44,684 nt of DNA from an uncultured Bacteriovoracaceae bacterium (GCA_938034385.1 CALHLC010000003.1:1-44684), one strand, 5' to 3'; shown: positions 1 through 44,684, counted from the stretch's first letter. Notes: generated from the letters alone by a model not told the origin. Numbers and translations: made by a program.

Positions 1-63
1 TAAGGATTCAATACCTCTTAAAATCTTAATAATTTGTTCTGGTTTAAAGTTTTTTCTTCCCAT
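1..63 (-). CDS. IS3-family transposase OrfA, N-terminal fragment (window edge)
   Basis: The minus-strand ATG at 63-61 opens a frame reading MGRKNFKPEQIIKILRGIES before it leaves the window. The right-hand copy begins MGRKNYKPEQIIKVLRGIES, so this is the start of the helix-turn-helix OrfA protein that binds the IS ends. A GGAG ribosome-binding site precedes it. Several third-position and a few amino-acid differences show that this is a diverged relative of the right-hand copy, not a recent duplicate. Only 21 codons are visible. Confidence 0.85.
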   Translation of the reverse strand, partial: MGRKNFKPEQIIKILRGIESL

Positions 64-140
64 TTTCTTCTCCATTTGTTGCGTCCAGATAACGCAATGC
101 TTACGACATAACGACTGGACTAGTCAATGGGGGAAGGTCA
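1..140 (-). mobile_element. IS3-family (IS407-like) insertion sequence, left copy, cut by window edge
   Basis: The plus strand ends in GGGGGAAGGTCA at 129-140, the reverse complement of the terminal repeat that opens the IS at 43570. The two copies match closely over the first 57 bases (two differences seen) and then diverge in the orfA coding part. This copy points leftward, so only its 5' end is visible. The IS boundary at 140 rests on the alignment with the right copy. The sequence following it (TTGA at 141-144) would be the target-site duplication if the usual 4 bp of this group applies; the other side is outside the window. Confidence 0.88.
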
Positions 141-145
141 TTGAT

Positions 146-460
146 ATGTCTGATCCAAGGAACCCAACTGGGGCATTCACCCCAGCTTCTCCTGAGTTAG
201 TAAAAGATTCTTTTGTGAATTCACCAAAGTGTGCTTGTGTGAATAAATTTTTAGAAGATGGACCTGATGAGCTAGTAGGAGTAAATGAAAAAGGAGAGCC
301 TAAGTCTCAAACACAATATGTTAACGAAGAAGGTAATGCTGTTCCAGAAGGTACTGAAGGAGCAGTTGAATCTGGAGTTGAATTAGGAGAAGGTATTCGA
401 TCTCATTGCCAATTATCAGATATTGAATTTAAAGGAATTCATTTATGTTCTGGGGGCTAA
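146..460 (+). CDS. hypothetical acidic protein, possibly 5'-truncated by the adjacent IS
   Basis: This 104-residue frame starts five bases after the left IS ends and has no ribosome-binding site of its own outside the IS. It stays open upstream through the IS junction. The product is acidic and rich in Glu, Gly and Pro, with four cysteines (two in CACVN, then SHCQ and HLCSGG near the C-terminus) and no signal peptide or recognised domain. It may be the 3' remnant of a longer gene whose start was displaced by the IS, or an intact small gene. Function unknown. Confidence 0.4.
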   Translation: MSDPRNPTGAFTPASPELVKDSFVNSPKCACVNKFLEDGPDELVGVNEKGEPKSQTQYVNEEGNAVPEGTEGAVESGVELGEGIRSHCQLSDIEFKGIHLCSGG

Positions 461-497
461 GTCCTAAACTTCAATGATTAAATACAATTTCTAACTC

Positions 498-1226
498 TTA
501 GTTTTTAGTTATATACAATCTCTCGATTGTCTTATAAAAATCATTAATAAGGTTATGGTGAAATGCAGGATATAAGCTATCTCTAATATTCTTCCTTGAT
601 GTAAACCTAGTCAAGTGAACTATCTCAATCGTATCATCTGATTTTTCTGAAATTGATAAATGTTGCATTCCTTTAGTCTCATTTTCTTTTATATAGCTAA
701 AAGAAATCTCATTATTATTAGGATCAACCTTCATAATTTTAAAAGCTACTGGGATTTCCATAAGTTTCAATGACAGAAGTCTTTTCATTTTAATTTTAAG
801 ACTTAGAAAAAGAATATCACCTTCCATCACTCTATACTCTTTATCATTTACACCAAATAACTCATCTGTACTCATTCTATAAGCAAGCTCAAATTTAGAG
901 TCTTTTGTCCATATTTGTGATGGGTGAAAGTCATTAAAAGCATTGAAGAATTTATCTTTTGAAATTTCCAGGGAGTATTTTTTTTTATGCTCTCTTAATT
1001 TTTCATTTTCAATCTCAGTGCCATCTTTAAATATAACAGGGCAATCATCTATACATTCACAAGAAGGAGCAAGAGATTCATAAGTCTTAATTTTGTGAAA
1101 TAGCTTCTGAACTGATGGGTGTGCTGCAGAGATTTTCATTGCAAACTTTGAGTTATTAAAAAACTCACTTTTAACAGAGGTACTTAAAATAAATAGAATT
1201 AGCCAAATAGTTTTCATAAATCTCAT
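498..1226 (-). CDS. exported hypothetical protein, possible START/SRPBCC-like fold
   Basis: The product has 242 residues. The N-terminus MKTIWLILFILSTSVKS after residue 3 is a typical Sec signal peptide, so the protein should be periplasmic or secreted. The mature part has a Cys pair (ECIDDC) around residues 57-61. The alternating beta-rich C-terminal half with a final amphipathic helix resembles lipid-binding START/SRPBCC proteins; this is a weak impression of fold, not a motif match. Met1 and Met4 are both possible starts. It lies 17 bases downstream of the 115-residue exported protein at 1244-1591 and is probably cotranscribed with it. Confidence 0.6.
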   Translation of the reverse strand: MRFMKTIWLILFILSTSVKSEFFNNSKFAMKISAAHPSVQKLFHKIKTYESLAPSCECIDDCPVIFKDGTEIENEKLREHKKKYSLEISKDKFFNAFNDFHPSQIWTKDSKFELAYRMSTDELFGVNDKEYRVMEGDILFLSLKIKMKRLLSLKLMEIPVAFKIMKVDPNNNEISFSYIKENETKGMQHLSISEKSDDTIEIVHLTRFTSRKNIRDSLYPAFHHNLINDFYKTIERLYITKN

Positions 1227-1243
1227 TTTATTAATTAATCAAA

Positions 1244-1591
1244 TTATCTCACAAGGGAATCTAGTTTAATTTTCTCTATGTTTAGAACTGCCTTTTCACT
1301 CTCAAGTAACCAAAGATATTCTTCAATCGTCAATCGAGTATCAGTTGTCATTGAGTGCCATCTCTCAAATTTCTTGATAGATTTTTGAAGAACTGGATCA
1401 GTAAAAGAATGAGCTTTTAAAAGATCGATACTTCCTTTCATCAAAAACAACATTTCATTTTTACTTATTTCTTCATTTAAATATAATGAGTGATACGACT
1501 TTGTAGCTTCAATCAAAGTTTTAGGTTTAGATCTATTCTCTCCTGCGTAAGAGTTAAAAGTAAGAACAAATATTAATAAAAATTTTCTCAT
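1244..1591 (-). CDS. small exported hypothetical protein
   Basis: The product has 115 residues. MRKFLLIFVLTFNSYAG is a clean Sec signal peptide with likely cleavage after SYA. The rest is helical, charged and Cys-free, with no recognised motif. A GGAAAA-type ribosome-binding stretch precedes the ATG. It is first in a two-gene minus-strand unit with the gene at 498-1226. Function unknown; its partnership with another exported protein suggests a periplasmic role. Confidence 0.55.
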   Translation of the reverse strand: MRKFLLIFVLTFNSYAGENRSKPKTLIEATKSYHSLYLNEEISKNEMLFLMKGSIDLLKAHSFTDPVLQKSIKKFERWHSMTTDTRLTIEEYLWLLESEKAVLNIEKIKLDSLVR

Positions 1592-1698
1592 AATTTTTCC
1601 TTTTCCATAATTGTACAGACATAGAGAAAATTACTAATAAGAAGAGTATTTTTTATATATATGATTAGTATTTTGACAGATTTTAGATAAATCTAACC

Positions 1699-1735
1699 AA
1701 AAAAAGGCAGTTAAAGTTAAACTGCCTTTTAAAGT
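1699..1735 (-). terminator. Rho-independent terminator after fusA
   Basis: A perfect 10-bp stem (AAAGGCAGTT at 1703-1712 with AACTGCCTTT at 1720-1729) and a 7-base loop are followed on the minus strand by a run of seven T. It sits 35 bases beyond the EF-G stop codon. The plus side also has a short T run, so it may work in both directions. Confidence 0.85.
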
Positions 1736-1763
1736 TATATCAATAGAAATTGATTATTTAGAA

Positions 1764-3926
1764 TTAATCGTCTTTAGCTAACTTTTCAGCTCTCTCTTTC
1801 ATAACTTCAGTCTGAATATTTCCAGGGCATTCTGCATACTTAGCAAATTCCATAGTATAACCTGCCTTACCAGCAGTTCCTGATCTCAGATCAGTTGAGT
1901 ATCCAAACATCTCAGAAAGTGGAACAAAAGCATTTACTATTGTATCTCCTGAAGCATTTGTCTCTGAACCTTGAATAATTCCACGTCTTTTACTTAAGTC
2001 TCCAATAACAAATCCTTGAAATTCATCTGGAGTCTCAACTTCAACCTTCATAAGCGGCTCAAGAAGTACTGGACTACCAGCATTGATGGCCTGTCTCATA
2101 GCTTGACGTGAAGCAATTCTAAATGCCATATCTGATGAATCGACATCGTGACTCTTTCCATCTTCTAAAAAGACCTCAACATTAATCAGTGGAAAGGCAG
2201 CTAATGGGCCTTTATCCATAACGTCTTGGAAACCTTTTTCACAAGCTCCAATAAATTCCGTAGGAACAGATCCCCCTTTAATTTGGTTATGAAATTTAAA
2301 GTTTTGATCCTCTGTATCTTTGTTCTCTTCAGTTAGAGGTCTAATATGTCCAACAACTTGACCAAATTGACCAGCACCACCTGATTGCTTCTTGTGAGTA
2401 TAATCATACTTTGCTTCAGTTCTAATTGTTTCTCTATAATTAACCTGCGGAGCACCAACTACAACTTCTGCTTTATACTCTCTTTTTAATCTCTCTACAT
2501 AAATTTCAAGGTGAAGCTCTCCCATTCCTGCAATTCTTGTTTCGCCTGATTCTTCGTCAGTAAAAACGTGAAATGTAGGATCTTCTTTTCTAAACCTTGT
2601 AAGACCTTTACTCATCTTAATTTGATTATCCTTATCTTTTGCTTCAATTGATAATTCAATAACTGGAATAGGAACATGCATTCCCTCACAAGAGAGGTGA
2701 AGATTATTATCATCTCCAACAAATGTATCCCCGGAAGCACAATCAACACCAACCATTGCTATGATATCCCCTGCTCCGGCACTATCGATGTTATCTCTAT
2801 CATTTGAATTCATTCGCACAATTCGACCTACTCTCACTTTTTTCTTAGTTCGAGTATTATAGATGAATTCACCTTTCTTGAGCTCTCCTTGATAGATTCT
2901 CGTATAAGTCAGTTGTCCAAATTGCTCATCCGTAATCTTGAAGGCCATACATACTAGTGGCTTAGCAAAGTCTGGCTCAAGAGTAATCTTAGAATCATCC
3001 TCAGAGTTAATTGCCTGAGGCTTGGCACACGTTAATGGACTAGGAAGATACCTTGAAACAGCATTTAATAAAACCTGAACACCTTTATTTTTAAAAGCTG
3101 ATCCACAATAAACTGGAGTTAACTCTAGAGTCTGGACACCTTTTTTAATAGCATTATGAATAGTCTCAAGAGGAATCTCTTTTTCTTCTAATAGATCTTC
3201 CATCATTTGATCATCAAACATAGAAACAGCTTCAAGCATCTCACCTCGAAGACTTAAAGCTTGATCTTTAAGATCATCAGGACAATCTTCTATTCGAACG
3301 TTTTCTCCATTATCACCATCAAAATAATAAGCTTTCATATCAACTAGATCTACAACACCAACAAAATTCTCTTCAGCACCAATTGGTAATTGCATTAAAA
3401 CTGCGTTGTGATTTAATTTTTCTCTAAGAGCAGCTGTACCGTTGAAAGCATTTGCTCCCATTCTGTCCATTTTGTTTAAAAACGCTAATCTTGGAACATT
3501 GTATCTTTTCATCTGCCTATCAACTGTAATTGATTGAGACTGAACACCTGCAACAGAGCAAAGAACTAAAATCGCTCCATCTAAAACTCTAAGCGATCTC
3601 TCAACCTCAACTGTAAAGTCAACGTGTCCTGGAGTATCGATGATATTTACTTTAATATCTTTTCCTTTACCAGCACCTTCAGCGTATTCAGTACCATCGT
3701 TATTAATTCCTCGCCAATGAACCGTAGTTGCAGCAGAGGTAATTGTGATACCTTTTTCTTTTTCAAGCTCCATATGATCCATTTTCGCACCATCACCACC
3801 ACCACGAACGTCTTCAATCTTGTGAATCTTGTCACAATAAAAAAGGATTCGCTCGGTTAGAGTCGTTTTTCCTGAATCGATGTGTGCCGAAATACCAATA
3901 TTTCTGGTCTTTGGAAGGTGTTTCAT
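1764..3926 (-). CDS. fusA: Elongation factor G, spirochaete/mitochondrial-like (spdEFG1) type
   Basis: This 720-residue GTPase drives ribosomal translocation. The G motifs are visible: P-loop AHIDSGKT at 14-21, DTPGH at 97-101 and NKMD at 151-154, followed by the full EF-G domains II-V. The P-loop reads IDSGKTT rather than IDAGKTT, which is typical of the mtEFG1/spdEFG1 subgroup rather than the standard str-operon EF-G. There is an extra acidic/glycine insertion at about residues 72-92, just before the G3 motif. It stands alone, with no rpsL, rpsG or tuf beside it, and has its own terminator. The start is supported by GGAG upstream. Assignment as EF-G is firm; the subgroup is judged by eye. 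Confidence 0.95.
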
Positions 3927-4105
3927 AGTTTCTCCGTCATTATAATTTCTAAATTTTTAACTCACTAAATATAAAATAGAGGGGCTAGAAAGTACAAACC
4001 TTTTTACATAGTTAGGAAATTCTCAGTTGACCCAAATATAATCTTAGTTTAAATTGCTTGATAGAAAGGATGAATTCCTAGAAATCAATTCATTAAGCGA
4101 GATAT

Positions 4106-4741
4106 ATGAGACGAGATTTAGAAAAAAGCCACCTCTACGAGTCAGTTAAAACCCTTGTAGAATGTCCAGAGAAGCACATTCATCTAAACCAACAAAAATT
4201 ATTCACTTTATTCTCTATCGCTTTTCAATACCTTTTGTATCAATCAGGTAAAGAGCCTGGAGCTTATATCATCAGAGTTGAAAACCCTGTCTTAGCTGAA
4301 AAGATCGCTAAAAAGGCCAAAGATGAGACCAGTAGAAAGTTTATGAACCGTCTTTTGAGAACTCGTAAACTTAGATATGAGCAATCTACTTTTTTTCTAG
4401 ATTATTTCAATTTTCAAAGCTGGCATATGACTGCTGATATCCCTGCAAGCAAGTTAAAGGGAGCTATCGTGGTTCAAAATACAGCTAAAGGTCCAATGAG
4501 TGAAGATGCTATGTTCACTGTAGAAGATCCTACAGCTGCAGTAGCAACCGTAATTAATCCATTTGAGCATCTTGGAGAGCATTACTATTTGAATATGCTC
4601 AAAGAGACTTGTCCAAAAACCTTAACTATTGCCTTTGACCAAAAATTTGAAGGTCTTGAAGAAGTTCGATTTGGCTTTATTCCTGAGCCCCGTGATATTA
4701 TTGCTGGGGTTAAAATTTCAGATGACTTGAAATTTGATTAG
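4106..4741 (+). CDS. conserved-looking hypothetical cytoplasmic protein
   Basis: The product has 211 residues with no signal peptide or membrane segment. A basic, helical first half carries an RKFMNRLLRTRKLRYEQS stretch (about 86-103). The second half looks like an alpha/beta globular domain ending in FGFIPEPRDIIAGVKI. Base composition matches its neighbours. It is divergent from fusA and forms the first gene of the plus-strand block. I do not recognise the family. Confidence 0.65.
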   Translation: MRRDLEKSHLYESVKTLVECPEKHIHLNQQKLFTLFSIAFQYLLYQSGKEPGAYIIRVENPVLAEKIAKKAKDETSRKFMNRLLRTRKLRYEQSTFFLDYFNFQSWHMTADIPASKLKGAIVVQNTAKGPMSEDAMFTVEDPTAAVATVINPFEHLGEHYYLNMLKETCPKTLTIAFDQKFEGLEEVRFGFIPEPRDIIAGVKISDDLKFD

Positions 4742-4848
4742 AGCTTCATATTCCATCTTAACTGTCTAAAAATTTTCCAATTTTTTTTAATTCATATAAA
4801 TATGCCATATACGTTCGAATGATTGTAGAGCTAGAATAAAATGCTAGA

Positions 4849-6795
4849 ATGAAGTATTTATTAATAATTTTATCGTTATCAGTTTTCTCACAACAAAAGA
4901 GCTTTGATAAAGTGACTACCCTAGGTAATTATGAAGATATCCTAAAAGAACATGGAGTTAACTATTTCGATAAGTCTAACCCTGAATCTCTGAAAAGTTA
5001 TATCAATGCTAGGCTAGATTCAAACATCGTAATCTCCCAAGATAAAGATCATAAAGACTACAAAAGAGTTAAAAACGAAATACCATTTCTCAAAAGAGCT
5101 TTAAAGCAATTTGAAAATTATAAGAATCCAATAGAAGCCTTTAATATTGCGACGAGAGTTCTATACTCGTTAGATTCTGAGTTTCTAGAAAACGATAGCT
5201 ATACCAAACTAGGAAAATTCAAATTAGTTGAAAAAATTTGGAAGTCACAAGCTAAGTTTGATATCAGCGATAATCGAGATCCCCTTTCTACAATTAGCGA
5301 TAAATCATTAAACAAAGTAGCTTCAAACTTAGTTAAATCTCCAGGCGAGTACTATTCTAAGCAAGATATGAAGAACTTAACTCCTCAAGATATTTCGGAG
5401 TTAGATATCTCTGAAAACCACCCTAAATGGTTTACAAATTCAGCAAAGATCGATGGAAAAAAGCATTGGGAATATATTGAAAGTTGGGTAAATGAGAATG
5501 TAAGTAAGAAATTGAAGAAGAAAAAAAATATCGATGTAAAATATAATGTTCAGAATGCTCACCGTATTCTTGTTTTCGATGGAATGAAGAGTAATGATAC
5601 TAGTCCCAAGTTTAAGACTAGAGATATATACGGAATGAAATGGAAGCTTAAAATGGGAGAAGAGATCCACACTGAACCAATTCTAAATCGTCTATATGTA
5701 TTATTAGGTGGAAAGTTCAATGATTTAGTTTATGCTCAATCTGTTACACAAAATAATCTATCAGTAGTCATTCTAAATGAAGAAGATAACTCTCAAAGCT
5801 GTGACAAGGTAGCAAGTTTAGAAAAGTTAAAAAAATGCTTCTTAGATGGTCATTATAAGTTTGATATGAGTAGCTATGTTCATTCATATGGAACAATCTC
5901 TAGAGAAAACCTAAATCAAACTTTTAAGCCTCAGAATGAATTTGAGAGTAAAAAAATTGAAAAATACCTAGGTCGGAAATATTTAATTTTAAAAGAATCT
6001 TCTCTTGAATATAAAGACCATCCAATTATAAAGGCAGGTGCTACTGCTTTAAGTAATTTAGATTCTACCACAGATAGAGTTCAAAGAGGTTTATCCCTTT
6101 TCCACTCTTGGATCTCAAATGGAGACTTAAGAGATGCCAATACGAGATCGTATATCTTAAAAGACTTTATGGGTAAAGATCAATATATTGAGGCCGATCA
6201 TGACCTTGGTGCCTCTTTAGGCTTTATGCTAAAAATCGGGAGTATTAATCATTACAAAACTAAAGATAACTTCTTGATGACTTCAAAAAGAAATAAGCAA
6301 TTGGTTATTTTAGATTTAATTCTAAACAGGCCAAAAAGTTGGACGAAAGTCACATATGCCGATCTTAAGTGGATGCTTAATAAAATCCAAAAACTTAACC
6401 TTGAAGAATTAAAATGGGCCATTTCCTATAGTGCACTCCCAGTATTCATGGAAGAGATTATTTATAATAAAATGATTTCTAGAATTAATTCAATATTTGA
6501 AGTTTTTAAAATGGAAAAATTTGAAGAAAACCAAGCTTTAACATATTCCCTTCCTGTTAATACTGAAACAGCAAGTTCTCTAAATATCGCTCAAGAAGAC
6601 TTTATCAATTTCAATGAGAAAAATCCGAAATATACTGCTATTGATGATCAATTAAGTGTAGGAAATAAGATCTCAGAATGTAATGAATCTTTTTGGATAA
6701 ACTTGCTAGAGAGAACTAATCACCCTTCAGGCTTAAGTCGGAAACTCATGAGATTTAAGGATGATAGATCGCTAGCAGACTGCTCTCTCGATTAA
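4849..6795 (+). CDS. exported protein with kinase-like motifs, paralog 1
   Basis: The product has 648 residues. The N-terminus MKYLLIILSLSVFSQQ is a Sec signal peptide. The core (about 235-460) shows motifs in the order of a protein-kinase-like fold: KWKLK (264-268) with EE at 271-272 and E276 as a possible ATP-binding Lys and helix-C Glu; GDLRDANTRSYIL (425-437), resembling a catalytic loop with Asp426 and Asn431; and ADHDLG (449-454), resembling DFG. These motifs are identical or nearly so in the tandem paralog. The N-terminal 230 residues and C-terminal 190 residues have no recognised domain. It has its own terminator. The kinase reading is inference; the conservative call is an exported protein of unknown function. 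Confidence 0.8.
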   Translation: MKYLLIILSLSVFSQQKSFDKVTTLGNYEDILKEHGVNYFDKSNPESLKSYINARLDSNIVISQDKDHKDYKRVKNEIPFLKRALKQFENYKNPIEAFNIATRVLYSLDSEFLENDSYTKLGKFKLVEKIWKSQAKFDISDNRDPLSTISDKSLNKVASNLVKSPGEYYSKQDMKNLTPQDISELDISENHPKWFTNSAKIDGKKHWEYIESWVNENVSKKLKKKKNIDVKYNVQNAHRILVFDGMKSNDTSPKFKTRDIYGMKWKLKMGEEIHTEPILNRLYVLLGGKFNDLVYAQSVTQNNLSVVILNEEDNSQSCDKVASLEKLKKCFLDGHYKFDMSSYVHSYGTISRENLNQTFKPQNEFESKKIEKYLGRKYLILKESSLEYKDHPIIKAGATALSNLDSTTDRVQRGLSLFHSWISNGDLRDANTRSYILKDFMGKDQYIEADHDLGASLGFMLKIGSINHYKTKDNFLMTSKRNKQLVILDLILNRPKSWTKVTYADLKWMLNKIQKLNLEELKWAISYSALPVFMEEIIYNKMISRINSIFEVFKMEKFEENQALTYSLPVNTETASSLNIAQEDFINFNEKNPKYTAIDDQLSVGNKISECNESFWINLLERTNHPSGLSRKLMRFKDDRSLADCSLD

Positions 6796-6832
6796 ACAGC
6801 AATACAGAAGTAGATCAAAGTTTCTTCTAAAG

Positions 6833-6857
6833 AGTGTATGATTAACATACACTTTTT
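6833..6857 (+). terminator. Rho-independent terminator between the two paralogs
   Basis: The stem AGTGTATG (6833-6840) / CATACACT (6846-6853) with loop ATTAA is followed by five T. It lies 37 bases after the first paralog's stop, so the two tandem genes are probably separate transcription units. Confidence 0.8.
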
Positions 6858-6921
6858 CACCAAGTCCTATAAAATACACCTATCTTAACCTTAGAATCAA
6901 AAATCTAGCTAAAATATAAGA

Positions 6922-8868
6922 ATGAAATATTTAATAATTTTACTCATCTCTGTATCTTCCCTCTCTCAAGAAAAGAAGCTTAATAAAGTGACTGCTCTGG
7001 GAGATTATGAAAAAATTCTTGAAGAACAAGGAATTCACTTCGAATCTAAAGATACTCCCTTTCTACTAAACTACCTAAATCAAAGAATAGAGACCAATAA
7101 TCTATCTCTTCAAGATAAAAATGACTCAAACTATAAAAGAGCAAAAAGTGAGAAACCTTTTCTAGAGCATGCAATAGAAGTGCTAGTTAATAGTAAAAAC
7201 CCAGTTGAAGGTTATAATCTTGCACTACGAGCTTTATATACCTTAGATGCAGACTATTTAGACAATGATGAATATAAAGGTTGGGGAAAAGTAAAAATGT
7301 TAGAGAAGCTTTTTAATGCTCAGGCTAAGTTTGATATTCGAGATAATCGAAATCCTACTGAAACTATGAGTAGAAAGTCTTTAAAAAAAGCAGCTTTAAA
7401 TCTTAAAAAATCTAGTGAGAGTTATTATCAAATCTCTGAACTTAAGGCCCTATCTCCAATGGATCTTTCAGAACTTGATATCTCAGAAAATCATCCCAAA
7501 TGGTTTCAAAATTCTGCAAAAGTTGATGGAAAAAAACATTGGGAATATATTGAGAGCTGGATTAATAAAAAGGTTTCGAAGAAATTCAATAAGAAAAACA
7601 AGGAAAGCATCTCTTATGATTTGAAGAAAGCAAATAAAATTCTTCTTTTTGACGGGATGAAGAGTAATGACTCTAGCCCTAAGTTCAAGACTAAGGATTT
7701 ATATGGGATGAAGTGGAAACTTAAAATGGGTGAAGAGATTCATACAGAATCAATGTTTAATCGTCTCTATGTCCTTTTAGGAGGAAAATTCAATGATCCT
7801 GTGTATTCACAGTCTGTAACAAAGAACAACCTATCAGTTCTGATTTTAGACAAAGAAGAAGATGCTGATGGATGTAAGAAGGTTTCAAACTTAGAAAAAC
7901 TACAAGACTGTTTCCTTAATGGATATTTTAAATTTAACATGAGTGGTTATGTTCATTCCTATGGAGATATCACTCTAGAGAACATCGAGGAAACCTTTAA
8001 TCCACAAAACTCTTACGAAGCTAAAAAACTTAAAAAATATGTTGGTAGAAAGTTCTTAATTTTAAAAGAAGCTTCTTTAGAATATAGAGATTATCCAATA
8101 ACTAAGTCTGGGCCTAGTACTTTGAGTAATTTAGATTCTCCAAGTGATAGAGTTCACAGAGGATTATCAGTATTTCATTCGTGGATTCAAAACGTAGACC
8201 TAAGAGATGCTAATACTAGATCATATATCTTGAAGGACTTCATGGGTAAAGATACTTATGTAGAAGCTGATCATGACCTTGGAGCATCTATGGGGTTTGT
8301 GTCGAAAATAGGAAGTGTTAATCATTTTAAAACAAAAGATAACTTTTTGATGGTTTCCAAAAGAGGTAAAGAGTTAGCTATATTAGATATCAGATATCAC
8401 TTCCCAAAAAGTTGGGATAAAGCGACTTATGCAGATATGAAATGGATGCTTGATAAAATTCAAAAATTAAAGCTAGAAGATTTGAGATGGGCAATTTCAA
8501 GTAGTGCATTACCAATATTTGTAGAAGATATCATTTATAACAAAATGCTCTCAAGAATAAATTCAATATTTGAAGTTTTTAACATGTCAACATTTCCAGA
8601 AGAGAAAAGAAGCAATATTTCTTTACCTATTAATGAAGAAACGGCTAAATCATTTAATATTTCAGATGAGGATTATGCTGAAAGTATTGAGCAATATAAA
8701 TCATTAATGAATTCTACTGATTCTTTATCTAGAAATAATAAGATTTCTGAATGTTACGAATCTTTTTGGGTAAATTTATTAGAAAAAGCTAATCATCCAT
8801 CTGGTATTAGTCGTAAAGTTACTAGGATGAATGACAGCGAGCCTTTGCCTCCTTGTAGCTTAGAGTAA
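6922..8868 (+). CDS. exported protein with kinase-like motifs, paralog 2
   Basis: This is a second 648-residue protein, colinear with the gene at 4849-6795 over its whole length and clearly homologous throughout. It has a signal peptide (MKYLIILLISVSSLS). The central motifs are retained: KWKLKMGEEIHTE, DLRDANTRSYILKDFMGKD and EADHDLGAS. The N-terminal region and the last 100 residues are the most diverged. Both genes share a similar A-rich leader with CTAG motifs just before the ATG. An old tandem duplication with both copies kept intact suggests selection for two specialised versions. Confidence 0.8.
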   Translation: MKYLIILLISVSSLSQEKKLNKVTALGDYEKILEEQGIHFESKDTPFLLNYLNQRIETNNLSLQDKNDSNYKRAKSEKPFLEHAIEVLVNSKNPVEGYNLALRALYTLDADYLDNDEYKGWGKVKMLEKLFNAQAKFDIRDNRNPTETMSRKSLKKAALNLKKSSESYYQISELKALSPMDLSELDISENHPKWFQNSAKVDGKKHWEYIESWINKKVSKKFNKKNKESISYDLKKANKILLFDGMKSNDSSPKFKTKDLYGMKWKLKMGEEIHTESMFNRLYVLLGGKFNDPVYSQSVTKNNLSVLILDKEEDADGCKKVSNLEKLQDCFLNGYFKFNMSGYVHSYGDITLENIEETFNPQNSYEAKKLKKYVGRKFLILKEASLEYRDYPITKSGPSTLSNLDSPSDRVHRGLSVFHSWIQNVDLRDANTRSYILKDFMGKDTYVEADHDLGASMGFVSKIGSVNHFKTKDNFLMVSKRGKELAILDIRYHFPKSWDKATYADMKWMLDKIQKLKLEDLRWAISSSALPIFVEDIIYNKMLSRINSIFEVFNMSTFPEEKRSNISLPINEETAKSFNISDEDYAESIEQYKSLMNSTDSLSRNNKISECYESFWVNLLEKANHPSGISRKVTRMNDSEPLPPCSLE

Positions 8869-8914
8869 CTTTAAATAATTTTGATCTTAGAATTTAATAG
8901 AATTAAAAAAGTGT

Positions 8915-9066
8915 AAAGAGAAGGTGGCGATCAACCTGAAGCGAGATTAAAATCTCAGACTTTGGTTGAGGCAGGGTTGGGACCGATCTTTCATTCGAAA
9001 TCTCGGAGGATGGGATATTGATAGGATACGGATATCAGGTTCGTTATCTCCACCTAACCTCTTTTC
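8915..9066. ncRNA. candidate structured non-coding RNA of about 150 nt (6S-like architecture)
   Basis: The two ends pair over a long distance: AGGTGG (8922-8927) with CCACCT (9050-9055), extended outward by AGAG/CTCT, and inward by AACCTGA (8933-8939) with TCAGGTT (9035-9041). Inside, GAGAT (8943-8947) can pair locally with ATCTC (8952-8956), or CGAGATT (8942-8948) with AATCTCG (8999-9005), so two exclusive folds exist. The segment is richer in G+C than its surroundings and has no convincing reading frame. A long closing stem around an open centre recalls 6S RNA, but I could not match conserved 6S, SRP, RNase P, tmRNA or c-di-GMP-riboswitch sequences. T-rich tracts flank both sides, so the strand is unresolved. 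Confidence 0.45.
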
Positions 9067-9149
9067 TACTTATCTATAAAGCAAGACTGATGCCAATTTA
9101 TAATTGAGTATAAATTCAAGTACTTAGGTACAACGCAACTTGTTTACGC

Positions 9150-9180
9150 AATCTGTCGGGGCAGATTCTTCTTACTTTTT
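9150..9180 (+). terminator. possible terminator hairpin
   Basis: AATCTG (9150-9155), TCGGGG loop and CAGATT (9162-9167) are followed by CTTCTTACTTTTTT. It lies downstream of the candidate RNA if that is transcribed on the plus strand, and it faces the end of the minus-strand desulfurase gene. Confidence 0.45.
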
Positions 9181-9234
9181 TGGCCCCTAATAGTGTCAAA
9201 GTGGGGCGCCTTAGTGCTCTTAATTTAATAAATG

Positions 9235-10344
9235 TTAGGAAATTCTTTTAATAATTTTAGTAATTTTCTCTAGGCATGATTTTAAATCCCCGGCCGCAGC
9301 ATAAGGATCAACAGAGATTCTAAGTGTGTTCTTAGCATAATCAGCAAGACCTATGCTTTTCATTAATTGACTCTCTTGAAAGACTCCAGAAGAGCATGCA
9401 GCCCCTGCCCCAGCGTATATCCCTTCTATATCAAGAGCTGCTAAAATAACTTGAGTTTGCAGTGACTTAAATACAAGAAAACATGTATTTTGAGCACAGT
9501 TTTGAAACTCACCAAAATCAATGATGAGATCAAGTTCTTTTAAGTGTGATCTAAATTGTTTAAATATGCTTTTTATATCATTTGATTTTTTTTCTTCAAG
9601 CTCTTCAAGGGCATATTTTAAACTAACTATTCCTTGAGTATTGAGCGTACCTGGTCTTAAAGACTTTTGCTGACCTCCCCCGTGGGTAAGGGCCTTTGAT
9701 TGAATATTACTTTTATAAAAGCTCCACCCTATTCCTTTAAGGGCACCGAACTTGTGACCTGAATAAGTAAAGATATCACCATGATCAAGTTCTTTAAATT
9801 GGTCTATTTTTCCAATTGTTTGAGTAGCATCGACATGAACAATTAAATGAGGAGCAATAGATTTCATCTGCTTTATTAGATCAAGTTCCCAACATCGCCC
9901 AGTTTCATTATGAACCCAAGTAAAGTTTAATAATGAGTTCTTTGATGAATTAGATCTCAAAATATTAAGAATTTCATCAGTATTGAAATTTAAACTCTTA
10001 TTAATTGGAAGTTTTATACATTCAATTCCAAAAGCCTCAAGGACTGGAATTTGCTTTAAAATGGCTGCATGATCAAGGTCAAAGTAATAAAAGATATCTC
10101 CTGCATCTAAGCATCCCTTTATAAAGATATTACAACCTTCAGTGGCCCCTGAATGAAAAAGTGTCTTATAGTCTTGATTGAGATTAAAGAGTAAATGAAG
10201 ATAATCTTCAACTTGGTGAATATGTTTAAGAGCTAATTTGCCTAACCTATTTTGAGACGAGGGGTTAGCAAATGGAAGTTCAAAAAAAACCCCTCTTAAG
10301 TTTTCACTCAGAGGGGTTGATGAATTAAAATCGCAATAAATCAC
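9235..10344 (-). CDS. Cysteine desulfurase (NifS/IscS family)
   Basis: This PLP enzyme takes sulfur from cysteine for Fe-S cluster or thiocofactor assembly. In its 369 residues one sees GATEG (66-70), His92, the HNETG stretch (145-149), VDATQ (171-175, the PLP-ring Asp), SGHKFG with PLP Lys198, RPGT (230-233), and ACSSG with the catalytic Cys317 on the mobile loop. The length is slightly short for IscS (about 400). It follows the Rrf2/IscR-like regulator with an 18-base gap, as in isc operons, but no iscU, iscA or hscBA genes are present here. It could equally be called NifS-like or SufS-unrelated group I; the exact subtype is not resolved. Confidence 0.9.
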   Translation of the reverse strand: MIYCDFNSSTPLSENLRGVFFELPFANPSSQNRLGKLALKHIHQVEDYLHLLFNLNQDYKTLFHSGATEGCNIFIKGCLDAGDIFYYFDLDHAAILKQIPVLEAFGIECIKLPINKSLNFNTDEILNILRSNSSKNSLLNFTWVHNETGRCWELDLIKQMKSIAPHLIVHVDATQTIGKIDQFKELDHGDIFTYSGHKFGALKGIGWSFYKSNIQSKALTHGGGQQKSLRPGTLNTQGIVSLKYALEELEEKKSNDIKSIFKQFRSHLKELDLIIDFGEFQNCAQNTCFLVFKSLQTQVILAALDIEGIYAGAGAACSSGVFQESQLMKSIGLADYAKNTLRISVDPYAAAGDLKSCLEKITKIIKRIS

Positions 10345-10362
10345 GAATTAACAATAGTCTAA

Positions 10363-11028
10363 TTAGAACTCAGATTCAATCCTTCTATTTGAAGAAAATG
10401 GAGAAGTTGAATCATTGCTAGTACTTCCAGTCGTCGAACTTGTCGGATTAGTAGATGCAGGACGGTTTGGATTATTTGAAGATACCATCGTTGATGGTCT
10501 CCAAGGACTGTTTGAAGTATTCATGCTGTTGTTACTAGAGCTTGAAGTCGCTTGAGTATTAGCATAACTAGTATTAGGAATCTCTCTAGATCTTCTCATA
10601 AGATCTCCTAAAGTAGTTGTAGTTAAGTATTCACTCATTATAGTTCCAAGATTTTGGAAATAATTCTTACACATATGAAATTCAGGAGTATTTACAGTAG
10701 AAGCCCCACTTTCTTCAGTGAAGTTAACTCCAGAACTTGGGTTACCTTTAATGTCTCTAGCTGGGTTGATATTCTCACCAACACTTTTTAGAACATCAGA
10801 AATAGTAATTTCATCCATTGCTCTTGCAAGCACATATCCACCACCTGGTCCTCTTACAGACTTAACAACTGAACCAGTTCTAAGTTTTCTAAAAAGTTGC
10901 TCTAAGTAGTGAAGACTGATTGCTTGTCTTCTTGAAATCTCTTGTAACCGAACGGGATTTCCGCTGCTGTGCATGGTTAAATCTAGCATTGCTCTTACCG
11001 CGTAACGGCCTTTTGACGTAAGTCTCAT
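10363..11028 (-). CDS. Rrf2-family regulator (IscR-like) with altered cluster ligands
   Basis: The winged-helix N-terminus is typical of IscR: MRLTSKGRYAVRAMLDL, then LEQLFRKLR and the wing SVRGPGGGYVLA. In IscR, three Cys in the segment after the linker hold a [2Fe-2S] cluster. Here that segment (about 88-125) has only one Cys, in HMCKNYF, so normal cluster binding is unlikely. The last 60 residues are a low-complexity Ser/Asn/Thr tail absent from standard IscR. I place the start at 11028 because GGAGG lies 8 bases upstream; an ATG at 11043 overlaps that site. It is upstream of, and probably cotranscribed with, the cysteine desulfurase. Confidence 0.88.
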   Translation of the reverse strand: MRLTSKGRYAVRAMLDLTMHSSGNPVRLQEISRRQAISLHYLEQLFRKLRTGSVVKSVRGPGGGYVLARAMDEITISDVLKSVGENINPARDIKGNPSSGVNFTEESGASTVNTPEFHMCKNYFQNLGTIMSEYLTTTTLGDLMRRSREIPNTSYANTQATSSSSNNSMNTSNSPWRPSTMVSSNNPNRPASTNPTSSTTGSTSNDSTSPFSSNRRIESEF

Positions 11029-11065
11029 TTTTTCATCCTCCATAAAGATTAATAGTTAACACTAT

Positions 11066-11088
11066 CGGATAGCGTTCCCTGCTATCCG
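11066..11088 (-). promoter_or_regulatory. 8-bp palindrome in the 5' leader of the Rrf2-like gene
   Basis: CGGATAGC (11066-11073) and GCTATCCG (11081-11088) form a perfect inverted repeat with a 7-base spacer, 38 bases upstream of the likely start codon. No T run follows, so it is not a simple terminator. It could be an operator for the regulator itself or a leader RNA hairpin. The rest of 11044-11325 is A/T-rich and shows no gene. Confidence 0.4.
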
Positions 11089-11325
11089 GAGACTCTAGAT
11101 ACTTAAAACCAAAGCACTAAAGTTTTCTCATTACAAGTATCACCTTAGAGAAGCACTTACGTCAACAATAGAGAGAAAAAAATTGAAAAAAAAATTTAAC
11201 ATAGCAAAATAAGACAATTATTGCCCCTATGCAAGGAAAAAATTTCCCCTTCCTACATTTTTTATTTTTTTTCTAAATATAAATATTCAATGTCACATTA
11301 GAAAATTGAGATTTTCAACACTTAA

Positions 11326-11772
11326 TTAAATTAGTGGATTAATTTCGTAGAAATAGAGGTCTCTATAACTCGATTCACTAGATGTATCTCGAAATTCCAA
11401 TAAATAATAGTTAAAACCTTCAGGAATATGCGATAAATATAGTTGATCTAAGTATTGTAGTCCCCATTCAGCTAAGAAGTAGAACTTACTTTCTAGATAT
11501 ATTGGTAGTTCCAAATCATAAAGTTCTTCAGAGCTTTTTAATCTATAAAAATCAGCATGAACGCTATCATCATATTCGTTAATAATTGAATAAGTCGGGC
11601 TTGATGTTTGATTTGAACAAAATGAATTTGAAAATGTAGTTTTTCCAGCTCCTAACTCACCTTCTAGAAAAATTGCAACTGGTAGTTCAATAAGGTCTTT
11701 TATTTCATTAGCTATATAATTGTAATCAGTAATTTTTACTTTTTTCCAAGATTTTTTCTCAATCTTATCCAT
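11326..11772 (-). CDS. tsaE: tRNA threonylcarbamoyladenosine biosynthesis ATPase TsaE
   Basis: TsaE is the small ATPase that works with TsaB and TsaD to make t6A37 in ANN-decoding tRNAs. The 148-residue product has the Walker A GELGAGKT (38-45), the conserved SSPTYSIINEY stretch and HADFYRL, all diagnostic of the YjeE/TsaE family. It overlaps nnr by 8 bases, so it is translated from the same operon. In many bacteria nnr and tsaE are also adjacent. The C-terminus is a little variable but the length is normal. Confidence 0.93.
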   Translation of the reverse strand: MDKIEKKSWKKVKITDYNYIANEIKDLIELPVAIFLEGELGAGKTTFSNSFCSNQTSSPTYSIINEYDDSVHADFYRLKSSEELYDLELPIYLESKFYFLAEWGLQYLDQLYLSHIPEGFNYYLLEFRDTSSESSYRDLYFYEINPLI

Positions 11773-13339
11773 AGTTTTTTATCTCTTCAAACGCCTTTGG
11801 TAACGAGTCAATAATACTTTTGGCACTCATATACCTCTCTCCTAAATTCATAGAAGCAAAATGACCGGCCCTGGAGTGAAGTACTACACTTAATAAGATT
11901 GTTTTATCTAGGCTTACTAATTTATCAAATTTAGAGACATTTTTCTTAATAGTATTATCCTGAGCAATCAATCCTCCTAAAATTCCAGCAAGAACGTCGC
12001 CTACTCCACCAGTGGCCATCCCTGCATTAGGAGAATAGTTCAAATATATTTTTCCACTAGGAAAACCAAGATAAGTACAAGGACCTTTCAAAATAACAAA
12101 AGCATTTGTAAGCTCTATCGCTTTTTTCAAATAACTGATTGGATTATCTTGCACCTCTTTTTCTTTTACATTAAAAAACGATGCCATTTCCCCGCAATGA
12201 GGAGTAAGAATAGTTGGATTTAACCGATTTTGTAATAAAACGGCGTCTTGCTCGATATCTAAAACATTAATGGCATCAGCGTCAACAACCATTGGTCCTT
12301 GATAAGACTCTAGTATTTTATGAACAACCCTTCTTGATCTTGCATTCACTCCAAGGCCTGGACCAATAACAATAGAATCATAATTACTCAGTCCGTGAAT
12401 TAAGTTATCCCATTTTGTATCTTCCGTTGGAATAAAGCCTGTCTTTATTTCAGGAATTAATCTCGATGTAAATTCGAGGTATTGCGGCTCCCAAGTTGCT
12501 CCCGTAGCCAGTCCTGCTCCAACTCTTAGCGCCGCTTCTGAGCTTAAAACTAAAGAACCTGTCTTTCCATGCGAGCCACCTAATAAAAGTGTATGTCCAA
12601 AGAATCTTTTATCTGCAAACTTTGATCGAAGTCGTGCTGTATGAATAATATCTCCAATATCAGCAAGAACTTTATCTCCATCTCTTAATTGTCTAGGAAT
12701 TCCTATATCGATATTTTCAAGTTTTCCAACATAATTCACTCCTTCACCTTGAAAGCATCCTATTTTAGGAAAACCAACAGATAAAGTAAGATCAGCTCTT
12801 ACAGCACTGCCTTCAACAGCTCCAGTATCAGTTTCTACGCCAGTTGGAATATCTAATGAGATAGTGAAGTCACTTCTATCATTAATCACTTGAATCAACT
12901 CATAAAGCTCATCAGCTAATGGTAGTCTAACTCCTGTTCCAAACAAACAATCTATAATAATACACTCTCCATTTGTCTGAAGAATAAAGCTCTCGACTGA
13001 GTCAGCAGATTCGACTCTATTACCTTTTACTTCAAAAGATTCCGCTATACTCATTTGAGTATTAAACGCAGCAGTTTTTTTAGATTCATCTCCAAAAAGA
13101 AAAACTCTTACATTATAGCCCATATTAGATAAATACCTGGCCGCACACATTCCATCCGCACCATTATTTCCATATCCAACAATAAATAAATATGTAATTT
13201 CTTTTGAACTATAATTTTTATCTAAAAACTCAGAAACACCTCTACCTACATTTTCGATAATAGTATTTTCACTAAGATGAAATTTTTCTTTCATCTCATC
13301 TTCAATCTCACGCATTTCACTTAAGCTTACAATTCTCAT
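11765..13339 (-). CDS. nnr: Bifunctional NAD(P)H-hydrate epimerase / ADP-dependent dehydratase
   Basis: This enzyme repairs damaged NADH and NADPH. The N-terminal YjeF_N domain (about 1-215) carries VGYGNNGADGMCAARYL and DIPTGV; it interconverts the R and S hydrates. The C-terminal kinase-like domain (about 225-524) carries GGSHGKTGSLVLSSEAALR, GPGLG and GGVGDVLAGILGGL, the ATP/ADP site of the dehydratase. The full length of 524 residues is normal for the fused form. It overlaps pdxJ by 4 bases upstream and tsaE by 8 downstream. Confidence 0.95.
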   Translation of the reverse strand: MRIVSLSEMREIEDEMKEKFHLSENTIIENVGRGVSEFLDKNYSSKEITYLFIVGYGNNGADGMCAARYLSNMGYNVRVFLFGDESKKTAAFNTQMSIAESFEVKGNRVESADSVESFILQTNGECIIIDCLFGTGVRLPLADELYELIQVINDRSDFTISLDIPTGVETDTGAVEGSAVRADLTLSVGFPKIGCFQGEGVNYVGKLENIDIGIPRQLRDGDKVLADIGDIIHTARLRSKFADKRFFGHTLLLGGSHGKTGSLVLSSEAALRVGAGLATGATWEPQYLEFTSRLIPEIKTGFIPTEDTKWDNLIHGLSNYDSIVIGPGLGVNARSRRVVHKILESYQGPMVVDADAINVLDIEQDAVLLQNRLNPTILTPHCGEMASFFNVKEKEVQDNPISYLKKAIELTNAFVILKGPCTYLGFPSGKIYLNYSPNAGMATGGVGDVLAGILGGLIAQDNTIKKNVSKFDKLVSLDKTILLSVVLHSRAGHFASMNLGERYMSAKSIIDSLPKAFEEIKNYG

Positions 13340-14094
13340 TTTTTTATTATCTCACTTAGATCTTTGACTACTGGTCCAATTCCTCTAAATATGCTCTCAG
13401 AAATAATCCAATGACCAATATTATATTCTTCAAAAATATTCATATCTAGGAGGTAAGGTAACATCTCATCAGTAAGTCCATGACCTGCATGGCAGTGAAT
13501 ATTATGTTCAATCAGATATTTATGTACATTTTTAAATTCTCTAAGATAGCTTTCGATTTTCTTAGAGTCTATCAAAAAACTTTTAGCAAATTCTCCTGTA
13601 TGAATTTCTATCGCTTCAGGTTTAAGTTTTTCAGCAATTTCTATCGTTTCTAAATTGGCCTCTAAAAATAAAGAAACTTTCACTCCATCAATTTTAGATC
13701 TTAAAATATCAACCGTTTCAGAAATTTTCTCAAAGACCGAACTATCTTTAAGATTTAGTCCACCTTCAGTTGTTTTTTCTTCACGTTTTTCAGGGACTAT
13801 GCAAACCCAATCAGGACTGCAATGAATCGCTGTCTCAATAACATCTTTAGCTGTGGCTAATTCAAGGTTAAATAATTTATTATAATCTTTAGTAATTTTT
13901 CGAACAATAGGACAATCTGCATCTTGAATATGACGCCTATCTTCTCTTAAATGAATAGTTATTTGGTCTGCCCCATTTTCTAGACATTGCTTTAAGGCCC
14001 TCTTGATACAAGGATAATCTTCGCCTCGAGCCTGCCTAAGAGTAGTCACATGATCTATATTCACACCTAGTCTTGGGTAATTTATCGAAGTCAT
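13336..14094 (-). CDS. pdxJ: Pyridoxine 5'-phosphate synthase
   Basis: PdxJ condenses 1-deoxy-xylulose 5-phosphate with 3-amino-2-oxopropyl phosphate in the DXP-dependent vitamin B6 pathway. The 252-residue TIM barrel shows VNIDHVTTLRQARG at the N-terminus, HLREDRRHI, the EKREEKTTEGGL loop, HTGEFA, and HAGHGL followed by EYNIGH. It overlaps glmM by one base and nnr by 4 bases, giving translational coupling in the glmM-pdxJ-nnr-tsaE operon. Its product PLP is the cofactor of the cysteine desulfurase encoded nearby, though in another unit. Confidence 0.96.
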   Translation of the reverse strand: MTSINYPRLGVNIDHVTTLRQARGEDYPCIKRALKQCLENGADQITIHLREDRRHIQDADCPIVRKITKDYNKLFNLELATAKDVIETAIHCSPDWVCIVPEKREEKTTEGGLNLKDSSVFEKISETVDILRSKIDGVKVSLFLEANLETIEIAEKLKPEAIEIHTGEFAKSFLIDSKKIESYLREFKNVHKYLIEHNIHCHAGHGLTDEMLPYLLDMNIFEEYNIGHWIISESIFRGIGPVVKDLSEIIKK

Positions 14095-15470
14095 TATTGT
14101 ATTGAACCCATATCTTTTTCTAAAGCTTTTGCTATATCTGAAGATATTTCATTAATAGTAGCTTCACTTGGTCCTTCAACCATGACTCTTGCTAACTTTT
14201 CTGTCCCTGAATATCTAAGAAGAACTCTTCCGTTATTACCAAGTTTTTCTTCAGCAGCTTTGACTCTTTCTTGAACAGTATCTAATTGCTTGAAAGGAAT
14301 CTTTTGTTTTACTTTTACATTTTTTAGAATCTGAGGAAATAAAACAATTTCAGACGTTAATTCACTTAATGATTTTTTAAAGTACTGACAACATTCAATA
14401 ACTTTAAGAGCAGCTAAAATACCGTCTCCAGTCGTAGAATGCTTTTTGATAATTAAGTGCCCAGAAGGCTCTCCACCAAAAACCGCTCCTGTTTGAAGCA
14501 TCTCTTCAACGATATATCGATCTCCAACTTTTGTTCTTGTAAAGTTTATTTTTTTCTTAGCTAAATATTTCTCTAAACCAACATTAGACATAACTGTGCC
14601 AATAACTGATTTTTTTTCTAACTCATTTCGACACATCAGATAATTTGAAAGCATTCCAATGATCTTGTCACCTTCTATGACTTTACCTTTCTCATCAACG
14701 ATAATTAATCTATCTCCATCTCCATCAAGACACACCCCAAGATCGGCCCTATAATCCAGAACAGCTTTAGCACAATGATCTGGATGAAGTGCTCCACAAG
14801 AAGAGTTAATATTCGTTCCATTTGGACTCACTCCAAGAGCAATAACTTCAGCTCCTAATTCTTCAAAGATTGTAGGAGCAACTTTATAACCAGCACCGTT
14901 AGCACAATCGACAACTATTCTTAAACCTTCAAGAGACTTTTCAAGACCATAAGTACCTTTAGCATGTACTATATATCGTCCCATCACATCATCAATTCTT
15001 TTCGCTCTCCCAACTTGCGCTCCGAGCTTTTCTCCAAGAAGATCTTGATTTAAAATAAGTTTTTCTAATTCTAGCTCAACCTCATCACCTAATTTATGAC
15101 CGGTTCTATCAAAGATTTTAATTCCATTATCCTCAAATGAATTATGACTAGCACTAATCATCACTCCAGCATCAGCTCTCATCGAAGCTGTCACAAAGGC
15201 AACTCCAGGGGTTGGAAGTGGTCCTGTAAAAATAGCTTGTCCTCCTTGAGAACAAACTCCAGCAGCAAAGGCCTGCTCTATCATATAGCAACTCAAACGA
15301 GTGTCTTTTCCAATAATAATAACTGGGGAGGTTCTATTGGCATTCATCGAACCTTTTTTCTGAAAGTAATATGTAACTGCTCTTCCAAGGGCCATCGCAA
15401 TTTCACCCGTCATAGGATAAATATTTGCTTTCCCTCTGATTCCATCAGTACCAAATAATTTTCTTTTCAT
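14094..15470 (-). CDS. glmM: Phosphoglucosamine mutase
   Basis: GlmM converts glucosamine 6-phosphate to glucosamine 1-phosphate for UDP-GlcNAc, hence peptidoglycan and LPS. The 458-residue product has the catalytic serine loop ISASHNSFEDNG (phosphorylated Ser at about 108), the metal loop DGDGDR, the sugar-binding GGEPSGH and the phosphate-binding RYSGTE. Length and order of domains are normal. It is the first gene of the glmM-pdxJ-nnr-tsaE operon. The 67-base gap upstream separates it from the PilZ-GAF regulator. Confidence 0.96.
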   Translation of the reverse strand: MKRKLFGTDGIRGKANIYPMTGEIAMALGRAVTYYFQKKGSMNANRTSPVIIIGKDTRLSCYMIEQAFAAGVCSQGGQAIFTGPLPTPGVAFVTASMRADAGVMISASHNSFEDNGIKIFDRTGHKLGDEVELELEKLILNQDLLGEKLGAQVGRAKRIDDVMGRYIVHAKGTYGLEKSLEGLRIVVDCANGAGYKVAPTIFEELGAEVIALGVSPNGTNINSSCGALHPDHCAKAVLDYRADLGVCLDGDGDRLIIVDEKGKVIEGDKIIGMLSNYLMCRNELEKKSVIGTVMSNVGLEKYLAKKKINFTRTKVGDRYIVEEMLQTGAVFGGEPSGHLIIKKHSTTGDGILAALKVIECCQYFKKSLSELTSEIVLFPQILKNVKVKQKIPFKQLDTVQERVKAAEEKLGNNGRVLLRYSGTEKLARVMVEGPSEATINEISSDIAKALEKDMGSIQ

Positions 15471-15536
15471 AGCTTCACCTTACTTAGTAGCACTCTAGAA
15501 TATTTGAGATAGATTTTAAACCCTGATTATAATAAT

Positions 15537-17510
15537 TTAAGCAGCTTTTGGAACTTTGATGATTGCTGTATCCTCATCAATTCCAACAGATTTTCTCTCT
15601 TTAGCAAGCTCTTGAACCTTCTCGTGAACCTTATTACAAGCAATGAGTTTCTTTCTTAGCGCTTCTCTACTAATTCCCATTAATTTAGCTGCTTTAGATT
15701 TATTACCTTTAACTTGTTTAATTTCAGCTAAAATAAGCTCCCGCTCTACTAATAATACTCTCTCTTTCAACAGTAGAGATGAATCATTTACGAAAGGGAT
15801 TTCAGATGAAATTCGGACATCCATAGGTTTTTGTAGGATTGATATAACTTTATCATCTACTTCAGTAATAACGTGATTTTTTGTATTAAATCGAACCAGT
15901 CTAGAAACTGCAGTCATTAACTCCGTAACATTTCCTGGCCATTCGTATTCAGCAAGTTTTTCTTTAATTTCAGTAGAGAAAACTTTTTGTAAATATCCTT
16001 GAGTCTGACATTCTTTAGATAGAAAATAATCGAGTAATTCTCGTACATCTTTTTTTCTTTCTCTGATAGGTAAAATATTAACAATATTTTCATTTAAAAT
16101 ATCAAAGAATGCGTTTGTAATCTTCCCATCTCTTCTTAAATCTAGAGGAAGAGCTTGTGTTGTGAAAATAAGACGTATCATCTCTTCTTTAGGAAGAGTC
16201 ATATTTTTTTCAATATGAGTAATGAGAGTATTTTGAATTTCTTTAGAAGCGTTATGAAAATCACTAAATGTAATTGTCCCACCTATACATTGATTGAAAT
16301 ATCCTTTTTCTCCAGAGATTTTCTCGATAATTTCATGGTCTTCCATTTTAGAAAAATTAATCACTCCGTAATCTCTAAGACCTCTATTTCCTTCTTTATG
16401 TAAAATTTTAGCATAAAGCTTTTTACCAACTCCACGTTCTCCAAAAATTGTTAGTGGCTCTGATAAATCTTTTACTTTAAGAATACATTTCCTCAGCTCA
16501 GTTGTTTGCTCTGACCTTCCAATCCAAATAAGAGCTCTTGGATTCGGGGCACTAAATCTTCTAATAAGAGATTTTTCTGAAACTGGATCATATTGTCTAA
16601 AGAAACTAGAAAAGATTAGGCTTAAAAACCTCATCACTTTTCCGTCTTCATCAGTAAATCTTTCTGCATTTTTCTTATTAATAATTTCGATAACACCAAT
16701 TGGCTTATCTTGTTTATTAAAAATTGGATGACAAATAACTGAAGTTGTCTGAACACCTAATTTCTTATCAAGTTTTTCAAAGAATTTAATCTTTTCATGA
16801 CTTTTATCAATATTTAATGCACTAGTTGTTGTGTATACTGAACCAGCGACACCTTTTCTATAATCAAATCTTAGTTTACTTTTTTCTACACCTATAGCGT
16901 GCTTTGCTTCTAACTGATTTTCCTCAGTATTAATAAGATAAACCACTCCACGTTGAGCATTTAAAATTCTTAAACTCTCCTCAAGAATAGAGTCAATAAA
17001 ACCTTCTTGTTGAGAAAAATTCATTATATCTTTATATAAAGAGAGCATAAGTGAAAGCATTTCAAAGCCTTCAGTTAAGTCTTCATTAAATTCAGCAAGA
17101 GCAATTTTTCTTAAACTATCTCTAACTCTTTCTTGATTAGAATTTGAGATCAATTGATCAATAAATCTTTTCATATTAAAAAGATCTTCTTCATCACTTA
17201 CTTCAACTCCGTAATTCATCGTAGGATCATTAAAGTGCCCAGAGAACACTCTAACTACTTTACAACTAATATCAAATCGAAGTCGTTTATAACTAAGAGA
17301 GATGGCAACTGAGTCATCTATTTTTAATTTTGCTTTTGTTTTCAATCCAAGACCAGTAGTACTGACATCTAAAATTTGCACATCATCAAGAAACTCTCCT
17401 CTGTCTGAATACAAATCTTCTCTAGTTACAGAGTAGCGAACATCATCGCTTGAATTAAGTGGAATTCTAAAAGACTTAAAAAACCTAAATTCCGATAAAC
17501 TTTTAATCAT
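15537..17510 (-). CDS. PilZ-GAF-degenerate NtrC AAA-Fis regulator
   Basis: The 657-residue protein has a PilZ-like domain (about 25-105, DVSTTGLGLK and an upstream RYSVTR), a GAF domain (about 160-305), an NtrC-like AAA+ domain (about 330-545) and a Fis-type helix-turn-helix (about 595-625, GNKSKAAKLMGISREALRKKL). The AAA part is eroded: Walker A is GERGVGKK (357-364), the GAFTGA sigma-54 contact loop is absent, Walker B is GGTITFSDF instead of GGTLFLDE, and the usual arginine-finger region reads KITNAFFDIL. WPGNVTEL (524-531) is kept. It is therefore probably a DNA-binding protein that senses c-di-GMP and/or a small ligand but no longer activates sigma-54 polymerase. A TATAAT lies at 17595-17600, upstream. 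Confidence 0.88.
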   Translation of the reverse strand: MIKSLSEFRFFKSFRIPLNSSDDVRYSVTREDLYSDRGEFLDDVQILDVSTTGLGLKTKAKLKIDDSVAISLSYKRLRFDISCKVVRVFSGHFNDPTMNYGVEVSDEEDLFNMKRFIDQLISNSNQERVRDSLRKIALAEFNEDLTEGFEMLSLMLSLYKDIMNFSQQEGFIDSILEESLRILNAQRGVVYLINTEENQLEAKHAIGVEKSKLRFDYRKGVAGSVYTTTSALNIDKSHEKIKFFEKLDKKLGVQTTSVICHPIFNKQDKPIGVIEIINKKNAERFTDEDGKVMRFLSLIFSSFFRQYDPVSEKSLIRRFSAPNPRALIWIGRSEQTTELRKCILKVKDLSEPLTIFGERGVGKKLYAKILHKEGNRGLRDYGVINFSKMEDHEIIEKISGEKGYFNQCIGGTITFSDFHNASKEIQNTLITHIEKNMTLPKEEMIRLIFTTQALPLDLRRDGKITNAFFDILNENIVNILPIRERKKDVRELLDYFLSKECQTQGYLQKVFSTEIKEKLAEYEWPGNVTELMTAVSRLVRFNTKNHVITEVDDKVISILQKPMDVRISSEIPFVNDSSLLLKERVLLVERELILAEIKQVKGNKSKAAKLMGISREALRKKLIACNKVHEKVQELAKERKSVGIDEDTAIIKVPKAA

Positions 17511-17594
17511 AATACTATCCTCGTTGATTAATTTATCGGACCTTTAAAGCTAAGCTTTAGCCCGAGTTTTCATAATGAGAATATTTTTCGGCAT

Positions 17595-17600
17595 ATTATA
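17595..17600 (-). promoter_or_regulatory. possible -10 box for the PilZ-GAF regulator
   Basis: TATAAT reads on the minus strand in the 156-base gap between asnS and the regulator gene, about 85 bases before the start codon. The -35 region is poor. A near-palindrome CTAAAGCTTAGCTTTA lies between it and the gene (around 17537-17553) and could be an operator or leader hairpin. Confidence 0.35.
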
Positions 17601-17666
17601 TTTGTGGGAAATAATTTATTGGATATAACTCAAGCTTAAGTTATTAAAGTGCGATTAAGACTCAAA

Positions 17667-19055
17667 TTAGAACTTAGCGTTTCCAGGAAACCTAGGAAAA
17701 GCAATAACGTCTCTAATATTACTCATTCCCGTTATATACATAATAGCTCTCTCAAAACCTAACCCAAAACCTGAATGTGGTGCTCCACCAAAGCGTCTAA
17801 GATCTAGATACCAATCATAATCTGACTCTTCTAGTCCACATGCTTTAATTTTTTGTCTGAGCGTTTCATAATCATCTTCTCTTTGGGAACCACCAATAAT
17901 CTCACCTACACCAGGAACTAAGATATCCATTGCTCTCACTGTCTTTCCATCAGGGTTTAGCTTCATATAAAAAGCTTTAATCTCTTTTGGATAATCAGTA
18001 ACTATAACTGGTCCTTTGAAGTGCTCTTCTGATAAAAATCTTTCATGTTCAGTTTGAAGATCAACTCCCCACTCAACTTTAAATTCAAATTTCTTCTTTG
18101 AGTTTAATAAAATATCTATCGCTTCAGAATATGTGATTTTTTTGAAATCATTTTCTGAAACGAGCTTTAAAGTTTCAGTTAAGTCTTTTTTATACATCTT
18201 TTCAAAAAACGCCAGCTCATCACTACAATGCTCAAAAGCATACTTAATCATATATTGAATATAACGAGCTCCAAGGTCAGCAACATCATCCAGGTCAGCA
18301 AAAGCTACTTCAGGCTCTATCATCCAAAATTCAGATAAGTGCCTAGCAGTATGAGAATTTTCAGATCTAAATGTTGGTCCAAACGTATAAACTGATCCCA
18401 TGGCAAGAGCTAAACTCTCTGCTTCAAGTTGACCAGTACAAGCGAGGAAAGTTTCCGTAGCAAAATAATCTTTTGAGTAATCTACTTTTCCTGCATCGTT
18501 TTTAGGTGGATTTTCATCACTTAAGGTGCTTACTCTAAATAACTCTCCAGCTCCCTCAGCATCTGAAGCCGTGATCAGTGGAGTATGTATATAATAAAAC
18601 CCTTGATCAGAGAAAAACTTATGTGTTGCTTGAGCGAGGTGATGCCTTACTCTAAAAACAGCTGATAATGTATTGGTTCTTGCCCTAACGTGAGCGATAT
18701 CTCTTAAAAACTCTAAAGATGTCTTTTTTTTCTGGAGAGGGTAATCTTCTGAAACTTTCCCTATTACTGAAGGGATCTTACCTTGCATCTCTATGGGTTG
18801 CTTTCCACCAGATTCGACAATCAACCCTTCTATGCTCATACATGTACCAGCAATAGATGAGGAAATTTCCTCATAATTAGGAGCTGTATCATCAACAATA
18901 ATTTGAAGATCTTTAAAACAAGATCCATCGTTTAAAACAACAAAAGAAAATGCTTTTGATTTTCTAAGTGATTTAACCCAGCCTTTTACTAAGACAGATT
19001 TATTAAGAAAAGTTTCGCTACTGTTGAAGATTTCTTTGATCGGAGTTCTTTTCAT
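17667..19055 (-). CDS. asnS: Asparaginyl-tRNA synthetase
   Basis: This class IIb synthetase charges tRNA-Asn. The 462-residue product has an N-terminal OB-fold anticodon domain (about 1-110), motif 2 region FRSENSHTARHLSEFWMIEPE, the AsnRS-specific HTPLITASDAEGAGELF, and motif 3 GLGFERAIMYITG near the C-terminus. Length is normal. It begins 11 bases after the PfkB kinase gene ends, with GAGGTCAACTC giving a GAGG ribosome-binding site. Presence of AsnRS means Asn-tRNA is made directly, at least in part. Confidence 0.96.
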   Translation of the reverse strand: MKRTPIKEIFNSSETFLNKSVLVKGWVKSLRKSKAFSFVVLNDGSCFKDLQIIVDDTAPNYEEISSSIAGTCMSIEGLIVESGGKQPIEMQGKIPSVIGKVSEDYPLQKKKTSLEFLRDIAHVRARTNTLSAVFRVRHHLAQATHKFFSDQGFYYIHTPLITASDAEGAGELFRVSTLSDENPPKNDAGKVDYSKDYFATETFLACTGQLEAESLALAMGSVYTFGPTFRSENSHTARHLSEFWMIEPEVAFADLDDVADLGARYIQYMIKYAFEHCSDELAFFEKMYKKDLTETLKLVSENDFKKITYSEAIDILLNSKKKFEFKVEWGVDLQTEHERFLSEEHFKGPVIVTDYPKEIKAFYMKLNPDGKTVRAMDILVPGVGEIIGGSQREDDYETLRQKIKACGLEESDYDWYLDLRRFGGAPHSGFGLGFERAIMYITGMSNIRDVIAFPRFPGNAKF

Positions 19056-19066
19056 GAGTTGACCTC

Positions 19067-20074
19067 TTATTTTTTGATTTTATCTTTGAAAGCATTGATA
19101 AAGGTTCTCATTTCTCCTTTTTCAACTCTTGGCCCATAAACAGTGACGATTTTTGAAGATAAAAAGCTTGCTAACTTACCAGCTTGTTCAAAAGTTTTAT
19201 CCTGGCTTAGAGCAAACATGAATGCTCCTGCATACATATCTCCTGCACCATTAGTGTCAACGGCTTTTACCTCATGGCCTGAAATTTCAATTGTTTCATT
19301 ACCATCAAAAACAAGTGAACCTTTGGGTCCAGTTGTAATAGCAAAAGTATTAGCATATTTTTTTAAACCCTCAAAAGCACTTTCTAGATCTTTAGTATCA
19401 GTTAAACTCATCGCTTCAGTTTCATTACAAAATAATAAATCTACTGGCTCACTAAGAAGATCTAGAAATTGATCTTTAAACCCAGCAACTATTCCTGGAT
19501 CAGAAAGAGTAAAAGCAATTTTCACTTTATGCTCTCTGGCAGTTTTCATTGATTTCTTTACTGCTTTAACTGCAGCAGGTGATGTAACTAAATACCCTTC
19601 AGCATAGAGATAATTAGAGTTTTGAATTTCATCAAACTCACATTCTTTTTCAGAAAATCCAGCAGAAGCTCCTAAAAAAGTATTCATTGTTCTATCAGCA
19701 TCAGGTGTGACAAAAACCATACACTTCCCAGTAGGTTCTTTAGTCTCGCTCATTGAGAGATCAGAATATTCAACTCCATTTTTTTTCAAATCAGAAATAT
19801 AGAATTTTCCATCTTCATCGTTATTAACTTTACATGCATAAAACCCGCTTCCACCTAATTGAGATAGAGCGATAACAGTGTTAGCAGCTGAGCCTCCAGA
19901 AACTCTTTTATGAGGAGGAGCTTTAATTAGATCATTAAGTGCAGCAACTCTTTTTTTATCAATCAGAGTCATCACCCCTTTTTCAATCTTAGATTCTTTT
20001 AGAAACTCAGGTTCAACTTGGAACTCAGAATCTACTAAAGCATTACCTAGGGCATAAACATCAATTGTTTTCAA
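19067..20074 (-). CDS. PfkB-family carbohydrate/nucleoside kinase (adenosine-kinase-like)
   Basis: The 335-residue product belongs to the ribokinase superfamily. GGSAANTVIALSQLGG (about 60-76) is the PfkB signature 1 and VDTNGAGDMYAGAF (about 271-284) is signature 2, with the catalytic base Asp. The N-terminus DVYALGNALVDSEFQV and general layout are like bacterial adenosine/inosine-type kinases, but the substrate is not fixed by the sequence. It lies directly upstream of asnS. Upstream AAGAGGAG is the ribosome-binding site. Confidence 0.9.
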   Translation of the reverse strand: MKTIDVYALGNALVDSEFQVEPEFLKESKIEKGVMTLIDKKRVAALNDLIKAPPHKRVSGGSAANTVIALSQLGGSGFYACKVNNDEDGKFYISDLKKNGVEYSDLSMSETKEPTGKCMVFVTPDADRTMNTFLGASAGFSEKECEFDEIQNSNYLYAEGYLVTSPAAVKAVKKSMKTAREHKVKIAFTLSDPGIVAGFKDQFLDLLSEPVDLLFCNETEAMSLTDTKDLESAFEGLKKYANTFAITTGPKGSLVFDGNETIEISGHEVKAVDTNGAGDMYAGAFMFALSQDKTFEQAGKLASFLSSKIVTVYGPRVEKGEMRTFINAFKDKIKK

Positions 20075-20141
20075 AGAAACTCCTCTTCATCATAATCTGA
20101 CGATACCCGCAATTTTAGCATTTATTTTTTAATGAGTCAGT

Positions 20142-20167
20142 AAAGACCTCTCAAATGAGAGATCTTT
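20142..20167 (-). terminator. hairpin after the repeat lipoprotein gene
   Basis: AAAGACCTCTC (20142-20152) and GAGAGATCTTT (20157-20167) with a 4-base loop pair over 11 positions, with one G-U on the minus strand. It follows the stop of the lipoprotein gene by about 35 bases. The downstream tract is only moderately T-rich. Confidence 0.45.
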
Positions 20168-20202
20168 GTTTTCAAGATGAAACTATTTAAAATAGTGGAT
20201 TT

Positions 20203-23200
20203 TTAATAATCAATTTGAGGCTGAGCTGTAAAACCAAACATCGCAGTCGCACCAGATGTATGGATAATCTCTATATCAGTAACAACTCCACCTATCATCC
20301 CATAAGTATTACCTTGCCCTATTCTTCCATTACAAGCCGTAAACCCATTATAGTCATATTGAGCTGCACCTGCTGTACCTACTAAAGGATGGGCTCCAGC
20401 ATATAATCCAGATGCCGCCCCAAGACCAGTAAAGACTCTTTGGCTGGCGTTACCTGTCAACATCGTAACTCCTGATAAAGTAGTTAATACACCATTATAA
20501 AGATAGTTATCTATATTCCAACTTCCATCATTAACTATATTAAATCTCCCTGAACATCCTGACAGTCCAGAAAGCCAAACATTATCACTTACAAACTTTA
20601 ATTGACCATGCAGAGTTCCATTTAATGGACTAGCTTCAGCCCATGCACCACTAAAAGTAGTAGGCTGCCCAACAGTCACACCATCACCACTAATTATTTG
20701 AGAAACTTGAGCATGATCATTATCATGAGCACTAAAATATACTCTTTCATTAATTATAGTATTATCAGTATTAGCACTTACCGCCGGACAATAAGGTGTA
20801 CCAGGAGGAGTAGAACAACCTGTTCCACCAACTTCAATTTCAATTGTCATATCACTAGCATTTACTCCTTGGTGATTAACATTTGAATACGAATATGTAT
20901 CAGGGTTAGTTGGAACAGTAGTTGCATTAAATTGCCAAGGATCTGCCCACGCTTGCTTATCAAAATCAAAGCTCCCACCATCTTGAACAACTCCATCTAC
21001 ATCATTGATAACTGTTTTTCCACCAGCCAAAGCTGAGCTCACAAATGTTGAAATATTATCTCCAACGACTCCTGTCAATGTCTCACTAAAGCCATTTGTA
21101 TTTGTAAAAGTAAATGCCACACACTCACCAGCTGGAATAACAACTCCTGTGGAATCTTTCAATTCTATATCGTTTTCAAACCCACCTGGGCTAGCAGTTG
21201 AGTTTAGTCCGTAATGATCTCTTAATGGAACTTTCGCAAGACAAACTGCCGCAGCTGTTCCAGTTACCGCAGCCGAGTCTGAAGTACTTCCATCATCACA
21301 AGTTGCAGTATAAGCAAGATCCCAGGCACCAGCTGCTGTCGGGGTAATAGTGACTGATGGAAGAGTCCCTGTAAAAGTACAATTCGTACAAGTTGCTCCT
21401 GAATAAGTGATCGGAGCACAATTACTACTCGTATCATTTGCTGAAACATCTAATGCTGGTACAGCACTTCCAGCAGTACTAGAAGTAATCGGATCATCAA
21501 TAGCATCAATTGTTGGTGCAACTGTTGCGGTTCCTGAAACCGCTGCAGTATCACTTGTTGATCCATCAGCACAAGTTGCTGTGTAAGAAAGATTCCATGC
21601 TCCTACTGCTGTAGGAGTTATCGTTACTGACGGTAGCGTGCCTGCAAAAGTACAATTCGTACAAGTGCCCGCTGCATAAGTTATTGGTGCACAACTACTA
21701 TCCGTATCATTAGTTGAAACATCTAGTACTGGATTAGGTGATCCAGCTGTACTCGAACTAACTACATCATCAACTGCATCTACTACTGGTGTTGCTGCTG
21801 TTCCTGAAACTGTTGCTGTATCACTAGTGGTTCCATCTGTACAAGTTGCTGTATAAGCAAGATTCCAGGCTCCGGCTGCTGTTGGAGTAATTGTTACTGA
21901 AGGCAGCGTCCCTGCAAAAGTACAATTCGTACAAGTTCCAGCTGCATATGTGATCGGTGTACAATTTGAGTCAGTATCATTTGATGAAACATCTAAGGCC
22001 GGTAAAGGTGTCCCAGCTGCACTAGTAGTAATCACATCATCAACTGCATCAACTGTTGGGATTGGTGTTGCGTTTCCTGATACTGCTGCAGTATCTGAAG
22101 TAGTTCCATCTGCACAAGTTGCTGTATAAGAAAGGTTCCAAGCCCCAACTGCTGTTGGAGTAATCGTTACCGTAGGCAGAGTCCCTGAGAAAGTACAATT
22201 CGTACAAGCTCCGGCTGCATATGTTATAGGAGCACAACCGCTATCTGTATCATTTGAAGAAACATCTAATGCTGGAAGTGCAACACCTGGAGCACTAGAA
22301 GTTATTGGATCATCTACTGCATCTACTATTGGTGTTACAGCGGTTCCAAAAACAGAAGCAGTATCTGAAGTTGTTCCATCGGAACAAGTTGCTGTGTATG
22401 TATAACTCCAAGCTCCGTTAGCACTAGGAGTAATAGTTACTGAAGGCAGCGTCCCTGCAACACTACAATTTGTACATAGTCCTGCACTATAAACAATTGG
22501 AGCACAATTACTATCTGTATCATTTGTTGAAACATTTAAAACAGGTAATGCCGTTCCAGGGGAACTAGAAGCAATCGGATCATCAACTGCATCGACTGAT
22601 ACAACTGGTCCAGAAGCTGTTCCTGAAACAGCAGCGCTATCTGAAGTTGTTCCATCGGAACAAGTTGCAGTATAAGCAAAGTCCCAAGTACCTGCTGAAG
22701 TAGGAGTAACAATGACAGAAGGTAGCGTCCCTGAAAAGGTACAATTTGTACAAGTTCCAGCTGTATAAGTGATTGGAGCACATCCACTAGAAGTGTCATT
22801 ACTTTCTACATTAATTACTGGATTAGGTGTTCCTGCAGAACTATATGTTACAATATCATCTATCGCATCTACTTCTATATTCATTACATCATCATCTGAT
22901 GCACTATCTCCATCTGGAGAAGTAAGATCAGCATTACAAGTTACAGGAATAGCTACAACTTTAACATTAGTTGCAGTGTAAGTTCCGTTGGTACAAATAA
23001 CTGGAGCTGCAGCGCCACCATCACACGTAACGATGACACTACTTCCATCAGGACCACAACTTCCAGTAATAGAATTAGTAGTACCAATTGAAACACTTAA
23101 TGGATCGATTTCTACATTAACTGCCGATGTGTTAGAAGATGGATCCCACAAACGAGCATTTTGATTATTACAACCAAGTAGAAAAGCAGAAATGATAATA

Positions 23201-23217
23201 AGTTTAATAATAGACAT
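20203..23217 (-). CDS. large surface lipoprotein with six cysteine-bearing Ig/cadherin-like repeats
   Basis: The product has 1004 residues. The signal peptide ends in a lipobox LLGC (Cys16), so the protein is lipid-anchored. After an N-terminal module (about 35-114) there are six tandem repeats of about 90 residues (about 115-655), each starting VDAVDD, with NDT-S-CAP, CTNC, GTLPSVTITPT, YTATC-DGTTSD and VSGTA. The four Cys per repeat are conserved, which suggests two disulfides per domain. The C-terminal 340 residues are unique, Gly/Ser/Thr-rich and probably a globular head. The pattern resembles bacterial Ig-like or cadherin-like adhesin stalks. Such proteins reach out from the cell surface for contact; the binding target is unknown. 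Confidence 0.88.
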   Translation of the reverse strand: MSIIKLIIISAFLLGCNNQNARLWDPSSNTSAVNVEIDPLSVSIGTTNSITGSCGPDGSSVIVTCDGGAAAPVICTNGTYTATNVKVVAIPVTCNADLTSPDGDSASDDDVMNIEVDAIDDIVTYSSAGTPNPVINVESNDTSSGCAPITYTAGTCTNCTFSGTLPSVIVTPTSAGTWDFAYTATCSDGTTSDSAAVSGTASGPVVSVDAVDDPIASSSPGTALPVLNVSTNDTDSNCAPIVYSAGLCTNCSVAGTLPSVTITPSANGAWSYTYTATCSDGTTSDTASVFGTAVTPIVDAVDDPITSSAPGVALPALDVSSNDTDSGCAPITYAAGACTNCTFSGTLPTVTITPTAVGAWNLSYTATCADGTTSDTAAVSGNATPIPTVDAVDDVITTSAAGTPLPALDVSSNDTDSNCTPITYAAGTCTNCTFAGTLPSVTITPTAAGAWNLAYTATCTDGTTSDTATVSGTAATPVVDAVDDVVSSSTAGSPNPVLDVSTNDTDSSCAPITYAAGTCTNCTFAGTLPSVTITPTAVGAWNLSYTATCADGSTSDTAAVSGTATVAPTIDAIDDPITSSTAGSAVPALDVSANDTSSNCAPITYSGATCTNCTFTGTLPSVTITPTAAGAWDLAYTATCDDGSTSDSAAVTGTAAAVCLAKVPLRDHYGLNSTASPGGFENDIELKDSTGVVIPAGECVAFTFTNTNGFSETLTGVVGDNISTFVSSALAGGKTVINDVDGVVQDGGSFDFDKQAWADPWQFNATTVPTNPDTYSYSNVNHQGVNASDMTIEIEVGGTGCSTPPGTPYCPAVSANTDNTIINERVYFSAHDNDHAQVSQIISGDGVTVGQPTTFSGAWAEASPLNGTLHGQLKFVSDNVWLSGLSGCSGRFNIVNDGSWNIDNYLYNGVLTTLSGVTMLTGNASQRVFTGLGAASGLYAGAHPLVGTAGAAQYDYNGFTACNGRIGQGNTYGMIGGVVTDIEIIHTSGATAMFGFTAQPQIDY
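21250..22880 (-). repeat. six tandem coding repeats of about 270 bp
   Basis: The DNA underlying the six protein repeats shows a period of about 270 bases. Stretches such as the one encoding CTNCTF (AAAGTACAATTCGTACAAG on the plus strand) recur nearly unchanged. Near-identity between neighbouring units offers substrate for copy-number change by recombination. The outermost unit (nearest the N-terminus) is the most diverged. Confidence 0.85.
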
Positions 23218-23330
23218 GAATTTTCTCCATAAAGTTTCTTTTGAATATAACTATTCTATTATACAAAAAAAAAGTATGTAGGCAGAGGTAAGCCTCAATA
23301 ATTGACTAGTGAAGTCTTTGTCACAAGTTT

Positions 23331-24011
23331 TTAATTTTTTATGATTAGCTCGGATGTAACTAAATTTTCACTAATATTACTTATAACTTCAATCACTGAG
23401 TAACCTAGTTTTTTAGTAATATGTTCTGATAAAAGATACTTACTAATAAATTTTGTATTTGAAATACGAGACAAATCTTGAAGGGTAGCACTCTCAAACC
23501 CAAAATATTTTAAATAAAGAGGATAAATCGCCTTATAAATTGATTCCTTAGAAGAAAAGATAATAGAATAAAATTCTTTTTTCTCCATCTCTTTATGTCG
23601 AATTTTCTCTTCTTCATCATTGATAAAAGTTTTTGGATCTAATTTCTCAAACCTTAAAATCGATTCAATATCAATTCCAATTAATTCCTTCTCGGTTCCT
23701 ATGATACCGATACAGTTGAATGTATGATTCTTCCGATTTAGAGTATGAGAAATTGATCCACTTATACCATCTGGCCAAGAGCAACGACCGTCCTCTCTTC
23801 GAACAAGGTCAGAACCATAGTCTCCTGCATCCATGATTAAGCCAGAAACCAACTCTCTCCCAAGTAAAAATTCTTTTTTCCTATTTTCATTCCAATCTGA
23901 AATGAAGCTATTTTCTATCCTTTGACGAGGAAAAATCTCAACAAATAATTTCGAAACATCTACTTTATCAAACTCAGTCCCTGATAATGAAATTTTTTTT
24001 CTATAAATCAT
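23331..24011 (-). CDS. 4'-phosphopantetheinyl transferase, Sfp/EntD type
   Basis: The enzyme moves phosphopantetheine from CoA to a serine of a carrier protein. The 226-residue product shows GRELVSGLIMDAG, the CSWPDGISGSISHT segment, the metal site IGIDIES (Asp/Glu pair) and FSSKESIYKA. These are the classic motifs of the Sfp/EntD superfamily. No NRPS, PKS or acyl carrier gene is in the window, so its partner lies elsewhere. It is the last gene of the 23331-27832 run, beginning 3 bases after the transglutaminase-like gene ends. Confidence 0.9.
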   Translation of the reverse strand: MIYRKKISLSGTEFDKVDVSKLFVEIFPRQRIENSFISDWNENRKKEFLLGRELVSGLIMDAGDYGSDLVRREDGRCSWPDGISGSISHTLNRKNHTFNCIGIIGTEKELIGIDIESILRFEKLDPKTFINDEEEKIRHKEMEKKEFYSIIFSSKESIYKAIYPLYLKYFGFESATLQDLSRISNTKFISKYLLSEHITKKLGYSVIEVISNISENLVTSELIIKN

Positions 24012-24014
24012 TTT

Positions 24015-24665
24015 TTACCAATATTTAAAAACTATTCTTTCTTCTATAGGAATGGCTTCATCAAATACATGAGGATAGTATTTAGTTAATTCTCTCATCG
24101 CAAATTCATAAGGAAAGTCTGAGAAATCTCCATAATCATGAACATACTCCATATATGTTTTATTATCACTTGAATTAAATTCTTGAAAAATAGCATCATT
24201 TTTCCCATTAAAGTTTAAAGGAGCTACTTTTAACTTTGTACATAATGCTAAATCAAATGCAGGAGATAATTTAATCCATTTTTGATTTAAAAAAACTTGA
24301 AGACCTGCATGAAAGACGATCTTATCTGTTTTTAAAGCAGTTTCCAACTTACCTGTTCCCAAGTGATTTCTCACAATAAAAAACTGTAATCTGGCAGGAA
24401 CATTAATTGCTCTATAAAGGGCCGTCAACAATATCGCTTTTTGAGTGCAATAACCAGTAACTTGATTGACTTGATAACTTGCTTTCATAGCTGGCTTTCT
24501 AACATCCATTCTATAAGGATAATACTTGAAGCCATCTCGAACCTTGTTATATAAAAAAACACATTGCCCTGTGATTGATAATGACTTATCAAGATCTACA
24601 AGAAAACCTTGAACGGCCTTATCATTAAAGTCGATAAAATAAGTTTCACGTAAGTATTCTTCCAC
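24015..24665 (-). CDS. transglutaminase-like cysteine protease-fold protein
   Basis: The 216-residue product carries the transglutaminase-like catalytic triad in order: Cys73 in TGYCTQKA, His119 in FHAGLQVFLNQKW, and Asp138 in SPAFDLA. No signal peptide is seen, so it is probably cytoplasmic. Members of this superfamily act as peptidases, amidases or cross-linkers; the substrate cannot be told from the sequence. It sits between a Gre-like factor and a phosphopantetheinyl transferase with gaps of 3-4 bases, so is surely cotranscribed with both. Confidence 0.85.
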   Translation of the reverse strand: MEEYLRETYFIDFNDKAVQGFLVDLDKSLSITGQCVFLYNKVRDGFKYYPYRMDVRKPAMKASYQVNQVTGYCTQKAILLTALYRAINVPARLQFFIVRNHLGTGKLETALKTDKIVFHAGLQVFLNQKWIKLSPAFDLALCTKLKVAPLNFNGKNDAIFQEFNSSDNKTYMEYVHDYGDFSDFPYEFAMRELTKYYPHVFDEAIPIEERIVFKYW

Positions 24666-24669
24666 GATT

Positions 24670-25146
24670 TTATTCTATAGAAAGTATCTTATAAATTCTA
24701 GAACCATTTTTTAGTTCTACTTCTACTTCATCACCAACAGATTGATTTACAATTGCATTTCCAATTGGGGAAAAAACAGAAATTACAAGATATGTATTTC
24801 CGTTAACTATTATCCCTGAACCACCTTTAGCTGGTGAGAGAAAATACTTTTTTGATTTACCTTCTAATTCAAGTTCCACAATAGAGCCGATCGAAATCGT
24901 TGAATTATCTAAGTCAGTTCTCATCTCTTCTAATAACTCTAGTTGCCCTTGAATCTCTTGGACTCTTTTTAAATGTGCTCCCGCAAGATAAGAAGCTTCC
25001 ACTGCACGAGTATCGTACTTTCCATCTGATTTGAGGTCTCCTGTTTGAACCGATGACTTTGAATTATTTGATACTGACTGAGCAGACTCTAAATCACTTT
25101 TACAAATATTAATTAACTCTTGCTTGATAGATTCATTTTCTTTCAT
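24670..25146 (-). CDS. GreA/GreB-family transcription factor-like protein
   Basis: The 158-residue product has a helical, probably coiled-coil N-terminus (about 1-80) and a C-terminal FKBP-like domain. The hallmark is SPIGNAIVNQSVGDEVEVEL near the end, which matches the Gre C-terminal motif. The N-terminal DGKYDTRAVEASYLAG resembles the DSKYETGRA region of Gre-like proteins from other phyla. It is not a standard GreA or GreB and may act on RNA polymerase through its secondary channel. The acidic tip residues needed for transcript cleavage are not obvious. Confidence 0.75.
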   Translation of the reverse strand: MKENESIKQELINICKSDLESAQSVSNNSKSSVQTGDLKSDGKYDTRAVEASYLAGAHLKRVQEIQGQLELLEEMRTDLDNSTISIGSIVELELEGKSKKYFLSPAKGGSGIIVNGNTYLVISVFSPIGNAIVNQSVGDEVEVELKNGSRIYKILSIE

Positions 25147-25190
25147 TGCTCTAAGTATCTAAGGTTTTTATTATAAACTCAAACCAATAC

Positions 25191-26177
25191 TTAAACATTT
25201 AAGTACCGATCCAACTCACTTAGGTGATATAGCCTTTTATCTTGGACAAAGGTATATAAAAAAGGTTTCCTATTTAGTTTCTTGAAGTACTTAAGAACAG
25301 CTGGATGACTAGAAGATCCAACGACGACCCTGACTTTATGTTTAACCATATCTTTAAGTAAATTTGAATACATCTTAGCAAGCAAATTCTTCTTCTTTAA
25401 CGACTCACTTAACATGAAATGAAACCCTAAAAGATTACCAAAGACTAGATCATCAGATAAAAAACCTCCGAAGTGACCAAGCAAGTCTCCAGCTTTACTA
25501 TAAAATCCATATTGGCAATGATCAGTTTTTAATTCATCTTCCAAAATAATTCTATAATTTTCAAAAAATTCATTATTATCAGGCCCATGTTGAGGATTTC
25601 TCTTAAACTCATTTTTCATTAGTTCAACAGCGTCTCCTATATCTTGAAAAGATATTTTTTTTAAATTCAAAGAGTTATCAATATTAGCTTCTTCAGCGAA
25701 GTTTCTTTTAAATCCATCAATGAATTTACTAGTAAGGCAAGCAGAGAAAACCCTACGAACCCTTAGATCATGTTTTGATAAAAAATTAATTATTGGTTTA
25801 TATTGATGAAAGGCCTCAACGCCTATTATCTCACCCAATCTCAAGGTCGCATTCAGTTTATCATAAATCCAAGTTAAAGCTTGTTCATTTCCTAGTTTAT
25901 AATCGAAATGAAACATTTTCATCGATGAATTACTATTGGATTTAAGTAATCCCCAATAGGCCAATATCTCTCCACTTTCTAAGACTTCAAGACTTTCAAA
26001 CTCTTTATCTAAGAATCTTTTTTTTATAATTTTATAGGAATCATCTATTGCTAAAGGATTATTCTCAAATCGACATTGATAATAAAAATGAGCAAGAGCT
26101 TGATCAGACAATTTTTCATCTACTCCACTTAATAGAACATCCCTGACTAGGAATTTGCTCACGAGGTCCAACTCCAC
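25191..26177 (-). CDS. hypothetical protein, possible GNAT-type acyltransferase
   Basis: The product has up to 328 residues, without signal peptide or membrane segment. The C-terminal half, GFYSKAGDLLGHFGGFLSDD to VRVVVGSSSHPAVLKYFKKL, has the strand-helix rhythm of GNAT acetyltransferases, but no clear Q/R-x-x-G-x-G/A acetyl-CoA loop is seen. The ATG at 26177 overlaps the upstream thioredoxin-like gene by 62 bases. A TTG at 26111, with GGAG about 11 bases upstream and just after that gene's stop, is a reasonable alternative start. Function unknown. Confidence 0.65.
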   Translation of the reverse strand: MELDLVSKFLVRDVLLSGVDEKLSDQALAHFYYQCRFENNPLAIDDSYKIIKKRFLDKEFESLEVLESGEILAYWGLLKSNSNSSMKMFHFDYKLGNEQALTWIYDKLNATLRLGEIIGVEAFHQYKPIINFLSKHDLRVRRVFSACLTSKFIDGFKRNFAEEANIDNSLNLKKISFQDIGDAVELMKNEFKRNPQHGPDNNEFFENYRIILEDELKTDHCQYGFYSKAGDLLGHFGGFLSDDLVFGNLLGFHFMLSESLKKKNLLAKMYSNLLKDMVKHKVRVVVGSSSHPAVLKYFKKLNRKPFLYTFVQDKRLYHLSELDRYLNV

Positions 26178-26628
26178 TTAATGCGACTTGATTCATTGCA
26201 CTTTCTAATTCTTCTATCCTACCTCTATATTGCAATTGTCCTTTTGAATTAAAACCAAAAAAATCGGGAGTACAAACAGCTCCATAAGCCTTACCGACTA
26301 ACTGATCAGCATCTAACAAATAAGGAAATTGAAAATCATGAGTCTTTTTAAACTCTAACATTTTCTCCGGACTATCTTCTGGGTAATCTCTATAATCATT
26401 GGACATAATAGCAAGGACATTTACGCCACTACTTATTAAGTTCTTTGAAACTTCAGAAATCTCTTTAGAAATTCTTTTAACATATGGACAATGATTACAA
26501 ATGAACATAATCAAAAGACCTTTGGGTCCAATTTGTTCAACCATTTTATAAGATTGTCCACTTGGTTCATTTAAAGTAAATTCTTTAGCTTCCCATCCAA
26601 AATCACAAATTGGTGTATCAAGTAACAT
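26116..26628 (-). CDS. thioredoxin-fold redoxin (AhpC/TSA-like, CNHCPYV type)
   Basis: The product of this start has 170 residues: MLLDTPICDFGWEAKEFTL, then FICNHCPYVKRI, with the CxxC-like CNHC followed by Pro, and a C-terminus GPREQIPSQGCSIKWSR typical of the family. It probably reduces a thiol or peroxide in the cytoplasm; the exact partner is unknown. I place the start at 26628 because GGAGT lies 7 bases upstream and the family begins with this sequence. An in-frame ATG at 26673 would add 15 atypical residues. Confidence 0.9.
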   Translation of the reverse strand: MLLDTPICDFGWEAKEFTLNEPSGQSYKMVEQIGPKGLLIMFICNHCPYVKRISKEISEVSKNLISSGVNVLAIMSNDYRDYPEDSPEKMLEFKKTHDFQFPYLLDADQLVGKAYGAVCTPDFFGFNSKGQLQYRGRIEELESAMNQVALSGVGPREQIPSQGCSIKWSR

Positions 26629-26692
26629 TTTAACTCCTGTATTATTGAAATATAATACTAAAGTAAAACACAAGATAATTTAGATAACAATT

Positions 26693-27832
26693 TTAAAGAT
26701 TAGAATAATTCATAAATCTATCAAATAACCAATCTAAGTTTTTATGATATTTAGCATTCATCATAAAATCCTCATGACCTTGATTAGGAAATGCGATAAA
26801 TTCTTTCTCAACAGAGTTAATGTGATCAAAATCATCTTTTTTAGTATATTCAGGAACCGCCATTGGGTCTAAATCATACGTCATCTGAAACACAGGAACA
26901 TTAATATTCCTTAAACCTTCTTGATAAGTTTGTCCTGAAGTTGCTCTAATACAACCGTTTACAACACCTTCACTGTATTGAACTAGAGTGTTTGCACTCG
27001 TTCCAGATAAAGTTTTATCATATAATGCTTTTCTAGCTTCATCTGAAACATTTTCTCTATGGTAGAGAAATTCCCAGAACTTATGATAAGCAAAAGACCA
27101 TTTTTTAAATATTTTTGTAGGTGATAAGAACTTTGTTAATAACTTAGCATTAATCCATCCAATTCTCTTATTAAGCCACTTTATCTTTAAACCAAACTTC
27201 GCCATTGAATCCAACCCAGTACCGTTATCATCATCAGTCATACAGATGTTTCCTGCTGATAAACCAACAGCTTTTACTAATTTCTGTCTACTGTTTGCGA
27301 TTTTTTCATTGAAAACATTGGAAGATATTTTTTTTATCTTTCCTTTTTTATTTTTCTTTAAAATGGGAGACCGAGATAGACCACCAAGATAGGCCTGTAG
27401 AGTAATTGATCCATTTGAGTGACCAATTAAATAGATTTTTTTATTATATTTTTTTTGTAAATAATAAACAGCATAACTAATATCATCAATTGCTATATCA
27501 TCAGTATTACTTTTTTTAACATAGTCAGACTTCCCTATTCCGTTTGGTTGAATAGAGTAAAATTTAAAAGGATACTTCTTAGAAAGATAATCTACGATCG
27601 AAATTCCTTTTTCTGGAAGAAGGTGCCATGAGTAAGCATTCTGAAAATACCCTGGAACAAATAGAGCAACTTCGTTTTCAGATCCACTCTTACCATTTAT
27701 GAACTCCACTAGTTCCAATTTATAATCTTTAAGATTTTTTGAACTTTTAGCTGGAATCATAATGCTTTTCATCTCTGTACTTAAGCCAACATTAGATAAA
27801 AGAATAAGAATACAAAGTAACTTTTTTTTCAT
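26693..27832 (-). CDS. exported alpha/beta hydrolase
   Basis: The product has 379 residues with signal peptide MKKKLLCILILLSNVGLS. The nucleophile elbow GHSNGS contains the catalytic Ser; VPGYFQNAYSWHLLP forms the oxyanion region; DLDPMAVPEYTK likely carries the acid and NQGHEDFM the His. This is a complete lipase/esterase-like triad in a periplasmic or secreted protein. The lid between strands is long and Lys-rich. It is divergent from the glycosidase gene to the right and is the first gene of the minus-strand run down to 23331. Confidence 0.88.
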   Translation of the reverse strand: MKKKLLCILILLSNVGLSTEMKSIMIPAKSSKNLKDYKLELVEFINGKSGSENEVALFVPGYFQNAYSWHLLPEKGISIVDYLSKKYPFKFYSIQPNGIGKSDYVKKSNTDDIAIDDISYAVYYLQKKYNKKIYLIGHSNGSITLQAYLGGLSRSPILKKNKKGKIKKISSNVFNEKIANSRQKLVKAVGLSAGNICMTDDDNGTGLDSMAKFGLKIKWLNKRIGWINAKLLTKFLSPTKIFKKWSFAYHKFWEFLYHRENVSDEARKALYDKTLSGTSANTLVQYSEGVVNGCIRATSGQTYQEGLRNINVPVFQMTYDLDPMAVPEYTKKDDFDHINSVEKEFIAFPNQGHEDFMMNAKYHKNLDWLFDRFMNYSNL

Positions 27833-27930
27833 TTTTGCTCCAAATTATCGATAACTCAACGCAACATAGCATAAATAAGGAAAATTCTCTACTAACCATG
27901 AATAATATTCATACAATAGGCTTTATAAAT

Positions 27931-29361
27931 ATGAAGCTATTATCCTTTTGTGTTGTTCTTTTTCTACTTCCTAAATGTTCGCAATCTAACTACCCGAATT
28001 CCAATGTCATCACTCTAAATGAGCAGCCATTAACTATCATTCCAGATACTTTCGTCTCTTTTGCTATAGATATGGCCCTCATTGTAGGAGCTAAATGGTG
28101 GGATGATACAGAAACCTTTACAAGCGGACGTGGAGGATCAACCACAAAAAAGCTTAATCTGAAAAATCCTCAACTAATTAAAGCCATAAGAGATCTTTCA
28201 CCAACCTTAATTAGAATTGGTGGAACCGAAGCAGATCATGTCTTTTATAACTTTGAAAATGCCACACTTCCCAAAGGCTTTGACTCTTTACTTGGGCCCA
28301 ATCGCATTGATCAACTCTTTGAATTTCTTAAAGATATAGATTCAAAATTAATTTTTACTATCAATGCAGGTCATGGAGTAAGGACTGATGGAAAATGGAA
28401 GAAAGAACAATTAAAAGCTCTTCTTAATTATTTTAAACTCAAAGAATACCAAGTACCCTACTTTGAATTTGGTAATGAAATCAGTGCGTTCTGGGCAATT
28501 CATGGCCCATTTAAAACTATTTCAAGTGATCAATATCAAAAAGACTTTTTATTATTTAAGGATCTAATAAAAAAGCATGACCCTACTTCTTTAACACTAG
28601 GACCAGCTAGTGCCTTTTGGCCAATCATTGGAGAACCTGGTCAGTTTCTTTTTGGTTTAAATGACCATGCAATGAAGTATAAATATCCAGATATCATCTC
28701 ATGGCATTATTACCCAACCCAATCTAAGCGTTGTCCTTTTCAAGTTCGAGGATTAGATAAAGGTGATTTTTTCGACCCTACATATTTAGATGAATTTAGA
28801 GATATTGCTAAAGAACTTGTAAGTAAAATGAAGAAGTACAAGAACTCATCTCCTCTTTGGTTAGGAGAAACAGGCTCTGCTCAATGTGGTGGAGTTAAGG
28901 GAATATCAGATAAAGTAGAAAGTTCTTTTTGGTGGCTTGATCAATTAGGCCTAGCTGCTCAAACAGGTCAAAAACAAGTTATCCGACAATCAATTTATGG
29001 AGGAGATTATGCAATATTAAACTCTGACTTTTCTCCACGCTCAGATTATTGGGCCACCTATTTTTGGAAAAAGTTCATGGGACCTCTTGTTTTGAAAGTT
29101 CAAAAAAAACATATTGATCCTTACTTGAGAATTTATTCCCATAGAGATAAATCAAATCAAACAAGATTATTGGCCCTTAACCTCTCAGATCAAGAAAAAA
29201 CTTTAGAAATTAAAAAGTATCAAGTAGCAGATCAATGTTATTTTATCAAAAATTTAGAATCTCAAAATCAGCATAAAGAAATGAAGTGTTTAAAGAAAAA
29301 CTCTTCAAAGATATTAGTCAGTCCTAAATCAATTAGTTTTTTACGTTTAGATAAAAGCTAA
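27931..29361 (+). CDS. exported GH79-like glycoside hydrolase (heparanase / beta-glucuronidase related)
   Basis: The product shows the two-glutamate arrangement of clan A retaining glycosidases: acid/base Glu in YFEFGNEISAF, and nucleophile Glu in LWLGETGSAQCGG, with IRIGGTEADHVFY and ISWHYYPTQ between known strands. The C-terminal 100 residues form a beta-domain like that of heparanases. MKLLSFCVVLFLLPKC is a signal peptide, possibly a poor lipobox. I start at 27931 because it gives this clean signal; the frame is open to a TTG at 27835 but no ribosome-binding site favours either. The substrate would be a uronic-acid or related polymer. Confidence 0.82.
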   Translation: MKLLSFCVVLFLLPKCSQSNYPNSNVITLNEQPLTIIPDTFVSFAIDMALIVGAKWWDDTETFTSGRGGSTTKKLNLKNPQLIKAIRDLSPTLIRIGGTEADHVFYNFENATLPKGFDSLLGPNRIDQLFEFLKDIDSKLIFTINAGHGVRTDGKWKKEQLKALLNYFKLKEYQVPYFEFGNEISAFWAIHGPFKTISSDQYQKDFLLFKDLIKKHDPTSLTLGPASAFWPIIGEPGQFLFGLNDHAMKYKYPDIISWHYYPTQSKRCPFQVRGLDKGDFFDPTYLDEFRDIAKELVSKMKKYKNSSPLWLGETGSAQCGGVKGISDKVESSFWWLDQLGLAAQTGQKQVIRQSIYGGDYAILNSDFSPRSDYWATYFWKKFMGPLVLKVQKKHIDPYLRIYSHRDKSNQTRLLALNLSDQEKTLEIKKYQVADQCYFIKNLESQNQHKEMKCLKKNSSKILVSPKSISFLRLDKS

Positions 29362-29452
29362 TTGCTCAACTTTAATATTACTCTCTATAGAGAATTTGGC
29401 TCGCTTAATTAAAAACTCAATGATAAATTCATAATATTCACTATACTGATTT

Positions 29453-29725
29453 ATGAAATATAAAATTCTAATTTTAAAAGTATGCATAACTATAATTTTA
29501 TTATTGGGATTAGGCATTTATTGCTTAAAAAATGAAACTGCTCTTTTAGCACTCAAGGGTACTAATCTCTCTATTTTTTTCTTTCTCATCTTTTTACATT
29601 TTCTTAACTATTGGGTGATGGCCAAAAAACGACAATTTATTTTAAGATTTATGAAGTGCTCGATGATGTCTTTTAATAACATTACTCATTATCGGTTCAA
29701 GCTCATCAATCTGAATAACAAGTAA
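29453..29725 (+). CDS. small putative membrane protein, convergent with cphA
   Basis: A 90-residue frame has two hydrophobic stretches (about 8-25 and 40-55), giving a possible two-span membrane protein, followed by a basic tail. There is no ribosome-binding site. A TATACT lies 5-6 bases before the ATG, which might suggest a leaderless transcript. The last 84 bases overlap the end of cphA on the other strand. It may be a genuine small protein or the edge of a decayed gene. Confidence 0.35.
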   Translation: MKYKILILKVCITIILLLGLGIYCLKNETALLALKGTNLSIFFFLIFLHFLNYWVMAKKRQFILRFMKCSMMSFNNITHYRFKLINLNNK

Positions 29726-32254
29726 GTCTCCATCCCCTGCTGCTTCGAAAAGTTTATCCAGAGCTTCATCCTCATTAAGAATTAGTTCAATAGAATCCTT
29801 ACTAAGCCCTCCATCTATTAGCCCTTGAAAAACTAGGTTTGCAGTTTCTCCCTTTTCTCGATCACGAGGATCGCAATCGGTCACAATGACCTTATGATAA
29901 ACGCTTGCTAACGCTTTTCCATAATCAATAATTTGTTCATCAGTCCGGCTTCCCGTCCCATGACATAAAACAGTCTTTCTTCCATCTGAAATGCGTGGTA
30001 GTAATTTTTTTAAAGCACGCACTGAATCTGAGTTGTGCCCGTAATCAATAAGAACTTTGTAACTTTTAAAGTCAAATAGATTCATTCGCCCTGGATTTTG
30101 AGTCCTAGAGGAATGAAAAGTCATGATGCCATTTCGAATTTGATCAGTTGATAGTTTAAGACCATATAACGCTCCAATTGCAGCAAAAGCATTAGAAATA
30201 TTAAAATCAATAATTCCACCAAGAGTAATTGGGATCTCTTCAATAGAGCAGATAATTATATCAAGCTCACTTGTTCTAATTATCACATTTCTCTCAACTA
30301 AAGTAACCGCAGTTCCTCCATTACCAATATGACTAATTATTTTTTCGTTATTAGAATCCAAGGAAAATAAAATAATATTTCCACGAGCACGATCAAGTAA
30401 ACTCATTGTTGATTCATCATCAGCATTTAAAACGGACGTTCCAGATTCTTTAACAACTTCTATTACTGTTGATTTTACTAAGCAAAGATCTTCTTGTGTT
30501 TCAATCCAATCTTTCCCTATATGGTCAGTACCAATATTAAGTAAGATCCCTACGTCTACCATACGAACTCCAAGACCTCTTCGAACCACTCCTCCCCTGG
30601 CAACTTCCAAGACAATATGATCGACAGTTGGCTCTCTTAAAACAATTTTTGCTCCTTCCGGACCGCTATAATCTCCAGAAAAAATTGCTTTACCATCTAT
30701 TTCAATTCCTGTTGTACAGGCCAGGCCCACTTTCTTTCCTGAATACTTAAGAGCATGAGTAATGAGTTTAGAAGTTGTTGTTTTACCATTCGTACCCGTA
30801 ACTGCTATCACTGGTGTTTCAATATGCTCTTTGGGGAAAAGCATATCAATCATTGATTTCCCCACGTTACGAGCTTGTCCGCTTGTTGGTTCCAAGTGCA
30901 TTCTAAATCCAGGGGCTGCGTTAACTTCAATAACATGAACACCAGACTCCTTGGGAGATAAAGAAATATCACTCCCTATCGCATCTAGTCCCATGCAATC
31001 CAAACCTATAATTTTCGACGCCCTCTCTGCCATTATTCGAATATCAGGATGAACTTCATCTGTAACATCAGTCGCCGTTCCACCTTGGCTTATATTAGCA
31101 GTTGTTTTTAAGTATACTTTTTCGCCTTTTTCAGGAACCGAATCAAGACAAAGACCTTTCAATAAAAGAAGCCTTTTTGTCATCTCATCTATTTCTATTT
31201 GTGTAAGGACTTTTTCATGTCCAAACCCTCTTCTAGGATCTTTATTAATCTCATCAACTAAACTTTTAATTGATGATTGACCATCACCTACCACACAAGC
31301 CGCATCTCTTTTTGCCGCAGCTATAAATTTTCCGTTTACGACTAATAATCGAAAATCTGCACCTTCAATAAATTCCTCAATGATGACAAAAGGATGTACT
31401 TCCTTTGCCATTTGAAAAGCAGACTTAAGCTCATCAATACTACTAACATTTATAGTTGCACCATTTCCATGGTTTCCAACATCAGGCTTAACAACGACAG
31501 CTCCACCCATTTTGTCGAAAGCAGCAATCGCCTCTTCCAAATTTGAAGCAACATACCCGTCGGGAGCAGGAATTCCAGCTTGCTTGAGATGTCTCTTCAC
31601 TCTTGTTTTTTCGTCAGCAGTTTCAACGGCAATAGCAGATGTTTGGCAGGTCATAGAAGCTTGAATCCTCTTTTGGTTTGCTCCAAACCCTAGTTGAATA
31701 TAGCTATCCTCATTCAACCTAGTATATGGTATTCCTCTTTTAACGGCCTCCTTCACAATACTCCATGTTGTAGGGCCCAACATATCTTTCTCTCTTAAGG
31801 TTTTTAATTCTAAAATAATCTCTTTTATATTAACTTGTCTTTCTTTTACAATTGATTCAAAAAGAAAAACCGCTTTTTTTGCTGCTAACAAACCTGCTGA
31901 TTCTACTCTATAACGGAAAACAACAAGGTAAATACCATCTTGAGACGTACAAAATGTTTTTCCATAGCTCACCTCCATTCCAGATAGGCATTGCAGTTCA
32001 ATAGCAATATGCTCGATAATATGACCGGCCCAAGTTCCTTCTTTTAATCGCTGGACAAAACCTCCTGGGCCACCAATAGAACAACCATGCTCTCTTAGAC
32101 TGGGAATCAAATCAATTAAGCGATCAGAGAACCCTAATATTTTGTTAGAAGGTTTATCTTCATACTCTTTGATGTCCAAGACCATGAATATTGCCGTATG
32201 GCGTGTATAGCGATTGGGACCACGTAAGGCCCTTAATTCTTTAATTTCAATCAT
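29642..32254 (-). CDS. cphA: Cyanophycin synthetase
   Basis: CphA builds cyanophycin, a poly-aspartate backbone with arginine side chains, using two ATP-dependent ligations. The 870-residue product has the N-terminal domain (about 1-160), an ATP-grasp domain (GGAVVVKPDVGNHGNGATINV, EEFIEGADFRLLV) that adds Arg, and a Mur-ligase-like domain (TGTNGKTTTSKL, about residue 490; LLNIGTDHIG) that extends the Asp backbone. The length is normal. I choose the start at 32254 because GGAG lies 6 bases upstream; an ATG at 32266 overlaps the cphB stop (TAATG). It is the last gene of the cyanophycin operon. Confidence 0.96.
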   Translation of the reverse strand: MIEIKELRALRGPNRYTRHTAIFMVLDIKEYEDKPSNKILGFSDRLIDLIPSLREHGCSIGGPGGFVQRLKEGTWAGHIIEHIAIELQCLSGMEVSYGKTFCTSQDGIYLVVFRYRVESAGLLAAKKAVFLFESIVKERQVNIKEIILELKTLREKDMLGPTTWSIVKEAVKRGIPYTRLNEDSYIQLGFGANQKRIQASMTCQTSAIAVETADEKTRVKRHLKQAGIPAPDGYVASNLEEAIAAFDKMGGAVVVKPDVGNHGNGATINVSSIDELKSAFQMAKEVHPFVIIEEFIEGADFRLLVVNGKFIAAAKRDAACVVGDGQSSIKSLVDEINKDPRRGFGHEKVLTQIEIDEMTKRLLLLKGLCLDSVPEKGEKVYLKTTANISQGGTATDVTDEVHPDIRIMAERASKIIGLDCMGLDAIGSDISLSPKESGVHVIEVNAAPGFRMHLEPTSGQARNVGKSMIDMLFPKEHIETPVIAVTGTNGKTTTSKLITHALKYSGKKVGLACTTGIEIDGKAIFSGDYSGPEGAKIVLREPTVDHIVLEVARGGVVRRGLGVRMVDVGILLNIGTDHIGKDWIETQEDLCLVKSTVIEVVKESGTSVLNADDESTMSLLDRARGNIILFSLDSNNEKIISHIGNGGTAVTLVERNVIIRTSELDIIICSIEEIPITLGGIIDFNISNAFAAIGALYGLKLSTDQIRNGIMTFHSSRTQNPGRMNLFDFKSYKVLIDYGHNSDSVRALKKLLPRISDGRKTVLCHGTGSRTDEQIIDYGKALASVYHKVIVTDCDPRDREKGETANLVFQGLIDGGLSKDSIELILNEDEALDKLFEAAGDGDLLVIQIDELEPIMSNVIKRHHRALHKS

Positions 32255-32265
32255 ATTTGTCTCCA

Positions 32266-33090
32266 TTATTTTTTGGAAAGATTTTCTAAGAATTGTCTCT
32301 TTTTAAAATCATATCCATACCCATGCACAATTGAATGTATACGAACATTTTCTACTGCAATAGAACCACCGGGCTCTATTTCCATAATATTTGAATGAAT
32401 GATTCCACTACCATCAACGATAATCACTTGTCCTGTTCCAATAACTTCGGTTGTTCCGTTTCCTTTGAAAATAATTCCCGAATTTTCACCGATTCCAACA
32501 CCAATGCATTTAGGATTTGTTGTAACAATCTGAACAAGACGTCCGATACGACCTCTTGCTATAAAGTGAGTATCAAAAACGATATTTTCAACGAAGCCAA
32601 AGCCCGCAGCTGTAAAAACCTTCCCTTTCAATAAACCTTCTTCGCTCTTTCCTTCATAAATCATATTATCAGAGAAAACTGCAGCTCCAGCACTTGTTCC
32701 CGCAATGATAGCTCCCTCTTCTAAACAAGAATACATCGCCTGAAGGACTTTTGAGCCACCTAAAATTGTAGTAAGTCTTAGTTGATCTCCTCCTGTGAGA
32801 AAAATTAAATCTGCTTCCTCTAAGCTTTTAACGAAGTCTTTATTATTGACCTGCAGCCTTTTTCTTATATCTAGAATTTTAACCTCTAAAGCTCCAAGAT
32901 TCTTAAATACGCTAAGATAATCCTTTCCTCGTTGCTCAGGATCTTCACTCGCTGTAGTGATAACCACGACTTTGTATTCTTTCTTTCCGACTTCTTGAAC
33001 AACACGCTTTAAGACAATAAGATCATTAGCCTTATTTTCATTTCCACCAATCGCTATCAGCCTTCCTCGAAATACGGGTTTGATCGTCAT
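32266..33090 (-). CDS. cphB: Cyanophycinase
   Basis: This serine exopeptidase (peptidase family S51) releases beta-Asp-Arg dipeptides from cyanophycin. The 274-residue product has the catalytic serine elbow GTSAGAAVFSDNMI and FLTGGDQLRL, typical of the family, and GRLVQIVTTNPKCIGVGIGENSG. It overlaps the peptidase gene upstream by 4 bases (ATGA) and touches cphA downstream. No signal peptide: it acts in the cytoplasm on intracellular granules. Its neighbours supply the enzymes just before and after it in the cycle. Confidence 0.95.
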   Translation of the reverse strand: MTIKPVFRGRLIAIGGNENKANDLIVLKRVVQEVGKKEYKVVVITTASEDPEQRGKDYLSVFKNLGALEVKILDIRKRLQVNNKDFVKSLEEADLIFLTGGDQLRLTTILGGSKVLQAMYSCLEEGAIIAGTSAGAAVFSDNMIYEGKSEEGLLKGKVFTAAGFGFVENIVFDTHFIARGRIGRLVQIVTTNPKCIGVGIGENSGIIFKGNGTTEVIGTGQVIIVDGSGIIHSNIMEIEPGGSIAVENVRIHSIVHGYGYDFKKRQFLENLSKK

Positions 33091-33899
33091 GCCAATCTTT
33101 TAGTTGCTTGAGACCATGCCATTGCGGTTCGAGATTCTGCACAAAAGTCATTCCTTGTTAAAATAATAAGACCAATTTCAACAGTCTCATCAAATAACGA
33201 AATTGCTTTAAGTGCAGCTACATGAATATTCATCCCTCTAGTCAACCAACCATAAACTTCTTTCGCTAAAACCTTGAGAGCAATAGATTCCCCATTCCCT
33301 GTACAAGCAACTGCGCCATCAGGCCCACAAAAAAGTCCACACCCAGGAAGAGGAACATCCCCAACTCTTCCCACCGAAGAACCTTTGGTTCCTCCTGAGC
33401 TTAACGATGCAGAGAAATAATGACCATCAAAGGTTAATGCTCCAACCGTATCACATTGTAATAAGTTTCCTTGTTTAGGATTAACCACTACTGAATCTAA
33501 AAGAGCTACATTTTGCTCTATTGCAAAACTCAATGCACCTTGCCCGGAAAGGATAATACAAGGAGAATTTACCAGTACTTTTTGTGCTAACTCAATAGGG
33601 TTTTTAATATTTTCAACACAGGCTACAGCTCCAAAATTCCCATCACTTACCATACAAGCAGCATCAAATTGTCTAGTGTAACCATCGCTACGAATACAAG
33701 ATCCTGCCCCCGCATTAAAACGAGAATCGTTTTCAAGAATTTTTACTGCAAGTACAGAGCCTTCCAAAGCAGGGCGTCCATTTTTCAAAACATCCATGCT
33801 CATTTGTGCAGCAAGCTCGGGTCCATCTGAATCACTAGGATCCGAACATGCTCCAGCATGAGTAATCACAGCATATTTAAACTGACTATTTTGTGTCAT
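33087..33899 (-). CDS. Isoaspartyl peptidase / plant-type L-asparaginase
   Basis: This Ntn-hydrolase precursor of 270 residues should cleave itself before Thr151 in QCDTVGALTFDG; GGTKGSSVGRVGDVPLPG forms the substrate pocket. The family hydrolyses beta-Asp dipeptides, precisely the beta-Asp-Arg that cyanophycinase releases. The usual Gly before Asp-Thr is Cys here. The length is at the short end for the family. Its start ATG shares one base with the stop of the RRM gene upstream (TAATG) and it overlaps cphB by 4 bases. iaaA-like function is well supported by context. Confidence 0.93.
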   Translation of the reverse strand: MTQNSQFKYAVITHAGACSDPSDSDGPELAAQMSMDVLKNGRPALEGSVLAVKILENDSRFNAGAGSCIRSDGYTRQFDAACMVSDGNFGAVACVENIKNPIELAQKVLVNSPCIILSGQGALSFAIEQNVALLDSVVVNPKQGNLLQCDTVGALTFDGHYFSASLSSGGTKGSSVGRVGDVPLPGCGLFCGPDGAVACTGNGESIALKVLAKEVYGWLTRGMNIHVAALKAISLFDETVEIGLIILTRNDFCAESRTAMAWSQATKRLA

Positions 33900-34153
33900 T
33901 ATTTACTTTTATCTTTTGCGAGATTAACCTTTATAGTTCGTCCTCTAAAATTAGCACCATCAAACTTCTCAATTGCATCTGCTGCCTCCTGTTGATTTTT
34001 CATTTCAACAAACCCGACGCCCTTATTTTTCCCCGTTTTTTCATCTTTCATAATATTAACGGACACCACTGTTCCTGATTCAGAAAAAAATTTTTCTAAA
34101 TCAATATCCTCTGTATTAAAAGATAGGTTTCCTACATATAACTTTGACTTCAC
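33899..34153 (-). CDS. small RRM RNA-binding protein 2
   Basis: A single RNA recognition motif with about 84 residues: RNP2 is LYVGNL and RNP1 is KGVGFVEM, where the usual aromatic third residue of RNP1 is Val. I choose a GTG start at 34153 because GGAGG lies 7-8 bases upstream and the product then begins MKSKLYVGNLSF, exactly like its paralog at 34694. Cyanobacteria and some other bacteria encode similar single-RRM proteins. Its stop overlaps the isoaspartyl peptidase start by one base, so the two are translationally coupled. Confidence 0.9.
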   Translation of the reverse strand: MKSKLYVGNLSFNTEDIDLEKFFSESGTVVSVNIMKDEKTGKNKGVGFVEMKNQQEAADAIEKFDGANFRGRTIKVNLAKDKSK

Positions 34154-34170
34154 TTTTACCTCCAAGGTAA

Positions 34171-34662
34171 TTACTTTTTATTATTCAGAATTCTAGAAAC
34201 GAATTCCTTACTTTCACTTAATGTCATTTTAAAGATGATCGAAGCTTCTATTTCTACTGTTTCAACTAATTTGTCACATATTCTTTGTTCCTTAGGAGTT
34301 AAATCTAAAGTGCAAATTAAATCCAGTAATCTGTTGGCAATTGACTTGATGTTATCTTTCTCAAATGGTCGATTAAAGTAAACATGCCTTTCTTTTATTG
34401 AAGAAAACTTTTTACTTTCTCTCTTTCCTTCAAAGACTTCAAACGCACCTTCAAACTCCTTTCGAGAAGATACAAAGCGAAGACTCTTATTGTTATCAAC
34501 CGGGAAGTAATTTTTTACATTTTTCTTTCCATATTCAACAACATAATAATTGTCACCATTTTCTTGAAGCCTTTTTATTGAAGAAATTACACCTATTCCA
34601 AATTTCATCGACAAGACTTTTGATCCAATATATTTGTCACTATGATTAGCTTCTTCATTCAT
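34171..34662 (-). CDS. CarD/CdnL-like RNA-polymerase-interacting protein
   Basis: The N-terminal part (about 8-75) reads YIGSKVLSMKFGIGVISSI then YYVVEYGKKNVKNYFPVDN, the beta-rich RID domain shared by CarD, CdnL and Mfd. CarD proteins bind the RNA polymerase beta subunit and steady the open complex. The C-terminal helical part (about 100-163) is consistent with a CarD DNA-contact domain but diverged. I start at 34662, where AGGAGG precedes ATG by 5 bases; a longer frame to 34734 overlaps the gene upstream. It lies between two RRM genes in the cyanophycin operon. Confidence 0.8.
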   Translation of the reverse strand: MNEEANHSDKYIGSKVLSMKFGIGVISSIKRLQENGDNYYVVEYGKKNVKNYFPVDNNKSLRFVSSRKEFEGAFEVFEGKRESKKFSSIKERHVYFNRPFEKDNIKSIANRLLDLICTLDLTPKEQRICDKLVETVEIEASIIFKMTLSESKEFVSRILNNKK

Positions 34663-34693
34663 AAAAACCTCCTTGTTCAAATAAAAGCCCACA

Positions 34694-34972
34694 TTAAATA
34701 CGAGGTTTTTGGAAACGTGACTTTTTATCATCATTTGCCAAACCTACCTTTAATACCCTTCCCTTAAACTCTTGACTATTCAAACTTTCTACTGCCTTAG
34801 CTGCTTCTTGTTGGTTTTTCATTTTAACAAACCCAAAGCCTTTAGTTTTGCCAGTGAAGTGATCTTTAATTAGATCCACCACTTCAACTAATCCACTATC
34901 AGAAAAGAGAATTTCCAAATCTTCACTTGTCGTTTCAAACGAAAGATTTCCAACATACAATTTTGATTTCAT
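34694..34972 (-). CDS. small RRM RNA-binding protein 1
   Basis: A single RRM of 92 residues: RNP2 LYVGNL, RNP1 KGFGFVKM with intact aromatic residues, then NQQEAAKAVESLN and a short basic tail ending RFQKPRI. It is the first gene of the operon, with GGAGG four bases before ATG. It is paralogous to the RRM protein encoded at 33899-34153. Even the ribosome-binding segment, TTGGAGGTAA, is shared, so gene and leader were probably duplicated together. Confidence 0.92.
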   Translation of the reverse strand: MKSKLYVGNLSFETTSEDLEILFSDSGLVEVVDLIKDHFTGKTKGFGFVKMKNQQEAAKAVESLNSQEFKGRVLKVGLANDDKKSRFQKPRI

Positions 34973-35111
34973 ATTACCTCCAAAGTAATTATTTTTTACA
35001 AACCAATACCTTAAACCTCAAAAAAAGATTTCTCATATTTAACTTTTATCTCATCCTTGCATCCAAGGTGAAATTAAGTTAACTAGATTTCCAAAAAAGG
35101 TTGTTCAGTTT

Positions 35112-35231
35112 TTAATTTTCTTTTTTCTTGATTCTAACGAAAGTTTTGTTTTCCGAGTTTAAATAGAAAAACCCCAAAACCATAATTAAAGAAACTAACA
35201 CGGTAAGTTCAACCGTAATGGCTACAAACAT
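35112..35231 (-). CDS. 39-residue putative single-span membrane protein
   Basis: This gene is shorter than usual gene-finder limits. ATG at 35231-35229 follows an excellent AAGGAGG with an 8-base gap. The product starts MFVAITVELTVLVSLIMVLG and continues into a hydrophobic helix (about residues 2-24), then a polar basic tail NSENKTFVRIKKKEN. It sits 140 bases upstream of the RRM/cyanophycin operon on the same strand. Tiny membrane proteins of this shape often act as subunits or regulators of larger membrane complexes; its partner is unknown. Confidence 0.6.
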   Translation of the reverse strand: MFVAITVELTVLVSLIMVLGFFYLNSENKTFVRIKKKEN

Positions 35232-35537
35232 AGTAAACGCCTCCTTCTGGAAGGTTTAAGTAACTAAAAGCCTAGAGTTGATTATAAATTCAAAGTGGTG
35301 ATCCACGGTGAGCCATAAAAAAGCTTCGATTAATCAATGTAGTCCATATAAGGAGCAATAGCAAGTTATTGAAACAATGAACAGTACCAGCCACTTGTAG
35401 ATTCGTTTTTAAGTATTATCAATTCTTCAATCACTTGAGCTAATCAATATTAACTCCGAAGTTGATATTGATCTAAATTTTATTATTAACCTTAAATATC
35501 CAGCAGTAGACACCTTCCCACACTAAGGTAAGATGCA
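35232..35537. other. intergenic region between 39-aa gene and YheT-like gene, with a 13-bp hairpin
   Basis: No gene is seen here. The clearest element is an inverted repeat: ATCAATATTAACT (35443-35455) and AGTTGATATTGAT (35460-35472), 13 pairs with one G-U in the plus-strand RNA and a CCGA loop. An A/T-rich tract follows on the plus strand. It lies about 65 bases before the YheT-like start codon. Either a regulatory operator or a transcript hairpin is possible. Confidence 0.5.
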
Positions 35538-36515
35538 ATGATGAACTACTCTCCTCCCTACCTGTTACGTTTTGCCCATTTAGCAACTCTCTATCCCTAT
35601 TTTTTTAGAAAGCCTAAGTCTGCTAAATACATACGAGAAAGAATAAGAACCCCAGATGAAGACTTTCTTGATTTAGATTGGAGTTGTGTCAAAAGCACTC
35701 AGCTTGTCATTATTTCTCACGGACTTGAAGGAAGCACTCAAAGCCAATACGTAATTGGAATGGTTAATACTTTTAATTCTGCAGGTATTGATTCACTTGC
35801 ATGGAATTTCAGAGGATGTAGTGGAAGCATTAACTTGAAAGCTAGAACTTATCATGGAGGAGCGACAGGTGATCTTGATACTGTCATCGAACACGTTCTT
35901 CGAAAATTCCCTCATTATGACTCCATTTACCTCGTTGGTTTTAGCCTTGGAGCAAATCTTATTGCAAAGTACTTAGGAGAGAAACCAAAGATGATTAATA
36001 AAAAAATAAAAAAATCAATCCTGGTTTCAACCCCTTTTTCTCTTCGTTGTAGCTCAGTCAAAATCTCAACTGGTTTCGGAAATATTTACAAGGATGCTTT
36101 TCTGAAATCAATGAAAAAGAAAATATATTTAAAAAAATCACATTATCCAGATATCGACTTGTCTAAGGTTTACAAAACTAAAACCTTCTTAGAGTTTGAT
36201 AATTTGTTCACAGCACCAGTTAATGGATTTAAAAATGCTTTTGATTATTATAAATCGTGTAGTTCAAAACAGTTCCTTAAATTCATAGAAGTACCAACTA
36301 TTTCAATTAATGCCTTAGATGATCCTTTTTTAGGAGAAGAATGCTATCCCCTTGAAGAATTCAAGCAAAACAAAAATCTTACGCTTCTAACTCCTCAATA
36401 CGGTGGCCATATTGGTTTTTGTAACTCTTTCTTTAGTAACAAATACTGGTCAGAATCAATTTCAAAAGAATTCTTTCTCACAAAATATAGTAATATCACC
36501 TACAAGATGTCATAG
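35538..36515 (+). CDS. YheT-like alpha/beta hydrolase
   Basis: The 325-residue product belongs to the YheT/ABHD branch of alpha/beta hydrolases: ISHGLEGSTQSQYV near the oxyanion hole, WNFRGCSGS, the nucleophile elbow GFSLGAN, then LDDPFL as the Asp and GGHIGF as the His region. No signal peptide. Members are esterase-like with poorly known substrates. AAGGTAAG precedes the ATG at 35538, and Met2 is also possible. It is a single-gene unit. Confidence 0.9.
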   Translation: MMNYSPPYLLRFAHLATLYPYFFRKPKSAKYIRERIRTPDEDFLDLDWSCVKSTQLVIISHGLEGSTQSQYVIGMVNTFNSAGIDSLAWNFRGCSGSINLKARTYHGGATGDLDTVIEHVLRKFPHYDSIYLVGFSLGANLIAKYLGEKPKMINKKIKKSILVSTPFSLRCSSVKISTGFGNIYKDAFLKSMKKKIYLKKSHYPDIDLSKVYKTKTFLEFDNLFTAPVNGFKNAFDYYKSCSSKQFLKFIEVPTISINALDDPFLGEECYPLEEFKQNKNLTLLTPQYGGHIGFCNSFFSNKYWSESISKEFFLTKYSNITYKMS

Positions 36516-36696
36516 AAGAAATCCAAGTTAAACCTCTTTTGAAAGGAACTGTTCCTGGACAATTTTTACCAGGTGAAAATTTAAAAAGAAAATACAGAGT
36601 TGTTGGTTTCATGCCAACAACTCTGTCAAACAACCGGGCTTCCACTTAGGTTTTCAACATTCTGACTTCACCTAAGTCATTGAAATTACTTGAAAA
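36516..36696. other. hairpin-rich intergenic segment downstream of tRNA-Arg
   Basis: Three or four inverted repeats are crowded here: GGAAC/GTTCC near 36545-36555, CCTGG/CCAGG near 36554-36573, the 13-bp perfect repeat at 36594-36626, and ACTTAGGT (36644-36651) with ACCTAAGT (36670-36677). The 13-bp hairpin probably ends the tRNA transcript. A 53-codon open frame without a plausible start also crosses this area but is likely chance. Confidence 0.55.
36594..36626 (-). terminator. terminator hairpin of tRNA-Arg transcript
   Basis: A perfect 13-bp inverted repeat, ACAGAGTTGTTGG (36594-36606) and CCAACAACTCTGT (36614-36626) with a 7-base loop, is followed on the minus strand by ATTTTCTTTTT. It lies about 70 bases beyond the tRNA 3' end in the direction of tRNA transcription. 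Confidence 0.75.
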
Positions 36697-36773
36697 TGGC
36701 GCGAGGTGAGGGACTCGAACCCCCAACCGTTCGGTTCGAAGCCGAAAACTCTATCCAGTTGAGCTAACCTCGC
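36697..36773 (-). tRNA. tRNA-Arg (anticodon TCG)
   Basis: A complete 77-nt cloverleaf: acceptor GCGAGGT / ACCTCGC, D-arm GCTC/GAGT, anticodon arm TTCGG/CCGAA with loop CTTCGAA, and T-arm GGGGGTTCGAGTCCCTC. The anticodon TCG is at 36737-36739 on the plus strand (read as CGA), decoding CGA. The CCA end is encoded. No second tRNA is seen nearby. Confidence 0.97.
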
Positions 36774-37168
36774 ACGAATGTTTTTACTACCCAATCCACT
36801 GACCAAAATTATTTCTCCAAAAATTCTTCAATCATTTCAAATTCTTGCGGCTCCGACCTGTCCCTTCGAAGCCAGTCGGTGCCGTTAATTAATTTTTCAA
36901 TCTTTGAATGGGTTTTTGTGAAGTAAGTATTAAGAATCATTATGTTTTAATGGATAAAGTCTCCGAAGTCATAACAACCGAAGACCTTGTTTTAAAAAGC
37001 TTTTTTGCAATTCTAATACATTGAAAATACGTTCAACATACATCCAAAACATTTCGTTTTACTACCCAATTTACTACCCATAGCCAGTTGGTCGGTGGGC
37101 GATTTTCCGTCGACATAGACCTGTTGGCTTCACTTCCCAAATCACTACCCAAAGCCTACTACTCTGAC
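36774..37168. other. intergenic region 5' of tRNA-Arg with repeated ACTACCCA; possible decayed gene
   Basis: This 395-base stretch has no intact gene. TTTTACTACCCAAT occurs twice exactly (36782-36795 and 37057-37070), with further ACTACCCA at 37073-37080 and 37144-37151. On the minus strand the repeats encode LGS-type tripeptides in short frames, such as GSDLGSEANRSMS. A minus-strand frame of 44 codons, starting MILNTYFTKTHSKIEK and ending before the tRNA, also occurs. The pattern recalls the tail of a tRNA-linked integrase, but no catalytic motif survives, so this is only a suspicion. Confidence 0.35.
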
Positions 37169-38197
37169 CTACAGAAAGAACCCCGAATCCACTGCAATTT
37201 TCTCAAAAGTCGACTTATCAACTTTATAAACCCAGTTCCCCTTTTCCAGATTAATTTTCTGGGCCTGGCCTTGGGCCTGAATCATATCTTCAATATTTTG
37301 AAGCTTGTCTTTCCCATCATCCTTACTCACAACAATCTTCTTTGGAACTTCATTGACCAAGGCATTAACCTTAATAAAATGATCATCTTTTTTCTTTCCT
37401 AAGCTTACTTTGTAAACCATCTTATTTTTTAGCTGAATCTTGATATCTTTTGAGAATTGGATGCCTTGAAGTTCAGAATCATTATAAGCAAAGTAATCTT
37501 CGAACCTCAAATTATTAAACTTTGAAGCGTAATCATTAGCTTTTTCTTTTTTAAACTTTGGATTTTCAGGAAGCTTAACTACAAACTCTTTTTCCACTTT
37601 TTCAAGTTCAATCTTTTTATCTGCTTTCAGGCTGATTTTTTCAATCTCATCCTTCTTAATATCCAACAGAACCGTATTGATAAAGTCCTTATGAGACGAA
37701 TTTATCCAAAGGTTTTCTTGTGATAGATAGATTTCATTACTTCCTTCTTTATAAAGATAATTCCCTTTGCCTTTATGGCTTTTTCCTACGCTAAAGGAAA
37801 CTGTCTTTTTGTTGTCATTATCATACAATTCAACAAAGTACGTTCGCCCTTTAGGGTCAAGCTCATATTTCTTTAGCCTCTCCTCTGAAGTATCAGTTCC
37901 TATTTTTTCTTTTACTTGGATACTCGCAATCTTATAAATTAAATCATTAACCTTTGCCGTATCAGCCGGATATGACTTCTGATTTTCTATAACGAACTTA
38001 TTACTATCTCTTGCAAGAATAACTTTTTTATCATCTTGAAAATCCAGAGATATTTTCTTTATTTTTCCAATATCTAATCCTTTTATATAATCACTTCCAT
38101 TTAATAAGTCGGTTCCTCTTCTGTTCTCATTCATATAAACAAATATCGAAGCGACAAAAAAGACTCCTGTAAATATTGACAATGTTCTCAGTTTCAT
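37169..38197 (-). CDS. DUF4340-domain protein of Gld-type ABC operon
   Basis: The product has 342 residues with one N-terminal membrane helix (LSIFTGVFFVASIFVYMN) and a large extracytoplasmic part made of repeated beta-rich units (DIGKIKKISLDFQDDKKVILAR..., DEIEKISLKADKKIELEKVEKEFVVKLP), as in DUF4340 proteins. It overlaps the upstream GldG-like gene by 4 bases and is the last gene of the operon. In other bacteria this family sits in just this position. Its role is unknown, presumably as an envelope partner of the transporter. Confidence 0.85.
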   Translation of the reverse strand: MKLRTLSIFTGVFFVASIFVYMNENRRGTDLLNGSDYIKGLDIGKIKKISLDFQDDKKVILARDSNKFVIENQKSYPADTAKVNDLIYKIASIQVKEKIGTDTSEERLKKYELDPKGRTYFVELYDNDNKKTVSFSVGKSHKGKGNYLYKEGSNEIYLSQENLWINSSHKDFINTVLLDIKKDEIEKISLKADKKIELEKVEKEFVVKLPENPKFKKEKANDYASKFNNLRFEDYFAYNDSELQGIQFSKDIKIQLKNKMVYKVSLGKKKDDHFIKVNALVNEVPKKIVVSKDDGKDKLQNIEDMIQAQGQAQKINLEKGNWVYKVDKSTFEKIAVDSGFFL

Positions 38198-40161
38198 TCT
38201 TTTGCCTCCACTAATTTAGACGTATTGTTTTTTGAAGAATTACTGTCAGCTCTTTTTCGCTGGCCTTGCATTAAGCGTTTTCTTTTCTTGCTGTAGTACA
38301 AACCAAATCCAATAACAAGTAGTGGTACCAGTAAAGTATTAATGTATTGAAAGATCTTTCCTATTCCTTCTATCTTTTCTCGTCCCTCACGTTTAACTGC
38401 TCGAAGCTCCTTCTTTAAGATGGCAATTTGTTTCGCTAGTTCTTTTTTCTTCTTAATCCCTTCATTTTGTAGAATCGCAATATTTCCTTCGTTGGCCTTT
38501 CGCCCGAGTTGATTTAACTCTGACTGAAACCTTGCAATACTGGCATTGATTTCCTTAACCTTATCAGCAGTTCTTTTTTCTGCTTCAAATTCGATTTGGT
38601 TGATTACATCAAAAGATCTATTAATTCTTCCTTTGGAGCGAACACTTAAGAGATCTGTATCCCCACTTAAGGCTTCAACACTATTTAGAAAAAGAGTGCT
38701 ATTATCATTCGCGACACTAGGTCCAAGGAATGATTTTTTAAAAGCAAACTGGTCTGTCAGAAAGTCTATATCTGAAAAAACAATTATTGCAGACTCTTTT
38801 TTAGACTCTTTAAGAATCTCCACTTTTTCTTTTTTCTTCTTTTTATCTTTATCCTTTTCTTCTAACTTTACTCCCTCAGGAAATACAGTCTTAAACTTAC
38901 CTATAGATTTATACCCCATGATCACAGGTTCACTTCCCTCGGAGAATTTACTCCAAAGAGCCTGAGGATTATTGAGTTCATAACCTTGTGCCTTATATGA
39001 GTTCCCCTTTTTAGACGTCGAAAGAATTGGAGTATGTTTAACTCCTTTGACTTCGCTTACCTTTAAAACTCCTGGATAAACAAAAAGTGAATTATTAACC
39101 CCTGAAGTAACAGTATCTTCAAAGCTCGAAGTACACGTCTCATTACAATTAATAAGAGCAAGTAAACGAGAAGGCGGCAAATTAGGATTATATTGTCCTG
39201 AAGCACTTAAATGCTTATCCCCTGCGAATTCTCCGGCCTTAAGCTCTACTCCCCATTTATCCATTAATTTTTTGAAACCTGCATCGGGAGAACTGGAAAC
39301 ACCTCCGTGCATACCGGCACCGGCACGATCCACCACTGCATGAGGGTCAACAAAAACCAAGAGATTTCCCCCCTTCATAACAAACTGATCAATAGCAAAG
39401 AGAGTTTTTTCTTCAAACTCTTTTGGGTGAATAATAACGAGTGTATCTACTCCTGTAATCGAATCAGTACTTTTTTCGATTTTCTTAACATTATAAAATT
39501 CCTTTAACATCTTAGTCACAACCCAAGACTCTTCAACATTCTTACCCTGCATCCGCATAATTTGTGCCATATAACCATTCATATCTTCAGTCATCACCTC
39601 CAGAGAAGAAAGAATTCCAATATTTTTCTTTTGTGGATTGAGTACAGTATAGATTAATTTAGTAAGGTCATACTCTAATTTATCTTTTTGATTGGGATCA
39701 AAAAATTCAATTACTTTCTCTGTTCCTGACTCATTTTCAGCGACTAAACCAAAGAAATATCTTTCAGTTTCAGTTAAATTAAACTTCTTAAGTCCATAAG
39801 CTAAAGCCTCTTCTTCTTCGACAGTATCAGGTCTAGGATCGATGACTTCTAAATTTAAGTTATTCCTTGAATGTCCTGTATATTGCCTTAATAGATCCTG
39901 AACATAAAGAAAGTGGTTATTAAAAGCTCTTAGCCCCTCAGTTCCTTTATTAGCCGCAGTTTTAGAGTAATAAAGTTTTAATTTTATAGGAGAATCAAGC
40001 TTTGAGAGAATAGATTTCGTTCCTTTTGAGAGTGTATAGAGATTCTCTTCAGTAAAATCTACTCTAGCTCGTTTTAAAAGTGTGGTCCCAATATAAATCA
40101 TCAAGGTCATCGAGAAGAGACCAAGAAATATTTTTAAGTATTTTTCATTTGTATTATTCAT
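38194..40161 (-). CDS. GldG-like ABC-associated membrane protein
   Basis: The 655-residue product has one N-terminal helix (about 8-26, IFLGLFSMTLMIYIGTTLL), a long extracytoplasmic GldG-type domain (RVDFTEENLYTLSKGTKSIL, IDPRPDTVEEE, LVIIHPKEFEEKTLFAIDQFVMKGGNLLVFVDPHA), a charged coiled coil (about 540-605), and a C-terminal helix (about 610-628, INTLLVPLLVIGFGLYYSKK) ahead of a basic tail. It starts 11 bases after the permease gene. In flavobacteria GldA, GldF and GldG form an ABC system needed for gliding; here the same modules are kept, without the other gliding genes in view. Confidence 0.88.
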   Translation of the reverse strand: MNNTNEKYLKIFLGLFSMTLMIYIGTTLLKRARVDFTEENLYTLSKGTKSILSKLDSPIKLKLYYSKTAANKGTEGLRAFNNHFLYVQDLLRQYTGHSRNNLNLEVIDPRPDTVEEEEALAYGLKKFNLTETERYFFGLVAENESGTEKVIEFFDPNQKDKLEYDLTKLIYTVLNPQKKNIGILSSLEVMTEDMNGYMAQIMRMQGKNVEESWVVTKMLKEFYNVKKIEKSTDSITGVDTLVIIHPKEFEEKTLFAIDQFVMKGGNLLVFVDPHAVVDRAGAGMHGGVSSSPDAGFKKLMDKWGVELKAGEFAGDKHLSASGQYNPNLPPSRLLALINCNETCTSSFEDTVTSGVNNSLFVYPGVLKVSEVKGVKHTPILSTSKKGNSYKAQGYELNNPQALWSKFSEGSEPVIMGYKSIGKFKTVFPEGVKLEEKDKDKKKKKEKVEILKESKKESAIIVFSDIDFLTDQFAFKKSFLGPSVANDNSTLFLNSVEALSGDTDLLSVRSKGRINRSFDVINQIEFEAEKRTADKVKEINASIARFQSELNQLGRKANEGNIAILQNEGIKKKKELAKQIAILKKELRAVKREGREKIEGIGKIFQYINTLLVPLLVIGFGLYYSKKRKRLMQGQRKRADSNSSKNNTSKLVEAKE

Positions 40162-40172
40162 TATATCCCTTC

Positions 40173-40919
40173 CTAGTTTGCCTTATTTTCATTAAGTAAA
40201 ACGATACTACCAAATAACCAAAAAAATATTGTCACCGAGAAAAACCAGAAATTACTTAGGCTAAATACTCCTCTTTCAATTGAGTCGAAATGATTAAGTA
40301 CACTTAGTGATTCAAAAAGATCCACAAAGTATTTTGGTAACAGTGTCGATATAAACTCTAATATTGGGGGCGATCCCGCCATAATAAGTACAAAACAAGC
40401 AACAACTGTGAGGATGAAGCTGACAACTTGATTTTTCGTAAGAGCGGAGAAAAAACCACCAACAGCAAGTAAGGCCCCTGCCATAAGAAACGAAGCAAGA
40501 TAACCTAAAGTAATGACTCCAAAATCAGGATTGCCAAGATAGCCAACAGTAAAAATCATCGGAGTAGTTCCTAAAAGTGCTAGTCCAATAAAGCCCCATG
40601 ATGCTAAGAACTTAGCAATCACTGCCTGTTTAACGGTAATAGGCATTGTAAGAAGTAGTTCTATTGAACCAGATTTTCTTTCTTCGGCCCATAACTTCAT
40701 ACTCACAGCAGGTATCAGAAAAAGAAACATCCAAGGAATATAGCGAAAGAATGCACTCATTGAGGCCTCTCTCATATAAAAAAAACTTCCTCTTCCTGGC
40801 TCAAAGGTTAAATAACCTATTCCAAATAAAAAGATAACGAGAAATACATAACCAAGTGGAGTTTTAAAATAACTTTTAAATTCTTTTATCATTAATTCTT
40901 TCGTAACTTGTGCCATCAT
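40173..40919 (-). CDS. ABC-2 type permease (GldF-like)
   Basis: The 248-residue product has six predicted membrane helices, starting with LGYVFLVIFLFGIGYLTF and ending SVTIFFWLFGSIVLL, and the loop motif LWAEERKSGSIELLLTMPIT, typical of ABC-2 permeases of the GldF/NosY type. It overlaps the ATPase gene by 4 bases. It should form the membrane channel with the ATPase encoded at 40916-41659. The first residue may be Met1 or Met2. Confidence 0.9.
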   Translation of the reverse strand: MMAQVTKELMIKEFKSYFKTPLGYVFLVIFLFGIGYLTFEPGRGSFFYMREASMSAFFRYIPWMFLFLIPAVSMKLWAEERKSGSIELLLTMPITVKQAVIAKFLASWGFIGLALLGTTPMIFTVGYLGNPDFGVITLGYLASFLMAGALLAVGGFFSALTKNQVVSFILTVVACFVLIMAGSPPILEFISTLLPKYFVDLFESLSVLNHFDSIERGVFSLSNFWFFSVTIFFWLFGSIVLLNENKAN

Positions 40920-41659
40920 ACTGCTACTCCTTGCATACTCTCTCCTGTCGTAATAACTCTAAAAACATCTTGGATACGCCCTTTTTCAGATTTATCCTTA
41001 AGCTCCTTTGGAGTGCCCTCAAATAGTTTTTTTCCTTCACCGATAATAATGCAGCGATCACAAACCTCTTCAACTTCCTCAAGAATATGAGTGGAAATTA
41101 AAATACATTTTTCTTTTGATAACTTTTTAATGAGTTTTCTCACATCGTGTTTTTGATTTGGATCAAGTCCATCAGTAGGTTCATCCAAGATAAGAACTTT
41201 CGGGTCATGAACTAATGATTGAGCGAGGGAGACTCTTCTTTTATATCCTTTAGAAAGTGTTTCAATTTTTTGAAACTCTACTTCTTTTAAAGAACACATC
41301 TTAATAATGTCATCAATTCGAGAGCTAATTTTATTTGAATCGAGAGATCGCATTTTTGAAATAAACTCTAAGAACTCTCTTACATACATTTCTTCATAAA
41401 GAGGGGCATTTTCAGGAACGTAGCCAATATTCGACTGGGCTTCTAGAGGCTTCTCATTAACAGAAGCTCCACAAACAATCGCATCCCCCGAACTCGAATT
41501 TAAAAACCCTGTAATCATTTTCATTGTCGTAGACTTACCAGCACCGTTAGGACCTAGAAAACCCAAAACCTCTCCCTTGTTGGCCGAAAAGTTTACCGAG
41601 TCCACGGCTTGAAAGTCTCCAAAACTTTTTGAAATATCTCTAACTTCGAGCATAAGCAC
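40916..41659 (-). CDS. ABC transporter ATPase (GldA-like)
   Basis: The 247-residue product has Walker A GPNGAGKS (36-43), Q-loop VPENAPLYEEMYVREFL, signature LSKGYKRR, Walker B VLILDEPTDGLDPNQ and the H-loop ISTHILEEVEEV, so it should be an active ATPase. The sequence resembles the DRA/GldA group that pairs with ABC-2 permeases. AAGGAAGG precedes the start by about 7 bases. It is the first gene of the ATPase-permease-GldG-DUF4340 operon; a second start, Met3, is possible. Confidence 0.93.
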   Translation of the reverse strand: MLMLEVRDISKSFGDFQAVDSVNFSANKGEVLGFLGPNGAGKSTTMKMITGFLNSSSGDAIVCGASVNEKPLEAQSNIGYVPENAPLYEEMYVREFLEFISKMRSLDSNKISSRIDDIIKMCSLKEVEFQKIETLSKGYKRRVSLAQSLVHDPKVLILDEPTDGLDPNQKHDVRKLIKKLSKEKCILISTHILEEVEEVCDRCIIIGEGKKLFEGTPKELKDKSEKGRIQDVFRVITTGESMQGVAV

Positions 41660-41707
41660 CTTCCTTAAATGTATACTTGGATAAAATGTAAAACTGAGTC
41701 TCTGTCA

Positions 41708-41735
41708 TATCTAATCTCTCACGATCGTTAATCAA
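41708..41735 (-). promoter_or_regulatory. possible sigma-70 promoter of the Gld-type operon
   Basis: On the minus strand, TTGATT (41730-41735) and TAGATA (41708-41713) are spaced by 16 bases, and the ATPase start codon follows after about 50 bases. The rest of 41660-41893 is A/T-rich and holds no gene. Confidence 0.35.
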
Positions 41736-41893
41736 GAGTGAAACACGACAAAAAGTGACTTGGACTCTCGATTGCGATACAATAAAAAGTAAAATTCGAA
41801 TTTGTAATATAAAAAAGTTTACTACAATTTTCTCCTTAAAAATATATCTAATTTTTATTCAGTTTCAATACCAAATTATAGTTTTCCACATTT

Positions 41894-42517
41894 TTAACTT
41901 ACAGTTTTCGGAAACTTTACAATTAACTCATTTTCCTTAGTTTCAAACTCAACTTTGTCAGCATCAACCCCAGTGGGAACTGGAAAAATTCTATTAAAGC
42001 TCTTTCTAACTCGGCTTTTTGAAAAACTTCCACCAGAACTATCCTCGCTTAGCTTATCTATACCCCCTGAGATATTTAGCTGACCGTCTGTAATATCGAC
42101 TTTAAAATTATTTTTATCGATCCCTTCTAATTCAATTTTATAATAGATGTACTCATCGTCTTCAGATTTTCCAAAGTCAGATACAGGGCTTCCAAAGCGT
42201 GCCTCAAACCAATTATCAAAGTACTTATTATCAAAAGAATCATTGAAATTATCTTCAAACAGTCGCTGCATGTTCTCTCTTATCTTCTCCATTTGCTTAA
42301 ATGGTGAAGAGCTTTCTCCGAAAAAATCTTGATCAAAGGTTTTATCAAAAAAACGATCAAAATTGTTTCGATCTGAAGTAGAAGAAAGATCATCTTTGCT
42401 TATTATTTTCTTATCACTCTTTTCAACAAAATTGTAATTATTAAAAAGATAGGTACCGCCCACACCAAGGACAACACCTAGAAAACCTATTCCAATAAAT
42501 CTCCAAGCTTGACTCAT
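41894..42517 (-). CDS. membrane-anchored Hsp20/alpha-crystallin family protein
   Basis: The 207-residue product begins MSQAWRFIGIGFLGVVLGVGGTYLF, one membrane helix, followed by an acidic/aromatic linker (FDRFFDKTFDQDFFG...) and a C-terminal alpha-crystallin domain (EYIYYKIELEGIDKNNFKVDI to FPVPTGVDADKVEFETKENELIVKFPK). Small heat-shock proteins hold unfolding proteins; a membrane anchor on one is unusual. I start at 42517, where GAGG lies 7-8 bases upstream, rather than at 42550, which overlaps the upstream Hsp20 gene. It has no C-terminal IxI motif of its own. It is last in a three-gene unit. Confidence 0.85.
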   Translation of the reverse strand: MSQAWRFIGIGFLGVVLGVGGTYLFNNYNFVEKSDKKIISKDDLSSTSDRNNFDRFFDKTFDQDFFGESSSPFKQMEKIRENMQRLFEDNFNDSFDNKYFDNWFEARFGSPVSDFGKSEDDEYIYYKIELEGIDKNNFKVDITDGQLNISGGIDKLSEDSSGGSFSKSRVRKSFNRIFPVPTGVDADKVEFETKENELIVKFPKTVS

Positions 42518-42533
42518 CTCTAAAACCTCGTTT

Positions 42534-43046
42534 TTAAGATCCTTTAGCAACGCTAGACTTACCTTCTTCTTTCTTCTTAAAACCCAAAAGGTTTTTCCAG
42601 GAAGATTCTTTGTTACCGTCGGCTATTTTAATTTTTCGAGGTTTGGCTTCTTCCATTTTAGGAAGTGCAAGATAAAGCACTCCATTTTCATGATGGGCCT
42701 GTATTTTTTCTTTATCTACAAGTTTTGGAATAGTTACAACTTTCGAGACCTTATCTGTCGTTGTCTTATCAGAAAATGCTCTTTTCCTGACTCCTGTAAT
42801 AACGAGTCTTTCATTTTCCATCTCAATTTCAAGGTCCTCTTTACTCACTCCAGGAATATCAATGCTCATCAAATAAGCTTGATCTGTCTCTTCAAAGTCA
42901 GTAAAAGTTCGTTCGGTTCCTTCCCAAATACTATCAATACTATCCATCACTTGTCTTAGATCTCTTTCAACTCCCCAAAAAGCAGGGCGAATTCTAAATT
43001 CATCTATTCTAAATTCATCTAATGGTAAAAAAGTTGTTCTCATCAT
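42534..43046 (-). CDS. Hsp20/alpha-crystallin family chaperone
   Basis: The product has about 170 residues. The alpha-crystallin domain runs AYLMSIDIPGVSKEDLEIEMENERLVITGVRK to VTIPKLVDKEKIQAHHENGVLYLALPKMEEAKPRKIKI, where PRKIKI is the IxI-like anchor. A short N-terminal arm carries the repeat EFRIDEFRI, from a 15-base tandem duplication at about 42991-43020. GGAGG sits close to an ATG at 43052 and 7 bases from one at 43046; I favour 43046. It lies between a small exported protein and the membrane-anchored Hsp20, and the three are likely induced together by stress. Confidence 0.92.
   Translation of the reverse strand: MMRTTFLPLDEFRIDEFRIRPAFWGVERDLRQVMDSIDSIWEGTERTFTDFEETDQAYLMSIDIPGVSKEDLEIEMENERLVITGVRKRAFSDKTTTDKVSKVVTIPKLVDKEKIQAHHENGVLYLALPKMEEAKPRKIKIADGNKESSWKNLLGFKKKEEGKSSVAKGS
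42991..43020. repeat. 15-bp tandem duplication in Hsp20 N-terminus
   Basis: The unit TCTAAATTCATCTAT is present twice head to tail, adding five residues and giving EFRIDEFRI in the protein. It keeps the reading frame. Confidence 0.7.
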
Positions 43047-43061
43047 TTTCATTCCTCCTTG

Positions 43062-43349
43062 TTAGTTAGTTTTTTGAATTGAACTGTCTTTCTCATTAAA
43101 ATCTACGAGAAAATTATTAACATCATAACCAAGCTGGTTACTAATTTCCTGATGGCAAGTCTCATTTAATGAATTTTTTAATGGATATAGAGTTTCTGAA
43201 GACTTACATGGATCGTCAGGAAAAGAACTTAAGCTCCTCTCTGAGCCTTTCTCTCCCCCTAAACCTTTCCCATCTCTCGCTATCAATTCTCCCGAAAATA
43301 TAAAGGTAGCGATAACAAGAAATAAAAGTTCATACATGCTTTTTTTCAT
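43062..43349 (-). CDS. small exported protein upstream of Hsp20 pair
   Basis: The 95-residue product starts MKKSMYELLFLVIATFIFSGELIA, a signal peptide. The mature part is Gly/Ser-rich and then holds two cysteines (DPCKSSET and ETCHQEI) that could form a disulfide. AGGAGG lies 5 bases before the ATG at 43349; a TTG just upstream is less likely. The gap to the Hsp20 gene is 15 bases. No family is recognised; by context it may be a stress-induced envelope protein. Confidence 0.65.
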   Translation of the reverse strand: MKKSMYELLFLVIATFIFSGELIARDGKGLGGEKGSERSLSSFPDDPCKSSETLYPLKNSLNETCHQEISNQLGYDVNNFLVDFNEKDSSIQKTN

Positions 43350-43405
43350 CAATACCTCCTTAGAAAACTCAAATTTTACAACTTCTATCGGCTGCTCATC
43401 TTATT

Positions 43406-43436
43406 TTTACACTGGGCACATCAAAGTTTTTGTCAA
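43406..43436 (-). promoter_or_regulatory. possible promoter of the Hsp20 unit
   Basis: On the minus strand, TTGACA (43431-43436) precedes a TGTAAA/GTGTAA (43406-43412) with an 18-19 base spacer, and the first start codon follows after about 55 bases. GCCCAGTGT overlaps the spacer and end; a heat-shock sigma-32 -10 would read CCCCATNT, so a stress promoter is possible but not clear. Confidence 0.35.
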
Positions 43437-43512
43437 CCCTTCGTCAAAAATTCTTCAATTTTTTTCACCCCCTTCCCTTGACACTTTTTTTTCTGATAAT
43501 ATTTTTTACGTG

Positions 43513-43569
43513 ATGATGAAAAAAACATCTTTTTTCAATGATTTAGCTTTGAAGCTTGCGTTGTTGATC
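43513..43569 (+). pseudogene. possible 5' end of a gene broken by the right-hand IS
   Basis: ATGATGAAAAAAACATC opens a frame MMKKTSFFNDLALKLALLI whose stop TGA is the first three bases of the IS (43570-43572). The start with lysines then hydrophobic residues resembles a signal peptide. No ribosome-binding site is seen. Suggestive only; the fragment has 19 codons. Confidence 0.3.
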
Positions 43570-43645
43570 TGACCTTCCCCCATTGACCAGTCCAGTCGTA
43601 ATGTCGTAAGCATTGCGTTATCTGGACACATTATTGGAGAGAAAA

Positions 43646-43924
43646 ATGGGAAGAAAAAACTACAAACCAGAACAAATCATCAAAGTCCTTAGAGGTATAG
43701 AGTCTTTAATGGCAGAAGGAAAAAACCTTAAAGAAAGCTGTAGGAAGTTTGAGATAAGTGACAATACCTTCTATCGTTGGAAAAAAGAATTTGGATCTAT
43801 GCAGGTTGATCAAGTTAAAAGACTTAAAGAATTAGAAAAAGAAAACCTTAGACTAAAAAAAATTGTAGCTGAGCAACAATTAGAAATAGCAGTTCATAAA
43901 GAGATCTCCAAGGGAAACTTCTAA
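43646..43924 (+). CDS. IS3-family transposase OrfA
   Basis: The 92-residue product begins MGRKNYKPEQIIKVLRGIE and carries the helix-turn-helix (ESCRKFEISDNTFYRWKKEFG) and a leucine-rich coiled coil (KELEKENLRLKKIVAEQQLEI) that dimerises the transposase. GGAGAG lies 4 bases before the ATG; the frame also reaches a TTG at 43613 without support. The end overlaps a G GGA AAC heptamer (43912-43918) in the phase needed for -1 frameshifting into orfB, four bases before the stop. Confidence 0.93.
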   Translation: MGRKNYKPEQIIKVLRGIESLMAEGKNLKESCRKFEISDNTFYRWKKEFGSMQVDQVKRLKELEKENLRLKKIVAEQQLEIAVHKEISKGNF

Positions 43925-44684
43925 GTACTCAACGGAAGAGGCAAGCCGTTTGTATGGCAATGGAGAAGTTTAAAATCTCACAGAGAAAAAGCTGTAAAAT
44001 CATAGGTCAAAATAGAAGTACTCAAAGATATCAATATTATGAATCTTCAGAGAAAAAGTTTATTAGGCATAAGGTTATAGATTTAGCTTGTGAATACGGA
44101 AGATATGGAACACCTAGAATTACAGCATTAATGAAAAATGAAGGGATATTAGTGAACCATAAGAAAGTAGAAAGAATATGGAAAGAAGAAGGTTTAAAGG
44201 TACCTAGTAAGCAACCTAAGAAATCAAGACTTTGGTTAACAGATACAAGTTGTATAAGGAAAAGACCTGAATACAAGAATCATGTTTGGAGCTATGACTT
44301 TGTTTTTGATCGTACATATCCTGACAGAAGAGGATTTAGGATCTTGAATATCATTGATGAATATACAAGAGAATGTTTACTAAGTTTTGCTAGAAGAAGG
44401 CAAAGTGCTGAGACAGTAATAGATTCACTGGGGCAGCTTTTTATAACGAGAGGTCTTCCAGATTATATACGTTCAGATAATGGTCCAGAATTTATAGCAA
44501 TGGAGCTTCAGGATTGGTTGAAGAAATTAGAGGTTAGAACTTTATATATAGAACCGGGAAGTCCTTGGGAGAATGGTTATTGTGAATCTTTCAATGGAAA
44601 GATGAGAGATGAATTATTAAATGGAGAAGTTTTTTACAACTTGAAGGAAGTGAATTATGTACTCAAAGATTGGGTTTATCATTA
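43912..44684 (+). CDS. IS3-family transposase OrfB, integrase core (cut by window edge)
   Basis: This frame, -1 relative to orfA, runs open to the window end (257 codons). It holds YGRYGTPRITALMKNEG, NHKKVERIWKEEGLKVP, and the DDE triad: Asp in WSYDFVFD, Asp in RSDNGPEFIA, and Glu in PWENGYCESFN. The sequence closely follows IS407-group OrfB proteins. It has no ribosome-binding site of its own where it meets orfA; an OrfAB fusion made by frameshifting is the probable transposase. In-frame ATG codons at about 43942 and 43948 exist but would lose the first ten residues. Confidence 0.93.

Follow-up and report, generated by a model that had tools for sequence, protein, structure and literature searches.

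Autogenous translational repressors, such as ribosomal proteins and CsrA-like proteins, act at their own Shine-Dalgarno site within a small hairpin, and the effect is spread by translational coupling. To our knowledge, RRM proteins are common in bacteria, and few of them have known targets. Of the genes for the storage polymer cyanophycin, cphA1, the cyanophycinase gene and iaaA are reported to be clustered in 49 of the 153 complete genomes having all three (Sharon et al. 2023, PMC10206079). No description of an RRM/CarD head on cph clusters was found, and a text search of that paper for 'RNA' gave no match. The window analysed here is a DNA stretch of 44,684 nucleotides from an uncultured Bacteriovoracaceae bacterium, in which a cyanophycin cassette stands behind two RRM genes and a CarD-like gene. 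This head and its mRNA signals suggest an RNA-level control of cyanophycin storage that is so far undescribed.

Direct reading of the ORFs confirmed the six consecutive minus-strand genes of the initial annotation, in the 5' to 3' order RRM1, CarD-like, RRM2, IaaA, CphB and CphA. They are listed below, with identities to the orthologs in the congener G068.

34694..34972, minus strand: RRM1, single RRM, 92 aa (PF00076, E 6e-22); G068 ortholog in the same place, 54%
34171..34662, minus strand: CarD-like protein, 163 aa, RID domain (PF02559, E 5e-6); G068 ortholog 48%
33899..34153, minus strand: RRM2, single RRM, 84 aa, GTG start (PF00076, E 7e-22); G068 ortholog 67%
33087..33899, minus strand: IaaA-type isoaspartyl peptidase (Asparaginase_2), short and divergent (PF01112, E 1.4e-44); catalytic Thr motif TVGA
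32266..33090, minus strand: CphB cyanophycinase (TIGR02069 above cut-off; 7uqv, E 3e-62)
29642..32266, minus strand: CphA, cyanophycin synthetase 1 type (TIGR02068, 1091 bits); aligns with 7wac and 7lg5

The CarD-like gene is taken to start at the ATG with a GGAGG site (34662), and a longer ORF starts upstream of that ATG at 34734. RRM1 and the CarD-like gene are 31 nt apart. The junctions given in the initial annotation were all found again, namely 17 nt between the CarD-like gene and RRM2, and overlaps of TAATG at RRM2-IaaA, ATGA at IaaA-CphB and TAATG at CphB-CphA. In the operon interior, no terminator or promoter signal exceeded the background. The six-gene order and the coupling also recur in G068, at protein identities between 48% (CarD-like) and 78% (CphA), and the run is therefore not one of chance ORFs. 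An operon-like unit from RRM1 to CphA, with putatively dedicated regulators, is supported by these features, and a single transcript presumably runs across it.

The CphA matched TIGR02068 with 1091 bits (cut-off 850) at positions 1-860 of 862, which corresponds to the full-length N, ATP-grasp and Mur-ligase arrangement. The ATP-grasp domain is present, and the Mur-ligase P-loop TGTNGKTTT is intact. Because the P-loop is kept and the protein aligns along its length with the solved cyanophycin synthetases 7wac and 7lg5, it is assigned to cyanophycin synthetase 1 (CphA1) and predicted to make cyanophycin from Asp, Arg and ATP. The CphB scored 234.5 bits against TIGR02069 (cut-off 126.6), and contains the motifs GTSAGA (the GxSxG nucleophile, aligned with 7uqv) and HF...RGR. 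The IaaA belongs to PF01112 (Asparaginase_2, Ntn hydrolase) and has the motifs DTVGA, GRVGD and TGNGE, with the nucleophile Thr at TVGA; its score against the E. coli-type equivalog NF007589 was 72 bits, far under 567. This short divergent form is common to its cph-linked relatives, in which TVGA is also kept. The catalytic motifs of the three enzymes had been described as intact, and all are present in the alignments. Judged by these motifs, CphA1, CphB and IaaA are a complete make-and-break cyanophycin cassette, and the enzymes are ordinary.

Both RRM proteins contain a single RRM with RNP motifs (PF00076, E about 1e-21). Against NCBIfam NF058537 (Rbp_regulator), RRM1 and RRM2 reached 88.1 and 95.5 bits, both under the 100-bit cut-off. 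Among open-licence papers, none was found that deals with RRM proteins together with Bdellovibrio. The CarD-like protein matched PF02559 (CarD/TRCF RID) with 26.9 bits (cut-off 23) in the RID part only, and its G068 ortholog with 34.5. This match is adequate, while those of the other five proteins to their families are solid. No significant match to the solved CarD/CdnL chains was obtained (best 2lqk, E 0.17), and the C-terminal part had no Pfam match. A single-sequence AlphaFold model was poor, with a mean pLDDT of 40, and was left unused for that reason. By analogy with CarD/CdnL, the protein would act on transcription.

The 149 nt ahead of RRM1 are 82% identical in the window and in G068, compared with only about 50% for the flanking proteins. 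It contains the following features.

35336..35364 (35364-35359 and 35341-35336), minus strand: promoter-like site TTGCTA-N17-TACATT, from sequence only
35229..35335, minus strand: conserved 5' leader, with a 9-bp hairpin P1 (35318-35282) and a second hairpin at the Shine-Dalgarno site (about 35254-35240)
35112..35231, minus strand: putative small ORF, 39 aa, hydrophobic, with its ATG (35231) directly after the leader

The promoter and leader (35364-35229), the small ORF (35231-35112) and the Shine-Dalgarno palindromes described below had been overlooked in the initial annotation. G068 has a 26-aa ORF at the position of the small ORF, with only MFV in common; the small ORF is a possible leader peptide.

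A DNA search with the leader revealed relatives in other genera, and a -35/-10 pair (TTGCTW-N17-TANNNT) precedes the leader at a constant distance in almost every homologous copy. The covariance model R1 was built from five copies and run genome-wide and blind. Its matches at E<1e-3 are located ahead of RRM genes in G074 (2e-8) and G076 (1e-4), and ahead of an AlaDH-like gene in G039 (2e-5); a weaker match in G078 precedes a PF10294 methyltransferase (E 0.02). In 12 aligned copies, 98% of the P1 cells are paired, compared with 29-46% in slid-partner controls, and P1 shows double (compensatory) changes at two of its nine pairs and wobble at three. A leader stem AGCU/AGCU was also considered, and was discounted since P1 explains the alignment better. 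Model R2 was run on a phylum sample of 369 genomes, and its 13 copies all come from nine of these, belonging to six genera; the model was trained on 12 of its own 13 copies, the only new one being G074:C46 (E 0.003), and two weak copies came from looking near CarD-like genes. Weak R2 matches (25-29 bits) in G028, G108, G021, G057 and G023 were inspected and rejected as copies.

The genes 3' of the 13 copies are the cph operon (2), RRM genes (2), a PF10294 methyltransferase (2), and one each of CarD-like, FKBP then CarD-like, FKBP, AlaDH-like, ATP-grasp then AlaDH-like, an NTP-transferase/aminotransferase/CDP-alcohol transferase set, and an unknown gene. No Rfam family matched the leader at gathering or relaxed thresholds, in the window and in five loci with copies (tRNA aside).

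A repeat search also showed a sequence just 5' of the start codon that is common to RRM1 and RRM2.

34974..34988, minus strand: Shine-Dalgarno palindrome UUACUUUGGAGGUAA, 5' of RRM1; conserved ahead of the same RRM subfamily elsewhere
34156..34170, minus strand: Shine-Dalgarno palindrome UUACCUUGGAGGUAA, 5' of RRM2; identical ahead of RRM2 in G068 and ahead of RRM genes in three other genomes

With up to two mismatches, TTACYYTGGAGGTAA matched the window twice, both times exactly at the RRM starts (0.34 expected). Across all loci examined, the palindrome precedes only RRM genes and a single gene of FKBP type, an unrelated one in G029 that the leader precedes too. The RRM subfamily concerned is defined by the motif DLE.[LF]F[SA], which was written after the list was seen and fits 11 of the 43 RRM genes inspected. 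Ten of these 11 genes have the palindrome (up to two mismatches), compared with 0 of the 32 other RRMs (Fisher p 6e-9, ignoring shared descent). The eleventh member, RRM1 of G068, has a degenerate palindrome. The palindrome could be shared among the homologous RRM genes through common descent of their flanks. The predicted hairpins are weak (-2 to -6 kcal/mol), with another local fold favoured in three cases and little covariation; a linear protein-binding motif is thus also possible, and the palindrome may be such a motif rather than a hairpin. The leader and the palindrome are candidate RNA signals, and both seem to be undescribed in the sources searched.

These elements might work together as follows. 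A sigma-70-type promoter would start the mRNA, and the first ~105 nt would fold into the conserved leader. RRM1 and RRM2 would hold down their own translation by binding to the small hairpins that would enclose the Shine-Dalgarno sites of the two RRM genes. Because the RRM2 stop overlaps the iaaA start, and iaaA, cphB and cphA overlap one another, IaaA, CphB and CphA would all follow when the RRM2 site is repressed or released. The CarD-like protein would adjust RNA polymerase at the promoter of the cph operon and at a few other promoters. The RRM binding, the direction of control and the function of the CarD-like protein are what we infer here.

The distribution of these genes was analysed in the window's class (129 genomes, one family), in which the window's genome is G000. 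Full-length CphA is present in 7 of the 129 genomes, and in G046 a fragment of CphA lies at the end of a contig. CphA, CphB, the CarD-like gene and the leader are all present in G000 and G068, and all absent in the congeners G066 (98% complete) and G067. The cassette IaaA-CphB-CphA, with 65-70% CphA identity, is also found in G062 and in three metagenome-assembled genomes labelled Desulfobacula, Legionellaceae and Proteobacteria, where it is accompanied by neither RRM nor CarD genes. A second CphA type is present in four other genomes; in three of these, an amidohydrolase separates cphA from cphB. In a small tree, the window-type enzymes grouped with those of the metagenome-assembled genomes from other phyla, apart from the second type of the same family. 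The simplest reading is that the cassette would have been transferred horizontally. It occurs in relatives without the head, which points to a horizontally shared cassette behind a lineage-specific regulatory head. When the flanking hydrolase was used to look for an empty site, the three congeners yielded no homolog.

The initial annotation had proposed dedicated control from the linkage of the RRM and CarD genes to the enzymes. This proposal stands in part: the linkage is conserved in G068, the overlaps are real, and palindromes are present at both RRM genes. However, the linkage is confined to two of the cph-bearing genomes covered, and the other cph-bearing relatives with readable flanks lack the head. 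The search for the order RRM-CarD-RRM-iaaA-cphB-cphA succeeded in one congener (G068), but not in the other cph carriers with readable flanks. As a general feature, the linkage of the head to cph was rejected, since in L100-L102 and G062 the same enzymes occur without it; the head is joined to cph in two genomes only.

The head is unusual and partly conserved, and it has a wider occurrence. CarD-like and RRM genes are adjacent (within 1.5 kb) at 16 of 79 CarD-like loci in 12 genomes, compared with about 0.28 expected by random placement, a value that assumes ~3.3 RRM genes per genome; the related genomes are not independent of each other. Among the 14 pairs outside cph operons, 11 are on the same strand and within 300 bp, and in G048, G049, G003 and G029 the CarD-like gene is directly 3' of RRM genes. 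The RRM-CarD pair is, by gene order, a module of broader occurrence, and mostly stands without cph. It may be, although we hold this for somewhat doubtful, that the RRM and CarD-like proteins form a general module (such as for stress or growth phase) acting elsewhere, and that the cph genes are merely under its promoter, co-expressed but not specifically regulated. The predominance of pairs without cph would agree with this, as would the leader copies ahead of FKBP, AlaDH-like, methyltransferase and other genes, and the cph cassettes that manage without the head. However, within the genus the leader is present at the cph operon alone, and head and cassette are present or absent together in four species.

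The leader might also be a small-molecule riboswitch (for an amino acid, for example) that controls the operon, the RRM palindromes being merely strong ribosome-binding sites. It is a structured, conserved 5' leader beside a start codon, and it stands ahead of amino-acid-related genes (AlaDH-like, ATP-grasp and cyanophycin); whereas its conserved part is small, with one hairpin and short single strands and no multi-branched pocket, and the downstream genes have no obvious common metabolite. The 5' arm of the palindrome is also conserved, though it is not needed for ribosome binding, and a riboswitch is regarded as improbable. A chance fusion through insertion sequences, with a gene order left behind by rearrangement and without meaning for regulation, is very improbable: the G068 unit is indeed flanked by two rve-type insertion sequences of the same direction (L040 158-1629 and 7317-8785), in surroundings that differ from the window's, but these are only 73% alike, for which reason a recent composite transposon was rejected, and the overlaps, palindromes and leader were kept while the proteins diverged to 48-78% identity.

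The reading put forward here, a cyanophycin cassette behind a lineage-specific head in which RRM autorepression would be passed on by the TAATG/ATGA coupling, is given about an even chance. The broader proposal is more tentative. One bacterial class would have a new regulatory system based on RNA, in which single-RRM proteins of one subfamily repress themselves at their Shine-Dalgarno hairpin, together with a CarD-like partner and a conserved promoter-leader that serves a small regulon; in one genus, this system would have been fused to a horizontally acquired cph cassette, and RRM binding would there set the synthesis of a storage polymer.

The supply of arginine was also considered. No ArgG (argininosuccinate synthase) was detected in G000 (99% complete) or in G068; matches were obtained in 14 of 14 control genomes, and G062 has the enzyme. 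Arginine would therefore have to be obtained externally or by some other route. The initial annotation had suggested that a predatory Bdellovibrionota host might bank prey-derived Arg and Asp as cyanophycin, and the absence of ArgG in G000 and G068 is one observation that would fit this idea. It fits outside arginine, and the stored arginine is probably scavenged, though one missing enzyme does not prove auxotrophy. No literature joining cyanophycin synthetase with predatory bacteria was found among open-licence papers. If the proposed control is true, cyanophycin storage would be regulated at the RNA level in a host apparently devoid of the final, ArgG-dependent part of arginine synthesis.

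Compared with the described systems, the cphA1-cphB-iaaA clusters (PMC10206079) contain the same three enzymes, clustered as here; whereas here iaaA comes first, followed by cphB and cphA, and the starts overlap. The CarD-like protein resembles the CarD/CdnL RNA-polymerase-binding regulators in its N-terminal RID (PF02559) and similar length; whereas the RID part alone is recognised in it. Like the bacterial single-RRM proteins (NF058537; cyanobacterial Rbp; A. baumannii AB-Elavl, PMC9313427), the present proteins have one RRM in ~80-90 aa; in their subfamily, however, the Shine-Dalgarno box is palindromic and a CarD-like gene lies nearby. This RRM subfamily combines a specific candidate site for binding, located at its own start codon, with a constant partner gene and a few further candidate targets, so that one purified protein and one short RNA are enough to test the question. 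From repression of the ribosomal-protein or CsrA-like type, finally, the locus would differ in its presumed repressor, which would here be a bacterial RRM protein.

The promoter and leader RNA at window positions 35364-35229 (minus strand) are conserved, and no Rfam family was matched by the leader RNA of this region. Copies of the leader in related genera also precede genes of several other kinds, among them FKBP, AlaDH-like and methyltransferase genes. In genome G029, the leader and the Shine-Dalgarno palindrome are both located at one FKBP-type gene (L160:388-505), which has no kinship to the RRM genes and yet bears both signals.

Elsewhere in the window, two neighbouring proteins of 648 aa each (4849-6795 and 6922-8868) are clearly related to one another, and a protein of 1004 aa (20203-23217) contains several repeats around 'VDAVDDxITSSxxGxxxPxLDVSxNDTDSxCxPITY'; none of the three had a Pfam match. 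The start of an IS3-type transposase was identified by eye near the contig end (43613-43924).

The cyanophycin unit of the congener G068 is flanked by two rve-type insertion sequences, which lie in the same direction, are 73% alike and have terminal inverted repeats:
L040:158-1629, rve-type insertion sequence on one side of the unit
L040:7317-8785, rve-type insertion sequence on the other side

The window-type CphA of G046 (L041:9078-10226) comprises only the C-terminal part at a contig end, and may be either a gene that is broken or one cut off by the edge of the assembly. The window's family also contains a second type of cyanophycin synthetase (L037:2813-7435, L036:3047-7792 and L038:7745-12358); at these loci an amidohydrolase gene, possibly IadA, is located between cphA and cphB.
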